From an uncultured Prochlorococcus sp. (GTDB taxonomy: Bacteria; Cyanobacteriota; Cyanobacteriia; PCC-6307; Cyanobiaceae): a DNA stretch of 64,000 nt. Under the pieces are notes generated by a model that was given only the letters and a program-made list of their open reading frames with translations, did no database searches and was not told the DNA's origin. The position numbers and the translations under genes were made by a program. Below are positions 1-64,000 of the stretch, one piece after another (positions within the stretch are counted from its first letter, which is position 1; each line of letters begins with the position of its first letter). The stretch lies in NCBI GenBank assembly GCA_902627335.1, contig CACOIV010000003.1, positions 1 through 64,000 of the forward strand, written 5' to 3'.

Positions 1-619
1 TATTTAAGATAGTTTGATAATATTTAAATTTTTCTTCTCTTTTCTTAGATAGTTTATTATTATTAATAGATCTCAATGATTCATCAATTAAATCTTTATT
101 AGAAGCGCAAATTATGAAGTTATCATTAGTTTGAATAATATGGGTTATTAAATTAAGAGTCTTGGGTCTTGAAATCTTGATTAATTGATTAATATTATAA
201 TTACTATCTTCTATATTAAGAATTTTATTTAAATCAATTTCATTTTTTGTTTTAAAAATAATTAATACCTCTCTTTTATTATTTGTTTTTTTAAATGTTG
301 ATAATACAAATTCACCATCAAATAAATCATTTAAATTGCCTTTTATATCAAAGCCAAAAAATGATATTAAGCCATTTTTCATTATATTTATTTTTTTAAT
401 TTCGTTATTGGAAAACTTTTGTTTAATAAACTTATTTATTTGATTATTTTTATAGTTTGAATAAAATAATAATTCATTATTATCTGGTATGAACTTTGAA
501 ATTTTATTGGTTTTGATTTCAGAATTATTTAAGTTATTAGATTTAGCTTCAGATATATAAAATGTAAAAATAAATATACATAAAAGTACAGTTGTTAATA
601 TTCTTTTAAAGTTAATCAT
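1..619 (-). CDS. Secreted/anchored DUF3352-like hypothetical protein, 3' end beyond window
   Basis: Hand translation of minus strand from ATG at 619 gives MINFKRILTTVLLCIFIFTFYISEAKSNNLNNSEIKTNKISKFIPDNNELLFYSNYKNN... open to position 1; N-terminal signal-like hydrophobic segment; missing from ORF track because it is truncated. Confidence 0.75.
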   Translation of the reverse strand, partial: MINFKRILTTVLLCIFIFTFYISEAKSNNLNNSEIKTNKISKFIPDNNELLFYSNYKNNQINKFIKQKFSNNEIKKINIMKNGLISFFGFDIKGNLNDLFDGEFVLSTFKKTNNKREVLIIFKTKNEIDLNKILNIEDSNYNINQLIKISRPKTLNLITHIIQTNDNFIICASNKDLIDESLRSINNNKLSKKREEKFKYYQTILN

Positions 620-708
620 AATATTTATATTCTTAACAATAGATTTATTACTGCAAGTTTTATTTATTAAATTGTTAATAAGTTCTTATAAATGTTAGTT
701 TCTAAAAA

Positions 709-1053
709 ATGGAACCAAAATCAATAGATGCATATGACTTACAAAAGTGGTTGTCCTCTTCAGTTGAAAAACCGGTGATCATTGATGTTAGAGAGGATAT
801 GGAGTTGAATATTGCTTCTTTACCTTTTACAGAAATATTTATTCCAATGAGTCAAGTATCTATTGAATTAGTAGTATCGGAATTAGATAAATATAAGAAA
901 AAGAACTTTGTTGTTTTATGTCATAGAGGTATCAGAAGTTATAATTTTGGTCAATGGTTACTGGATAATGACATTGTTAATGAAGTCTGGAATTTAAGCG
1001 ATGGAATTGATGGCTGGAGCAGAGATGTTGATTCCAGTATTCCAAGATATTAA
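709..1053 (+). CDS. Rhodanese-like domain protein
   Basis: IDVRE motif and CHRGIRS active-site loop. Confidence 0.9.
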   Translation: MEPKSIDAYDLQKWLSSSVEKPVIIDVREDMELNIASLPFTEIFIPMSQVSIELVVSELDKYKKKNFVVLCHRGIRSYNFGQWLLDNDIVNEVWNLSDGIDGWSRDVDSSIPRY

Positions 1054-1054
1054 A

Positions 1055-2305
1055 TTATTGAAGATTCTCCATTTTAGATGCGACAGTATTTACATCTTTA
1101 TCTCCTCTACCCGAGCAATTTATAACTATCTCTGTATCTTTACTCAATGTTGGGCATAACTTATCTAACCAAGCAAAGGCATGAGCAGTTTCTAACGCTG
1201 GAATAATTCCTTCTAGCTCACTTACAAGTTTAAGTGCATCAAGAGCTTCTTGATCTGTAACTGATCCATACTCTGCTCTTCCAACTTCTTTTAGATAGCT
1301 ATGCTCTGGCCCAACTCCTGGATAATCTAATCCAGCACTTATTGAATGAGCTTCTTGTACTTGACCTTCTTCGTCTTGAAGTAGAAGACTCATGGATCCA
1401 TGAAGTATACCTATTGAGCCTTTAGTGATGGTAGCAGCATGTTTATCAGTATTGACTCCATTACCTGCAGCTTCAACTCCAATTAACCTTACCTCTTTAT
1501 CTTCAACGAATGGGTGAAAAAGACCCATCGCATTAGATCCTCCTCCCACGCAAGCAAGTAATATATCTGGAAGTGCTCCAAATGCCTCTAAGCATTGGCT
1601 CTTTGTTTCGAGTCCAATAACAGCGTGGAAATCTCTTACGATCATTGGGTAAGGATGCGGGCCTGCCACAGACCCTAAGATATAGTGAGTGTCTTCAACA
1701 TTTGAAACCCAATCTCTAATTGCTTCGCTGGTAGCATCTTTTAAAGTTGCTGTGCCTGAAGTTACAACTTTAACTTCAGCTCCAAGTAATTTCATTCTAA
1801 AAACATTTAATGATTGCCTTTTTATATCCTCTTCACCCATATATATGATGCATTTTAATCCAAATCTTGCACAGACAGTTGCAGTTGCTACACCATGTTG
1901 ACCCGCTCCGGTTTCTGCAATTATTCTCTTTTTACCCATTCTTATTGCAAGTAATGCTTGACCTAATGCATTATTAATTTTGTGGGCACCGGTATGATTT
2001 AAATCTTCACGTTTGAGCCATATACGATTGTTTGAATTTGCATTTGCATAATGAGCAGTAAGCCTTTTAGCTTCATAAAGAGGAGTTTCTCTTCCAACAT
2101 ATGTTTTTAGCAGATGATCTAACTCGTTAATAAAGCTTGGATCTAGCCATGCATCCTTAGCAGCTTTTTCTAATTCGAATAAAGCTGGCATTAATGTTTC
2201 TGGAACATATTGCCCTCCATATCTTCCATACCTTCCGTTCTTGGACGGACGTATCAAGTTCTCATCTTTGCTATCTTGATATTTATTAGAGATTGAGCTT
2301 ACCAA
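1055..2305 (-). CDS. trpB: Tryptophan synthase beta subunit
   Basis: [31 protein letters not shown], full-length family match by eye. Confidence 0.98.
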
Positions 2306-2352
2306 TTTTGTATATGATACCTATTAAACAACTATAAGCTAATCTGAAAATA

Positions 2353-2661
2353 ATGCGAAAGAAAGATTGGATTGAATTCAGTAATTTAAATAATCTTGAT
2401 AAGTTTAATAATATAGATGAATCTAAAAATCAATCAGAGAAGATAAAAGTATTTTCTCAAAAAAAAGGCAAAGGGGGGAAGACTGTTACTTTAGTCACAG
2501 GACTAAAATTTGATGATATATTCCATAAAAAAGAATTTTTAAAGAAATTAAAAATATATTGTAGTACCGGTGGTAAATTATGTGATGAAGGTATACAGCT
2601 ACAAGGAATGATGGTTGATAAAGTTATTTTTTTTCTTCGTAAAGATGGCTATGAATTGTAA
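2353..2661 (+). CDS. SUI1/eIF1-like translation initiation factor family protein
   Basis: KKGKGGKTVTLVTGL...LKKLKIYCSTGGKLCDEGIQLQG is typical of bacterial SUI1 family. Confidence 0.9.
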   Translation: MRKKDWIEFSNLNNLDKFNNIDESKNQSEKIKVFSQKKGKGGKTVTLVTGLKFDDIFHKKEFLKKLKIYCSTGGKLCDEGIQLQGMMVDKVIFFLRKDGYEL

Positions 2662-2712
2662 GCCTCTTAAAGCTATCATAGAATATTAAGTTTTTTTTAA
2701 CCTGAGAAAGTA

Positions 2713-3333
2713 ATGAATCCAGACAAATCTGAAATTTCTAAAAAAAATATTAAATGGCATGAGGTAAGTATTGATAGAAGAAAGTTAGAAAAAATGCATG
2801 GTCATAAAGGTATGGTTCTCTGGTTTACTGGTTTATCAGGCTCAGGCAAAAGTACTTTAGCTAATGCTTTAAATGAGACATTACATTTAAAAGGTATTTC
2901 AACTTATGTCTTAGATGGAGATAATATTAGGCATGGTTTATGTAAGGACTTAGGATTTTCTGATAGTGATAGGGAAGAAAACATTAGGAGAATAGGAGAA
3001 GTGGCAAATTTATTTATGAATGCAGGTATAGTCGCTATTACAGCTTTCGTCTCACCATTTAAAGCAGATAGAGATAAAGTAAGATCCATTATTGGAAATA
3101 ATGATTTTGTTGAAATCTATTGTGCGGCAAATCTATCAGTTTGTGAAAAAAGAGATATAAAAGGGCTTTATAAAAAAGCAAGATTAGGAGAGATTAAGGA
3201 ATTTACGGGTATCTCTAGTCCATATGAAATACCTGAAAATCCTGAGATTACTATTGACACTGGGAATATTGGATTAATGGATTCAGTTCAAGTAATAATT
3301 AATTATTTAGATAAAAGATTTGATATTGATTAA
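2713..3333 (+). CDS. cysC: Adenylylsulfate kinase
   Basis: [15 protein letters not shown]-loop, [25 protein letters not shown]. Confidence 0.97.
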
Positions 3334-3357
3334 TAATTTGATGAGTTAAGAAAGCAC

Positions 3358-3888
3358 TTAATTTTCTAAAAATTCTTTTACTCCTAACTTTCTTAGATTC
3401 ATATTCTTGTTTCTTACGCTTTTATGAAGATTTGACTTGAATGATAAATATTCAGATTTCTTTGTTTCATCAAATAGGCTACATATCTGTACGGCTAATA
3501 AGCCTGCATTTTCACTGCCATTAATTGCGACTGTTGCTACTGGTACTCCTGATGGCATTTGAACGATAGAAAGTAATGAATCGATTCCATTAAGTGTTTT
3601 GCTTTCAACAGGTACTCCTATTACAGGAATAGAAGTTAATGAAGCTATCATCCCTGGAAGATGAGCTGATCCTCCTGCGCCAGCAATAATTACTTTTATA
3701 TTGTTTGAGTCTGAATTTTTTGCATACTCCATCATTTCTAAAGGTGTTCTATGTGCAGATAATATACAGACTTCATTTGAGATCTTAAATTTATCAAGAA
3801 CATCTATAGCGGCTTTCATTATTTTAAGATCTGAATCGCTCCCCATTACTACGGAGACCTTATAGGGTGTTTGTGTATTTAAAGACAA
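3358..3888 (-). CDS. purE: N5-carboxyaminoimidazole ribonucleotide mutase
   Basis: VVMGSDSDLKIM, SAHRTP, AGAGGSAHLPGMIAS. Confidence 0.97.
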   Translation of the reverse strand: MSLNTQTPYKVSVVMGSDSDLKIMKAAIDVLDKFKISNEVCILSAHRTPLEMMEYAKNSDSNNIKVIIAGAGGSAHLPGMIASLTSIPVIGVPVESKTLNGIDSLLSIVQMPSGVPVATVAINGSENAGLLAVQICSLFDETKKSEYLSFKSNLHKSVRNKNMNLRKLGVKEFLEN

Positions 3889-3978
3889 AATAACAATTCT
3901 ATTCTTTTATTATCATGACGTGCTATTACTGGAGCGCTAGTTAGTTAATATTAAAAATATTGATTTTTTAAAAAAGTT

Positions 3979-4680
3979 ATGCCAATTAGTAACAATCTGG
4001 AAAAGGAGGAAGTAAAGGATTACTTTAATGGGACGGGATTCGATAGATGGAGACGAATCTATAGCAAATCTGAAGATGTGAATACTGTTCAGAAAAATAT
4101 TCGTATTGGTCATCAAAAAACTGTAGATGATGTAATTGATTGGATTAAAGATGATCCAACATTTTTAAAATCATCGTTCTGCGATGCAGGTTGCGGTGTT
4201 GGAAGTCTCTCAGTCCCCTTATTAAAACTTGGAATTAATGATATCCAGGTTAGTGATATATCTGCCTCAATGATTGATGAAACAAAATTAAGAATCAAAA
4301 GTGAAGATTTAAATTCTCAAAAAATAAAATATAAGATATGTGATCTTGAAAATTTATCTGGTTCTTTTGATTTTGTAATCTGTTTAGATGTATTTATACA
4401 TTATCCTCAACCAGTTGCTGAGGAAATGGTTAAACATCTTTGTTCATTAACAAAATCTAAATTAATTGTAAGTTTTGCCCCATATACACCATTTTTGGCT
4501 TTTTTAAAAAGTATCGGCAAATTATTTCCAGGACCTAGTAAAACTACAAGAGCCTATACTTTGAGGGAGCAAGGTATAATTAAAGCCGCAAAAGAAGAGG
4601 GCTTTGCTGTTTCAAGAAAGAAGTTAAATCAAGCACCTTTTTATTTTTCAAAATTGATTGAGTTTAAGAAAAATAATTAA
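3979..4680 (+). CDS. chlM: Mg-protoporphyrin IX methyltransferase
   Basis: YFNGTGFDRWRRIY, SAM motif DAGCGVGSLSVPL. Confidence 0.95.
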   Translation: MPISNNLEKEEVKDYFNGTGFDRWRRIYSKSEDVNTVQKNIRIGHQKTVDDVIDWIKDDPTFLKSSFCDAGCGVGSLSVPLLKLGINDIQVSDISASMIDETKLRIKSEDLNSQKIKYKICDLENLSGSFDFVICLDVFIHYPQPVAEEMVKHLCSLTKSKLIVSFAPYTPFLAFLKSIGKLFPGPSKTTRAYTLREQGIIKAAKEEGFAVSRKKLNQAPFYFSKLIEFKKNN

Positions 4681-4681
4681 A

Positions 4682-5407
4682 TTACTTAACCAGATGATTC
4701 TCTAATGCATACCTTACAAGTTCAGTTCTGCTAGATGTACTTGTTTTTATAAATAACCTACTTACATATTTTTCCACATTTCTAATTGAAGTCTCTAATT
4801 TTCTTGCGATCTCTTTATTCATTAGGCCCTCAGCAACTAATTGTAAAACGCTAGCTTCTCGTGGAGTAAAAGTAGGAATATTTATTTCATTTTCTGGATT
4901 AGCAGAGCTATTGTGAGTGAGCATGGATCTTATTTCGGTAATTTGTTTAGCCATCTTACTAACGTCTGTATCAGCAAATCTGGCTGCCTCTTTCAATAAT
5001 CTTTCTTGTCTTTTAATTACATTCTTAACCCGAGCTGCTAATTCATCAGGATCAAATGGTTTGGATATATAGTCATCTACTCCTGCTAGATAACCTTGAG
5101 TTCTATCTAAAGTCATACCTTTTGCAGTAAGAAAAATTACAGGTGTACCACTTAAACGCTCATCTTCTCTTATTCTCTCTAGTAAAGAATAGCCATTGCA
5201 TCGGGGCATCATTATGTCACTGATTATTAAATCAGGAAAAAATTGTTGGGCTTTTTCCCATCCATCTTCTCCGTCTACTGCCACAGTAATTTCAAAACCT
5301 TCGTCTTCTAGAAATGTTTTTACTGCATTTCTTAATCCAGGTTCATCATCTACTAAAAGAATTTGGGGTTTTTTTAGAACCTCATTACTCTGATTTAATT
5401 CATTCAT
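4682..5407 (-). CDS. LuxR/NarL-type two-component response regulator (Ycf29-like)
   Basis: Receiver domain (LLVDDEPGLRNAV, DLIISDIMMP, KPFDPDEL) plus LuxR HTH (FTPREASVLQLVAEGLMNKEIARKL). Confidence 0.9.
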   Translation of the reverse strand: MNELNQSNEVLKKPQILLVDDEPGLRNAVKTFLEDEGFEITVAVDGEDGWEKAQQFFPDLIISDIMMPRCNGYSLLERIREDERLSGTPVIFLTAKGMTLDRTQGYLAGVDDYISKPFDPDELAARVKNVIKRQERLLKEAARFADTDVSKMAKQITEIRSMLTHNSSANPENEINIPTFTPREASVLQLVAEGLMNKEIARKLETSIRNVEKYVSRLFIKTSTSSRTELVRYALENHLVK

Positions 5408-5460
5408 CTTTAATTAACTTTTTCATAAGAACTTATTAAAAATTCTATATACTAAAAATT

Positions 5461-6609
5461 ATGCTATCAAGTCCTATATTACTAGATTATCAATCATCGA
5501 CTCCTTGTCATCAAGAAGTAGTTGATGCGATGAAACCTTATTGGAATCAAATTTTTGGAAATCCTTCAAGCAAATCTAATTTAGCGGGGATATCCTCTAG
5601 TGCAGCTTTAGAAGTATCAAGAGAAAAAATAATACAAAAATTAAATCTCAAAAAACAAAAAATTATTTTTACAAGTGGGGCTACCGAGGCCAATAATTTA
5701 GCTTTACTTGGTTACGCAAGGGATTTTCATATGAGAACTGGTTCTTTTGGCAATATTATTACTTTAAAAACGGAACATCATGCTGTTCTTGAACCTATTA
5801 GGCAATTAGCAAAAGAAGGTTTCACAATTACTGAAATTAGTCCTGAGGAAAATGGTTTAATAAATCAAGAAATTCTTCTAAAGGCGATCAAAAAAGATAC
5901 ATTTTTAGTAAGTATTATGTTAGCTAATAATGAGATTGGGGTGATTCAGCCAGTAAATGATATTAATCAAATTTGCAAATCTCGAAATATTATTTTTCAT
6001 ACCGATGCAGCGCAATCTATAGGATATTTACCTTTGAATTTAATTAGCAGAACAGCAAATATGATTACTTTAAGTTCTCATAAAATTTATGGCCCAAAGG
6101 GAGTAGGATTATTAATTATTGATGAGGATATAAATTTAGAACCACTACTGTTTGGCGGTGGACAAGAATTTGGATTTAGACCTGGTACGATACCTTTGCC
6201 TTTAATAGTAGGTTTTGCAAAAGCTATAGAAATAGCTATCAATAATACTGAAAAAAATATAAGTAAATTATCCTTATTAAGAAATAATCTTTTAAAAGGG
6301 ATACTAAAAACTGGTAATAAAGTTCTTATAAATGGATCAATGAATCATAGACTTCCGCATAATTTAAATATTACATTCTTAGATTTAAGTGGTTCTAGGT
6401 TACATAAAGAGTTGAAATCTAAAATAATTTGTTCTAGCGGATCTGCGTGCAGTAATGGAATGCCGTCTCATGTATTGATGGCGCTTGGGAGATCTTTAAA
6501 GGAGTCTGAATCCTCATTGAGATTAAGTCTTGGAATACAAACTAGTCATGATGATATTAACAACGCAATATTTATTATTAACAATGTAGTACATGCTTTA
6601 AAAAAGTAG
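5461..6609 (+). CDS. Cysteine desulfurase (NifS/IscS family)
   Basis: TSGATEANNLALLG, HTDAAQSIG, SSHKIYGPKGVG, GSACSNG. Confidence 0.95.
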   Translation: MLSSPILLDYQSSTPCHQEVVDAMKPYWNQIFGNPSSKSNLAGISSSAALEVSREKIIQKLNLKKQKIIFTSGATEANNLALLGYARDFHMRTGSFGNIITLKTEHHAVLEPIRQLAKEGFTITEISPEENGLINQEILLKAIKKDTFLVSIMLANNEIGVIQPVNDINQICKSRNIIFHTDAAQSIGYLPLNLISRTANMITLSSHKIYGPKGVGLLIIDEDINLEPLLFGGGQEFGFRPGTIPLPLIVGFAKAIEIAINNTEKNISKLSLLRNNLLKGILKTGNKVLINGSMNHRLPHNLNITFLDLSGSRLHKELKSKIICSSGSACSNGMPSHVLMALGRSLKESESSLRLSLGIQTSHDDINNAIFIINNVVHALKK

Positions 6610-6610
6610 A

Positions 6611-7516
6611 CTATTTCAATTGTGCAATTCGCATTTTTGCACTTCTTGATCTTTTATTATTTTGAATTTCTATATCTTGTGGAACAATTGGTTTCTTCGT
6701 GAGATTCAATAACTTGTTATTAGTTTTGAAATTTTCTTTTACTTTTCTATCTTCAATTGAATGAAAGCTTATAATAGCAATGATTCCTTCAGGTAAAAGC
6801 CAATTTGGTGATTTTAATAATAATTTCTCCAGTGACTCAATTTCTTGGTTTACGCCAATCCTTAATGCCTGAAATGTTCTAGTTGCAGGATGAATTTTTT
6901 TATATCTTTGTCCTGGGGGAAAACAACCTCCAATTGCATATGCTAATTCTTTAGTACTTTTATATGATCCTTTTTCAAATAAATCTCTTTTAATTTTTCT
7001 TGCAATTTTTCTCGATAATCTTTCCTCACCATATTTGTATATTAAGTCTGCTAATTCTTTCTCATTCAAATTATTGATAAGTTCTTCGGCATTTATTGCT
7101 AAAGAAGGATCCATGCGCATATCTAGTGGTCCATCTTTTTGGAAACTAAATCCTCTTTCAGGTTGATCAATTTGGAAGCTATTAACTCCTAAATCTGCTA
7201 TTACGAAGGCAACTTTTTCTTTAGGTTCAAAATCTGCAAAATTTGTAGATTTAATGTTTATTCGATTTTTGAATTCGTTAAGTTTGATTGTTGCTGCTTG
7301 TCTTGCATATGGATCTTGGTCAATTCCAATTATTTTTAATAATGGAAATTTTTTTAATAATTCATAAGAATGTCCTCCTCCGCCTAATGTTGCATCAATT
7401 CCTATAAAGTTAGGAGATGATTTTTGAGGGCAATTATTGACAGCACTAATAATCTCCTCAGTCATCACTGAAGTATGATTGAATAATAATGGTGACTTAT
7501 TCGATTCAGTTTCCAT
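6611..7516 (-). CDS. rsmH: 16S rRNA m4C1402 methyltransferase
   Basis: HTSVMTEEII, IDATLGGGGHS, DLGVNSFQID, GPLDMRMD, FHSIEDRKVK. Confidence 0.97.
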   Translation of the reverse strand: METESNKSPLLFNHTSVMTEEIISAVNNCPQKSSPNFIGIDATLGGGGHSYELLKKFPLLKIIGIDQDPYARQAATIKLNEFKNRINIKSTNFADFEPKEKVAFVIADLGVNSFQIDQPERGFSFQKDGPLDMRMDPSLAINAEELINNLNEKELADLIYKYGEERLSRKIARKIKRDLFEKGSYKSTKELAYAIGGCFPPGQRYKKIHPATRTFQALRIGVNQEIESLEKLLLKSPNWLLPEGIIAIISFHSIEDRKVKENFKTNNKLLNLTKKPIVPQDIEIQNNKRSRSAKMRIAQLK

Positions 7517-7553
7517 AACTTTCTATTAGAATTTAATAAAGGTTAATTTTTAA

Positions 7554-8741
7554 ATGGCTCAGTTAGAGACTAGAACAGAACCGATGGTGGTCAACTTTGG
7601 CCCTCACCATCCATCCATGCATGGTGTACTAAGACTAGTTGTAACACTCGACGGAGAAAATGTAATTGATTGCGAACCAGTTATTGGTTATTTGCATAGA
7701 GGGATGGAAAAGATTGCAGAAAATAGAACTAATGTAATGTATGTTCCTTATGTAAGCAGAATGGATTATGCTGCCGGGATGTTTTATGAAGCAATTGTAG
7801 TCAATGCCCCAGAAAGATTAGCTAATATCCCTGTCCCAAAAAGAGCAAGTTACATAAGAGTATTAATGCTTGAGTTAAATAGAATAGCAAATCATCTTTT
7901 ATGGCTTGGTCCTTTTTTAGCAGATGTTGGAGCTCAAACGCCTTTCTTTTATATATTTAGGGAAAGAGAAATGATTTATGACCTGTGGGAAGCTGCTACT
8001 GGACAAAGGTTAATTAATAATAACTTTTTTAGAATTGGTGGAGTAGCGTGCGATTTACCTTACGGGTGGTTAGAAAAATGTCTAGATTTTTGTGATTGGT
8101 TCGGACCTAAGATTGATGAGTATGAAAAATTGATTACTAATAATCCTATTTTTAGGAAGAGAATCGAGGGTTTAGGAAAAGTAAGTAAAGAACAAGCTAT
8201 TAATTGGTCACTGTCAGGTCCGATGCTAAGAGCATCAGGAGTTGCTTGGGATTTAAGGAGGGTAGACCATTACGAATGTTATGACGAGCTTGAGTGGGAT
8301 ATAGCTTATGAAAATGAAGGTGATTGTTATGCAAGATATAGAGTTCGTGTTGAAGAGATGCGTCAATCTTTAAAAATCATTCGACAAGCATGTCAAATGA
8401 TACCAGGAGGTCCTACAGAAAATCTTGAAGCTAAAAGAATGGCAACAGACGATAAGAAAGATCCAATATTTGGTCCTGACTATCAATATATTGCTAAAAA
8501 AGTTGCACCTACTTTTAAAATTCCAAATGGTGAACTTTATACTAGGCTTGAATCAGGAAAAGGCGAAATAGGAGTTTTTATTCAGGGTAGTAATGAGGTA
8601 ACACCATGGAGATTTAAAATAAGAGCAGCAGATTTAAATAATTTGCAAATTTTACCTCATATACTTAAAGGTGCAAAAATAGCCGATATTATGGCAATAC
8701 TAGGTTCAATAGATGTGATTATGGGATCTGTAGATAGATAA
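7554..8741 (+). CDS. ndhH: NAD(P)H-quinone oxidoreductase subunit H
   Basis: [47 protein letters not shown]. Confidence 0.98.
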
Positions 8742-8750
8742 AAATTTTTA

Positions 8751-9200
8751 ATGAGAGCAGATAATTGGTTACTTTTAGAAAAAAAAGTAAAATTCGGAGA
8801 TTGTGATTCAGCAGGTGTAATTCATTTTCATAATTTATTACGATGGGCGCATGAATCTTGGGAAGAAAGTTTGGAGATTTATGGAATTAACTTAAAAGCA
8901 ATTTTCCCTTCAATGAAAAATGATACAAAAAAAATTTTCCCCATAATAAATTGTGAAGCAAATTTTTTATATCCAATTGAACTAGGGGATAAATTAAAAA
9001 TAAATATTTTGCCCAAGAAAATCAATAATCACTTATTTGAGGTCAATATATCTTTTTATAAAGATACAATAATAGTTGCCAAAACTAAAGTAATCCATTG
9101 TGTATTGGATATTGTTGATAGGAAGAAAGTAGATTTACCTGAAAGTTTAGAACTTTGGATAGAAGCATCTAATATTAATAGCAAAATTGAAAGTTGTTAA
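8751..9200 (+). CDS. Hot-dog fold thioesterase, probable DHNA-CoA thioesterase
   Basis: KVKFGDCDSAGVIHFHNLLRWAHESWE; adjacent to men genes. Confidence 0.85.
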   Translation: MRADNWLLLEKKVKFGDCDSAGVIHFHNLLRWAHESWEESLEIYGINLKAIFPSMKNDTKKIFPIINCEANFLYPIELGDKLKINILPKKINNHLFEVNISFYKDTIIVAKTKVIHCVLDIVDRKKVDLPESLELWIEASNINSKIESC

Positions 9201-10420
9201 TTCTGAATATTTTTCCAATTTTTGATGTAATTTTCTGTTTGAATTTCCTCAGAAATAACAACCCATTTTAATGGTCGCTCATGTTTTGACCATATTTCTG
9301 TATATTCTTTTAAAAGATCCAATGAAGATTGTATTTTATTTTTTTCAGCATTATTTTTAACTTGAATAATGATCTCAAATTTACTTTCCCAGTATTTATC
9401 TTCTAATTTCGAAATTATAAATTTCTTAAAAGGAAGTTTATTCACTACAGTAAATTTTTTTAATCTTTCAATTATTAGATCTGGGAAAATAATTTCACCT
9501 CCAGAGCTAAATGCATTATCTCCTCTCCCAAGAATTTCTATGTACATTTTATTTTTAATTCTTATTTTTTTTCCTAAATCGCCGCTTCCCCACCATCCAC
9601 TTTTATCTGTAAAACTTTTTAATTCTTTATCTCTGATTTTAAATCCAATCCGATTAGATTTTACTTGGATCAAACCGTAATTATTAATATTTAATTTTAT
9701 ACCTTTTAAAAGCTCTCCGGAAGTTGAATTACCATTTAAAAATTCAGTTGGTTTTAATGCAGTTATCATTGCTGCTGTTTCAGTGGCTCCATAACACGGA
9801 GAAAGATTAATTTTTTCTTTAATACATTTAGTTATAGTTTCGCTTGAAAGTGCAGCTCCTCCGACCCAAACCAAATCAAATAACTTCAACCATTCAAGAC
9901 CATATTTTTCCTCAATAAGTCTATTTAATTGCGAAGGGACTAAAGATGTAATTAGATGTTTTTTATTTATCAATTCATTTTTAGTAGTATTCTCATATAA
10001 ATCTTTTGTATTCTTTATTAAATTTGGGGCTACCCTCTCATAGCTACAATCCCAAATTTTACTCCGCCAAAGAGGCATTACACCACTTATATGATAAAAG
10101 GGCAAAGTATTAAAAATCAGACAATTTTTTAATATAAAACCCTGTTCTTCAAGCCAATTTCCTGATGAAATTGCTGAATTATTAAGATTATTAATTGTAT
10201 GAAGACAGAATTTAGGTCTATTTTTGCTACCGCTACTTTTAATAATAATTGCTGATTTTTCATAATTAATTTCATCCAATGAGTTATTTATTTTCTCAAA
10301 CTTATTAGTAATTAAAATAATTCTTTTTTGATTAAGAGATTCTAAAATTAATTTTCTAGAGCTATCTTCATTATTTTTTACTATAAGTTTGTTTATTTTG
10401 GTTATCATAGAGACTTCCAA
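9197..10420 (-). CDS. menE: O-succinylbenzoate-CoA ligase
   Basis: Adenylate-forming enzyme, KSSGSKNRPKF, SPCYGATETAAMI, next to menC. Confidence 0.85.
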   Translation of the reverse strand: MEVSMITKINKLIVKNNEDSSRKLILESLNQKRIILITNKFEKINNSLDEINYEKSAIIIKSSGSKNRPKFCLHTINNLNNSAISSGNWLEEQGFILKNCLIFNTLPFYHISGVMPLWRSKIWDCSYERVAPNLIKNTKDLYENTTKNELINKKHLITSLVPSQLNRLIEEKYGLEWLKLFDLVWVGGAALSSETITKCIKEKINLSPCYGATETAAMITALKPTEFLNGNSTSGELLKGIKLNINNYGLIQVKSNRIGFKIRDKELKSFTDKSGWWGSGDLGKKIRIKNKMYIEILGRGDNAFSSGGEIIFPDLIIERLKKFTVVNKLPFKKFIISKLEDKYWESKFEIIIQVKNNAEKNKIQSSLDLLKEYTEIWSKHERPLKWVVISEEIQTENYIKNWKNIQN

Positions 10421-11370
10421 ATATCATTGGGATTTTTTGAAAAAAGAATGGTTTTTGGAAAATTTCTTAATGCTAAACCAGGTACTTTTGGGGTTGGACC
10501 AGTTTGTTGAATTGAAGAGAAATGATTAAGTACTCTCATACCTATACCGGTTTCAAAAGAAGTACTGATTATTCTTAATCCTTTTTTTTCCTGAAGTTCT
10601 TTAAGTAAAATTAAAGGGTTAATTTCTTGAGAAGGCCTTCTGATTTGCCAACCTTTCCACTCTCTTGTTAAATCGGGATATTTTATTATTGATTCGTCTA
10701 ATGCTACAGGTATTTTTTTTTCTAATTCTTTTAAACCTTCTAAATCATCCTCTGCAAGAGGTTGTTCTAGCCAATCCAGATTTATATTATCTCTTAAGAT
10801 GCCAGCCCAACGGTTTGCATGGCTTCTATCCCATGAGCCATTAGCATCAATACGTAATTTCACTTTATTATTTATTTCACTAAGGATCTTTTCTAAAATC
10901 TTTTCTTCGGATTCACTCTCTAAAGTCCCAACTTTCCATTTTAAAGTTATTTCTTTATTTACTAAAGTTTTATCATTTTTTAAATTATTTAACTCATCCA
11001 AAATATTATTTGAATCTACTAGTATTGCCGTTTTATGAATATCATCAAAATCATAATTATTTTGATATTTCAATATTGATCTAATTTCGCCAAGGGCAAT
11101 ATTTACTGCAGATTGTATACAAGGATGAAATCTATAGATTTCATTTGTAATAATCTTTTCATTTATTTCTTTAGGAATCTTATCTAATTGACTCTTGCAT
11201 AAAGCTAAATGTTCTGATTTCAGAGGTGATACTTCTCCATATCCAATAACATTTTTTTTATTTTTTAATTGAATAATCCATCCTTTTTTATTCAATATCT
11301 TAATTTTCGAATTAATTACTTTTTTGGATAAATTGAATAAATAAGGCTTTTTACTAAAGTTAATTTTCAC
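10405..11370 (-). CDS. menC: O-succinylbenzoate synthase (enolase superfamily)
   Basis: TLKWKVG, LRIDANGSW, WLEQPL, VALDESI; men cluster context. Confidence 0.88.
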   Translation of the reverse strand: MKINFSKKPYLFNLSKKVINSKIKILNKKGWIIQLKNKKNVIGYGEVSPLKSEHLALCKSQLDKIPKEINEKIITNEIYRFHPCIQSAVNIALGEIRSILKYQNNYDFDDIHKTAILVDSNNILDELNNLKNDKTLVNKEITLKWKVGTLESESEEKILEKILSEINNKVKLRIDANGSWDRSHANRWAGILRDNINLDWLEQPLAEDDLEGLKELEKKIPVALDESIIKYPDLTREWKGWQIRRPSQEINPLILLKELQEKKGLRIISTSFETGIGMRVLNHFSSIQQTGPTPKVPGLALRNFPKTILFSKNPNDIWKSL

Positions 11371-11372
11371 AA

Positions 11373-12284
11373 TTATAAAAATGAATTAAAAAGAAGACCT
11401 ATTATTAACCCAAATCCATTCATAGTTTGGAACTTCAAAGCAATAAATTTGCAATCTTTTAAAGCTTGAGGGTTATAGTGATAACTATTAAGGATATTTA
11501 TTAGTTTGAGTGCATAAGGCAGGCTTATTAAGTAAAGAAAGCATAATTTTGGAATAAATTCTACAAAAATAGTAAATGTCTGGAAAAAATATATAAATAA
11601 AACTATTAATGGTACTAATGAAGCAGATTTTTTTGTGCCCATTAAAACTAAAGGAGAACGCTTTCCATATTTTTTATCTTCATTTATTTGATGAAAATGA
11701 GAACAAAATAGAACTAAAGTTATAGATAAGGCTGGACCTGTCCCCAAAAGTAAAGATTCTCGCCATGGGATTTTATTTGCGTATATCCCAATTGGGTTAA
11801 GTGCAATCAGCCCAGCGGCAAAAGCAAAAGGGCCGAATGCTAGCCAGCATAGAGGTTCTCCTAGACCTAAATAACCTAATCTAAAAGGTGGACCTTGGTA
11901 TAAGTAACCTAAAGTGCATGATAAAAGGATAAGAATTAATATATTTATACTTAGAGATAAAGAGATAATATAAATAATCAATAAGCCTAAAAATAATGAT
12001 AAATATGCAATTAAAAATATTAATTTTTTATTTTTTATAAGATTAATTATTGAATGAAATTTAAATTGATCAATTCCAGTATCTGAATCATATAAATCAT
12101 TTGTAAGGTTTTCCCAAAGGAGTATTAGTATAGAAGCTATTGTAAACCAAAAAAAGTTAATAAATTTTATATCTTTAAAAGCATAAAAATTATATGCTCC
12201 ACAAATAAATATAGGAATTATAGCAACAGAATATAATGGCCATTTTATTGCTTGATTCCATAATTGTTTTTTATCTACACGCAT
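11373..12284 (-). CDS. menA: 1,4-dihydroxy-2-naphthoate phytyltransferase
   Basis: UbiA-like membrane prenyltransferase, NLTNDLYDSDTGID motif; men cluster. Confidence 0.9.
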   Translation of the reverse strand: MRVDKKQLWNQAIKWPLYSVAIIPIFICGAYNFYAFKDIKFINFFWFTIASILILLWENLTNDLYDSDTGIDQFKFHSIINLIKNKKLIFLIAYLSLFLGLLIIYIISLSLSINILILILLSCTLGYLYQGPPFRLGYLGLGEPLCWLAFGPFAFAAGLIALNPIGIYANKIPWRESLLLGTGPALSITLVLFCSHFHQINEDKKYGKRSPLVLMGTKKSASLVPLIVLFIYFFQTFTIFVEFIPKLCFLYLISLPYALKLINILNSYHYNPQALKDCKFIALKFQTMNGFGLIIGLLFNSFL

Positions 12285-12383
12285 TCCCGATAGTTGTTTA
12301 AAATTAATAATATTATTAAATATAGTTTACAGTTAATTTGAATTTTTTAAATAAAAAACTATTCTGATTTCAAGAAGTAATTT

Positions 12384-13766
12384 ATGAATTATAATTTAAG
12401 CTTTTCAGATTTCTCTAAAAGTGTTTTGCAAGAAATTGATAAATATTCTTTAGATGATTCTATTATTTCTATTTTTATTGAGATTCCAAAAATAGATTTA
12501 ATTGATATCTATGATGATTTATTGGAAGATTATTCTTTTTCCTCTTTCTGGGAGGATAATAATCAAATCTCATATTTAGCACTTGGAAAATGTGAAAGTT
12601 TGAATTATTTCGGGACTAATAAATTTAAATTTGCAAAAAAATTTAATGATCAAATTTTTAAAAAATTAATAACTATAAATCTTTATTCAAAAAGAATATT
12701 TTTTCCAAAATTAATTTATTTTTTCTCTTTTGATGATAAAAACAATAAAGGTCCTTCTTATAAATCCATTCCCTCTTTTGAAGCGGTTCTCCCAAAATTT
12801 TTAATAATAAAAGATAAAAAAAGTACATATATATCTATGAATATAAAATTACTAAATAAGAAAAATATTAGTGTATTAATTGCTGAGTTTTGGCATTTAA
12901 GAAAAAGAATATTCTCCAAAAAGACAGTTAATAGAAGCTACAAATCAGATAAAATAAACCATGACTCTTTAAAACATTTATTGGGCCAATCTCGCAATGT
13001 TTTATCCAAAAAAGTAGTTAAAGGAATTAAACTTATTAATGATGATATACTTCAAAAGATAGTAATAGGAAGTAGATTAATATTTAAAGCTAATAAAGAT
13101 TTAAATTTAATAAATATTTTAAAAAAACTAAGAATCAATCAACCTAATTCTTGTAAATATGTATGGAAAAGGAATAGTCAAGATATTACTTTTGGAGCTT
13201 CACCTGAAAAATTATTTTCTTTTAATAAAAACTTATTAATTTTAGAAGCAGTTGCTGGAACTGCTCCAAGTCATTTAGATAGAAATCTACTTCTTGAAAG
13301 TCAAAAAGATTTACTTGAGCATAATTTTGTAAGAGATTATTTATTTGAATCCTTACATCATTTGAATATTAATGAATATAAGATTGAGAAAATAAAAGTT
13401 ATTCAATTTGGAGATGTCTCACATTTATATACTGAAATTAATTCTGAGATTGAAAGTATATGTCCTTTTTTATTATTGGAATATTTACATCCATCTCCTG
13501 CGGTTTGCGGTGTCCCCAAAAAAGAAGCACTTTTTTGGATAAATAATATTGAGGTTTATGATAGAGGTAATTATGCTTCTCCAATAGGTTGGATTGATAG
13601 TAGAGGAAATTCTGATTTTAGAGTCGCAATAAGAGGTGCAAGATTTATAAATAATGAAATAGAAATTACAGCAGGTTCAGGAATTGTAAAAGGATCTATT
13701 GCTGAAAACGAAATTGAGGAGATAAATCTTAAGTTATTAACTCTAGCAAAAGAAATTTTGTCTTAA
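12384..13766 (+). CDS. menF: Isochorismate synthase
   Basis: Chorismate-binding C-terminus: FGASPEKLFSF, EAVAGTAP, LHPSPAVCGVPKKEA, AGSGIVKGS. Confidence 0.92.
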   Translation: MNYNLSFSDFSKSVLQEIDKYSLDDSIISIFIEIPKIDLIDIYDDLLEDYSFSSFWEDNNQISYLALGKCESLNYFGTNKFKFAKKFNDQIFKKLITINLYSKRIFFPKLIYFFSFDDKNNKGPSYKSIPSFEAVLPKFLIIKDKKSTYISMNIKLLNKKNISVLIAEFWHLRKRIFSKKTVNRSYKSDKINHDSLKHLLGQSRNVLSKKVVKGIKLINDDILQKIVIGSRLIFKANKDLNLINILKKLRINQPNSCKYVWKRNSQDITFGASPEKLFSFNKNLLILEAVAGTAPSHLDRNLLLESQKDLLEHNFVRDYLFESLHHLNINEYKIEKIKVIQFGDVSHLYTEINSEIESICPFLLLEYLHPSPAVCGVPKKEALFWINNIEVYDRGNYASPIGWIDSRGNSDFRVAIRGARFINNEIEITAGSGIVKGSIAENEIEEINLKLLTLAKEILS

Positions 13767-13767
13767 A

Positions 13768-14694
13768 TTAATCAATAATATTTAATAACTTTTCTATAAC
13801 TCGATCAGAAACTGAATGATTAGATAATTTTTCTATTTCTCTTAATCCTGTTGGACTGGTTACATTGATCTCGCTCAACATTCCATTGATAACATCAATA
13901 CCAACAAAAAATAATCCTTCATCTCTAAGATGTTTTGATAATTCTGAACAAATATTCTTTTCTTGTAACGTTAAGGATGTTTTTTCTGCATTCCCCCCTA
14001 GTGCAAGATTGCTTCTGAAATCGTCTTTTTTGGGAATTCTATTGATATAACCCAATGGATCTCCATTAACTAGAATTATTCTTTTGTCTCCATTTTTAAC
14101 CTGAGGAATAAACTTTTGCATCATTACAGGCAGTTGTTCTTGTGAAGTGATTAATTCGATTAATGCATTTATACCTGGCGAGTCTCTGGTTAATCTAATA
14201 ACTCCTTGCCCTCCTTTTCCTCCTAGAGGTTTTACAACTACATCCTCATTGATTTTTGCAAAGTTAATTAGATCATCTACTTTACTTGCAACGATTGTTG
14301 GTGCCATTAAGTGACTATATCTAAGAGCACCTAATTTTTCATTCCATGCTCTTAATGATGCTGGCTTATTAATTACTTTTACACCTTTCCTTTCAGCAAC
14401 TTCAAGAAGATGAGTTGCGTAAAGATATGCTTCATTTACTGGTGGATCTTTTCTCATCCATATGCAGCTAAAATTTGCAAGAGGTATACATTCACTTTCA
14501 AGATAATTAATCCAAGGATTAGGTTTAGTTTTAGTACTTGAAGCCCATACTTCATCTCCTCTTGCTTCAAGATCTTGAGGTGTACAAAACCATACTTCGA
14601 TATTTCTTAGATCAGTTGCTTGCATTAATGCTGCAGTTGAGTCTTTAAGAGGATTTATATTTTTAATAGGATCAATAACAAATAAAAATTTCAT
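13768..14694 (-). CDS. gshB: Glutathione synthetase
   Basis: [30 protein letters not shown]-grasp. ORF track starts at 14721 but the canonical N-terminus begins at the internal Met at 14694. Confidence 0.95.
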
Positions 14695-14701
14695 ACTTTT
14701 A

Positions 14702-14956
14702 TTAGAGTAATAAATTATCAAGTTTATTTTCTTTTTCTAATTCATAAAGATCATCGCACCCTCCAATCCCTTCATCATTGATAAAAATCTGTGGAAGTGA
14801 TCTTCTCCCACTTGCTCTTAAACTCATTTCCTCTCTAGCGGCTTCATCCCCATCAATTTTATATTCTGTGAATTGTATATTTTTTTTATTTAATAAATTT
14901 TTTGCTTTTATACAAAAAGGACAGTATTGCCAAGTGTAGATCTCAATTTTTGACAT
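14702..14956 (-). CDS. grxC: Glutaredoxin 3
   Basis: [13 protein letters not shown] redox motif CPFC. Confidence 0.95.
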
Positions 14957-15030
14957 TTTTTTAAATATTATTTACTTTATACTATTAAATAATTGACCCT
15001 GTTAGATTATTAATAACAATAAATTTTATT

Positions 15031-16141
15031 TTGATAGATATTACAGAATTTAAAAAGGATCTTTCTGAATTAACAGAACGTTTAGTAAATGTAGAGGACT
15101 GTCTTTGACATGCCTAAATTAGAATCTCAAAAGAAAGAATTAGAGCAAATTATTATTGGAGAGAATTTTTGGGATGATCCTCAAGAGGCTCAGAAATTAA
15201 TGCGTAATTTAGATGATATTAAAGACCAAATAAATTTAGTGAAACATTGGAAAACTCTAATATCAGATGCTAATGCTTCTATTGAACTTTACTCTTTAGA
15301 GCCAGACGGTGATTTAATTAAAGAATCTCAAAATGGGCTTATAACTTTAAAAGAAGATTTAGATAGGTGGGAATTACAAAGATTATTAAGCGGAGAATAT
15401 GATAAGTTGAGTGCTGTAATTTCTATTAATGCTGGAGCTGGTGGTACAGATGCTCAGGATTGGGTAGAAATATTATTAAGGATGTATTCAAGATGGGTTG
15501 AGCAACATTCAATGAAATTATCAATTTCAGAAATATCTGATGGAGAGGAAGCTGGTATAAAAAGTGTTACTTTTGAAGTTGAGGGACGATATGCTTTCGG
15601 TTATCTTCAGAATGAGAAAGGTACACATAGATTAGTGAGAATTTCTCCTTTTAATGCAAATGGTAAAAGGCAGACAAGTTTTGCTGGTGTAGAAGTAATG
15701 CCTAAATTAGATGAAAATATTACTTTAGATATTCCTGAAAAAGATTTAGAAATAACAACCAGTAGATCAGGCGGAGCTGGAGGACAAAATGTTAATAAAG
15801 TTGAAACCGCCGTAAGAATTACACATTTACCAACAAAAATATCTGTACGTTGTACTGAAGAAAGATCTCAATTAAAGAATAAAGAGAAGGCAATGAATTT
15901 ACTTAAAGCAAAGTTACTAGTTATAGCAAAAGAACAAAGAGCTGCTGAAATTTCAGAGATCAAAGGTGATATTGTAGAGGCTGCTTGGGGTACTCAAATC
16001 AGGAATTATGTATTTCATCCTTATCAAATGGTTAAAGATCTTCGTACTAAGCAAGAAACAAATGATTTAGATTCAGTATTAAATGGTGATCTAGACCCTT
16101 TTATTAATAAGTTATTGCGTCTAAATATTTCTAATAGATAA
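15031..16141 (+). CDS. prfB: Peptide chain release factor 2, expressed via +1 programmed frameshift at 15103-15109
   Basis: Short frame TTG(15031) [27 protein letters not shown](15106-15108); main frame continues DMPKLESQ... with [17 protein letters not shown]; slippery CTT TGA C. Confidence 0.93.
15094..15110 (+). promoter_or_regulatory. prfB: prfB +1 recoding site (GAGG, then CTTTGAC slippery stop)
   Basis: gaggactgtctttgaca: upstream purine-rich SD-like element plus in-frame TGA; frames differ by exactly +1. Confidence 0.9.
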
Positions 16142-16150
16142 ATTATAAAT

Positions 16151-16333
16151 ATGACTATTAAAAAAGAAGATCCTAATAAAAAAATTACATCTCCAAGTTT
16201 CATTAAACTTGCTATGCGTAATATGGTAAGGAAAGGTAGTAAAAGTATCTCTCATTTCTTTATTACTTTTTTAATCTTATTTGGATTATTACTGTTATTA
16301 GCGACATTAAGTAAACCAACTATGCCGCTATAA
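16151..16333 (+). CDS. Small membrane protein (DUF3285-like)
   Basis: 60 aa with single C-terminal TM segment HFFITFLILFGLLLLLATLSKPTMP. Confidence 0.75.
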   Translation: MTIKKEDPNKKITSPSFIKLAMRNMVRKGSKSISHFFITFLILFGLLLLLATLSKPTMPL

Positions 16334-16337
16334 ATAT

Positions 16338-16883
16338 ATGATTAAAGATAATTTATTTAAATTAAAAATAGATTTGTTATTTAAATTTGATAAAAGTCTT
16401 AGATTAAAAAATTTATTTAAAGAAGAAAAAGATGATTTGATTTTTGAACACTATTTCTGGCAAGAAATATTTGAAGCATGGATGGACACCATTTTAAGTG
16501 AAAATAAATTTAGTTATTTATCTAATTTAAATTTGAAAAGGTATAATTTTTCATTAAGTTTTGAGATTATAGATGATGAATTAATTGCTGATCTTAATAA
16601 AAAATGGCTAAATAAGAAAGGACCTACTGATGTTTTGTCTTTTCCAATTATCACCGAAAATGATTTTTATATTGAAATGCCTACTATTGAGTTAGGAGAT
16701 TTATTTATATCCCTAGATACTGCTCAAAAACAATCAAAGGAATTTAATAATTCTTTAAAGGAAGAAATGATTTGGTTGGCTAGTCATGGCTTTTTACATT
16801 TACTTGGATGGGATCATCGTGATAGTAATGAATTAAATAAAATGCTTTTTTTGCAAGAATATTTGATCTCGAAATTAAATTGA
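16338..16883 (+). CDS. ybeY: Endoribonuclease YbeY
   Basis: LNKKWLNKKGPTDVLSFP and HGFLHLLGWDH metal site. Confidence 0.95.
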   Translation: MIKDNLFKLKIDLLFKFDKSLRLKNLFKEEKDDLIFEHYFWQEIFEAWMDTILSENKFSYLSNLNLKRYNFSLSFEIIDDELIADLNKKWLNKKGPTDVLSFPIITENDFYIEMPTIELGDLFISLDTAQKQSKEFNNSLKEEMIWLASHGFLHLLGWDHRDSNELNKMLFLQEYLISKLN

Positions 16884-16903
16884 ATTAAAGCAATTAAGAT
16901 TTC

Positions 16904-17320
16904 ATGAATAAGAAAAAATCTACTTTAAATCAAAGAGGCCAATCCTTTAAAGCTTCAAAAAATTTCTATGAAAGTTTAAATTATGCCTATTCGGGCATAG
17001 TATATTGTTCAAAATATTCTAGAAATTTTAGAATTCAGATCCTTTGTTCTGTAATAACAATTTTTTTAGGAAGACTGCTTAAATTAAATGCTATAGAATC
17101 GATAGTTATTCTTGCGACTGTTTTTTCAGTTTTGATATTGGAAATATTAAATACTTCTATTGAATCACTTGTGGATCTAGTCGTCGGTAATAAGTACAGT
17201 AAATTAGCGAAAATCTGTAAGGATTGTTCAGCAGCATCTGTATTACTAGCTGCTATTAATTCTATATTTATTGCTGCATATGTATTTTTTCCTAAAATTA
17301 AGATAATCTTACTTACCTAA
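16904..17320 (+). CDS. dgkA: Diacylglycerol kinase (prokaryotic, DgkA family)
   Basis: EILNTSIESLVDLV, KDCSAASVLLAA. Confidence 0.93.
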   Translation: MNKKKSTLNQRGQSFKASKNFYESLNYAYSGIVYCSKYSRNFRIQILCSVITIFLGRLLKLNAIESIVILATVFSVLILEILNTSIESLVDLVVGNKYSKLAKICKDCSAASVLLAAINSIFIAAYVFFPKIKIILLT

Positions 17321-17326
17321 TATATT

Positions 17327-17923
17327 ATGTTTTTAGTTATTGATAATTATGATAGTTTTACTTTTAACTTAGTCCAATATATTGGAGAGTTATCTACTGA
17401 ACACTCTATTGCAAAAGATATTTTGGTAAAAAGGAATGATGAAATTACTTTAGACGAAATTATTGAAATTAAACCAGATGCCATCTTATTATCTCCTGGT
17501 CCAGGGAACCCAGATCAATCAGGTATTTGCTTACCAATTTTAAAAGATATTTCACAAAATATTCCTACTTTAGGGGTTTGTCTTGGTCATCAAGCTTTGG
17601 CTCAGGCATATGGAGGAAATGTAATAATTGCTAAAGAATTAATGCATGGGAAAACTTCCAAAATTTTTCATAATAAAGAAGGCTTATTCAAAGATATCGA
17701 TAGTCCTTTTATTGCTACTAGATATCATAGTTTAATTGTAGATTCGTTTACTTTACCCCCTTGTTTTGAAGTCACTGCTTATTTAGAAGACTCTACAATT
17801 ATGGGACTGGTTCATAAAGAATATAGGCATATTCAAGGAGTACAGTTTCATCCAGAAAGTGTTTTGACACAATTTGGACATAAATTGATAAGTAATTTTC
17901 TTAAATTGGCTGAACAGATGTAA
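17327..17923 (+). CDS. Anthranilate/aminodeoxychorismate synthase glutamine amidotransferase
   Basis: IDNYDSFTFNLVQY, LSPGPGNPDQSG, GVCLGHQ, VQFHPES (TrpG/PabA family). Confidence 0.93.
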   Translation: MFLVIDNYDSFTFNLVQYIGELSTEHSIAKDILVKRNDEITLDEIIEIKPDAILLSPGPGNPDQSGICLPILKDISQNIPTLGVCLGHQALAQAYGGNVIIAKELMHGKTSKIFHNKEGLFKDIDSPFIATRYHSLIVDSFTLPPCFEVTAYLEDSTIMGLVHKEYRHIQGVQFHPESVLTQFGHKLISNFLKLAEQM

Positions 17924-17949
17924 AATCTAAAGTTAAAAGACTTTTTGTT

Positions 17950-18666
17950 TTGAAAATTAACAAATCACTACTAACATTAATATTTAGCTTTTTGCTACCC
18001 TCATCTGTTTTGGCAGAGGATTTAATTATAAAGAGTTATGGACATAGTAATTTCTTAATTGAGGGTAATGGTAAATCTATAATTTTAAATCCATATAAAT
18101 CAGTAGGTTGTGCATCGAATTTAAAAAAAGCTAAATTTTCCGGCGCAGACTTCATTTTAGCAAGTTCAAGATTAGCTGATGAAGGATATAATCCTTCTGA
18201 TTTAATAATGTTTGTTGATCCTGGTTCTTATAAGTACAAAGAAATTCTCTTTCAGGGTGTACCTATCGCTCATGATAGGTTTGGAGGAAGAAGGTTTGGA
18301 ATGGCAACAGTTTGGACATGGACTCAAAGTAATTTAAAAATTGTCCATATGACGGGAGCTGCCGGAGAAATCAATTTTAAGGATAAAATATTATTATTTA
18401 AACCAGACATTCTATTTATTTCTATAGGAGGAGGAGATAAATCTTATAATAGTAAAGAAGCTATAGAAATCATAAAAGAATTACAGCCTAAAATTATTAT
18501 TCCTGCACATTATCTTCCAAGTAATAAATTACCTGATAATTGCAAATATACAAGTTCAGAAGTGTTTGTGAAAAACATAAAAGGTTTTAAAATAAAAAAA
18601 TTTCCAAATAGTTTAAAAATAAATTCTAATAGGATATACGAGCAAACAATATATTTAGTAAATTAA
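17950..18666 (+). CDS. Metallo-beta-lactamase-fold hydrolase (UlaG-like)
   Basis: KSYGHSNFLIEGNGKSIILNPY; TTG start; N-terminal signal-like segment. Confidence 0.75.
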   Translation: MKINKSLLTLIFSFLLPSSVLAEDLIIKSYGHSNFLIEGNGKSIILNPYKSVGCASNLKKAKFSGADFILASSRLADEGYNPSDLIMFVDPGSYKYKEILFQGVPIAHDRFGGRRFGMATVWTWTQSNLKIVHMTGAAGEINFKDKILLFKPDILFISIGGGDKSYNSKEAIEIIKELQPKIIIPAHYLPSNKLPDNCKYTSSEVFVKNIKGFKIKKFPNSLKINSNRIYEQTIYLVN

Positions 18667-18667
18667 T

Positions 18668-19777
18668 TTACTTAAGGTCCAAATCTTCATAAGTTTTCCA
18701 GAATAATTCCATTTGCTCTTTAGTTCCAATACTTACTCGGATTGATCCTTCAATATATTCTTTGTTACTCATATTTCTAATAAGTACCCCTCTTTTTCGC
18801 ATATCTTCTTCTAATTTATTTGGTTCTTTATTAGGCCACATTAGAAAATAATTGCCTCCACTAAAGTGGCTTCTTATATTTATTGTTTTGAATTTATTCA
18901 TAATCCATTTTCTCGCGTTTTTTACTTGTAAAACATAATTACTTATATATTCATAATCCTCGATTGCAGCTATTGCTGCAGTCACAGCAAAACTATTTAC
19001 ATCATATGGCCCAGTAACTTTTTTAATATATTGCATTATTTTTTGATTGCCAAATGCAAATCCTATTCTGAGTCCTGCTAATCCAGCAGTCTTTGATAAA
19101 GATTGTATAACTATAATATTTTTTGTATTTTTAAAATTAATTTTATTAAGGAGACTATCACCTTCAAATTTCTCATAAAGCTCATCAACAACTATCAAAG
19201 CTTCTTTATACCTTTGCGCTAAATCAATTATCTTTTCAGCCTTTAAAATTGTTCCAGTGGGATTATTCGGATTACATATAAAAATTAATTTAGGATTATA
19301 TTTTTTTATTTTATTTTCAAAATCTTTAATAGGGAATAAAAAATTATTTCCTTCATATGGAATTGTAATTATCTTCATTCCTTGTATTTCCGCACATGGA
19401 AAGTAATAGCCAAAAGTAGGATTAGTTGTTAAAAAGAATTTATTTTTTGCTCCAAAAGTATTAAATATCGCATTAATTGCAGCATCAGCCCCATTAAATA
19501 TTCCTATTTCTTCATAATCAAAATTCCCATAATTTTGATATTTTGTGCATAAAATTTTTTTAAGAAAATTATATTCTGGATAGACAGAAATCTCATTAAG
19601 TTTTATTGATTGAATTGCTTCATAAACTTTTGGACTTGGACCAAGTGTATTTTCATTAAAATCTAATCTCAATAATTTTCTTCTATCCTCCAATGGTGCA
19701 GAATAAGATTTCATATTAATAATCTCTTTTTTTGGCTCAGGATAAAAATTATTTATATTTTTAAATAAAGCCATCAC
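18668..19777 (-). CDS. PLP aminotransferase, HisC-like
   Basis: [37 protein letters not shown]. Confidence 0.9.
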
Positions 19778-21570
19778 ATTCTTTCAAGAGTTTCAATACC
19801 AAGAATATTTAAACTTAATTTTAATGTCTTTTCAGTTAAGTAGCATAATAATAGTCTGGATTCTTTGATATTTTCTTCTGCTTGTAGAATACTTAATTTA
19901 TCATAAAATCTATTAAAAATTTGGCAGATTTCATATAAGTAATTACAAATTCTGTTAGGCATAAGTTCTTTTTCTGCAGAAATAATTATTTCATCAAATT
20001 GCAATAATTTCTTAATCAGTCTCCATTCCTGAATTTCATTAAATAATATTTTATCTAAATTTAATTCATCTTCTTTGAAATTATTTTTACGTTTTATTCC
20101 TGCAATCCTCACAACAGTATATAAAAGATAAGGCGCAGTATTGCCATTTAAAGCAAGCATTTTATCAAAACTAAACTGATAATTTGTAATTCTATTTTGG
20201 CTTAAATCAGCATATTTTACAGAACTTATTCCAATAATTTTTGAAGTATTTTCTATGAAATCATTGCTTTCTTTGCGATTTTCTTTTTCTAATCTAATCT
20301 TCAAATCTTTTTCTGCTCTTTTGATTGATTCATTTAATAAATCTTTAAGGCGAATCGTTTCACCCGCTCTTGTTTTTAGCTTTTTGCCATCAACACCTTG
20401 AACTAATCCAAAAGGGACATGGGTTACTTGGCAATTGTTTGGAATCCATTGTGCTTTTTCAGCAACTTGAAAAACAGCAGAAAAATGATTTGATTGACCT
20501 TGATCAGTTACGTATATTATTCGATATGCTCCATCTCCATAAGGTTCTTTATGAAATCTATATTTTAATGCTGCTAAATCAGTAGTAGCGTAGTTAAATC
20601 CCCCATCTTTTTTTTGAATTATTAGCGGTAATGGTTTACCTTCCTTGTTTTTCATGCCTTCTAAAAAGACACATTTAGCTTTTTGGTCTTCAACTATAAT
20701 ATTTTTAGCTTCCAGTTCTTGGACTATATTTTTTAAATATTTATTATAAAAAGACTCACCTCTTTCTTCAATTTTTATATTGAGAATATTATAAATACTA
20801 TTAAATTCTTTTCTTGATTGATTGCAAAGCAATTTCCATGCAGATATTGATTCTTTATTGCCTTGTTGAAGGTTAATTACTTCTTGTCTAGCTTTTGCCT
20901 GAAAATCAATATCATTATCAAATCTTTTTTTAGATGATTTATAGAATTCTACTAAGTCACCTAAATTAATATTTTCTGTACTTTTTAGTGCATCTGGAAA
21001 AACATCTTTTAAATGACTAATTAACATTCCAAATTGAGTCCCCCAATCTCCTACATGATTAATCCTGAGAACTTTAAACCCTCTAAATTCAAAAATTTTA
21101 GCTAATGAGTCTCCAATTATAGTAGATCTTAGATGTCCTACATGCATCTCTTTTGCGATATTTGGACTTGAAAAGTCAATAATTATTTTTTTTTCTTTTT
21201 CTATTTTTGGGACATTAAGTCTGTCAGATTTATAGTTTAAAATTAATTCATTTATAAAAATATCTTTTTTTAATTTTATATTTATGAATCCTGGACCTGC
21301 TATTTCTAAATCATCTACCATATTTGTAATAGCATCATTGGCTCTTATTAATTTTAAAATTTCTGATGCTATAACTCTAGGATTTTTCTTGCAAATCTTT
21401 GATAGCATTAGACTAACATTAGATTGGAAATCACCAAACTCTTCTTTAGTTGAGGCTACTAAAATATTTTTGCGAACCTTATCAAACTCCTCTAATTTAT
21501 TATTTAACTTAAGATAACTTAAGATGGAATCTTCAAAAACTTTTGTAAGTTTATTAAAGGTATGAATCAT
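19774..21570 (-). CDS. argS: Arginyl-tRNA synthetase
   Basis: [49 protein letters not shown]. Confidence 0.98.
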
Positions 21571-21601
21571 GAAATATATCTAAAAATGATCTATTTATTA
21601 C

Positions 21602-22465
21602 TTAAATATAACGCATACTAAAATCAATCCACTTACTTTTTGTAACTGAAGAACTAGTTGAAATAAAATCTATACCTTCAATTAAATATTTATCAATTTC
21701 TAAGTGATTTATACCAGAAACTTCAATAATTAATTCCTTATTATTATTTTTTTTGTAAAGTCCTTTAGAAGTCATCCTTAATTCTTTTATAGATTTTCTT
21801 AGTAGGTCTGGATTTATTTCATCTAGTAAAATACTGTCTGCTCCTGCAACAATTGCTTCCTTAGCTTGTTCAATTGTCTCAGCTTCAATAATAATATGAG
21901 AAGTAAAAGGTATATTTTCTCTTAATTTCTTGACTGTATTTATTAAATTATCTGACCATGCGATATGGTTTTCTTTTATCATTGCAGCATCATAAAGACC
22001 CATCCGGTGGTTTATTCCACCACCGCATTTAAATGCATATTTTTCAAAAATTCTTAATCCTGGAGTAGTTTTCCTTGTATCGGCTAGTTTTATATCTGTA
22101 TTTTTTAGTTTTTCTACTATTTTATATGTAAATGATGCTACTCCTGAGAGATGCATAGCTATATTTAGAGCAGTTCTCTCCATTGATAAGAGGCTTATGG
22201 CTTTACCATTTAATTCAAGAATTATTTGATTTTTACTAAATTTTTCCCCATCAGCTATCAAAAAATTATATTCAATTTTTTTATCAATTTTATCAAATAA
22301 AAGTTTTAGTATTTCTACTCCGCAGAATATCCCATCCTCTTTAGCTATCCATTTTGCGTTTACTTTATCTTTTGTAATTGCATATTTAGTTAAATCACCT
22401 TTTCCAATATCTTCATCAATCCATTCATCTATTTTTTTTGAAATGTATGGTGTATTCCAATGCAC
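21602..22465 (-). CDS. nadC: Nicotinate-nucleotide pyrophosphorylase
   Basis: EDIGKGDLT, LADTRKTTPGLR, GGGINHRMGLYDAAMIKENH. Confidence 0.96.
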   Translation of the reverse strand: MHWNTPYISKKIDEWIDEDIGKGDLTKYAITKDKVNAKWIAKEDGIFCGVEILKLLFDKIDKKIEYNFLIADGEKFSKNQIILELNGKAISLLSMERTALNIAMHLSGVASFTYKIVEKLKNTDIKLADTRKTTPGLRIFEKYAFKCGGGINHRMGLYDAAMIKENHIAWSDNLINTVKKLRENIPFTSHIIIEAETIEQAKEAIVAGADSILLDEINPDLLRKSIKELRMTSKGLYKKNNNKELIIEVSGINHLEIDKYLIEGIDFISTSSSVTKSKWIDFSMRYI

Positions 22466-22523
22466 GATTAAAATTTAATGAGATATATTTTCTAAACTAT
22501 TCTAGCCTTTTAAGTACTATTAT

Positions 22524-23912
22524 TTATTTTCCAATACAAAATTTAGAAAATATATTATCAAGTAATTGTTCATTTAATTCTTCACCAGTTAACTTTGATA
22601 AGTTTTTAATACTATCTCTTAGTTCAATTGAGAGAAGATCAAATGGTAATTTATTTTTTATTATCTGTTTAGTATCATTTAGATTTTTTAAAGAACTAAT
22701 TAGATTTGATAATTGTCTATCATTTAAAAAGATTTCGATATTTTCAGATTTTTCAGAACTACATTTTTTAATTATTTCATTAATAAGTTTTTGTTCTCCT
22801 TTCTTATTTTTAATGCTCATATAAATTGTATTTCGACATTGATTATTTGATTCTGAAAAATTTTTTTCTACAATATCTAATTTATTACCAATTAAAGTAA
22901 TTAATTTTTGATTAGGAATTTTCTTTATTATTTTTTCATCCTCCAAATCAAGCCCTTTTTCAATATCAAATATATAAATTATATAATCGGCTTTTTTTAT
23001 CATCTCTAAGCTTTTGCTAATACCAATATTTTCTATGATCCCTTTTGTTTCTCTTATTCCAGCAGTATCTATTATTTTTATTGGGATATTATGTATTGTT
23101 AAATCCACTTCTATAATATCTCTTGTGGTTCCTGGAATATTAGTAACAATTGCTTTGTCTTGTTTAGAAAGTAAATTTAATAAAGAACTTTTACCTGCAT
23201 TTGTTTTCCCAATTAAAGCTATAGAAATACCATTATGAATATGTGAATTTCTTTTTTGGGTTTCAACTAAAGAATTAATTTCATTTTTAATTTTGTTTAA
23301 ATTTTTTTCAAATTTTATATAGTCGAAATCTTTAAAATCCTCTTCAAAATCTACCCTAGCTTCAATTTCTGCGAGTTGTTCTATTAGATTATTTTTTATT
23401 GAATCTATTTTTTCTTTAATTAGTCCTTTTACTCCATTGAAGGCTAATTCTGCAGATCTAACATTTTTTGAACTTATAAGTTGATTAATTGATTCTGCTT
23501 GAGTTAAATCAATTTTCCCATTAAGAAAAGCTCTTTGACTAAATTCTCCATGATTAGCTAATCTTATTTTCCCTGTTTTTATCAGTAATTCTAAAATTCT
23601 GTTTACTACAATAATTCCTCCATGACAATGTATCTCAACAATATCTTCTCCCGTAAAGCTATTAGGAGATTTCATAACTAAAACTAAAATTTCATCTAAA
23701 TATTTATTTTCGGAAATATCTTTAGCAAATCCATGGAAAACTCTATGGGTTTTCCATGCAAACTTTGATTTTGTTTCAATAATTGTCTTGCATATTTGAA
23801 TTGAATCTGCGCCCGATATTCTAATGACCGCAATTCCACCTTCACCAATATTGATTGCAGTAGCAATTGCTGCAATTGTATCTTCCGTAGTAATTATTGA
23901 GTTCATTCTCAC
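22524..23912 (-). CDS. mnmE: tRNA modification GTPase MnmE
   Basis: [36 protein letters not shown]-terminal FCIGK. Confidence 0.97.
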
Positions 23913-23965
23913 TTTGTATAAGATATTTAAGTAAGATAGATCTAAAAATCTGATCTTAGTTTTAA

Positions 23966-24418
23966 TTGATGAAATTAATAAAAGATTTAAATTTTAAAAA
24001 AATTCTATCACTATTTTTGGAACAAAATGGTAGTCCTTTTTTTAATGCAAAAGGAATAGCTTTTGGTGTTTTTAGTGGATGTTTTCCTTTTTTTGGCTTT
24101 CAAACTTTACTAGGGGTATTTCTTGCACAAATAGGCAGAGGTAATATTGTTTTAGCAGCTATTGGAACTTGGGTCAGTAATCCTTTTACATATATACCAC
24201 TTTATCTTTTCAATTATAAATTAGGAGCATTTGTTTTACGAAATCCAGAAAATATAATAATCCAACCTAACTTAATTAAAGAAGATTTTTGGGGTCAGGG
24301 TTGGTTTTTTACCTCAAGATTAATTATGGGCTCTTCATTAGTAGGATTATTGTTGGGGCTTGTTTCTGGATTACTAGCTTATCTTTTTTATAAAAAGAAA
24401 TACAAAAATCTAATTTGA
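23966..24418 (+). CDS. DUF2062 membrane protein
   Basis: [20 protein letters not shown] and preceding [17 protein letters not shown] typical of DUF2062. Confidence 0.8.
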
Positions 24419-24427
24419 TTATTTTTA

Positions 24428-26740
24428 TTATTTTGTTAATTCAACTCTAGCAATATCAATAACATCTGCCATTGATTTAATTTGATCCATTGTTTTATTT
24501 AACTGGTTAGAACTTTCCAACTCAACGCAAAGATTTATTATTGCAGGTTTTCCAAATGCTGTTTTCACACTTGCATCACTTACGTTAATCCCTTTATCAG
24601 ATAAACGCATCAATATATCTTTTAAGACTCCTACCCTATCTATTACTTCTATTCTTAATTGTATTGGAAACTTATTATTTTTAATTTTATTATTGTCATT
24701 CCATCCAACTGGGAGTCTTCTTTCTACAGGAATATTATTTATATTTTCGCACTCTATCCTATGAATTGTTATACCATGATTACCTAATGATACGGCTCCA
24801 ATTATTTCTTCGCCCGGTAAAGGACTACAGCATTTACCAATTCTAAAGTCAAGACCTTCAATTCCTGAAATAGGAGATTTTGGAGTATTTTGGGACTCAG
24901 ATTTGTTTGAAATATATTTCTCTTTAAGATTCTGAGTAATTGAGATATTAGTTTCATTCTCAATTTTTTCAGTGTTTACTTTAATTTCTTCTCTCAATCT
25001 ATTCAGTACTTGATGTAATGTTAATCCTCCAAATCCTAAAGATGCCAGTATGTCTTCAGTAGATTTTAAATTACATCTTTGAGCAACTTTTTTCATGGCT
25101 TCACTTGACATTAATGCTTCAAATCCATTTTTCCCAACTTCCTTCTCTAATAAATCTTTGCCTCTTTTTATAGTTTCATCTCTATGACTTTTTTTATACC
25201 ATTGCCTAATCCTATTTTTAGCAGTAGGAGTAACTACAAAATTTAACCAATCTAAGCTAGGACTGGCATTATTACTAGTTAATATTTCAATAAAATCACC
25301 GTTATTAAGTTTAGTGGAAAGAGGAGATAATTTTTCGTTAATTCTTATTCCACTACAATGATTACCTACTTCAGAATGAATTCTATAAGCAAAATCAATA
25401 GCAGTAGATCCCTTTCTTAAGCCTACTACATCTCCTTTAGGAGTGATAACAAAAACTTCTTCGTCAAATAGATCTTCTTTAATAGAAGCTAAATAATCAT
25501 TATGGTCTTTTTCAGTTCCTTCCTCTTGCCATTCTACTAACTGTCTGAACCAATTAAATCTTTCAGCTTTGCCAATAGCAGGAGATCCTCCTTCCTTATA
25601 TTTCCAATGTGCGGCGATTCCAAATTCTGCAACTTGATGCATTTCGCTAGTTCTAATTTGGATCTCAACTGGCCTAAATCTTCCAATAACAGATGTATGT
25701 AGAGATTGGTATCCATTAGGTTTTGGTAATCCAATATAGTCTTTAAATCTCCCTGGTATTGGTTTGAAAGTATCATGGACAACTGCTAAAGCTCGATAAC
25801 AATATTCAGTATTAGATGTAATTATTCTAAGTGCAGCAACATCATAAATTTCGTGGAATTGTTTTTGTTGCCTTTTCATTTTGCTCCATATCCCATAAAG
25901 ATGTTTTGGCCTACCTTTAATCTCAAAATTGGTTAATCCTGCATGAAGTAAATTATTTTTTATGAGATTTAAGGTTTCATCTAATCTTTTTTCTCTATCA
26001 CTCCTTTTAATTGCAATTTGGTTCTTCAAAGTCTCATATGCTTCTGGTTCAAGAAATTTAAAAGCTAAATCCTCTAATTCCCATTTAAATCTATTTATAC
26101 CTAACCTATTGGCTAATGGAGCATAAATTTCTTTAGTTTCCTTAGCAATTCTTTGTTGTCTCTCTTCATTTAGCCATTCAATTGTCCTCATATTATGAAG
26201 TCGATCAGCAAGTTTAACGAGAACAACTCTTATATCACTTGCCATTGATAGAAACATTTTTCTAAGATTTTCTGCCTGAGCTTCAGTTCTATTATTGAAA
26301 TGAATACCTCCCAATTTTGTTACGCCTTCAACTAGTATTTTTATTTCTGAACCAAAATTTTCTTCAATATAATTTAGTTCAATACCAGTATCTTCGACAA
26401 CATCATGAAGAAGACCAGCAGCAATAACAGAAGGGCTAGATCCAATCTCTTTTAATAATCCTGCCACTGCAATTGGATGAATGATATATGGTTCACCACT
26501 TGCTCTTATTTGTCCATCGTGTGCTTCATAAGCTAATTTAAATGCTTTTGCTATTAATCTTTGATTACTATATTTATCTGAGTTAGTATTATCTGATTTA
26601 AGAAGATTATCCTCTAGCCATAAAGGCAATTTAACTTTATATATAGAAGATTCACTTTCATATTTTTTATTTTCAGGCAAAATGGATTGTGAAACCTTTG
26701 GTTTCTTTTTCTCGTTTGAATTTGTTTGTATTTCAAACAT
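24428..26740 (-). CDS. spoT: RelA/SpoT-family (p)ppGpp synthetase/hydrolase
   Basis: HD domain (HDVVEDT), synthetase region (GYQSLHTSV), TGS and ACT domains. Confidence 0.97.
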   Translation of the reverse strand: MFEIQTNSNEKKKPKVSQSILPENKKYESESSIYKVKLPLWLEDNLLKSDNTNSDKYSNQRLIAKAFKLAYEAHDGQIRASGEPYIIHPIAVAGLLKEIGSSPSVIAAGLLHDVVEDTGIELNYIEENFGSEIKILVEGVTKLGGIHFNNRTEAQAENLRKMFLSMASDIRVVLVKLADRLHNMRTIEWLNEERQQRIAKETKEIYAPLANRLGINRFKWELEDLAFKFLEPEAYETLKNQIAIKRSDREKRLDETLNLIKNNLLHAGLTNFEIKGRPKHLYGIWSKMKRQQKQFHEIYDVAALRIITSNTEYCYRALAVVHDTFKPIPGRFKDYIGLPKPNGYQSLHTSVIGRFRPVEIQIRTSEMHQVAEFGIAAHWKYKEGGSPAIGKAERFNWFRQLVEWQEEGTEKDHNDYLASIKEDLFDEEVFVITPKGDVVGLRKGSTAIDFAYRIHSEVGNHCSGIRINEKLSPLSTKLNNGDFIEILTSNNASPSLDWLNFVVTPTAKNRIRQWYKKSHRDETIKRGKDLLEKEVGKNGFEALMSSEAMKKVAQRCNLKSTEDILASLGFGGLTLHQVLNRLREEIKVNTEKIENETNISITQNLKEKYISNKSESQNTPKSPISGIEGLDFRIGKCCSPLPGEEIIGAVSLGNHGITIHRIECENINNIPVERRLPVGWNDNNKIKNNKFPIQLRIEVIDRVGVLKDILMRLSDKGINVSDASVKTAFGKPAIINLCVELESSNQLNKTMDQIKSMADVIDIARVELTK

Positions 26741-26797
26741 AGAGGAATTTGCCTTTAATTTAGTTTATTTACTCCTGGTAAAGTTTGCTACAAAATC

Positions 26798-28396
26798 ATG
26801 AATTTAAAAGCAAGAAATATTGTTGAAGCAAATAATTTAACAATTATTTATCCGTCAAATAATAAGTCAGTATTAAGGAATTTTAATTTAAAAATTAATA
26901 AGAATGAGCACATGGCAATAATAGGAGAGTCTGGATGTGGAAAAAGTACTTTTGCTAAATCAATAGTTCAAATGCTCCCACCAAATACCATTTGTGAAGG
27001 TGATTTGATTGTAGATAGGAAGGATTTAAGAAAAATAAATAAAAAAGAATTAATGATTTTCAGACGAACAAGAATTGGTTTTATTTATCAGGATTCAATT
27101 CAAAAGTTAAATCCTTTAATGACAGTTGGAGATCATTTATACGAATTGTTGAAAATACATTTGCCATCAAAATCAAATAAATATATTTCCCAAATTGTGA
27201 AAGAAACATTTAATAAAGTAGGAATAGAGAAAAATCGTTTAAAATCTTTCCCTCATGAGTTTAGTGGCGGAATGAGGCAAAGGGTTTGTATTGCCTTGGC
27301 AATTGCATTAAAACCAAATTTATTAATAGCTGATGAACCTACCACAAGTCTTGATAGTAATAATAGTTATGAGATTATGAACCAAATTTTATCTTTATGT
27401 AATCAAAATGGTAGTACTCTTATTTTAATAAGTCATGATATAAATCTTGCAGCTAAGTGGTGTAAAAAAATAGCGATAATAAATGATGGTTCAGTTGTAG
27501 AAGAAGGTAATATAAAGGATGTTTTAAAGTCTCCTCAATCATTCATTGGTAAAAAATTAGTTGAGTCATCTTCTAGATTATTGGAATATGATATTAAATC
27601 ATATAAAAACAAGTATCCAATTCTTGAAGTAATAAATTTAAGATATTGGTTTAAGTTGAATTCATCTATATTAAGACCAAAATGGAACAAAGCTATCAAT
27701 GAAGTTAGCTTTAAGTTATTCCATAACGAAACTCTTGGAATAGTAGGTAAATCTGGGAGTGGCAAAAGTACTCTAGGAAAAGCGCTTGTTGGTTTGATAA
27801 ATAAACGAGGTGGAGAGATTAGATTTTTAAGAGATTATTCAAATATGAAAGGCAGTTTCAAAGTAAATAAGGCGAAAAATATACAAATGATTTTTCAAGA
27901 CCCTTTTTCAAGTTTAAATCCCAAAATGAAAATAAAAGATATCTTAGGGGATGTCTATTCTATTCATAAAAAAGCAAATAATTTAAAGATGTCTAAAGAG
28001 CGCGATCAATTACTATCAAAATTGAATTTACCAAATAATGATTCTTTTCTTAATTCGTATCCACATCAACTATCTGGCGGGCAATTACAAAGAATTGCAA
28101 TAGCAAGATCTTTATTAATTCAACCAAAAATATTAATTTGCGATGAAAGTGTAAATATGCTTGATGCTTGTGTAAAAATCGATATTCTTCATTTACTAAG
28201 GCAATTGCAAATAGAGATGAACTTAACAATTATTTTCATAACACATGATTTGAGTTTAGCTAAAAGATTTTGTAACAGATTGCTAGTAATCAGTAATGGT
28301 AAAATTGTTGAAGAAGGAAATTCTCTGGAAATTTTCAAGAATCCTAAACATAAAGTTACTAAAAATCTGTTAGAAAGTAGCCTAAATATCAATTAG
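26798..28396 (+). CDS. ABC transporter, two fused ATP-binding domains (oligopeptide-type)
   Basis: Two Walker A (GESGCGKST, GKSGSGKST), two signatures (FSGGMRQR, LSGGQLQR). Confidence 0.93.
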   Translation: MNLKARNIVEANNLTIIYPSNNKSVLRNFNLKINKNEHMAIIGESGCGKSTFAKSIVQMLPPNTICEGDLIVDRKDLRKINKKELMIFRRTRIGFIYQDSIQKLNPLMTVGDHLYELLKIHLPSKSNKYISQIVKETFNKVGIEKNRLKSFPHEFSGGMRQRVCIALAIALKPNLLIADEPTTSLDSNNSYEIMNQILSLCNQNGSTLILISHDINLAAKWCKKIAIINDGSVVEEGNIKDVLKSPQSFIGKKLVESSSRLLEYDIKSYKNKYPILEVINLRYWFKLNSSILRPKWNKAINEVSFKLFHNETLGIVGKSGSGKSTLGKALVGLINKRGGEIRFLRDYSNMKGSFKVNKAKNIQMIFQDPFSSLNPKMKIKDILGDVYSIHKKANNLKMSKERDQLLSKLNLPNNDSFLNSYPHQLSGGQLQRIAIARSLLIQPKILICDESVNMLDACVKIDILHLLRQLQIEMNLTIIFITHDLSLAKRFCNRLLVISNGKIVEEGNSLEIFKNPKHKVTKNLLESSLNIN

Positions 28397-29366
28397 TTTT
28401 GCTTATAACCTTTATTAATTTTTGAAATTCTAGAGGTAATTCTGCTTCGAACATCATATTTTCGCCATGTATGGGATGAATCAGACCTAATTTGTTTGCA
28501 TGCAATGCCTGACCTTTTAAATTGCAGGGAAGCTTTTTACATCTCCCATAAAGTGGGTCTCCCACTATTGGATGCTTAATAAAAGAGCAATGTACTCTTA
28601 TTTGATGTGTTCTTCCAGTTTCTAATTTAAAACTCATAAGAGAGTAGTTCCCAAATTTTTCAACTAGTTTCCAATTTGTGCATGCATATTTACCCGAATT
28701 CTCATCAACTACAGTATATTTTTTTCGATCATTGGGGTGCCTTCCTATGTTTCCAATTATTTTACCTTCAGATGTATTAGGTGCTCCGTGAATAATTGCA
28801 AGATAATTTCTCGAAGCTATTTTATTTTTTATCTGCATCTGTAAATTGACTAATGATTCCTGATCTTTTGCTACAACCATGCATCCAGAAGTATCTTTAT
28901 CTAATCTATGAACAATCCCAGGTCTTAACTTTCCATTGATTCCTGGTAAGTTTTTACAATGAGCTAATAAACCATTAACTAAAGTTCCAGATTTATGCCC
29001 TGGAGCAGGATGAACTGTTAAGCCTGATTGCTTATTAATAACAATAATATGTTTATCTTCAAATAAAATATCAAGAAGCATTCTTTCAGCTTTTAGATAA
29101 GGAAGTGGTTCAGGGGGCGGCAACCAAATTTGCACATTATCGCCTTTTTTTAATGGAGTCTTTGACTTTGCTGTCTTATAGTTTATTAATACGAGTCCAG
29201 AATTGATGAATTTTTGGATGCTTGATCGACTTTGTTCAGGTCTTTGGTCTACTAACCAACGATCTAATCTCATTGGTAGGTCATAGTAATAGGTTATTTC
29301 AATCAGTTCGCCTTCTCCTAAACCAAATTGATTGTTTTCTAAATTCATAATGGAATCTCCAAACAA
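28389..29366 (-). CDS. 23S rRNA pseudouridine synthase, RluD family
   Basis: S4-like N-terminus; GIVHRLDKDTSGCMVVAK, GRTHQIRVH. Confidence 0.95.
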   Translation of the reverse strand: MFGDSIMNLENNQFGLGEGELIEITYYYDLPMRLDRWLVDQRPEQSRSSIQKFINSGLVLINYKTAKSKTPLKKGDNVQIWLPPPEPLPYLKAERMLLDILFEDKHIIVINKQSGLTVHPAPGHKSGTLVNGLLAHCKNLPGINGKLRPGIVHRLDKDTSGCMVVAKDQESLVNLQMQIKNKIASRNYLAIIHGAPNTSEGKIIGNIGRHPNDRKKYTVVDENSGKYACTNWKLVEKFGNYSLMSFKLETGRTHQIRVHCSFIKHPIVGDPLYGRCKKLPCNLKGQALHANKLGLIHPIHGENMMFEAELPLEFQKLIKVISKTN

Positions 29367-30211
29367 ATATTTCCTAAAAATTGATTACGGAAGTCTTCTA
29401 ATAATTTACTTGCCATTCTTCTTCTATCGCCTGAAGTATGTTTTTCTGCTGTAAGGAATAACCATTTATTCGGATCTTTAAATCCTTCATTAATATCAAC
29501 TCCATATCTATTTGAAATTTTCTTTAAGGAAATATTATTTATTTTATTATTGCTTAGTTTTTGGATCATTTTAATAAACTCTATAGCAACAAAATCTAAG
29601 TCATAAGCTGCTTCTCCAATGTCATCACACAAAGCAAGATTTAAAGCCGATTTCTGATTATCTAGATAAGGAGGAATAACTCCAGGAGCATCCAATAGGT
29701 CTATACCATTTGATATTCTGATCCATCTTAAATCTCTTGTAACCCCTGCTTTTCTTGCGCTTTTTGCAACTTTCTTACCGGCTATCCTATTAATTAATGC
29801 TGATTTGCCTACATTTGGGAAGCCAAGAGTAAGAGCTCTAATTGGTCTTATTTTCATACCACGAGATAGTCTTCTCTCATCAATAGAAATTCTTGCTTTT
29901 GTGATAGCAAAAACAATCTCTTTAATTCCATCTCCCTTTTTTGCATCACACCATAGTGGAAAAATGCTATTTTCCTTAAACCAACCTTTCCAACTATCGA
30001 TACATTCATTAGAAATCATATCTGATCGATTAATGACTAATATATGTTTTTTATCCTGAATCCACTTATTTAAATGAGGATGACCTGTAGATAGAGGAAT
30101 TCTAGAATCTCTTACTTCAACGATAAGATCTACTCTATTAATTATTTGAGTTAATTTTTTTTCAGCTTTTGCTATATGGCCTGGATACCATTGAATTCTA
30201 GGTAATTCCAC
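29345..30211 (-). CDS. Ribosome biogenesis GTPase (YlqF/RbgA)
   Basis: IQWYPGHIAKAEK, circularly permuted GTPase motifs NRSD ... GFPNVGKSALIN. Confidence 0.95.
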   Translation of the reverse strand: MELPRIQWYPGHIAKAEKKLTQIINRVDLIVEVRDSRIPLSTGHPHLNKWIQDKKHILVINRSDMISNECIDSWKGWFKENSIFPLWCDAKKGDGIKEIVFAITKARISIDERRLSRGMKIRPIRALTLGFPNVGKSALINRIAGKKVAKSARKAGVTRDLRWIRISNGIDLLDAPGVIPPYLDNQKSALNLALCDDIGEAAYDLDFVAIEFIKMIQKLSNNKINNISLKKISNRYGVDINEGFKDPNKWLFLTAEKHTSGDRRRMASKLLEDFRNQFLGNICLEIPL

Positions 30212-30362
30212 TTGAATATATAGTAATAAATTTTGTTATTTATTTATATATTGCCATACAATCTAATTTAAATACCTTTAAAGCATTAACTGTATAACAG
30301 TCAGATTAAACGATTATTTTAAATATTATTAAGTCATATTTCTTGGAAAGCCTTTTTTAACC

Positions 30363-30396
30363 CAATCAACTTTATAAAACGTTAGGGTTTTGATTG
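30363..30396 (+). promoter_or_regulatory. Possible stem-loop in pgk 5' region
   Basis: CAATCAA (30363-30369) complementary to TTGATTG (30390-30396), 16 nt before pgk ATG. Confidence 0.3.
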
Positions 30397-30412
30397 TATT
30401 TAAGTTGTATTT

Positions 30413-31621
30413 ATGGCAAAGTTGTCTCTTTCAAGTCTAAACAAGACAGTTTTAGAAGGAAAAAAAGTTTTAGTTAGAGTAGACTTTAATGTTCCATTGG
30501 ATGATAATGGAGTAATTACTGATGATACTCGTATAAGAGCTGCAATCCCTACAATTAAATATCTTGTAGATAATTCAGCAAAAGTTATACTCGCAGCCCA
30601 TTTTGGCAGACCAAAGGGAAAAGTTAATGAAAAGATGAGATTAACACCTGTTGCGGAAAGATTGAGTTCGATCATTAGTAAAAAAGTTGTTTTATCAAAT
30701 AGTTGCATCGGCGATGATGCCCTTTCACTATCAAATAAATTAGAAAATGGGGATATCATGCTGCTTGAAAATGTTCGTTTTTATGCTGAGGAGGAGAAAA
30801 ACGATAACAATTTTGCAAAAGAATTGGCTTCCATAGCTGATATGTATGTTAATGATGCTTTTGGGGCTGCGCATAGAGCGCATGCTTCCACTCAGGGTGT
30901 TACAGAATTCTTAACCCCATCAGTAGCTGGATTTTTATTAGAGAAGGAACTTAAATATTTACAAGGTGCTATTGATAATCCTATAAGACCCCTCGCTGCT
31001 ATTGTTGGGGGTTCAAAAGTTAGTAGTAAAATTGGAGTATTAGATTCTCTATTAGATAAGTGCGATAAGATTATCATTGGCGGTGGAATGATTTTTACTT
31101 TTTATAAGGCTAGAGGTCTTGATGTAGGTAAAAGCTTAGTTGAAGAAGATAAACTTGAGCTGGCAAGAAATCTTGAGGAAAAAGCTCAAAGTAAAGGTGT
31201 TAAATTACTTTTGCCATCTGACGTAGTTCTTGCTGATTCATTCTCTCCAACTGCAAATAGTAAAATATCCGACATTAATAACATAAGTGGAGATTGGATG
31301 GGCCTTGATATTGGACCTGATTCAATCAAACTATTTCAGGATGCTCTATCTGAATGTAAAACAATTATTTGGAATGGCCCTATGGGTGTTTTTGAATTTG
31401 ATAAATTTGCTAATGGCACAAATGCAATTGCTTTGACTTTATCTCAATTAAGCTCTAATTCTGATGTGTGTACCATTATTGGAGGAGGGGATTCAGTAGC
31501 TGCTGTTGAGAAGGCTGGCTTAGCAGAAAAAATGTCTCATATCTCTACTGGAGGAGGAGCAAGTTTAGAATTGCTTGAAGGTAAAGTTTTGCCAGGCGTA
31601 GCTGCACTTGATGAATCTTAA
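30413..31621 (+). CDS. pgk: Phosphoglycerate kinase
   Basis: [33 protein letters not shown]. Confidence 0.98.
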
Positions 31622-31622
31622 T

Positions 31623-32354
31623 TTAAAACTTTTCTAAAATATCAACTGACTTGGTAAATGAAATAAATCCCTTGGGGTGAGCTATTAATCCAGTCCAAAT
31701 TTGAGTTCCAGGTTTACTTGGAGCTCTTGTTACTTTAAATAACCCTCCAGAGGCTAATGGTATAAGGTTAATATCTTTTTTAATTAAATTGTCTTCTTGG
31801 TATTCATCTATTGTACCTGCGATTATTGAATCATTTAATGGATTATTGATAACTATATCAAGGTCATAATTTGAACCAGTTAATACCTTATTAGGAATAA
31901 AAATATCTAAATCTAATTCTTTATTATCATTTCTAATTATGGTTAAGTGATTTTTAATTTGAGGATTTTTAAATTTTCCATTTTTTAAGGAAAATAAGTA
32001 ATCGAAATTTGATTTTAAAGAGTATGTTTTGTCATTAATAACTTTGCTTCCAGTTAGATTAATATTAATTATTTTATTATTTGAATTTTTAGGTGAAATA
32101 TTTCTTATTTCCCACTTTATATTTGGAAATTCATAAACAATTTTATTATATTTTTTTATTATTCTTTCCTTTTCAGTATCTTCAAATAATTTATCTATAA
32201 AATCAATATTTCTTTTATTTAGATTGCTTTCAAGATTTACTAATATTTCTTTTTGGAAATTCCCACTAATTGCATTCTTAGCTGATATGAGATAGAAAAA
32301 GATATAAACTAAAGAAAATAATTTAGAAAACAAATTTAAATTTAATTTAAACAT
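31623..32354 (-). CDS. Hypothetical secreted protein
   Basis: Long ORF with N-terminal hydrophobic segment, tight spacing to neighbours; no family recognised. Confidence 0.7.
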   Translation of the reverse strand: MFKLNLNLFSKLFSLVYIFFYLISAKNAISGNFQKEILVNLESNLNKRNIDFIDKLFEDTEKERIIKKYNKIVYEFPNIKWEIRNISPKNSNNKIININLTGSKVINDKTYSLKSNFDYLFSLKNGKFKNPQIKNHLTIIRNDNKELDLDIFIPNKVLTGSNYDLDIVINNPLNDSIIAGTIDEYQEDNLIKKDINLIPLASGGLFKVTRAPSKPGTQIWTGLIAHPKGFISFTKSVDILEKF

Positions 32355-32398
32355 TATTACATTTGCAATAACTCTATTTTAATTGATTAGATCTGATT

Positions 32399-33493
32399 AT
32401 GAATAAAGCAGAAAATAATTTATTAATTGCAGCCAGCGGTACAGGAGGACATATTTTCCCTGCATTAACAATTGCAGACGAAATTAGTGATTATTGGGAT
32501 ATTACATGGTTGGGTATTAAAAGTAGATGCGAGGTAGATTTAGTACCTAAAAAATATTCTTTATTTTTGCTTGATTTTGAGACACCTTCCAAAAAAAATA
32601 TTTTTTTATTATTGCAGTATTTAAGAATTATATTTGCTTCTTTTAGAGTTTTAAAAATAATAAATAAACGAAAAATATCCTTGATATTAACAACAGGCGG
32701 ATATATTTCTGCTCCTACTATTATTGCCGCAAAAATATCAAATACTCCAATAATTATTCATGAGTCCAATGTTGAGCCAGGATTAGTAACGAAATATTTT
32801 GGAATGCTTTGTGATTTTGTTTTAATAGGATTTAAAGATACTGAACAATATCTAAGGCAATGCAGAACATTTTATACTGGGACTCCGCTTCGTCAGCAAT
32901 TCTACACTTCTAATAAATTACCGGATTGGGTTCCCAATAATGATGAACCACTGATATTAGTAATGGGAGGAAGTCAAGGTGCAACAGGAATAAATCAAAT
33001 GTTATATTATTCTTTGGATTTCCTTTTAGAAAAGAATATTAGAATTGTACATATAATTGGCAACAACGAAAATATTGATTTAAATTATAAAAAAAATAAA
33101 AATTATATTAGGAGAAGATTTATAAATAATATTGCTGCCCTGATGCAGAATTGTGATTTAGTTATTTCTAGATCTGGAGCTGGAGCCATAAATGAATTAA
33201 TGTATACTCAAAAACCATCAATATTAATACCTTTTCCAAATTCAAAAAATAATCATCAAGAGAAAAATGCCTTAATACTTTCTTCTGCAGGTGGAGCAAT
33301 TATTATAAATCAAAAACTGAATGCGAATATTTTCCTTAAGGACACCTTGGAGAGAATTTTCGAAAATGAAAGGAATAATAAAAGTAAGTTTAAAATACTT
33401 CAAATCATGCAAAAAAATATGCTGTCTCTCGAAAAAGATAATCCTCTAAGAAAAATCAAGAGAATTTTGAATCAATTTAGAAATGATTTGTGA
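32399..33493 (+). CDS. murG: UDP-N-acetylglucosamine transferase MurG
   Basis: AASGTGGHIFPALTIAD, HESNVEPGL, GGSQGATGIN, SRSGAGAINEL. Confidence 0.95.
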   Translation: MNKAENNLLIAASGTGGHIFPALTIADEISDYWDITWLGIKSRCEVDLVPKKYSLFLLDFETPSKKNIFLLLQYLRIIFASFRVLKIINKRKISLILTTGGYISAPTIIAAKISNTPIIIHESNVEPGLVTKYFGMLCDFVLIGFKDTEQYLRQCRTFYTGTPLRQQFYTSNKLPDWVPNNDEPLILVMGGSQGATGINQMLYYSLDFLLEKNIRIVHIIGNNENIDLNYKKNKNYIRRRFINNIAALMQNCDLVISRSGAGAINELMYTQKPSILIPFPNSKNNHQEKNALILSSAGGAIIINQKLNANIFLKDTLERIFENERNNKSKFKILQIMQKNMLSLEKDNPLRKIKRILNQFRNDL

Positions 33494-34557
33494 ATCTCAT
33501 TTGCTATTTTCTTATTTTTTTGGTGTGTTTGAATACTTATTCTGGCCCAATTTTCATTGAGTGATCTAAATGATGAACACTCTCTTATAAGAATTCCTTT
33601 AGATGCTAAGTATTTAATATTAGGAGAAAAAGATGTTTGAGATTCAATTAAAAAAAAATTTGTTGAAGTAAAATGAACTCGAAGTTTATTAGTTTTTGAC
33701 AGTTCATTAAAAAACCATTGTCTTTCAGTTTGGATCCAATTATGAATTTTTTTTGTCCAATTTTCATAATTTATTTTATTATTAAGTAATATTTTTCCAG
33801 CTTTGATAGCAAAACAGTTTAATGGCCAAGGATCTCTATTCTTATTAATTAATTCTAAATGTTTACTAGAACTTACTAAATAACCTAGTCTAATTCCAGC
33901 TATACTAAATAGTTTAGTCAGACTTCTAATTACAATTAAATTATCATAAGCTCCAACAAGAGGAATTAAAGATTCATTTTCACCGTTTGGAGTTACGGAA
34001 AGAAACGCCTCATCGCATATTACAAGTTTATATTTACTTAAAATATCTTCTAAAGACTTTCTAGACCATAATTGTCCTGTCGGGTTATGAGGATTGGTAA
34101 TCCAGAGGACATCACTTTGTGTATTAATTGGAAATGCTTGAGGATTACTTGCTGGCCATTCTTTTGGTAAATTGCTAAAAAAATATTCTGCATTCCAACA
34201 ACTAAGTGATCTTTCATAATCGACAAAACTTGGAATCGGCAAGCAATTTCTTCCAATTTTTGATGCTTCTAAACCTACCCATGTAATTAATTCTGACGCA
34301 CCGTTTCCAGGTAATATCCAATCTGGATTAATATTATGAAATTCTCCAATTATCTCTTTTAAATCATATAAGCTTTTCTCAGGATAAAATCTATATGCAC
34401 CATTTTTAATCTCTTCATATAAAGCTTTGATTAAGAATTTAGGAGGACTAAATGGAACTATAGAGGCGCTGGAGTCTATTATTTTTGTAATAGGGATATT
34501 ATTACTTTTTGCATGTGAGTAAATATTACCACCGTGATTAAAAGTAAAGTCTTCCAA
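33472..34557 (-). CDS. Class I/II PLP aminotransferase, CobD/HisC-like
   Basis: HGGNIY start, NPHNPTGQL, RSLTKLFSIAGIRLGY. Confidence 0.88.
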   Translation of the reverse strand: MEDFTFNHGGNIYSHAKSNNIPITKIIDSSASIVPFSPPKFLIKALYEEIKNGAYRFYPEKSLYDLKEIIGEFHNINPDWILPGNGASELITWVGLEASKIGRNCLPIPSFVDYERSLSCWNAEYFFSNLPKEWPASNPQAFPINTQSDVLWITNPHNPTGQLWSRKSLEDILSKYKLVICDEAFLSVTPNGENESLIPLVGAYDNLIVIRSLTKLFSIAGIRLGYLVSSSKHLELINKNRDPWPLNCFAIKAGKILLNNKINYENWTKKIHNWIQTERQWFFNELSKTNKLRVHFTSTNFFLIESQTSFSPNIKYLASKGILIRECSSFRSLNENWARISIQTHQKNKKIANEIHKSFLN

Positions 34558-34609
34558 TATTTAAATCATTTTATTTATCTTAGATGAATATTATATTTTT
34601 AGTAATTAT

Positions 34610-35779
34610 TTAATCCTGCCATTTCATTCCTGAACCTATAGCATCTTTTATATTAGACATTTTATAAAATTCAAGTTGTTTCAAGATTCCTTTTGCTATT
34701 TCTGGAACTAGTAGGGGCCCTTTATAGATCCATCCTGTGTAGACTTGAATCAAAGATGCACCTGAACAGATTCGTTCCCAAGCGGCTTGCGGAGAATCAA
34801 TCCCTCCAACCCCAATAAGAATTATTTTTTTATCATTATTATGAATATGCTTAATTATATTATTTGCTTTCATTTGAAGAGGCTTTCCGCTTAAACCCCC
34901 AGATTCATTCATTAACTTTTTGCCTGTTTGCGAAATAATACGATCTTCCATACCTAATCTATCAAGACTTGTGTTTGTCGCAATTAAACCCTCGATTCTC
35001 ATTTCATTGATAAGTTTGCATATTTCATCAATTTCCTTAAAATTCAAATCTGGTGCAATTTTGACAAATAAAGGGGGGCATTCATTTAGAAGCTTGATCT
35101 CATAAAGTAATTCTTTTAAGAGTGATGGATCTTGTAATTTTCTCAGTCCTTCCGTATTAGGAGAACTCACATTAATTGTGGCGTAATCACAATAGGGTAT
35201 CAATTTCTTTAATGATGCTAAATAGTCTTCTGTTGATTTGTCTAAAGGTGTTATTTTCGACTTACCAAAATTAATTCCAAGACATATATTTTTTCTATCT
35301 TTTGTTTTTTTTATTTTTTGTTTAATTAAATTATCCTCTAAGCTAATAGACCCATTATTATTAAAACCCAATCGATTTAAAGCTGCTTGTTCTTTCGCTA
35401 ATCTGAATAATCTTGGTTTCTTATTACCAGGTTGTGGAAATTTAGTAACAGTCCCTAATTCAGAAAAGCCAAATCCAAAATCTCTCCATATATTTGCTGC
35501 GATTCCATTCTTATCAAACCCAGCGGCTAATCCTATTGGATTTATAAAATCAATACCACAAATATTTTGAGATAGTTTTTCACTTTTAATACATAATTCA
35601 TTACTAATATTTTTAAATATATTTTTCATAATGGGCCACTCTCTTTTACTGGATGAGAATTTCAATATATTTAAAGATAAATTAGTTAAATATTCTGCAT
35701 CAACCCCTTCATCATTTTCCAAAACAGGACTAATAATTTTCTCATAAATATTTGAAATTGAGGAAATTCTCTTGTTCAT
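34610..35779 (-). CDS. pyrD: Dihydroorotate dehydrogenase (quinone)
   Basis: INPIGLAAGFDKNG, GFGFSELGTVT, NVSSPNTEGLR, GVGGIDSPQAAWE. Confidence 0.97.
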   Translation of the reverse strand: MNKRISSISNIYEKIISPVLENDEGVDAEYLTNLSLNILKFSSSKREWPIMKNIFKNISNELCIKSEKLSQNICGIDFINPIGLAAGFDKNGIAANIWRDFGFGFSELGTVTKFPQPGNKKPRLFRLAKEQAALNRLGFNNNGSISLEDNLIKQKIKKTKDRKNICLGINFGKSKITPLDKSTEDYLASLKKLIPYCDYATINVSSPNTEGLRKLQDPSLLKELLYEIKLLNECPPLFVKIAPDLNFKEIDEICKLINEMRIEGLIATNTSLDRLGMEDRIISQTGKKLMNESGGLSGKPLQMKANNIIKHIHNNDKKIILIGVGGIDSPQAAWERICSGASLIQVYTGWIYKGPLLVPEIAKGILKQLEFYKMSNIKDAIGSGMKWQD

Positions 35780-35784
35780 AAAAT

Positions 35785-36510
35785 TTATTCAATATCTTTA
35801 TTTTTTATAATTTGCCAATGTTGATCATTAATTGGTTTTAAAATCCAATTGCGCCATTTAAATTCTATATAATTTTCAATATTACTATTATTTTCTAAAC
35901 CTAATAAATCAAATAATTCATTTGATTTCAATAAATATTTTTTCTTTGCAAAGTTATCAATTAAATCAATTCTGTAGAATAAATTTTTTAAATTTTCTGG
36001 GGCAATTTCTTTTTTATCTAAAATAGATATCTTTTTTTTTGAATTTTGGTCAATATTTATCCCTTTGCTGTAGCTTGTTGCAATTAAATCAACTCTTTCA
36101 TTAGATGGATCTCCACTATGACCTTTTACAAATTCCATAGTTAAACCTGGAATTCTTAAAGAGTCAATTTGTTGCCATAAATCTAAATTTTGTACAGCTT
36201 TTCCATTACTTGTTTTCCAGCCATTTTTTTTCCAGTTTTTAATCCAATTTGTATAACCCTCTATAAGATATTTACTATCAGTTCTTAATTTAAAATTTTC
36301 CTTTAATCTGAAATTTTTAAGTTTTTCAATTGTTTTTATTGCTGCAGTAAGTTCCATTCTATTATTGGTAGTGTTTTCTGCAGCACCGCCAATCTCAATT
36401 TCACTACCATCAGCAAAAATTATTAAGCCACCCCATCCACCATTACCTGGATTACCACTACAAGCTCCATCAGTGGCAGCTTCGATTGCAATGTTATTTG
36501 TGATATCCAT
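35785..36510 (-). CDS. rnhA: Ribonuclease HI with C-terminal extension
   Basis: [41 protein letters not shown]. Confidence 0.93.
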
Positions 36511-36559
36511 ATATTTTAAGCCGATACAAATTAGTATCGGCTATTAATTCAAACTATAT

Positions 36560-36955
36560 TTATTTAAGTGTAACTTTTCCCCCAGCTTCTTCAATCTCTT
36601 TTTTAAGAGTTTCAGCTTCTTCTTTAGCAACCCCTTCTTTCACCGTTTTTGGAGCTGACTCAACTAAAGCTTTTGCATCTCCAAGTCCAAGTCCTGTGGC
36701 ATTTCTCACAACTTTTAAGACTTTGATTTTTGCAGCAGCATCAAAACTTTCTAGTACTACATCAAATTCACTCTTCTCTTCAGCTGCAGCAGCATCTCCA
36801 TCACCGCCTCCAGCTCCTGGAGCAGCCATCACTACACCAGCGGATGCGGCAGCTGAAACGCCAAAAGTCTCCTCAATTTGCTTAACAAGCTCGGAAGCCT
36901 CTAATAAGGAAAGAGATTTAAGTGATTCAAGAATTTCTTCGGTTTTTGCAGACAT
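36560..36955 (-). CDS. rplL: Ribosomal protein bL12
   Basis: Ala/Gly-rich hinge; [20 protein letters not shown]. Confidence 0.98.
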
Positions 36956-36982
36956 TTTCTTTAGTTAATAAATGATTAGGAT

Positions 36983-37510
36983 TTATGATTCTGAAGATTC
37001 AGAATGTTGTTTAAGTGATCTTGCAAGTCCTGATGGGACTTCATTTATACCAATAGCAATTTTGCTAGTCACAGCATTTAATGCACCAGCAATTTTCGCC
37101 ATTAGTACTTCTTTTGAAGGAAGGTTGGCGATTTCTTTGATTTCAGATTCACCAAGAAGTTTTCCTTCGAATAAAGCACCTTTAGTTTCGGATTTATTTG
37201 TTTCTTTTTGAAAGGTCTGGATAGCTTTAACTGCACTACCCACATCATCTTTTATTAAAACAAAAGCATTAGTACCAGTTAATAAAGATTCAAGGCCTGT
37301 CCAATTACTTTGTCCATCAATTGCTCTGCGCATTAATGAATTTTTTGTAACTTTGCAAATGCCGTTATTTGATCGCAATTTTGCTCTCAAGTCAGACATC
37401 TCTTTGATAGTTAAACCTTTAAAGTCAAGAACTACTGCCATTTCCGATTCGTTTAAGAGAGTTTTAATCTCCTCAACGATTTGTTGCTTATTCTCTAGTG
37501 TTCGGCCCAT
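36983..37510 (-). CDS. rplJ: Ribosomal protein uL10
   Basis: [28 protein letters not shown]; next to rplL. Confidence 0.97.
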
Positions 37511-37515
37511 TTTCT

Positions 37516-37655
37516 GTTTTTGGATCGTAGTTTAGGAAGAGCAGGAAATGCGGCAAAATTAAGAGAGGATGCCGCTATTATTCGATCCAATGGATAAAAA
37601 ATTAACGCAACCTCGGTAGGATTTATTAATTTAGAGATCTAAATTAACCTACTTT
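37516..37655 (-). promoter_or_regulatory. Structured rplA-rplJ intergenic leader (candidate L10-type leader)
   Basis: Nested pairing TGGATCG(37521-37527)/CGATCCA(37583-37589) with inner GCGGCA(37550-37555)/TGCCGC(37570-37575); second hairpin GTAGG-TTAATTTAG/CTAAATTAA-CCTAC (37616-37652). Confidence 0.6.
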
Positions 37656-37696
37656 CTTTGGCCGTATTATTGCAATATATATTGTACTACAAGAAG

Positions 37697-38404
37697 TTAA
37701 CTTTCTTGAAGAAACTCCTGTAATCCTCCTATATCAACCTGTACGGAAGGTCCCATTGTTGATGATATATACATTGTCTTCCAATATTTTCCTTTGGCAC
37801 CGCTAGGTTTATTTTTGTCAATAGCTTCTTGCAGGGTCTTAAGATTATCAAATAAAGCCTCAGATGAAAAACTTGCTTTCCCAAAACGTACATGCACTAT
37901 GCCAGCTTTATCAGCTCTGAATTCTAGCTTTCCTGCTTTGAATTCCTTAATGGCATTATCAATATCATTTGTTACAGTACCCGCTTTAGGATTAGGCATC
38001 AAACCTCTAGGTCCTAGTACTCTACCTAACTTCGCAACCTTTGGCATCATGTCTGGAGTAGCTATTAATAAATCAAAATCCATTTTCCCTTTATTTATAT
38101 CTTCAACTAAATCTTCTTCACCAAATAAATCAGCTCCTGCAGCTTTAGCTTTGGCAACATTTTCACCACTGGTAATAACCGCAATTTTTATACTTTGACC
38201 TGTTCCATGTGGTAGCGCAACAGTAGTTCTTAACTGTTGATCCGTATATTTAGGATCTATCCCTAAACGTATGTGAGCTTCAATGGTTTCATCAAACTTG
38301 GCATTAGCATTTTCTTTAACTATATTCAATGCATCTTTTGCCTGGTAGACGCGATCTTCAATCTTTTCAGAGAGAAGAGCCATTCTTTTAGATAGTTTTT
38401 TCAT
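37697..38404 (-). CDS. rplA: Ribosomal protein uL1
   Basis: [36 protein letters not shown]; start placed at internal Met matching canonical N-terminus (ORF track starts at 38422). Confidence 0.96.
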
Positions 38405-38463
38405 AATATTTTTTGGGTTCAATCGGTTTTGTAAACCTCCCCTGTATTTAATTTGATAGGTAA

Positions 38464-38889
38464 TTAATCTGAAATAGAAACTCCCATATTTCGAGCTGTG
38501 CCCTCAATGACCTTCATTGCAGATTCAATACTTGTACAGTTTAAATCAGGAAGTTTAGTTTTGGCTATCTCTTCAAGTTGAGATTTGCTTATTTGCCCTA
38601 CTGAACCTTTTGCAGATTCTCCAGCACCTTTCTCGATACCGGCAGCTTTTGTAATCAAAACTGATGCAGGTGGTGTTTTTGTAATGAAAGTAAAACTTCT
38701 ATCTTCAAAAACAGAAATCTCTACTGGTATTACAAAACCAGCTTTATCTTGAGTGCGTGCATTATATTCTTTGCAAAAGGCCATTATATTCACACCATGC
38801 TGACCTAAAGCTGGTCCAACTGGAGGAGCAGGATTTGCTTTACCTGCTTGAAGTGCTAGCTTAATCAATGCAACAACTTTTTTTGCCAT
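38464..38889 (-). CDS. rplK: Ribosomal protein uL11
   Basis: [28 protein letters not shown]. Confidence 0.98.
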
Positions 38890-38948
38890 AATCTTTTAGG
38901 TTCGTTTTTAAATAGAAATGAGATAATCAACAAATTAATTAAAAACCT

Positions 38949-39560
38949 TTAATTCTGTTTGCTGATTTGTGAGAATTCTAATTCTACAGGAGTCTCGCGC
39001 CCAAATATTGAAAGTAATGCTTTCAATTTGTTTCTCTCTCCTGAAACTTCAATAACTTCCCCTTGGAAATCTTTAAACGGTCCACTAGTTACAATGATTC
39101 TGTCTTTCTCTTCAATATCTAATTTCACGATAGCTTTCTTTTCTGAAGCTCGTTTAAATATTCTATTAACTTCTTGTCTTGACAAAGGTCTAGGTTTAAT
39201 ATGACCTCTTGACCTACCACTGCTTCTACCATCTTCTGCACCAACAAAATTAATAACGTTAGGTGTACTTTTGACAGCCATCATTGTGTCCTCATCTAAA
39301 ACCATTCTGACTAATACATATCCAGGAAAAACTTTTTCCTCAGTTGTTTGCCTTGAACCATCTTTTTTAAGCTTTATCCCAGGAGTTTGAGGTATTTCAA
39401 TCTCTAGAATTCTGTTATTCACTCCTAAAGTGACTGATCTTTGTTCGAGAGTTGCTTTTACTTTATTTTCGCAGCTAGAAGCAACTTGAATGGCATACCA
39501 TCTTGCAATACTAGTATTTGCTTTTGTGGAGATTAAATTGCTTGATGATTCGTTACTCAT
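38949..39560 (-). CDS. nusG: Transcription termination/antitermination factor NusG
   Basis: WYAIQVASSCENKVK, FPGYVLVRM, GPFKDFQGEV. Confidence 0.96.
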   Translation of the reverse strand: MSNESSSNLISTKANTSIARWYAIQVASSCENKVKATLEQRSVTLGVNNRILEIEIPQTPGIKLKKDGSRQTTEEKVFPGYVLVRMVLDEDTMMAVKSTPNVINFVGAEDGRSSGRSRGHIKPRPLSRQEVNRIFKRASEKKAIVKLDIEEKDRIIVTSGPFKDFQGEVIEVSGERNKLKALLSIFGRETPVELEFSQISKQN

Positions 39561-39621
39561 GTTAAATTAAAAAAATTTGAAATTAAATATATAAATTCAT
39601 AAATTTGAATTCAATAATAAT

Positions 39622-39873
39622 TTAGTTTAATTGAAAAATTTGTTCTGCAGCCCATCCATAGAATCGACTAACAGCCGCTATTGCGGCGGCAGAAAAGGAT
39701 ACCATTATGATTACAGCAACTGATTCACTAAATAATTGTTGTTTGTTAGGCCATACAACTAGTTTTAGTTCGTCATAAGTAGATGCAAAAAAGTTTTTCT
39801 TTTTCTTTGCTACGTCCATTTCATCGGAGGCTGCTTTTTTTTGGGGATCTTGATTGGTAGTTGGACTAGTCAC
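39622..39873 (-). CDS. secE: Preprotein translocase SecE
   Basis: TYDELKLVVWPNKQQL plus TM; precedes nusG. Confidence 0.93.
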   Translation of the reverse strand: MTSPTTNQDPQKKAASDEMDVAKKKKNFFASTYDELKLVVWPNKQQLFSESVAVIIMVSFSAAAIAAVSRFYGWAAEQIFQLN

Positions 39874-39932
39874 GTATTTTAAATTTAAACTAAAGTAATT
39901 AGCTTAATTAATATCTTAACTTATTAATTTAC

Positions 39933-42677
39933 TTATGAGCCAGGAGTAAATAAAAGTGAATCTTTATTTTTTGGATCTATTTTTATAAACACTTTCTTTT
40001 TGTTATTGAAATTTTCGTCCAACAGTTTTGTAGCTAGTGGATTTTCTATTTGCCTTCGTAATTCTCTATTTATAGATCTCGCTCCATATCGAGGTTCATA
40101 TGCATCATTAGCTATTTTAATAACAACTTTTTTATCGATATTTATTTGAATATTCTGTTCAAGTAATAAAATTTTTAAATCTTCTATCTGCAGTAATACT
40201 ATACTCTCTAATTGGTTTTTGGACAGTGGATCAAATTTTATTACTTCATCAATCCGATTTAAAAACTCTGGTCTAAAAATTGATGATAAAGATTCGGCTA
40301 TAGCTTTTTCAAGGGACTCATTTAAAAGTTTTTTATTAAGATTTGATTTGTTTGATTGTATTTGATTTTCTAAGATAGCCTTGCCTGCGAGATTACTGGT
40401 CATGATTATGACAGTATTTTTAAAATCAATAGTGCTCCCTTGAGAATCCGTTAATCTCCCCTCATCTAAAACTTGTAATAATATATTAAAGACTTCACTA
40501 TGAGCTTTTTCAATCTCGTCGAGAAGAATTACGGAATAGGGTTTTCTTTTTACTGCCTCAGTTAATTGTCCTCCTTCTTCATAGCCTACATAGCCGGGAG
40601 GAGCTCCAAGTAGTCGTGCGACGGCATTTCGTTCCATATATTCACTCATATCAAGTCTTAGTAAGGCTTCTTCTTCATCAAACAATGAAGATGCTAATGA
40701 CTTTGCTAATTCCGTTTTTCCTACTCCTGTTGGCCCCATAAATAAAAATGAACCTATTGGACGTTTCGGGTTTTTCATTCCGGCTCTTGCTCTTCTTATA
40801 GCTGAAGATATTGCAGTAATCGCCTTATCTTGACCGATAACTTTTTGACTAATTTCTTTTTCTAAATTGACTAATTTTTTTCTCTCGTTTGATACAACTT
40901 TGGAAATAGGAATGCCTGTCATTTTTGAAACCACATCAGCTATATCGTCTGGTTGTACTTCATAGTTGATAAGAAATTCGTTATTTTCTTTTAAAAACTT
41001 AAAATTTTCCTCAATAGTTTTAATTTCGCTTCTTATTTCTGATAAATACTGTTCAAACTCATCTAAATCAACTTTTATTAATCCTTTTGAGGAACCTTCT
41101 ATTTTTTTTATACATGTTTCTTCTTCCGAAAAAAGAGATATTAATTGTGTTAAGGTTTTTCTCTGATTTAACCATCGCTCATTTATTTGAATTAATTTAT
41201 CTGAGAGAAATTCTTTTTCTGATAAAAGAATAGTTTTTCTATTGAAATCTTCATAAGATAATTCATTGATTTCTATATTTTTTTCTTCTAATTTCTCTTC
41301 TGCTTCAATTAATAATTCAGGTTTTAAGCTTGATTCTATTTTGAGTTGCGCGGCTGCTTCATCAACTAAATCTATCGCTTTATCTGGAAGATATTTATCA
41401 CTTATATATCTATTTGCGAGCTTGGCGGCATAATCAACAGCTTCTTTTGTGATTTTTATGCCATGATGTATTTCGTACTTTCGTTTTATACCATTAATTA
41501 TTTTCGAACTGACTTGTAATGTTGGTTCATTCACAAAAATTTTTTGAAAGCAATTATTTAATGCTGGATCTTTTTCAATACTCTCCCTAAAACGCTCTGG
41601 TGTGGTTGATCCAATGCATCTAAGATCACCCCCTGTTAATAATGGCTTAAGCATACTACTAATATCTATAGTTGATCTTTCAGAAGTTAATATTGTATGA
41701 ATTTCATCTATAAATAAAATTACTCCTTGATTGGGATCTTTCAATTCATCCAAAATTGATCTTAATCGTTCTTCTAATTGACCTCTAAATTTTGTTCCAG
41801 ATACAAGAGCACCAAAATCAAGTAAAATAATTTTCAAGTTTTTTAATGAGTCTGGGACTTTCTCTTGAACAATAAGTTGTGCAAGTAATTGGGTTATTGC
41901 CGTTTTCCCTACTCCTGGGTGGCCAATAAGTATAGGATTGTTTTTATTTCTTCTTGAAAGGACTCTCATTAAATTATTAATTTCAACTTCTCTACCAACT
42001 ACAGGATCTAGATAGCCTAATCTTGCTTCTTCAGTTAGATCTTTTCCATATAAAGAGAGTACAGATTCTTCCTTATTCTTTGCAAAAGAATCTACAATAG
42101 AATCATCTTTTGATGAAAGAATAATTTTATTTTGTTTAATTTCTTCTGATTTATTTTTATTTATATTTTCTGGAAAATTTTTATTATCAGATGAGGCTTG
42201 AATTTTTAATGAATCATTTTTTTGAGTTTTAGGAACTGTAGGGTATATTCTTAATTCGGCTTCTAACTTATCTACTGACAAATTACCTTCTTCAAAAACG
42301 AAGTAGCCTAATCTTTCATCCCTTGCAATTGCAATTAATAAGTGAGGTATCTCTATAAGATTTGACCCCCATTGAATTTTTATATGATTAGCATTATCAA
42401 GTAAAACTTCTAGATCCTCGCCAATTGTAAGGTTATCGGAATCATCAACAGGGGTTTCTTCAAGAAAATCCTCGGTTATATCTAATACTATGTTTTGATC
42501 AATTGATAATTTTTCAACAAAATTAGCAAATTCATTTGCTGTAAAAAGTGTTTGAATAATATGCTCAATATTTAATTCTGAATGTCCCCATTTTTTTGCA
42601 GTTTCTTCACCTAATAAAAGAAGATCCCAAGAAAGATTGCTAAATAATTCTGGACTAGAGGTAAGCGTTTTCTTCAT
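39933..42677 (-). CDS. clpB: ClpB-type AAA+ ATPase (ClpB2-like)
   Basis: Two AAA+ modules: GHPGVGKTAI and GPTGVGKTELAK; IGSTTPERFRE, AAQLKIE; divergent N-domain. Confidence 0.93.
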   Translation of the reverse strand: MKKTLTSSPELFSNLSWDLLLLGEETAKKWGHSELNIEHIIQTLFTANEFANFVEKLSIDQNIVLDITEDFLEETPVDDSDNLTIGEDLEVLLDNANHIKIQWGSNLIEIPHLLIAIARDERLGYFVFEEGNLSVDKLEAELRIYPTVPKTQKNDSLKIQASSDNKNFPENINKNKSEEIKQNKIILSSKDDSIVDSFAKNKEESVLSLYGKDLTEEARLGYLDPVVGREVEINNLMRVLSRRNKNNPILIGHPGVGKTAITQLLAQLIVQEKVPDSLKNLKIILLDFGALVSGTKFRGQLEERLRSILDELKDPNQGVILFIDEIHTILTSERSTIDISSMLKPLLTGGDLRCIGSTTPERFRESIEKDPALNNCFQKIFVNEPTLQVSSKIINGIKRKYEIHHGIKITKEAVDYAAKLANRYISDKYLPDKAIDLVDEAAAQLKIESSLKPELLIEAEEKLEEKNIEINELSYEDFNRKTILLSEKEFLSDKLIQINERWLNQRKTLTQLISLFSEEETCIKKIEGSSKGLIKVDLDEFEQYLSEIRSEIKTIEENFKFLKENNEFLINYEVQPDDIADVVSKMTGIPISKVVSNERKKLVNLEKEISQKVIGQDKAITAISSAIRRARAGMKNPKRPIGSFLFMGPTGVGKTELAKSLASSLFDEEEALLRLDMSEYMERNAVARLLGAPPGYVGYEEGGQLTEAVKRKPYSVILLDEIEKAHSEVFNILLQVLDEGRLTDSQGSTIDFKNTVIIMTSNLAGKAILENQIQSNKSNLNKKLLNESLEKAIAESLSSIFRPEFLNRIDEVIKFDPLSKNQLESIVLLQIEDLKILLLEQNIQINIDKKVVIKIANDAYEPRYGARSINRELRRQIENPLATKLLDENFNNKKKVFIKIDPKNKDSLLFTPGS

Positions 42678-42996
42678 AAAAAACTCAAAAATTCATTTTT
42701 ATGAATGTATATCCAATATAAAATATATTATGATTAATATTCGATATAGTTTTTTTTCGAAATTATTTCTATAAAAAAATAAAAAAAATTTTGTTTTCAT
42801 AACAAATCAATTAAATTTAAAAAGAAAAAAATATGTTTATTCAAATGTTTTTGTATAAATTTGCCTACTACATAATAGTTTTAATCAATAATCCTAATTT
42901 AAATTATTAATTCATAATTATAAAAATTGAATTAAATTTATTTCATAATTAGCCAAATACCTCAGCTATTAATAGGATTTATATAGCAATAATTGA

Positions 42997-44292
<1,296 letters not shown>

Positions 44293-44294
44293 AG

Positions 44295-45962
44295 TTATTT
44301 TTTTAATTTTTCTAATCTAGAGCCTTTTCTCATTTTTAATTGGCAATTAATCCAATCAATTGTTATTGGGCCTGCAAAAACCATTGGAAGTATTGCAATA
44401 TTCGAATTATTATTGGTTACTAATAAAGCTGACGATATTGCTAAACTTCCTATTAAGATTGCATGTCCTAATGATTTTTGAGCTGTAAACATTTTTTTAA
44501 ATTGTCTATCAGATTCACCCATCCTTATTTGAAGTTGTAAGTCTCCTTGTTCAAGCCTTTCTAAGCTATCGTCGATTCTTTTTGGAATTCCTACAGCTTT
44601 TGAACCTAATTCACCCACTTGTCTACCAAGTTGATTGATCAATTCATTGGGACTTTGATTGTTAGAAGACATAAGAGAAAGAAGATAAGGTTTTGTTATT
44701 GAAACAAGATTAAAGTCTGGGTCTAAGATTCTACCAACACCTTCAAATGTTGATAACGCTCTCATTACAAATATAAGATCTACGGGAAGCTGAAAGGGTG
44801 TTTCATAAACAAGTTCATATAAATCTCCAGAAAGTTTATCGATTATATTTGGGCTAAATGGAGGAGTTAGTGCCTCTTTTAACATAAGTCTAACTAATCT
44901 TCTAACAGGCCCAATATCGATATCTTTAGATATTAATCCTGCTTCTTGAAGTTGAGTTACTAATGATGATGCATCTCTTATGGCAGCTGATTTAACCATC
45001 GATCCAATCCTTTTTTGCAAATTATTTGAAATATTACCCATCATTCCAAAATCATAAAATATTAATTTTCCTGAATCAGAAACCGCTAAATTTCCGGGGT
45101 GAGGATCAGCATGAAAAAAGCCAAAGTTGACTAATTGTTTTAAATAACTTACTGCTCCAATTTCCGCGATCTTTGGTAAATCAAGCCCTTTTGATTGGAG
45201 TTCTTTAATGTTATTAATTTTTGTTCCTTTTAGATAACTTAAACACAGAACCTTATCAGTGCTCATATCCCAAAATACTTCTGGGATATCTATATTTTCA
45301 TCATCTAAAAATTGTTGCCTAAATCTAGCTGCATATTGTGCTTCACAATTAAAATCTAATTCTTTCATTAATACTTTTCTGCACTCTTTGGCAATTTCTA
45401 CCCAATTTCTACCCTTACTCCAGCTTTTATTTTTTTGCAAAATAGAGGCAATGTTCTGCATGATATTTAAATCAATAGTGAAAAGAGTCTGCAAATTTGG
45501 TCTTTGAACTTTGAAAACTACTTCTCTACCATTAAAAAGTTTTGCTTTATGTACTTGAGCAAGAGAAGCTGATCCAATGGGTAAAGGATCAATTTGTTTA
45601 ACTTCCAAAAATTTTTCTTTTAATTCAGATGAAATTATTCCTTCAACAATTTCAAATGAGAATTGAGGTACTGAATCTTGTAAAGTTGTTAATTCTTCTA
45701 TCCATGTTTTAGGGATTAAATCGGGCCTTGCCGATAATAACTGACCAATTTTTATAAAAGCAGATCCAAGCTTAATTAATTCATCTGTGAACCATCTTGC
45801 ACGTATTCGTTGTATTTTTTCTTTTCTAGTATTATTTTTTATAAAGAATTGAAACAGTAAACTATCTATCCAAAGTTGAAAGAGTAAAAAAAACAGACTT
45901 CTCCATATAATAAAATTTCTCTTTAAATTATTAAATTTTAAATATAGAATTTTTTTAATCAT
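44295..45962 (-). CDS. ABC1/UbiB-family atypical kinase
   Basis: GSAFIKIGQLLSARPDLIP, PIGSASLAQVHKA, HADPHPGNL, FYDFGMMG. Confidence 0.95.
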   Translation of the reverse strand: MIKKILYLKFNNLKRNFIIWRSLFFLLFQLWIDSLLFQFFIKNNTRKEKIQRIRARWFTDELIKLGSAFIKIGQLLSARPDLIPKTWIEELTTLQDSVPQFSFEIVEGIISSELKEKFLEVKQIDPLPIGSASLAQVHKAKLFNGREVVFKVQRPNLQTLFTIDLNIMQNIASILQKNKSWSKGRNWVEIAKECRKVLMKELDFNCEAQYAARFRQQFLDDENIDIPEVFWDMSTDKVLCLSYLKGTKINNIKELQSKGLDLPKIAEIGAVSYLKQLVNFGFFHADPHPGNLAVSDSGKLIFYDFGMMGNISNNLQKRIGSMVKSAAIRDASSLVTQLQEAGLISKDIDIGPVRRLVRLMLKEALTPPFSPNIIDKLSGDLYELVYETPFQLPVDLIFVMRALSTFEGVGRILDPDFNLVSITKPYLLSLMSSNNQSPNELINQLGRQVGELGSKAVGIPKRIDDSLERLEQGDLQLQIRMGESDRQFKKMFTAQKSLGHAILIGSLAISSALLVTNNNSNIAILPMVFAGPITIDWINCQLKMRKGSRLEKLKK

Positions 45963-45968
45963 TGAATA

Positions 45969-46286
45969 TTAATTATCAAGAAAAGTATTAATTTCATTTA
46001 ATTTTCTATTGATCAAAGATATCTTTTTGGATGTTTTAATAAAAATAGAATCATTGGTGCTATCTTCTTTATTAGGTGGTTCATTTTTACTTTCTTCCTC
46101 CATCCTTTTTGCTTCATCAATTATTTCATCTTTCAGGATTTCTATCTCTTTTTTTAAAAGCTCAGGAACTTCTTGTGCAGCTGTAGCGGCCTCATCTATT
46201 TTTGTAGAGAAAGTCCTATTAAGTTTTTCACTTATTGTTTTAATAGTAGCTCTTATCAAATAATCAGAATTGGACATGAATTGCAA
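45969..46286 (-). CDS. Conserved hypothetical protein
   Basis: Charged coiled-coil-like 105 aa ORF, 7 nt from UbiB-family gene, same strand. Confidence 0.7.
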   Translation of the reverse strand: MQFMSNSDYLIRATIKTISEKLNRTFSTKIDEAATAAQEVPELLKKEIEILKDEIIDEAKRMEEESKNEPPNKEDSTNDSIFIKTSKKISLINRKLNEINTFLDN

Positions 46287-46353
46287 ATACTATAAGCTTT
46301 AAATTATTCTTAACTAAATAATAGATGAAATAAGAGCAAAAAAGTTGATAATA

Positions 46354-46377
46354 AAATAGAAGATCTATTTCTTTTTT
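46354..46377 (+). terminator. Hairpin plus T-tract resembling a rho-independent terminator
   Basis: AAATAGA-AGA-TCTATTT followed by CTTTTTT; lies in the gap upstream of the flavoprotein gene. Confidence 0.3.
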
Positions 46378-46530
46378 AAGTTTAGGAAGAAATTTATTTG
46401 GTTGGACCCTATTTAAGTTTGTATCTATATTGTCACTTTTTAGTTTTTTTCTTCTAACTTATATATCAGGATAGAAATTTTTAATTTTTAACCTATTGTC
46501 CCAATCGTGCATTAATGGAGTTTCATAGAA

Positions 46531-47487
46531 TTGGAAATTTTTGAATCTGATGTTGTTATTATCGGTGGTGGTCCTGCAGGGTGTACTTGCGCATTGTATA
46601 CATCTAGAGCAAATTTAAAGACAATAATTTTAGATAAGAATCCATCTGTTGGAGCACTGGCGATTACCCATCAGATTGCAAATTATCCTGGTGTTCCTAA
46701 TGATATAAGTGGAGAAAAATTACTTGATTTAATGAGAGATCAAGCTATTGAATATGGAACAGATTATCGTAGAGCCCAGGTATTTGGAATTGATGTTTCT
46801 TCTGAATCGAAAACAGTCTATACTCCTGAAGGTACATTTAAAGCAAAGGCTTTAGTATTAGCGAGTGGTGCTATGGGACGACCTGCTTCCTTTAAAGGAG
46901 AAGCAGATTTCTTAGGGAGAGGTGTAAGTTATTGTGCTACTTGTGATGGTGCTTTTTATAAAGGAAGAGAGGTAGCTGTTGTTGGTGCTAATAAAGAAGC
47001 AATTGAAGAAGCAAATGTACTTACAAAGTTCGCATCCACTGTGCATTGGATTACTTCTAGTGATCCTAAACCTGACAATATAGAAGCGATGGAGCTTATG
47101 CAAGCCAATAATATTAAGCATTGGAGTAGAACAAGATTATTAGAAATTGAAGGCAATGACATGGGAGTTAATGGGATTGTTATTAAAAACAAACAGGAAG
47201 AAAATCCTATTAATCTCACTTTAGACGGAGTATTTGTATATATGAGTGGATCTAAACCTATTACTGATTTTGTTGGAGATCAAATCGCATTAAGAGAAGA
47301 TGGAGGTGTTATTGTAGATGACTTTATGTCGACTAATTCAGATGGAGTTTGGGCTATTGGAGATATTAGAAATACTCCTTTTAAACAAGCTGTAGTAGCA
47401 GCCTCTGATGGATGCATAGCTGCAATGTCAATTGATCGTTATTTGAATAGTAGAAAAAATATAAGAGTTGATTGGATACACTCCTGA
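46531..47487 (+). CDS. Thioredoxin-reductase-like flavoprotein (DDOR-like)
   Basis: FAD motif IIGGGPAGCTCALYTSRANL, redox CATC, C-terminal WAIGDIRN; TTG start. Confidence 0.93.
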   Translation: MEIFESDVVIIGGGPAGCTCALYTSRANLKTIILDKNPSVGALAITHQIANYPGVPNDISGEKLLDLMRDQAIEYGTDYRRAQVFGIDVSSESKTVYTPEGTFKAKALVLASGAMGRPASFKGEADFLGRGVSYCATCDGAFYKGREVAVVGANKEAIEEANVLTKFASTVHWITSSDPKPDNIEAMELMQANNIKHWSRTRLLEIEGNDMGVNGIVIKNKQEENPINLTLDGVFVYMSGSKPITDFVGDQIALREDGGVIVDDFMSTNSDGVWAIGDIRNTPFKQAVVAASDGCIAAMSIDRYLNSRKNIRVDWIHS

Positions 47488-47514
47488 AGATTTTTTAAAA
47501 TTTCTTATTTAATC

Positions 47515-47796
47515 TTATAAAGGGGTTGCTTCCGAAATGTAAGCCACTCCTCCATAGTAACTTAATACAGATCTAATATCCTCTCTCATCTTTTCAATTA
47601 TTTCTTGTTCGCAGAAAACTATAACGTGAGCATTAGCTCCCAAACCAGTAAATTCCATATCCTCCGTTACCACTCTTTCCGGACCTCTTCCTGTAGCATG
47701 TTTCATGACTGTATAACCAGGTACATTTGCTTTTTCAAGCGTATTTAATATGGCTTGAAGCTCTCTTTCACTAAAAATTAAATCTAATCTTTTCAT
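47515..47796 (-). CDS. PII-like protein, SbtB-like
   Basis: LDLIFSERELQAILNTLEKANVPGYTVMKHATGRGP..., adjacent to SbtA-like transporter. Confidence 0.85.
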   Translation of the reverse strand: MKRLDLIFSERELQAILNTLEKANVPGYTVMKHATGRGPERVVTEDMEFTGLGANAHVIVFCEQEIIEKMREDIRSVLSYYGGVAYISEATPL

Positions 47797-47798
47797 TG

Positions 47799-48800
47799 TT
47801 AAAGCGGAGAAGTAGGTATGATTTTATTTACAAGACTCATATAAATTGGAATACCTAAGACAATATTGAAAGGAAATGTTAATCCTAATGTAGTTGAAAT
47901 GTAGTAACTAGATCTTGCTTCAGGAACTGTCATTCTCATCGCTGCAGGAACCGCTAAATATGATGCACTTGCACATAAAACCACAAATAAAAGCGCATTA
48001 CCAGGATCAAGAGCTAAAGATCTTGCTACCAAAACACCAATTAGAGCATTAAATATTGGCATTAGAATAGCAAAGCTAATTAAAAAGGAGCCTGCTTTTT
48101 TTAAACTTGGTAATCTTTGAGCAGCCACCATACCCATATCTAACAAGAAAAAACATTCCACTCCGTAGAATAGAGAATGTGTAAAAGGTTTCATTTTTTC
48201 TACAGCTAATGGATTACTTAAAGCAGTTAGAAATCCAATAATTAGGCTAGCAAGTAATAAGAATACAGAGCCATTTAAAAATGATTCATGTAGTATCGAT
48301 CCTAAATGAAGTTTTCTTGAATCTGGCCTATCTTTTGGTGCTGCATACTTTACTAATAAAAGTCCTACTAAAATTGCTGGGGATTCCATCAATGCTAATG
48401 CTCCAATCATAAATCCATCTGAACTTATACTTTGGCTATTTAAAAAACTTTCAGCAGAAATAAATGTGACAGCACTAATTGAACCATATGCAGCAGCAAT
48501 AGCAGCCGAGTTAAATACATTAAATTTAAGTCTTAAGATTACAAATCCTAAAAGTGGGATCAATAAGGACATAACAACTGCTGCACTTAACGTAAGTAAT
48601 ACTTGATCATTGAAAAGCCCGCTTTTTTGTATACCTATTCCTCCTTTAAATCCAATAGCCAATAATAGATATAGGGAAAAAAGTTTAGGTAAAGGTGCTG
48701 GAATTTCCAAGTCAGACTTACATAAAACAGCTATTACTCCTATGAAAAAAAATAATACAGTAGGTGCAAATATATTTTGAAGTAAAAGATTTAACTCCAT
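47799..48800 (-). CDS. sbtA: SbtA-like sodium-dependent bicarbonate transporter
   Basis: LYLLLAIGFKGGIGI, multiple TMs, AYGSISAVTF; next to PII-like gene. Confidence 0.88.
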   Translation of the reverse strand: MELNLLLQNIFAPTVLFFFIGVIAVLCKSDLEIPAPLPKLFSLYLLLAIGFKGGIGIQKSGLFNDQVLLTLSAAVVMSLLIPLLGFVILRLKFNVFNSAAIAAAYGSISAVTFISAESFLNSQSISSDGFMIGALALMESPAILVGLLLVKYAAPKDRPDSRKLHLGSILHESFLNGSVFLLLASLIIGFLTALSNPLAVEKMKPFTHSLFYGVECFFLLDMGMVAAQRLPSLKKAGSFLISFAILMPIFNALIGVLVARSLALDPGNALLFVVLCASASYLAVPAAMRMTVPEARSSYYISTTLGLTFPFNIVLGIPIYMSLVNKIIPTSPL

Positions 48801-48805
48801 AAAAA

Positions 48806-50461
48806 TTATTTATTTAATTCAGCAATTGCAACTTCCAATGCTTCCTTTCTTGATTCAATAATTCCATCAACACCAAATTTAGTCAATCTTTCTCTAACTT
48901 TTTGATTGGCTCCTGCAACAAAAGCTTTTCTGGAATTATTTTTTGCCTCTTGCATCATATCTTCTATAGCAAGAGTTGCCGTTACACCAAGGCGAGGCAC
49001 ATCCGTTATGTCTAGAATTAAGATTTTATAATTTCGTACTAACATCATTCTCTCAGAAATGCCTTTTGCCGCTCCAAAACTCAAAGGCCCTCTTAGCCTG
49101 AATAACATTACATCTCCAGAACATTTGTCTAAGAGATCTTTTTCCTCAGTTGGCAGTAAATTATTAGTTTGTTCACGATCATTTACAGGATTATCAGCAT
49201 CCATGCCCTCTAGTTGACTTTCAGTAATGGAATCTATTGTGAGCATATTTGCAATAAATACACCTACTAATACTGCCCAAATCAAATCCCAGAAAACAGT
49301 CATTAATAAGACTCCGTACATTACGGCAGCTGTTTTTAAAGAAAGTTTATGTGCTCTTCTTAAGAATCCCCAATCTATAATATCTAAACCAACTTTTATC
49401 AGAATTCCAGCAAGTAATGCAGTTGGTATTTTTTCTGCGAGTGGGCCAGCCCCTACAAGAACGATTAATAAGACAACAGAGTGCACCATTCCAGATATTG
49501 GGGTTGAACCTCCAGATTTGACGTTAATAACAGTTCTCATAGTTGCTCCTGCGCCGGGTAAACCAGAGAAAAGACCTGCTATTGCATTTCCTATACCTTG
49601 TCCAATTAACTCTCGATCTGAATTATGCTTGGTCTGAGAAATGTTATCAGCTACTAAAGAAGTAAGAAGTGAATCAATAGCACCAAGAACAGCAAGTACT
49701 AATCCTGCTTTAAAAATTATTGGGAAGTATTGATTAAAACTTGGCAAACTTAGAGAAGGAACACCTTTAGGTATTTCTCCAATCCTATCTATTGCTCCAT
49801 CTCCAAATAATATCATTGATAATGGAGTGACGATAATTAAGGCTAATAAGGGCGATGGGACCCACTGACTAATTTTTCTAGGTGTTAGAAAAACAATACC
49901 TAGAGTCATCACAGCTACTCCAATAGCAGCTCCATTTGGTGTGAAATTTGAAGTTACTGTTGATAAAGACTCTATTACCCCTCCTCTAGTGGGAATACCA
50001 AGTAAAGGACCAATTTGTAAGGCAATAATTATTACACCAATTCCGGACATAAAGCCTGAAACAACTGAATATGGTACTAGTGTTATATATTTTCCAAGTT
50101 TAAGCAGTCCAAATGCAATTTGAAATAGACCTCCAATAACTACAGCGGCCATAACAAGGGGAAGTATTTCTCCTGCAGAAAGGTCGCGCGGGACACCTAC
50201 AGCGGCTAAACCTGCAACTACTCCAGCAACTGTTACACTCATTGGCCCAGTAGGACCACTTACCTGAGCGGGGGTTCCTCCAAACAAAGCAGCTAAGAAG
50301 CCAACAACAACTGCTCCATACAATCCATAAATAGCACCACCAGGTCCAAGTGCAGCATTTCCGAATGCTAAAGCCAGAGGTAATGCTACTACTGCAGCAG
50401 TAATTCCTCCGAGAATATCTCCCCTTAAATTTTTAAGGTGTAAACCATTAATTAAGTTCAA
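48806..50461 (-). CDS. SulP-family anion transporter with STAS domain (BicA-like)
   Basis: LRGDILGGITAAVVALPLALAFG, QVSGPTGPMSV, C-terminal STAS-like segment. Confidence 0.9.
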   Translation of the reverse strand: MNLINGLHLKNLRGDILGGITAAVVALPLALAFGNAALGPGGAIYGLYGAVVVGFLAALFGGTPAQVSGPTGPMSVTVAGVVAGLAAVGVPRDLSAGEILPLVMAAVVIGGLFQIAFGLLKLGKYITLVPYSVVSGFMSGIGVIIIALQIGPLLGIPTRGGVIESLSTVTSNFTPNGAAIGVAVMTLGIVFLTPRKISQWVPSPLLALIIVTPLSMILFGDGAIDRIGEIPKGVPSLSLPSFNQYFPIIFKAGLVLAVLGAIDSLLTSLVADNISQTKHNSDRELIGQGIGNAIAGLFSGLPGAGATMRTVINVKSGGSTPISGMVHSVVLLIVLVGAGPLAEKIPTALLAGILIKVGLDIIDWGFLRRAHKLSLKTAAVMYGVLLMTVFWDLIWAVLVGVFIANMLTIDSITESQLEGMDADNPVNDREQTNNLLPTEEKDLLDKCSGDVMLFRLRGPLSFGAAKGISERMMLVRNYKILILDITDVPRLGVTATLAIEDMMQEAKNNSRKAFVAGANQKVRERLTKFGVDGIIESRKEALEVAIAELNK

Positions 50462-50717
50462 ATAATTTCTCCTTATAAAGAACTTTCTTGATTAAAAATA
50501 ATATCCTGTTATGGTCCAATTTTGTTGAAAAATTAAGTTTGTGAAAAATTTTATATTTAATAATTTTGTATTATTTTGAGTTTTAATATTAGTTTGTAAG
50601 ATTAAATTTCCTAAAAAATAATTATCAGATGTTCAATTTTGTGAGTTAATCAGTTTAAATATTAATTGACCTAATTAATTCTTATTCTTGAATTAATTTA
50701 AAACTCAGTAGATAAAG

Positions 50718-51719
50718 ATGAATTCAATTATTAGACCAAGAAGGTTAAGAAGAACTGAGGCTATAAGAAAAATGGTTAGCGAAAATAAGTTAAGTCCCGA
50801 AGACTTTATTTATCCTCTATTTGTTCATGATAAAGACTTTAAAGAAGAGATTTCTGCAATGCCAGGAATTTTTCGTTGGGATATTAAGGGTTTAATAGAA
50901 GAAGTTAAAAGAGCTTGGGAATTAGGAATTAGATGTATTGTCCTTTTCCCAAAGGTTGATGATAACTTAAAAACAGAAGATGGTGCAGAATGTTTTAATG
51001 AGGCAGGTTTGATCCCAAGGGTGATTAGAAAATTAAAAAAAGAAGTACCTCAGATGGCAATAATGACTGATGTAGCTTTAGATCCTTATTCTTGTGATGG
51101 CCATGATGGCTTGGTAGATCAAGATGGCAACATCTTAAATGATGAGACAATTGTAATACTTGAAAAACAAGCATTAACGCAAGCAGATGCTGGGGCTGAT
51201 TTTATAGGTCCAAGTGACATGATGGATGGAAGAGTTGGAGCAATAAGAAAGTCACTTGATAAAAATGGATTTATTGATGTTGGAATAATAAGTTACACAG
51301 CAAAGTATTCTTCTGCTTACTATGGACCATTTAGATCAGCTTTAGATTCAGCACCAAGATTAAATGCAAATAAATTAATACCAAAGAATAAATCAAGTTA
51401 TCAGATGGATCCGGCAAATGCCAAAGAAGCTTATTTGGAATCTTCCTTAGATCAATTTGAAGGTGCTGATATATTAATGGTAAAGCCTGGTCTTTCTTAT
51501 TTAGATATTATTTATAGGCTAAATAATTTTTCAAATAAGCCAATAGCAGCCTATAACGTTAGTGGCGAATTTTCAATGATTAAAGCTGCATCTATGAAAG
51601 GTTGGATCAATGAAAAGGATGTAGTTCTTGAAACTTTGCTAAGTTTTAAAAGAGCTGGAGCAAAATTGATTCTTTCATATCATGCATGTGATGCTGCTTA
51701 CTGGTTAAAAGAAAATTAA
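50718..51719 (+). CDS. hemB: Delta-aminolevulinic acid dehydratase
   Basis: RPRRLRRTEAIRKMV, DVALDPYSCDGHDGLV, MVKPGLSYLDI. Confidence 0.98.
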   Translation: MNSIIRPRRLRRTEAIRKMVSENKLSPEDFIYPLFVHDKDFKEEISAMPGIFRWDIKGLIEEVKRAWELGIRCIVLFPKVDDNLKTEDGAECFNEAGLIPRVIRKLKKEVPQMAIMTDVALDPYSCDGHDGLVDQDGNILNDETIVILEKQALTQADAGADFIGPSDMMDGRVGAIRKSLDKNGFIDVGIISYTAKYSSAYYGPFRSALDSAPRLNANKLIPKNKSSYQMDPANAKEAYLESSLDQFEGADILMVKPGLSYLDIIYRLNNFSNKPIAAYNVSGEFSMIKAASMKGWINEKDVVLETLLSFKRAGAKLILSYHACDAAYWLKEN

Positions 51720-51772
51720 AGCTCATTAATTAAATATTTTTTGTATATTCTTATGAAGAGCTATTTAAAGTT

Positions 51773-52165
51773 TTGGAATTAAAAACATCAAATGGTGTCA
51801 ATAGAATTGGCCATGTAGCACTTAGAGTAAAGGATTTAGAAAGATCTAAATCCTTTTATGTAAATTTAGGGATGAAATTAATTTGGGATGATAAAGATTG
51901 GTGTTACTTAGAGGTTGGTGAAAGTAAGGATGGACTTGCTTTGCTTGGCCCTAGTTATAAATCGGCAGGACCTCATTTGGCTTTTCATTTTGATGATCGA
52001 ACAGAGATTGAAAAAATACATTGTGATCTACAGAATTCAAGCATTAAGGTTGGAGAGATACATGACCATAGAGATGGCACTGCTTCATTTTATATGCAAG
52101 ATTCAGAAGGTAATTGGCTTGAAATGATTTACATCCCAAAGGGAGGAATTAAATCTAATATTTGA
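51773..52165 (+). CDS. Glyoxalase/VOC family protein
   Basis: IGHVALRVKDLERSKSFYVNLGMKL, GNWLEMIYIP; TTG start. Confidence 0.88.
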   Translation: MELKTSNGVNRIGHVALRVKDLERSKSFYVNLGMKLIWDDKDWCYLEVGESKDGLALLGPSYKSAGPHLAFHFDDRTEIEKIHCDLQNSSIKVGEIHDHRDGTASFYMQDSEGNWLEMIYIPKGGIKSNI

Positions 52166-54594
52166 TGACATTTTTTCAAGATCTAGAAGCAGATAATTGT
52201 GATAAAGCATCCTTACCAAAGAACTTAAGTATAAGATCTTTGGAACTTTTAGAGTGGCCAAATTTGATAAGGCAAATTTCCTCTTTTGCTTCTACTCCAA
52301 TGGGAAGAAGGGCAATATTAGATTTCCAAATACCTTCAACAAAAAGAGAGTCTGAGAATTTAATAAAAGAGACAATTGAAATGCATAATTTAGAAAATGA
52401 AACTGATCATAAAATTAATTTTGAAGGTGTATTTGATATTAAAAAGAATGTTGAGATTTGCTTTAAAAATGGAGTTATCAATGCAGTAGATTTATTAGAA
52501 ATAGCAGATACAATTTCTAATTCACGAAAATTAAAGGCTTTTATTTTTAATACTGATTCAAGACCTTTACTTTCATCAATTCTAGATAACTTTGTGGATC
52601 ATATTCAGCTTGAAAAGATTTTGAAAAATGGTATTGAAAAATCTGGCAGAATATCTGATAAAGCTAGTGAAAAACTTACTGAATTAAGAGGCCAATTAAA
52701 TTATTTTAAAAATGAAAGGCGTCGTCTATTGGATGATTTCGTCAAAAATAATAGTAAATACCTTCAAGATTTATTTATTGGAGATCGATATGGTAGGCCA
52801 GTTGTAGCAGTAAAAGTAAATTATATCAATAAGATTAAGGGCATATTGCATGACTCTTCTTCTTCTGGGAATACCATTTTTATTGAACCCGATGTAATAG
52901 CTTCAAAAGGCAATAAAATTGCCTCTCTTAATGCAAAAATTTCTAATGAAGAATTTAAATTATTGAAAAAGTGGTCCTCCTTGATCTCTGAAAATCATGA
53001 AACTTTATTCTTAAATTCTGATATTTTATTAAAAATTGAAAATTCTCTTACTCGCTCTAGATACTCCAAGTTTATAAATGGTTTACCTCCAAAATTTAGT
53101 AATAATAATAAATTAACTATCACTGGTTTTACTCACCCATTATTGATCTGGGAATTTAAAAAGAAAAATTCAATACAACCAAAAGCTATTGATTTTTTAA
53201 TAGCTGAAAATATAAAAGTTGTAGCAATAACTGGACCAAATACTGGAGGAAAGACAGCTGCTTTAAAAGGGTTAGGAATTTCTTTTTTAATGGCGAAGTC
53301 TGGATTGTTTATACCTGCAAATGCAACCCCAATTATTCCTTATTACTCTTATATCTACTCTGACATAGGAGATGAACAATCTTTAGAGGGTAATTTATCA
53401 ACTTTTAGTGGTCACATAACAAGAATTAAAAATATCTTAGATGCATTAAATAGCAAAAATGGCTTATCAGTTGTTTTGCTAGATGAAATTGGTTCAGGAA
53501 CTGATCCAGAAGAAGGAACTGCATTGGCTATTTCTCTTCTTAGAGAATTTGCAGATAAATCAGATTTAACAATGGCAACTACACACTATGGTGATATCAA
53601 AGCTTTGAAGTATAGAGATGAAAGATTTGAGAATGTATCTGTAAGTTTTGATGAAGAGTCTTTTCAACCAACTTATACTCTTAATTGGGGTATCCCTGGT
53701 AGAAGCAATGCCCTATCTATCGCAAAAAAAATTGGTCTAAGTGACAATATCATAAACTTAGCTACTGAGTATCTAAAACCGAAAGAGACTGAAAATATTA
53801 ATAAAATCATTAAAGGTTTAGAACATCAAAAGACACTTCAACAAAATGCTGCTGAGGAAGCAGCCGCCTTAATCGCAAGAACCGAGATTCTTTATGATGA
53901 AATAAATAAACATCATCAATATCAAAAATCGCAAGCCAAAAAATTTCAAGAGAAAGAAAGAGAAAAATTAACTAAATCAATTAATCAAGCTAAATCAGAA
54001 GTTGTTTCTCTTATTGAAAAATTGAGAAATAAAAATGCTTCAGGCGAAGATTCGCGAAGAATTGGTGTAAGGTTGAAGGAAATTGAAAATAAATTGCTTC
54101 TTAAAGAAGATAAAAAGGTTGATAATTATGAATGGATGCCAAAAATTGGAGATTTTATTAGGATTAAAAGCTTAGATACCACTGGGAAAATAATAGGCTC
54201 TGATGAAAAAGGACTATCATTTACAGTCAATTGCGGATCATTTAAAAGTATCTTGTCTCTGAGTGATTTAGAAGGTCTTCATGGGGAACAGCCAATTATT
54301 CCAAAATCAGAAATTAAAATTAAATCTACTCAAGATAATTATTCTTCTTCAAATATTAGAACATCAAAAAATACTGTTGATCTTAGAGGTTTGAGAGTGC
54401 ACGAAGCAGAGATTGTATTAGAGGAGAAATTAAGAAAATTTCATGGACCACTATGGATTATCCATGGTATAGGAACAGGTAAATTAAAAAAAGGCTTGAA
54501 GCTGTGGTTATCTCAATTAGAATATGTTGAAAAAATTGAGGATGCATCTCCCTCAGAAGGCGGTTCAGGTTGCAGCATAGCTTGGATTAAATAA
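52162..54594 (+). CDS. mutS2: MutS2 endonuclease
   Basis: ITGPNTGGKTAALKGLG, LLDEIGSGTDPEEGTALA, C-terminal Smr domain DLRGLRVHEAE...IHGIGTGKLK. Confidence 0.97.
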   Translation: MMTFFQDLEADNCDKASLPKNLSIRSLELLEWPNLIRQISSFASTPMGRRAILDFQIPSTKRESENLIKETIEMHNLENETDHKINFEGVFDIKKNVEICFKNGVINAVDLLEIADTISNSRKLKAFIFNTDSRPLLSSILDNFVDHIQLEKILKNGIEKSGRISDKASEKLTELRGQLNYFKNERRRLLDDFVKNNSKYLQDLFIGDRYGRPVVAVKVNYINKIKGILHDSSSSGNTIFIEPDVIASKGNKIASLNAKISNEEFKLLKKWSSLISENHETLFLNSDILLKIENSLTRSRYSKFINGLPPKFSNNNKLTITGFTHPLLIWEFKKKNSIQPKAIDFLIAENIKVVAITGPNTGGKTAALKGLGISFLMAKSGLFIPANATPIIPYYSYIYSDIGDEQSLEGNLSTFSGHITRIKNILDALNSKNGLSVVLLDEIGSGTDPEEGTALAISLLREFADKSDLTMATTHYGDIKALKYRDERFENVSVSFDEESFQPTYTLNWGIPGRSNALSIAKKIGLSDNIINLATEYLKPKETENINKIIKGLEHQKTLQQNAAEEAAALIARTEILYDEINKHHQYQKSQAKKFQEKEREKLTKSINQAKSEVVSLIEKLRNKNASGEDSRRIGVRLKEIENKLLLKEDKKVDNYEWMPKIGDFIRIKSLDTTGKIIGSDEKGLSFTVNCGSFKSILSLSDLEGLHGEQPIIPKSEIKIKSTQDNYSSSNIRTSKNTVDLRGLRVHEAEIVLEEKLRKFHGPLWIIHGIGTGKLKKGLKLWLSQLEYVEKIEDASPSEGGSGCSIAWIK

Positions 54595-54632
54595 AATAAA
54601 TTTATATCTTTTAGCTATTTTTAATATTCCCA

Positions 54633-55616
54633 GTGCAATTTATTGATCAAGCGCAAATAATTGTTAGAGCAGGAAGGGGAGGTGATGGTATTGTGTCATT
54701 TAGAAGAGAAAAGTTTGTTCCAGCAGGAGGACCTTCGGGAGGTAATGGTGGAAAGGGTGGGTCAGTAATCTTTGAGGCTGATTCTAATCTTCAAACTCTT
54801 TTGGATTTCAAATTTCAAAGAGAAATATTTGCAAAAGATGGAGTTAAAGGTGGACCTAATAAAAGAAGTGGAGCAACTGGGGAGGACAAAATTATCAAGG
54901 TTCCTTGTGGAACTGAGATTAGGGATAATCAAACCAATATTATTTTTGGAGATTTAACGAAACATAAACAAAAAATAGTTATTGCATTCGGAGGTAGAGG
55001 CGGATTGGGTAATTCTCATTTCCTCAGTAATCAAAATAGAGCACCCGAATTTTTTATTGAAGGTAAAGAGGGAGAAAGTTGGAATATTAAGCTCGAATTA
55101 AAGTTACTTGCAGAAGTAGGTATTGTTGGTTTGCCTAATGCAGGAAAAAGTTCACTTATTTCTGCTATATCTTCAGCTCGTCCAAAAATTGCAAATTATC
55201 CATTTACAACCCTAATTCCGAATCTTGGAGTAGTAAGAAAAATAGATGGGAATGGTTGTCTTTTTGCTGATATTCCAGGATTAATTTCTGGAGCGGCAGA
55301 GGGAATTGGTCTGGGTCATGATTTTTTAAGGCATATTCAACGAACAAAAATTCTTATACATCTTATTGATTCTGCAGCTGAAAACCCCATAAATGACTTT
55401 TTAATAATTGAAGAGGAATTAAAGAAGTATGGGAATGGACTTTTAGATAAACCAAGAATTATTGTTTTAAGTAAAAAGGAGCTTCTAGAAAGTAATAATT
55501 TGGATGTAATTATAAAAAAGTTAGAAAATTTGTCTGGTAAGAAAGTTTTAGTTATTTCTTCATCTTTGCGAGAAGGTCTATCGCAACTTCTATCTGAGGT
55601 TTGGGCAGAAATTTAA
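54633..55616 (+). CDS. obgE: Obg GTPase
   Basis: [42 protein letters not shown] start. Confidence 0.98.
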
Positions 55617-55705
55617 AAGAATAAAAATTAACTGACCTAAACAAAAATACTTGATTTTAGGATTAATTTTCGTCATAAATTAGTAAGCACCTTAATTAAT
55701 TAGTT

Positions 55706-55888
55706 ATGAACTTCTACAGTTGTTTTGATAAAGCAGGAAAAGTTATTGCAAGATGTCAAACAATTCAGGATATTGAGGTTCTTAAGAAGATGGGGAGACC
55801 AATTGTTGAGATAAGAGAAATGAAAAGGGAGGAATCAGTGGTTTGTTCCCTCACTGGAAGCCCTTCAGATTACAATATGGATTACTAA
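55706..55888 (+). CDS. Small conserved hypothetical protein
   Basis: 60 aa ORF with balanced composition, intergenic, followed by GGGG/CCCC hairpin. Confidence 0.65.
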   Translation: MNFYSCFDKAGKVIARCQTIQDIEVLKKMGRPIVEIREMKREESVVCSLTGSPSDYNMDY

Positions 55889-55891
55889 AAA

Positions 55892-55926
55892 GGGGCTTTG
55901 AAACCCCATAGAATGATACTTTTTTT
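55892..55926 (+). terminator. Weak hairpin GGGG-CTTTGAAA-CCCC with later T-tract
   Basis: GGGG(55892-55895)/CCCC(55904-55907), T-run starts about 12 nt later, between convergent genes. Confidence 0.4.
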
Positions 55927-55937
55927 AAGGAAATTAA

Positions 55938-56156
55938 TTAGTCATCATAAACTAGGCATTCTGGCTCATCGGGGTTTGCATCACAGAATAGTTCAAGGGC
56001 GTTAGGGTCGTGTTTGTCTTCAGGGTGATGATCTTTGTATTCTTCTAATTCTTTTAATTCTTCAGTCAAATGTCTAACCTTTGGAAGGTTACCTTCTGCT
56101 TTTGCAGATTCGATTTCCGATTGATCTTTTTTAATGTGTTCGTCAATGGATTTCAT
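55938..56156 (-). CDS. cp12: CP12-family Calvin cycle regulator
   Basis: MKSIDEHIKKDQSEIESAKAEG... ELFCDANPDEPECLVYDD C-terminal Cys-pair signature. Confidence 0.9.
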   Translation of the reverse strand: MKSIDEHIKKDQSEIESAKAEGNLPKVRHLTEELKELEEYKDHHPEDKHDPNALELFCDANPDEPECLVYDD

Positions 56157-56270
56157 TTGCTGAATTCCTAAATAAGTAGATAAGTATAAGATAGTGAATT
56201 AAATCAAAAATTGCATCTTTTTTAAACTTAAATGTTTGATAATCATCAATTTTGAATAAAAGTTAATTTT

Positions 56271-57218
56271 CTAGTTATGTTTTATTATTTTTTCTAATGA
56301 ATTCTTTAAGGGGACAATTTGATTAGGGTTTAGGGGAAAAAGTGCTGTGTAGTAATCTTGCATCCATTCCTTTTCAAAACATGTTTCTCGAACTTCTTTT
56401 AAATTAAAAAATTTTGATCTCCACATTATAATATTCTTATATTCAGAAATATTTTTTTCCGTGCATTTAAATAGAATACTGTAAATTAATTCCCACCTAA
56501 TTAGCGTAGGAAATAAATAAATATCTGCAAGACTCAACTCTTGGCCAAGTAACCAGGGCCCATTTTCTTTAAGAATATCATCAACTTTATCAAGACTTGA
56601 AAATAAATTTTTGCTTGCTTTTTCATATGCACTTTGATTTCTCGCAAAGCCGCATTTGTATACCCCATCGTTTATTGAATTATGTATTAAGTCTAGTAAC
56701 TGTTCACTACCATCAATAATTCTAGTTTTTTTAGTATTTTGATCATCTCCAATTTTATTAAGGATTTTTACTATTTCACTACTTTCATTGGAAATGGGTT
56801 CAATTCTTTGATTTTTAAAACTTATTAGAATAGGTAAAGTAGGTCTTGAAATTATATTTAATTTAGATTTTGAGTAGACCTCACTTAAGGTTTTCATTCC
56901 AAAGAAATGTTCTTTAAAAATCCACTCCCCATCTTGATATCTAGGATTTAAAAAAATAATATTAATTGTTTTTGATAGATTTTTTAATCTATACATTAGA
57001 AAAGTTCGATGACACCAGGGACATGTTGATCCAATAAGTAAGTAAAGATTTTTGGTATTTTGTGAATTTACTCCTGATTTTCTATTCTCCTTTTTTATTC
57101 CTTGTGGCCGCTTGTAGTTACCATAAAAATCTGATGGGGCGAAGCCATTCATCAGTTTTATCCAATACCAGATCCAAAACTTTCTAGCAAAAATTATGAG
57201 AAATTTGTTTTTTTTCAT
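56271..57218 (-). CDS. Glutathione S-transferase family protein (Ecm4/YqjG-like)
   Basis: GSTCPWCHRTFLMYRLKNL, GPWLLGQELSLADIYLFPTLIRWE. Confidence 0.87.
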   Translation of the reverse strand: MKKNKFLIIFARKFWIWYWIKLMNGFAPSDFYGNYKRPQGIKKENRKSGVNSQNTKNLYLLIGSTCPWCHRTFLMYRLKNLSKTINIIFLNPRYQDGEWIFKEHFFGMKTLSEVYSKSKLNIISRPTLPILISFKNQRIEPISNESSEIVKILNKIGDDQNTKKTRIIDGSEQLLDLIHNSINDGVYKCGFARNQSAYEKASKNLFSSLDKVDDILKENGPWLLGQELSLADIYLFPTLIRWELIYSILFKCTEKNISEYKNIIMWRSKFFNLKEVRETCFEKEWMQDYYTALFPLNPNQIVPLKNSLEKIIKHN

Positions 57219-57241
57219 AGAATTGATTAAAAATCTGCAAA

Positions 57242-58132
57242 ATGCTTGACAAGAAATTATTAATTGTTTCGGGTACTCATGGGAATGAACTCAATCCTGT
57301 TATGGCTGTTAATAAATTTAGGAACTTAACTTTAGCCGGTAATAATAATTGCTTTGAGTTTATTTTAGGGAATCCTCTGGCTTACGAAAAGGGTTTGAGA
57401 TATCTCGATATAGATTTAAATAGATCTTTTGAGTTTAAAAAATCTTTATTAAACAAAGATCTTTATGAAGTTCAAAGAGCTGAACAAATAGTAAAAGAAT
57501 TTGGTCCAGAAAGCCCTAGTGGATGCCAAGTAGTATTTGATTTACACACTACTACCGCTTCAATGGGTACAAGTCTTGTCATGTATGGGAGAAGAAAAAA
57601 AGATTTCTATATAGCTGCAATCCTGCAAAATAAATTTGGATTACCTATTTATTTACATGAAAAAGATTCTCAACAAACCGGATTCTTAGTTGAAGCCTGG
57701 CCTTGTGGATTAGTTATAGAGATAGGACCAGTCGCTCAGAATCATCATGATCCAATAATTGTTGAAAGATTTTTAATTCTTTTAAAATACTTAGAAAATC
57801 TATATGACGGCATAAATAATAATAATTTACCTTTACCTGATGAAATGACTATTTATGTTCATCAGGGAAGTATAGATTATCCAAGGGATAAAGAGGGAAA
57901 TATCAACTCTTTAATTCATCCAGATAGAGTTATGCAAGATTGGGTTGAGATTAATAATGGTGATCCATTATTTCTTGATGAGTTTAATAAAGATATAAAT
58001 TATATTTCTAAAGATAAAACTTATCCTGTTTTTATTGGTGAAGCAGCTTATAAAGAGAAGAAAATCGCTATGAGTTTTACAAAAAAAGAAACAATTAAAT
58101 GTTCAAGAGAATGGATAAAAGATTTTATTTAA
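57242..58132 (+). CDS. Aspartoacylase/succinylglutamate desuccinylase family
   Basis: SGTHGNELNPV, DIDLNRSF, DLHTTTASMG, EIGPVAQ. Confidence 0.93.
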   Translation: MLDKKLLIVSGTHGNELNPVMAVNKFRNLTLAGNNNCFEFILGNPLAYEKGLRYLDIDLNRSFEFKKSLLNKDLYEVQRAEQIVKEFGPESPSGCQVVFDLHTTTASMGTSLVMYGRRKKDFYIAAILQNKFGLPIYLHEKDSQQTGFLVEAWPCGLVIEIGPVAQNHHDPIIVERFLILLKYLENLYDGINNNNLPLPDEMTIYVHQGSIDYPRDKEGNINSLIHPDRVMQDWVEINNGDPLFLDEFNKDINYISKDKTYPVFIGEAAYKEKKIAMSFTKKETIKCSREWIKDFI

Positions 58133-58271
58133 AAACTAATTTCTCATTAACTTTTTTAAAATCAGCGATTACAGATATTTATCTATTTGGAAAATTAATC
58201 TTTATTATAAGTTTAATTTATGTTAGTGATCAATATTCATAGGTGGAAGATCAGATAAAAATTATTGTTCC

Positions 58272-58382
58272 CTATACCCTCTGACTCCAGTAAATAGTAG
58301 CTCCGATTGCTTCTAATTCCAGTCTCCTACTTCTTGCTGAAGATAAAGGAACTACTTCCTTTGATCTCCTGCCATTAATCAA
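58272..58382 (-). CDS. Candidate unannotated small protein (about 36 aa)
   Basis: Minus-strand frame reads (L/M)INGRRSKEVVPLSSARSRRLELEAIGATIYWSQRV*; locally raised GC; below ORF-track length cutoff; start codon uncertain (TTG at 58382, frame open further upstream). Confidence 0.35.
   Translation of the reverse strand: MINGRRSKEVVPLSSARSRRLELEAIGATIYWSQRV
58341..58367. repeat. Strong inverted repeat AGAT-AAAGGAA-CTAC-TTCCTTT-g-ATCT
   Basis: 11 paired positions with one bulged base, inside the candidate small ORF. Confidence 0.7.
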
Positions 58383-58527
58383 AAACTCTAGTAAAACCAA
58401 TTTTGAGAGTAAAATATTAAGAAAATCTTAAATCATAAAGCCACTCTTTCTGTATAAATTAGTAAATCCTCTAATTTTTTATACAATTTTTTACACATTT
58501 TTCGTGATTTTGGTTTAAAGTTTTAGG

Positions 58528-58570
58528 AGCAGATTATGTCTGCTTTTATTTACACGCCTATTTAATAGGC
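58528..58570 (+). promoter_or_regulatory. Two consecutive perfect hairpins in psbA 5' region
   Basis: AGCAGA-TTATG-TCTGCT (58528-58544) and GCCTAT-TTA-ATAGGC (58556-58570), 16 nt before ATG. Confidence 0.65.
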
Positions 58571-58585
58571 ATACCTTACGAACTC

Positions 58586-59668
58586 ATGACAACTATTCAG
58601 CAGCAGCGTTCATCGCTGTTAAAGGGTTGGCCACAGTTCTGTGAGTGGGTAACATCAACTAACAACAGAATTTATGTTGGTTGGTTTGGAGTTTTAATGA
58701 TTCCATGCTTACTTGCAGCAGCGGCTTGCTTCATTGTTGCTTTTATCGCAGCACCACCAGTAGACATCGACGGAATCAGAGAGCCAGTTGCTGGTTCATT
58801 CCTATATGGAAACAACATCATTTCAGGTGCGGTTGTTCCTTCATCTAATGCTATTGGTCTTCACTTCTACCCAATCTGGGAAGCAGCGACTGTAGATGAG
58901 TGGCTATACAATGGTGGCCCTTACCAACTTGTAATTTTCCACTTCCTAATCGGTATCTCAGCATACATGGGAAGACAGTGGGAGCTTTCATACCGTTTAG
59001 GTATGCGTCCATGGATCTGTGTTGCATATTCTGCACCAGTTTCAGCAGCTTTCGCAGTATTCCTTGTATACCCATTCGGTCAAGGTTCATTCTCTGACGG
59101 AATGCCTCTAGGTATCTCTGGTACATTCAACTTCATGTTTGTATTCCAGGCTGAGCACAACATTCTTATGCACCCATTCCACATGGCTGGTGTTGCTGGA
59201 ATGTTCGGTGGATCATTATTCTCTGCAATGCATGGTTCATTGGTAACATCATCTCTAATTAGAGAAACAACTGGTCTTGAGTCACAAAACTATGGCTACA
59301 AGTTCGGTCAAGAAGAAGAAACATACAACATCGTTGCAGCTCATGGCTACTTCGGTCGTTTGATCTTCCAATATGCAAGTTTCAATAACAGCAGAAGTCT
59401 TCACTTCTTCCTAGCTGTATTCCCTGTTGTATGCGTATGGCTTACATCTATGGGTATTTGCACAATGGCATTTAACCTAAATGGTTTCAACTTCAACCAG
59501 TCAGTTGTTGACGCTAACGGTAAAATCGTTCCTACATGGGGTGATGTACTTAACCGTGCAAACTTAGGTATGGAAGTAATGCACGAGCGTAACGCTCACA
59601 ACTTCCCACTCGATTTAGCAGCTGCTGAGTCTACATCTGTAGCTCTTACAGCTCCTGCAATCGGCTAA
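58586..59668 (+). CDS. psbA: Photosystem II D1 protein
   Basis: Full D1: [40 protein letters not shown] ... [22 protein letters not shown]. Confidence 0.99.
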
Positions 59669-59686
59669 GCTTAAGGTTCTTAAAAT

Positions 59687-59717
59687 AAAGACTCCCCATC
59701 GGGGGGTCTTTTTTTTA
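59687..59717 (+). terminator. Rho-independent terminator of psbA
   Basis: AAAGACTCCCC-ATC-GGGGGGTCTTT followed by T-run. Confidence 0.9.
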
Positions 59718-59771
59718 TGTCTTATTTTTTTAAACTTTCATATAATAAAAAATAAATTACTTAAATCATTT

Positions 59772-60869
59772 ATGGGTAATACATTCGGAAAAATTTTTAA
59801 GATAAGTACTTTTGGTGAGTCCCATGGCGGTGCTGTAGGAGTGATTTTAGATGGATGTCCACCTAGTTTAAAGTTAAACATTAATTTAATTCAAAAGGAA
59901 TTAGATAGAAGAAGGCCAGGTCAGAGTCAAATAACCACTCCAAGAAATGAGGCTGATAAAGTAGAGATATTGAGTGGTATAAAAGGTAATCTTACTCTTG
60001 GAACACCCATCGCGATGGTTGTGAGGAATAAGGATCAGAAACCAAATGATTACGATAATTTAGAAAAGGTTTTTAGGCCTTCACATGCGGATGGTACATA
60101 TCATTTGAAATATGGAATTCAAGCTGATTCTGGAGGAGGACGAGCATCAGCTCGAGAAACTATAGGAAGAGTAGCTGGGGGGGCTATTGCAAAACAATTA
60201 CTTAAAAAATTACATGACATTGAAATTTTATCTTGGGTTCAGAGAATACATAATATAGAATCAGATATTAAGCATGATGAAATAACTTCTGAAAAAATTG
60301 ATTCAAATATTGTGAGATGCCCTGATGATAAAATTGCAAGTAATATGATATCTCGAATACAGGAATTGCAGAAAAAAGGAGATTCTTGTGGAGGAGTTAT
60401 TGAATGTTTAGTAAGAAATATGCCAGGAGGCCTTGGTATGCCAGTTTTCGATAAGTTAGAAGCAGATTTAGCAAAAGCTTTAATGTCTCTTCCTGCAACA
60501 AAAGGATTTGAAATAGGATCAGGATTTGATGGAACTTATTTAACTGGTAGTGAACATAATGATCCATTTGTATTCTCAAAGGATAAAAATAGATTGAAAA
60601 CTATTGCAAACAAATCTGGAGGTATTCAAGGAGGAATAAGTAATGGAGAAGACTTAAAAATGAGAATAGCTTTTAAGCCCACTGCAACAATAAAAAAAGA
60701 ACAGCAAACTGTTACTTCAGAAGGTAAAGAAGTGATTTTAAAAGCCAAAGGAAGACATGATCCTTGTGTCCTCCCAAGAGCGGTACCGATGGTAGATTCT
60801 ATGGTTGCTTTAGTTCTAGCAGATCATTTACTTTTGCATCATGCGCAATGTCAAATATTGAATGAGTAA
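59772..60869 (+). CDS. aroC: Chorismate synthase
   Basis: [44 protein letters not shown]. Confidence 0.98.
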
Positions 60870-60876
60870 TATTTGA

Positions 60877-61548
60877 TTAGTTTAATTTCATTTTTAAATA
60901 TTGAAATATCTGCGGGTCAAAATTTTCACCATTAAAACCTTTTTGACCAATGATGATAGCTTTATATCCTAAGGATTTATAGTCATCCAAGTCTTTTATT
61001 GATAAATCTCCTGCGCCGATAAATGTAATCTTTTTAAAATCGTTTAAATCTAATATTGTTTCCTTTTCTTTTACAGGAAAAATCTTGATTATTTTGCAAT
61101 TATAAGAAATAGCCTCGTTTAGATGATTTAATTGTCTTAAGCCGGGAATGAGTAAGAAATTGTTTTCTTTGCTGTAATTAAATAATTCTTTATCCCAGAA
61201 TCTCATCATTGAGAAGTTTAATCCAATCTGTAAAGAATCATCTATAGACTTTTTATTTTTAATAGTTGATGAGCCTATTTGAACATTAGGAAATTTTAAT
61301 CTCAATCTTTGCATTAAAGTTAACCAGTTATCATTGTCTTCCCACGGTAATTCAAGAAACTTTAATCCAGAATCTATAATTTTTTCAACTCTTTGTAAAA
61401 ATTCATTTTGATTGGTTTTGTTCTCATAGATATTTTTTCTAGGTCTTGCAAGCAGTATAAATGGGTGTTCTGAAATTTTTTTTTGGAATATATTTATTTT
61501 TTCTGTATATTTGGAATTTAGATAATCATCATTATAAATAATTTGCAA
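60877..61548 (-). CDS. eda: KDPG/KHG aldolase family protein (divergent)
   Basis: IDSGLKFLELPW, PNVQIGSSTI, LLIPGLRQLNHLNEA, KIIKIFPV, GAGDLS. Confidence 0.8.
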   Translation of the reverse strand: MQIIYNDDYLNSKYTEKINIFQKKISEHPFILLARPRKNIYENKTNQNEFLQRVEKIIDSGLKFLELPWEDNDNWLTLMQRLRLKFPNVQIGSSTIKNKKSIDDSLQIGLNFSMMRFWDKELFNYSKENNFLLIPGLRQLNHLNEAISYNCKIIKIFPVKEKETILDLNDFKKITFIGAGDLSIKDLDDYKSLGYKAIIIGQKGFNGENFDPQIFQYLKMKLN

Positions 61549-63388
61549 CTTTTACCTCTGAACGATTTATTAGATCTTGTATGTCTTCAGAGTCTATAGT
61601 TTCTCTTTCTATAAGCATTTCAGCCATTTCATCCAACATTCCTCTATTTTCAGTCAGAACTTTTGTAGCTCTTTTGTAAGCAGAATCAACTAGTTCTGAA
61701 ACTTCAGAATCAATAGTTGCAGCAGTATCTTCTGAGAAATCTCTTTCTGAAGCTATATCTCTGCCTAAAAACATACCACCTTGTGATCTACCTAACGCTA
61801 CAGGACCAATTTTTTCACTCATTCCAAATTTTGTAATCATTTGTCTAGCAACGTTAGCAACCTGCTGCAAATCATTAGATGCCCCTGTAGTAACTTCTTC
61901 TTCTCCATATACTATTTCTTCCGCAACTCGACCCCCCAAAGCAACTGCCATTTGATTTTGTAAGTATGATCTGGAATAAAGACCTGATTCCATTCTTTCT
62001 TCACTTGGAGTAAAAAATGTTAATCCACCAGCTTGCCCTCTTGGAATAATTGAAACTTTAGCAACAGGATCATAGTCAGGCATTAAAGCTCCAACTATTG
62101 CATGCCCTGCCTCATGGTATGCAACTAATTCCTTCTTTCTATCACTAATTACCCTATCTTTTTTTTCTGGTCCTGCCATAACCCTTTCAATTGCATCACC
62201 TACTTCATCATTACTAACTTTGTCTAATTCTCTTCTTGCGGCAAGTATAGCTGCTTCATTTAAAAGATTTGCTAAATCAGCCCCTGTGAAACCAGGAGTT
62301 CTTCTAGCAACTTTATCTAAATCAACGTCTTTAGACAAAGTTTTATCCTTAGCATGGACATTTAATATCTGAAGCCTACCTGCATAATCTGGCCTATCAA
62401 CAGTAACCTGTCTATCAAATCTTCCTGGTCTCATCAAAGCTGAGTCGAGAACGTCAGGTCTATTCGTAGCAGCTACAATAATAATTCCAGAATTCCCTTC
62501 AAAACCGTCCATTTCAGTTAAAAGTTGGTTTAAAGTCTGTTCTCTTTCATCGTTTCCGCCCCCTAGGCCTGCACCTCTCTGTCTACCTACTGCATCAATT
62601 TCATCGATGAAAACTATACAAGGAGCATTTTTCTTTGCTTGCTCAAATAAATCCCTAACTCTGCTTGCACCAACTCCAACAAACATTTCAACAAATTCAG
62701 ATCCAGAAATTGAGAAAAATGGAACACCTGCTTCACCAGCAACAGCTTTTGCCAAGAGAGTCTTTCCTGTTCCTGGAGGGCCAACTAAAAGAACTCCTTT
62801 AGGTATCTTAGCGCCAACAGCGGTGAATCTATCTGGGCTTTTAAGAAAATCTACAACCTCAGAAAGTTCTAGCTTAGAGCCTTCGACTCCAGCAACATCA
62901 GCGAAAGTTACTTTAGTAGAGGGTTCCATCTGCAAACGAGCTTTGCTTTTACCAAAACTCATAGCAGGATTACCACCTCCACCTCCTGAGCCTCCTTGAG
63001 CTCTTCTAAATAAGAAAAATAAGCCACCTATTAACAAAACTGGAAATAGTAGACTACTTAAAGCTTGTTGCCATGGGTTAGCTAATCTTGTTGGTTGAAC
63101 TGCAATATCTACATCATTTTCAGTCAATATTTTGAGCAAATCTTTATCTGGTGCTAAGTTTACTTCTGATCTACTTCCGTCATTTTCAACTACTTGCGCT
63201 GTTCCATTGTCAGGTGAAATTAAAACTCTACTTACTTCTTTTTCTTGAACAGCTTCAATAAAATCACTATACCTCAAAGTTTTAGTAGCATTTTCGGCAT
63301 TAGGCTTATCTAATATAGATGTGCCAACAAAAATCACAGCTATTACTGCTAGAACATAAAGTCCGACGTTTCTCCAGCGTTTGTTCAC
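61532..63388 (-). CDS. ftsH: ATP-dependent zinc metalloprotease FtsH
   Basis: [49 protein letters not shown]. Confidence 0.98.
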
Positions 63389-63434
63389 GTTAATAATTTC
63401 TTGTTGTTTATATACTACTAATAATAAATCAATA

Positions 63435-64000
63435 TTAAGACTGTCTTAGAACATCTACTACACTTTTAAAAGCGAACCATTCGGGAATAGGTTCTCCATT
63501 TCTTAATCTTTTTCTAAATTCGGTACCGCTTAGTTTCTTGATTTTATAATTTTCTTTGGATGCTTCTTCTGCTGTAATATACCCCTTTTCTTCTGTATAA
63601 ACTAAATTTTTTGAAGGAACAATTTTCATATCTAGCTCTAACATTATTGATTTTGCAAAATTTTGCGCATCATATGGCCCATAAAAATCTTCTCCTGTAA
63701 CTGAAGATTTACAACCTGCCATATCCCTACCAATTATGAAATGGGTGCAACCATAATTTCTTCTAATTAACATATGCTGCAAAGCTTCTCTAGGTCCTGC
63801 CATATGCATTGAATAAGGTAAAAATGCCCATTTTATGTTGTTGTCAGATATTTCCTCTGATAATTTTTTATATGTTAAATATCTTATTTTGCCTGGTATA
63901 TCATCTTGCTGGGTTGGTCCACAAGTTGGATGAACAAGTACAACTGCATTTTTTGAGACATTTTCTGAGGTTAATGCGTTAGTGAATAACTCATAATGAG
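63435..64000 (-). CDS. sat: ATP sulfurylase, 5' part beyond window
   Basis: Frame open to window edge: ...KWAFLPYSMHMAGPREALQHMLIRRNYGCTHFIIGRDMAGCKS. Confidence 0.95.
   Translation of the reverse strand, partial: HYELFTNALTSENVSKNAVVLVHPTCGPTQQDDIPGKIRYLTYKKLSEEISDNNIKWAFLPYSMHMAGPREALQHMLIRRNYGCTHFIIGRDMAGCKSSVTGEDFYGPYDAQNFAKSIMLELDMKIVPSKNLVYTEEKGYITAEEASKENYKIKKLSGTEFRKRLRNGEPIPEWFAFKSVVDVLRQS

Follow-up and report, generated by a model that had tools for sequence, protein, structure and literature searches.

A conserved 42-residue protein gene divergent from psbA in picocyanobacteria and its homologue beside a CP12-like gene in a cyanophage

Introduction

What is encoded in the gap upstream of psbA in Prochlorococcus? 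The question was raised by a window of 64,000 nucleotides from an uncultured Prochlorococcus sp. (assembly GCA_902627335.1, contig CACOIV010000003.1, positions 1 to 64,000), in which an island of higher GC content precedes psbA. The original prediction read the minus strand of this island as a tiny basic protein divergent from psbA, as a small RNA, or as both, and did not recognise the family.

Results

The predicted minus-strand peptide was present in the window exactly as given. The full open reading frame has a TTG start, a TAG stop and 42 codons, and its 42 aa product is MVLLEFLINGRRSKEVVPLSSARSRRLELEAIGATIYWSQRV (Table 1). The GC island was also recovered (0.38-0.43 in windows over 58260-58379 vs about 0.17-0.25 on the flanks), whereas the GC content at codon positions 1/2/3 was computed as 40/45/31% and not as the 42/58/30% claimed. 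The net charge of the protein was +3 in the window member and +1 in Synechococcus; its basic character is thus mild and not found everywhere.

The family is in fact catalogued as NCBIfam NF058615 ('YWSERL motif small protein'), a model of 42 positions with a curated cut-off of 50 bits, which itself carries no function. The window protein matched this model with 75.3 bits over positions 1-42 of 42. Pfam gave no match for the protein, a search of PHROGs together with Pfam nothing convincing and a search of the PDB by sequence nothing, and the term 'YWSERL' was not found in the literature searched.

Of the 200 genomes examined from the genus, 148 contained clear homologues in the same frame, far more than chance would give. 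Over 143 loci, a set in which some genomes were counted twice as they were reached by two routes, the first codon was TTG in 130, GTG in 7 and ATG in 6, and internal stops were absent. Among the 110 distinct sequences the intended frame was open in every one and each of the five other frames in at most 19; the start position was common to all. The same sequences gave an entropy at codon positions 1/2/3 of 0.59/0.32/0.98 and a median pairwise dN/dS of 0.15, by which the gene is shown, at the level of the alignment, to be under purifying selection. Conservation, codon constraint, start-codon conservation and synteny all bear out the tiny protein divergent from psbA, and as judged from these comparisons the reading frame is almost certainly a protein gene. 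Transcript evidence for it was not found in the literature searched.

The alternative that the island is a structured or antisense RNA and gives rise to no protein started from a 'strong hairpin' at 58341-58367. A 7-bp stem does exist there (58345-58362, inside the ORF region), and its pairing across homologues was higher than in shuffled columns. The ORF as RNA, however, folded little better than shuffles (z = -1.2). Across homologues standard pairs were present in only 68% of cells, and five of the seven pairs failed in 6 to 13 of 23 sequences; a conserved, covarying structure as expected of a regulatory small RNA was thus not found. Rfam gave no match here. Together with the codon-type constraint and the conserved start codon, these results leave an RNA in place of the protein next to no probability, and an RNA gene was rejected; a small RNA in addition to the protein is likewise not supported.

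The gene is part of a block with the order CP12-GST-aspA-YWSERL-psbA, which is common to Prochlorococcus and marine Synechococcus. The GST gene is presumed to be glutathione-S-transferase-like from general knowledge, and aspA is taken to be aspartoacylase-like from general knowledge of the locus. Among the 15 loci at which a divergent psbA was not recorded, 13 ended at a contig edge, and the median distance to psbA was 188 nt. A (C/T)TTAAGATT block precedes the start codon by about 23-25 nt in both Prochlorococcus and Synechococcus. It could act as a -10 element, in which case the leader would be short; a transcript start near 58417 is predicted. In genome G571, presumably Synechococcus CC9605, residues 2-42 of the protein are encoded at 510327-510449 on the minus strand. 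As a regulon motif the upstream element was ruled out: in two Synechococcus genomes (G440, G478) the degenerate pattern AVWYTTAAGATTY was found only at the YWSERL gene.

Table 1. Features of the window discussed in the text.
Feature	Coordinates	Strand	Basis and remarks
YWSERL-family small protein gene	58272..58400	-	ORF, NF058615 match, frame and start kept in homologues
psbA (D1), divergent neighbour	58586..59668	+	ORF; divergent at 128/143 loci
Presumed aspartoacylase-like gene (aspA), convergent neighbour	57242..58132	+	ORF; kept at 132/143 loci
Presumed glutathione-S-transferase-like gene	56271..57218	- (as small gene)	ORF; identical order at every host locus compared
CP12 gene, part of the conserved block	55938..56156	-	PF02672, 65.3 bits; order the same in nearly all host loci compared
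Putative -10 element TAAGAT	58425..58430	-	Inside the conserved (C/T)TTAAGATT block, 24 nt before TTG

On the psbA side of the gap, the 5' leader of psbA (58529-58570, plus strand) can form two hairpins (z -3.4). At the same place Synechococcus relatives match Rfam PhotoRC-I (RF01716), and the stem sequences vary by lineage with pairing maintained, so the leader of the window looks like a diverged PhotoRC-I below the Rfam threshold. An upstream ORF of nine codons (MSAFIYTPI, 58536-58565, plus strand) lies inside the leader and is not conserved in most relatives. Further upstream of psbA, a direct repeat TATACAATTT/TTTACACATT at 58480-58499 (plus strand) was noted, which to our eye resembles an HLR1 light-regulatory site.

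In a class-wide sample, matches above the cut-off were obtained in 45 of 390 genomes, all within the window's own family, where 172 of 270 good genomes carry the gene. Weak matches in other cyanobacteria (E 0.003-0.01), of which six were examined, were judged to be chance local likeness; four of the six presumably resemble alpha/beta hydrolases and one RmuC.

Within its range the gene is lost several times, as inferred from gene content. Genome G015, which we take to be MED4, contains psbA and aspA and lacks the YWSERL gene; decayed remnants were found at the same place in G433 (presumably MIT9313) and G265, and broken copies between duplicated psbA genes in G012 and G021. Since psbA is intact where the gene is lost or decayed, the latter is dispensable for psbA function, and its repeated loss shows that it is not essential. 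Two of the best-studied strains presumably have no working copy, which may be the reason why the gene has not been studied. In genomes with several psbA copies, the place of the YWSERL gene beside one psbA is kept. Tandem psbA duplications were observed at L144/L165 (G012), L145/L166 (G021) and L064 (HNLC1). A second intact copy of the YWSERL gene, about 23 kb from the first, was present in L048 (G367) and G701 (genus g4), and that of G367 has no psbA within 1.5 kb.

By tblastn, an unannotated homologue was identified in Synechococcus phage S-CBS4 (cyanosiphovirus, HQ698895) at 4743-4880 on the minus strand. It scored 38 bits against NF058615 (E 1.2e-9), below the 50-bit cut-off. Host and phage profiles matched over 40 of 42 columns (E 7.5e-10), and the structure predicted for the phage protein shows the fold of the host protein (pLDDT 93.4). 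On profile and predicted fold, the S-CBS4 protein is a YWSERL homologue outside the curated family; the family was already catalogued, and its phage homologue is new here. The gene before it, gp008, passed the CP12 model PF02672 with 29.1 bits (gathering cut-off 22.7), carries the CP12 C-terminal Cys pair and ends LCRQSPEAPECRLYDV, and the profiles of host CP12 and gp008 matched with E 4.9e-10 over the C-terminal end; a KR-domain model also weakly passed its cut-off over residues 5-64. The small gene and gp008 overlap, the stop codon of the latter sharing nucleotides with the start codon of the former (ATGA or GTGA in S-CBS4 relatives).

The same arrangement was found in about ten related viral contigs, next to a terminase gene whose product is 92-100% identical to that of S-CBS4, and the phage homologue was seen in this one phage group only. 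Its copies showed pS values of 0.07-0.66 and pN values of 0.01-0.11, by which they are under purifying selection; one copy (L239/L255) has a stop near the C-terminus. Behind the CP12-like/YWSERL pair, a tRNA and a glutamine-II riboswitch were detected in most contigs scanned, and in S-CBS4 (L031) this riboswitch (6425-6615) lies directly before the 39-aa gp007. A different situation was encountered in IMG/VR contigs with a host-like copy beside phage genes, in which this copy was not taken for a phage gene, as host and phage sequence appear to be joined at psbA. In L061, L062 and L063, cyanophage-like genes are joined at psbA to host aspA/YWSERL; these are probably assembly joins through near-identical psbA, recombination being possible.

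AlphaFold2 (27 sequences) predicted, with high confidence, a beta-beta-alpha-beta structure for the YWSERL protein (pLDDT 95.3). With Foldseek no match at E<=0.001 was obtained.

Discussion

The Prochlorococcus genome is among the smallest of any phototroph, so a tiny gene that has stayed next to psbA in Prochlorococcus and Synechococcus alike likely does something. The best explanation as a whole, to which we give slightly less than even weight, is that a soluble 42-residue protein would be made from its own promoter diverging from psbA, would serve as a small conditional regulator and would have been co-opted by phages along with CP12. Such a regulator would bind a partner protein, probably via the conserved C-terminal YWSER strand, and might tune photosynthetic or carbon metabolism by acting with CP12; phages could then produce the homologue along with a CP12-like protein to divert the metabolism of the host. 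A small regulator of photosynthesis or carbon metabolism is favoured by the association with CP12, which is found twice, as a neighbouring gene in the host chromosome and as an overlapping gene in the phage. Expression of functional CP12 by cyanophages inside host cells has been reported (PMC7760959). Adjacency to a CP12-like gene in a phage can be chance. A regulatory role of the protein is a tentative assignment that falls clearly short of even weight. Similar or slightly lower weight goes to the specific proposal that it is an unrecognised picocyanobacterial regulator of photosynthesis or carbon metabolism, whose homologue some cyanophages express with a CP12-like protein from a translationally coupled operon as an unrecognised auxiliary pair.

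A local regulator of psbA, acting on D1 synthesis or on the divergent promoter region that the two genes share, would account for the divergent adjacency at a nearly constant distance and for the place kept beside one psbA in genomes with several copies. We regard it as unlikely, since the gene is lost or decayed in several lineages with psbA intact, the phage copy adjoins a CP12-like gene and not psbA, and in one of the two genomes with a second copy this copy stands away from psbA.

The predicted fold points in two other directions, both of which we consider improbable and to the same degree. Linker domains of the CpcD/ApcC type make up many of the PDB matches from Foldseek, with TM of about 0.65-0.82 when taken over the query, and the YWSERL and CpcD profiles align in register, VP...GA against VP...GG, as would be expected of a minimal CpcD-like phycobilisome linker domain binding an antenna or photosystem complex. 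These Foldseek matches have E values of only 0.3-3, however, the profile-profile comparison gave P 0.008 with 1 of 60 column shuffles scoring higher, and PF01383 did not match at E<=1 in 21 YWSERL members. In addition, unrelated hydrolases show a similar local pattern, and the tested Prochlorococcus genomes keep the gene without a detectable CpcD domain. The fold is suggestive of CpcD linker homology, while the sequence tests give it no convincing support. A small RNA-polymerase-binding or nucleic-acid-binding regulator of the phage type would fit the weak resemblance of the fold to those of RNA polymerase epsilon (RpoY/YkzG) and T7 Gp2, and uncharacterised short proteins of phages share the predicted fold, TM reaching 0.94 in Foldseek; against this, TM to polymerase binders is only about 0.4-0.65 (E 0.3-3) and the net charge is small.

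Under the favoured reading of a conditional metabolic regulator, the coupling of the phage version to CP12, which is known to switch carbon flow in the host, provides a concrete and testable guess at the role. The CP12-like/YWSERL pair would be a metabolic gene pair missed by phage annotation, and a 42-aa protein gene beside psbA in many ocean picocyanobacteria had been overlooked.

Compared with NF058615 (cyano_YWSERL), the window protein is alike in its full-length match above the cut-off and in taxon range. It differs from the norm of the family by F at the nearly invariant W6 and by its C-terminal YWSQRV, in which Y, W, S and R are kept and E and L of YWSERL are replaced; YWSERI and YWSERV are common endings among accepted members. 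With CpcD-like linkers (PF01383; ApcC, CpcD) it shares a similar predicted topology, but no convincing sequence or profile similarity. CP12 (PF02672), a Calvin cycle regulator that is also a cyanophage auxiliary gene, is likewise a small protein; it is a conserved neighbour in the host and an overlapping partner in the phage, but the two sequences are unrelated and the YWSERL protein gives no CP12 match.
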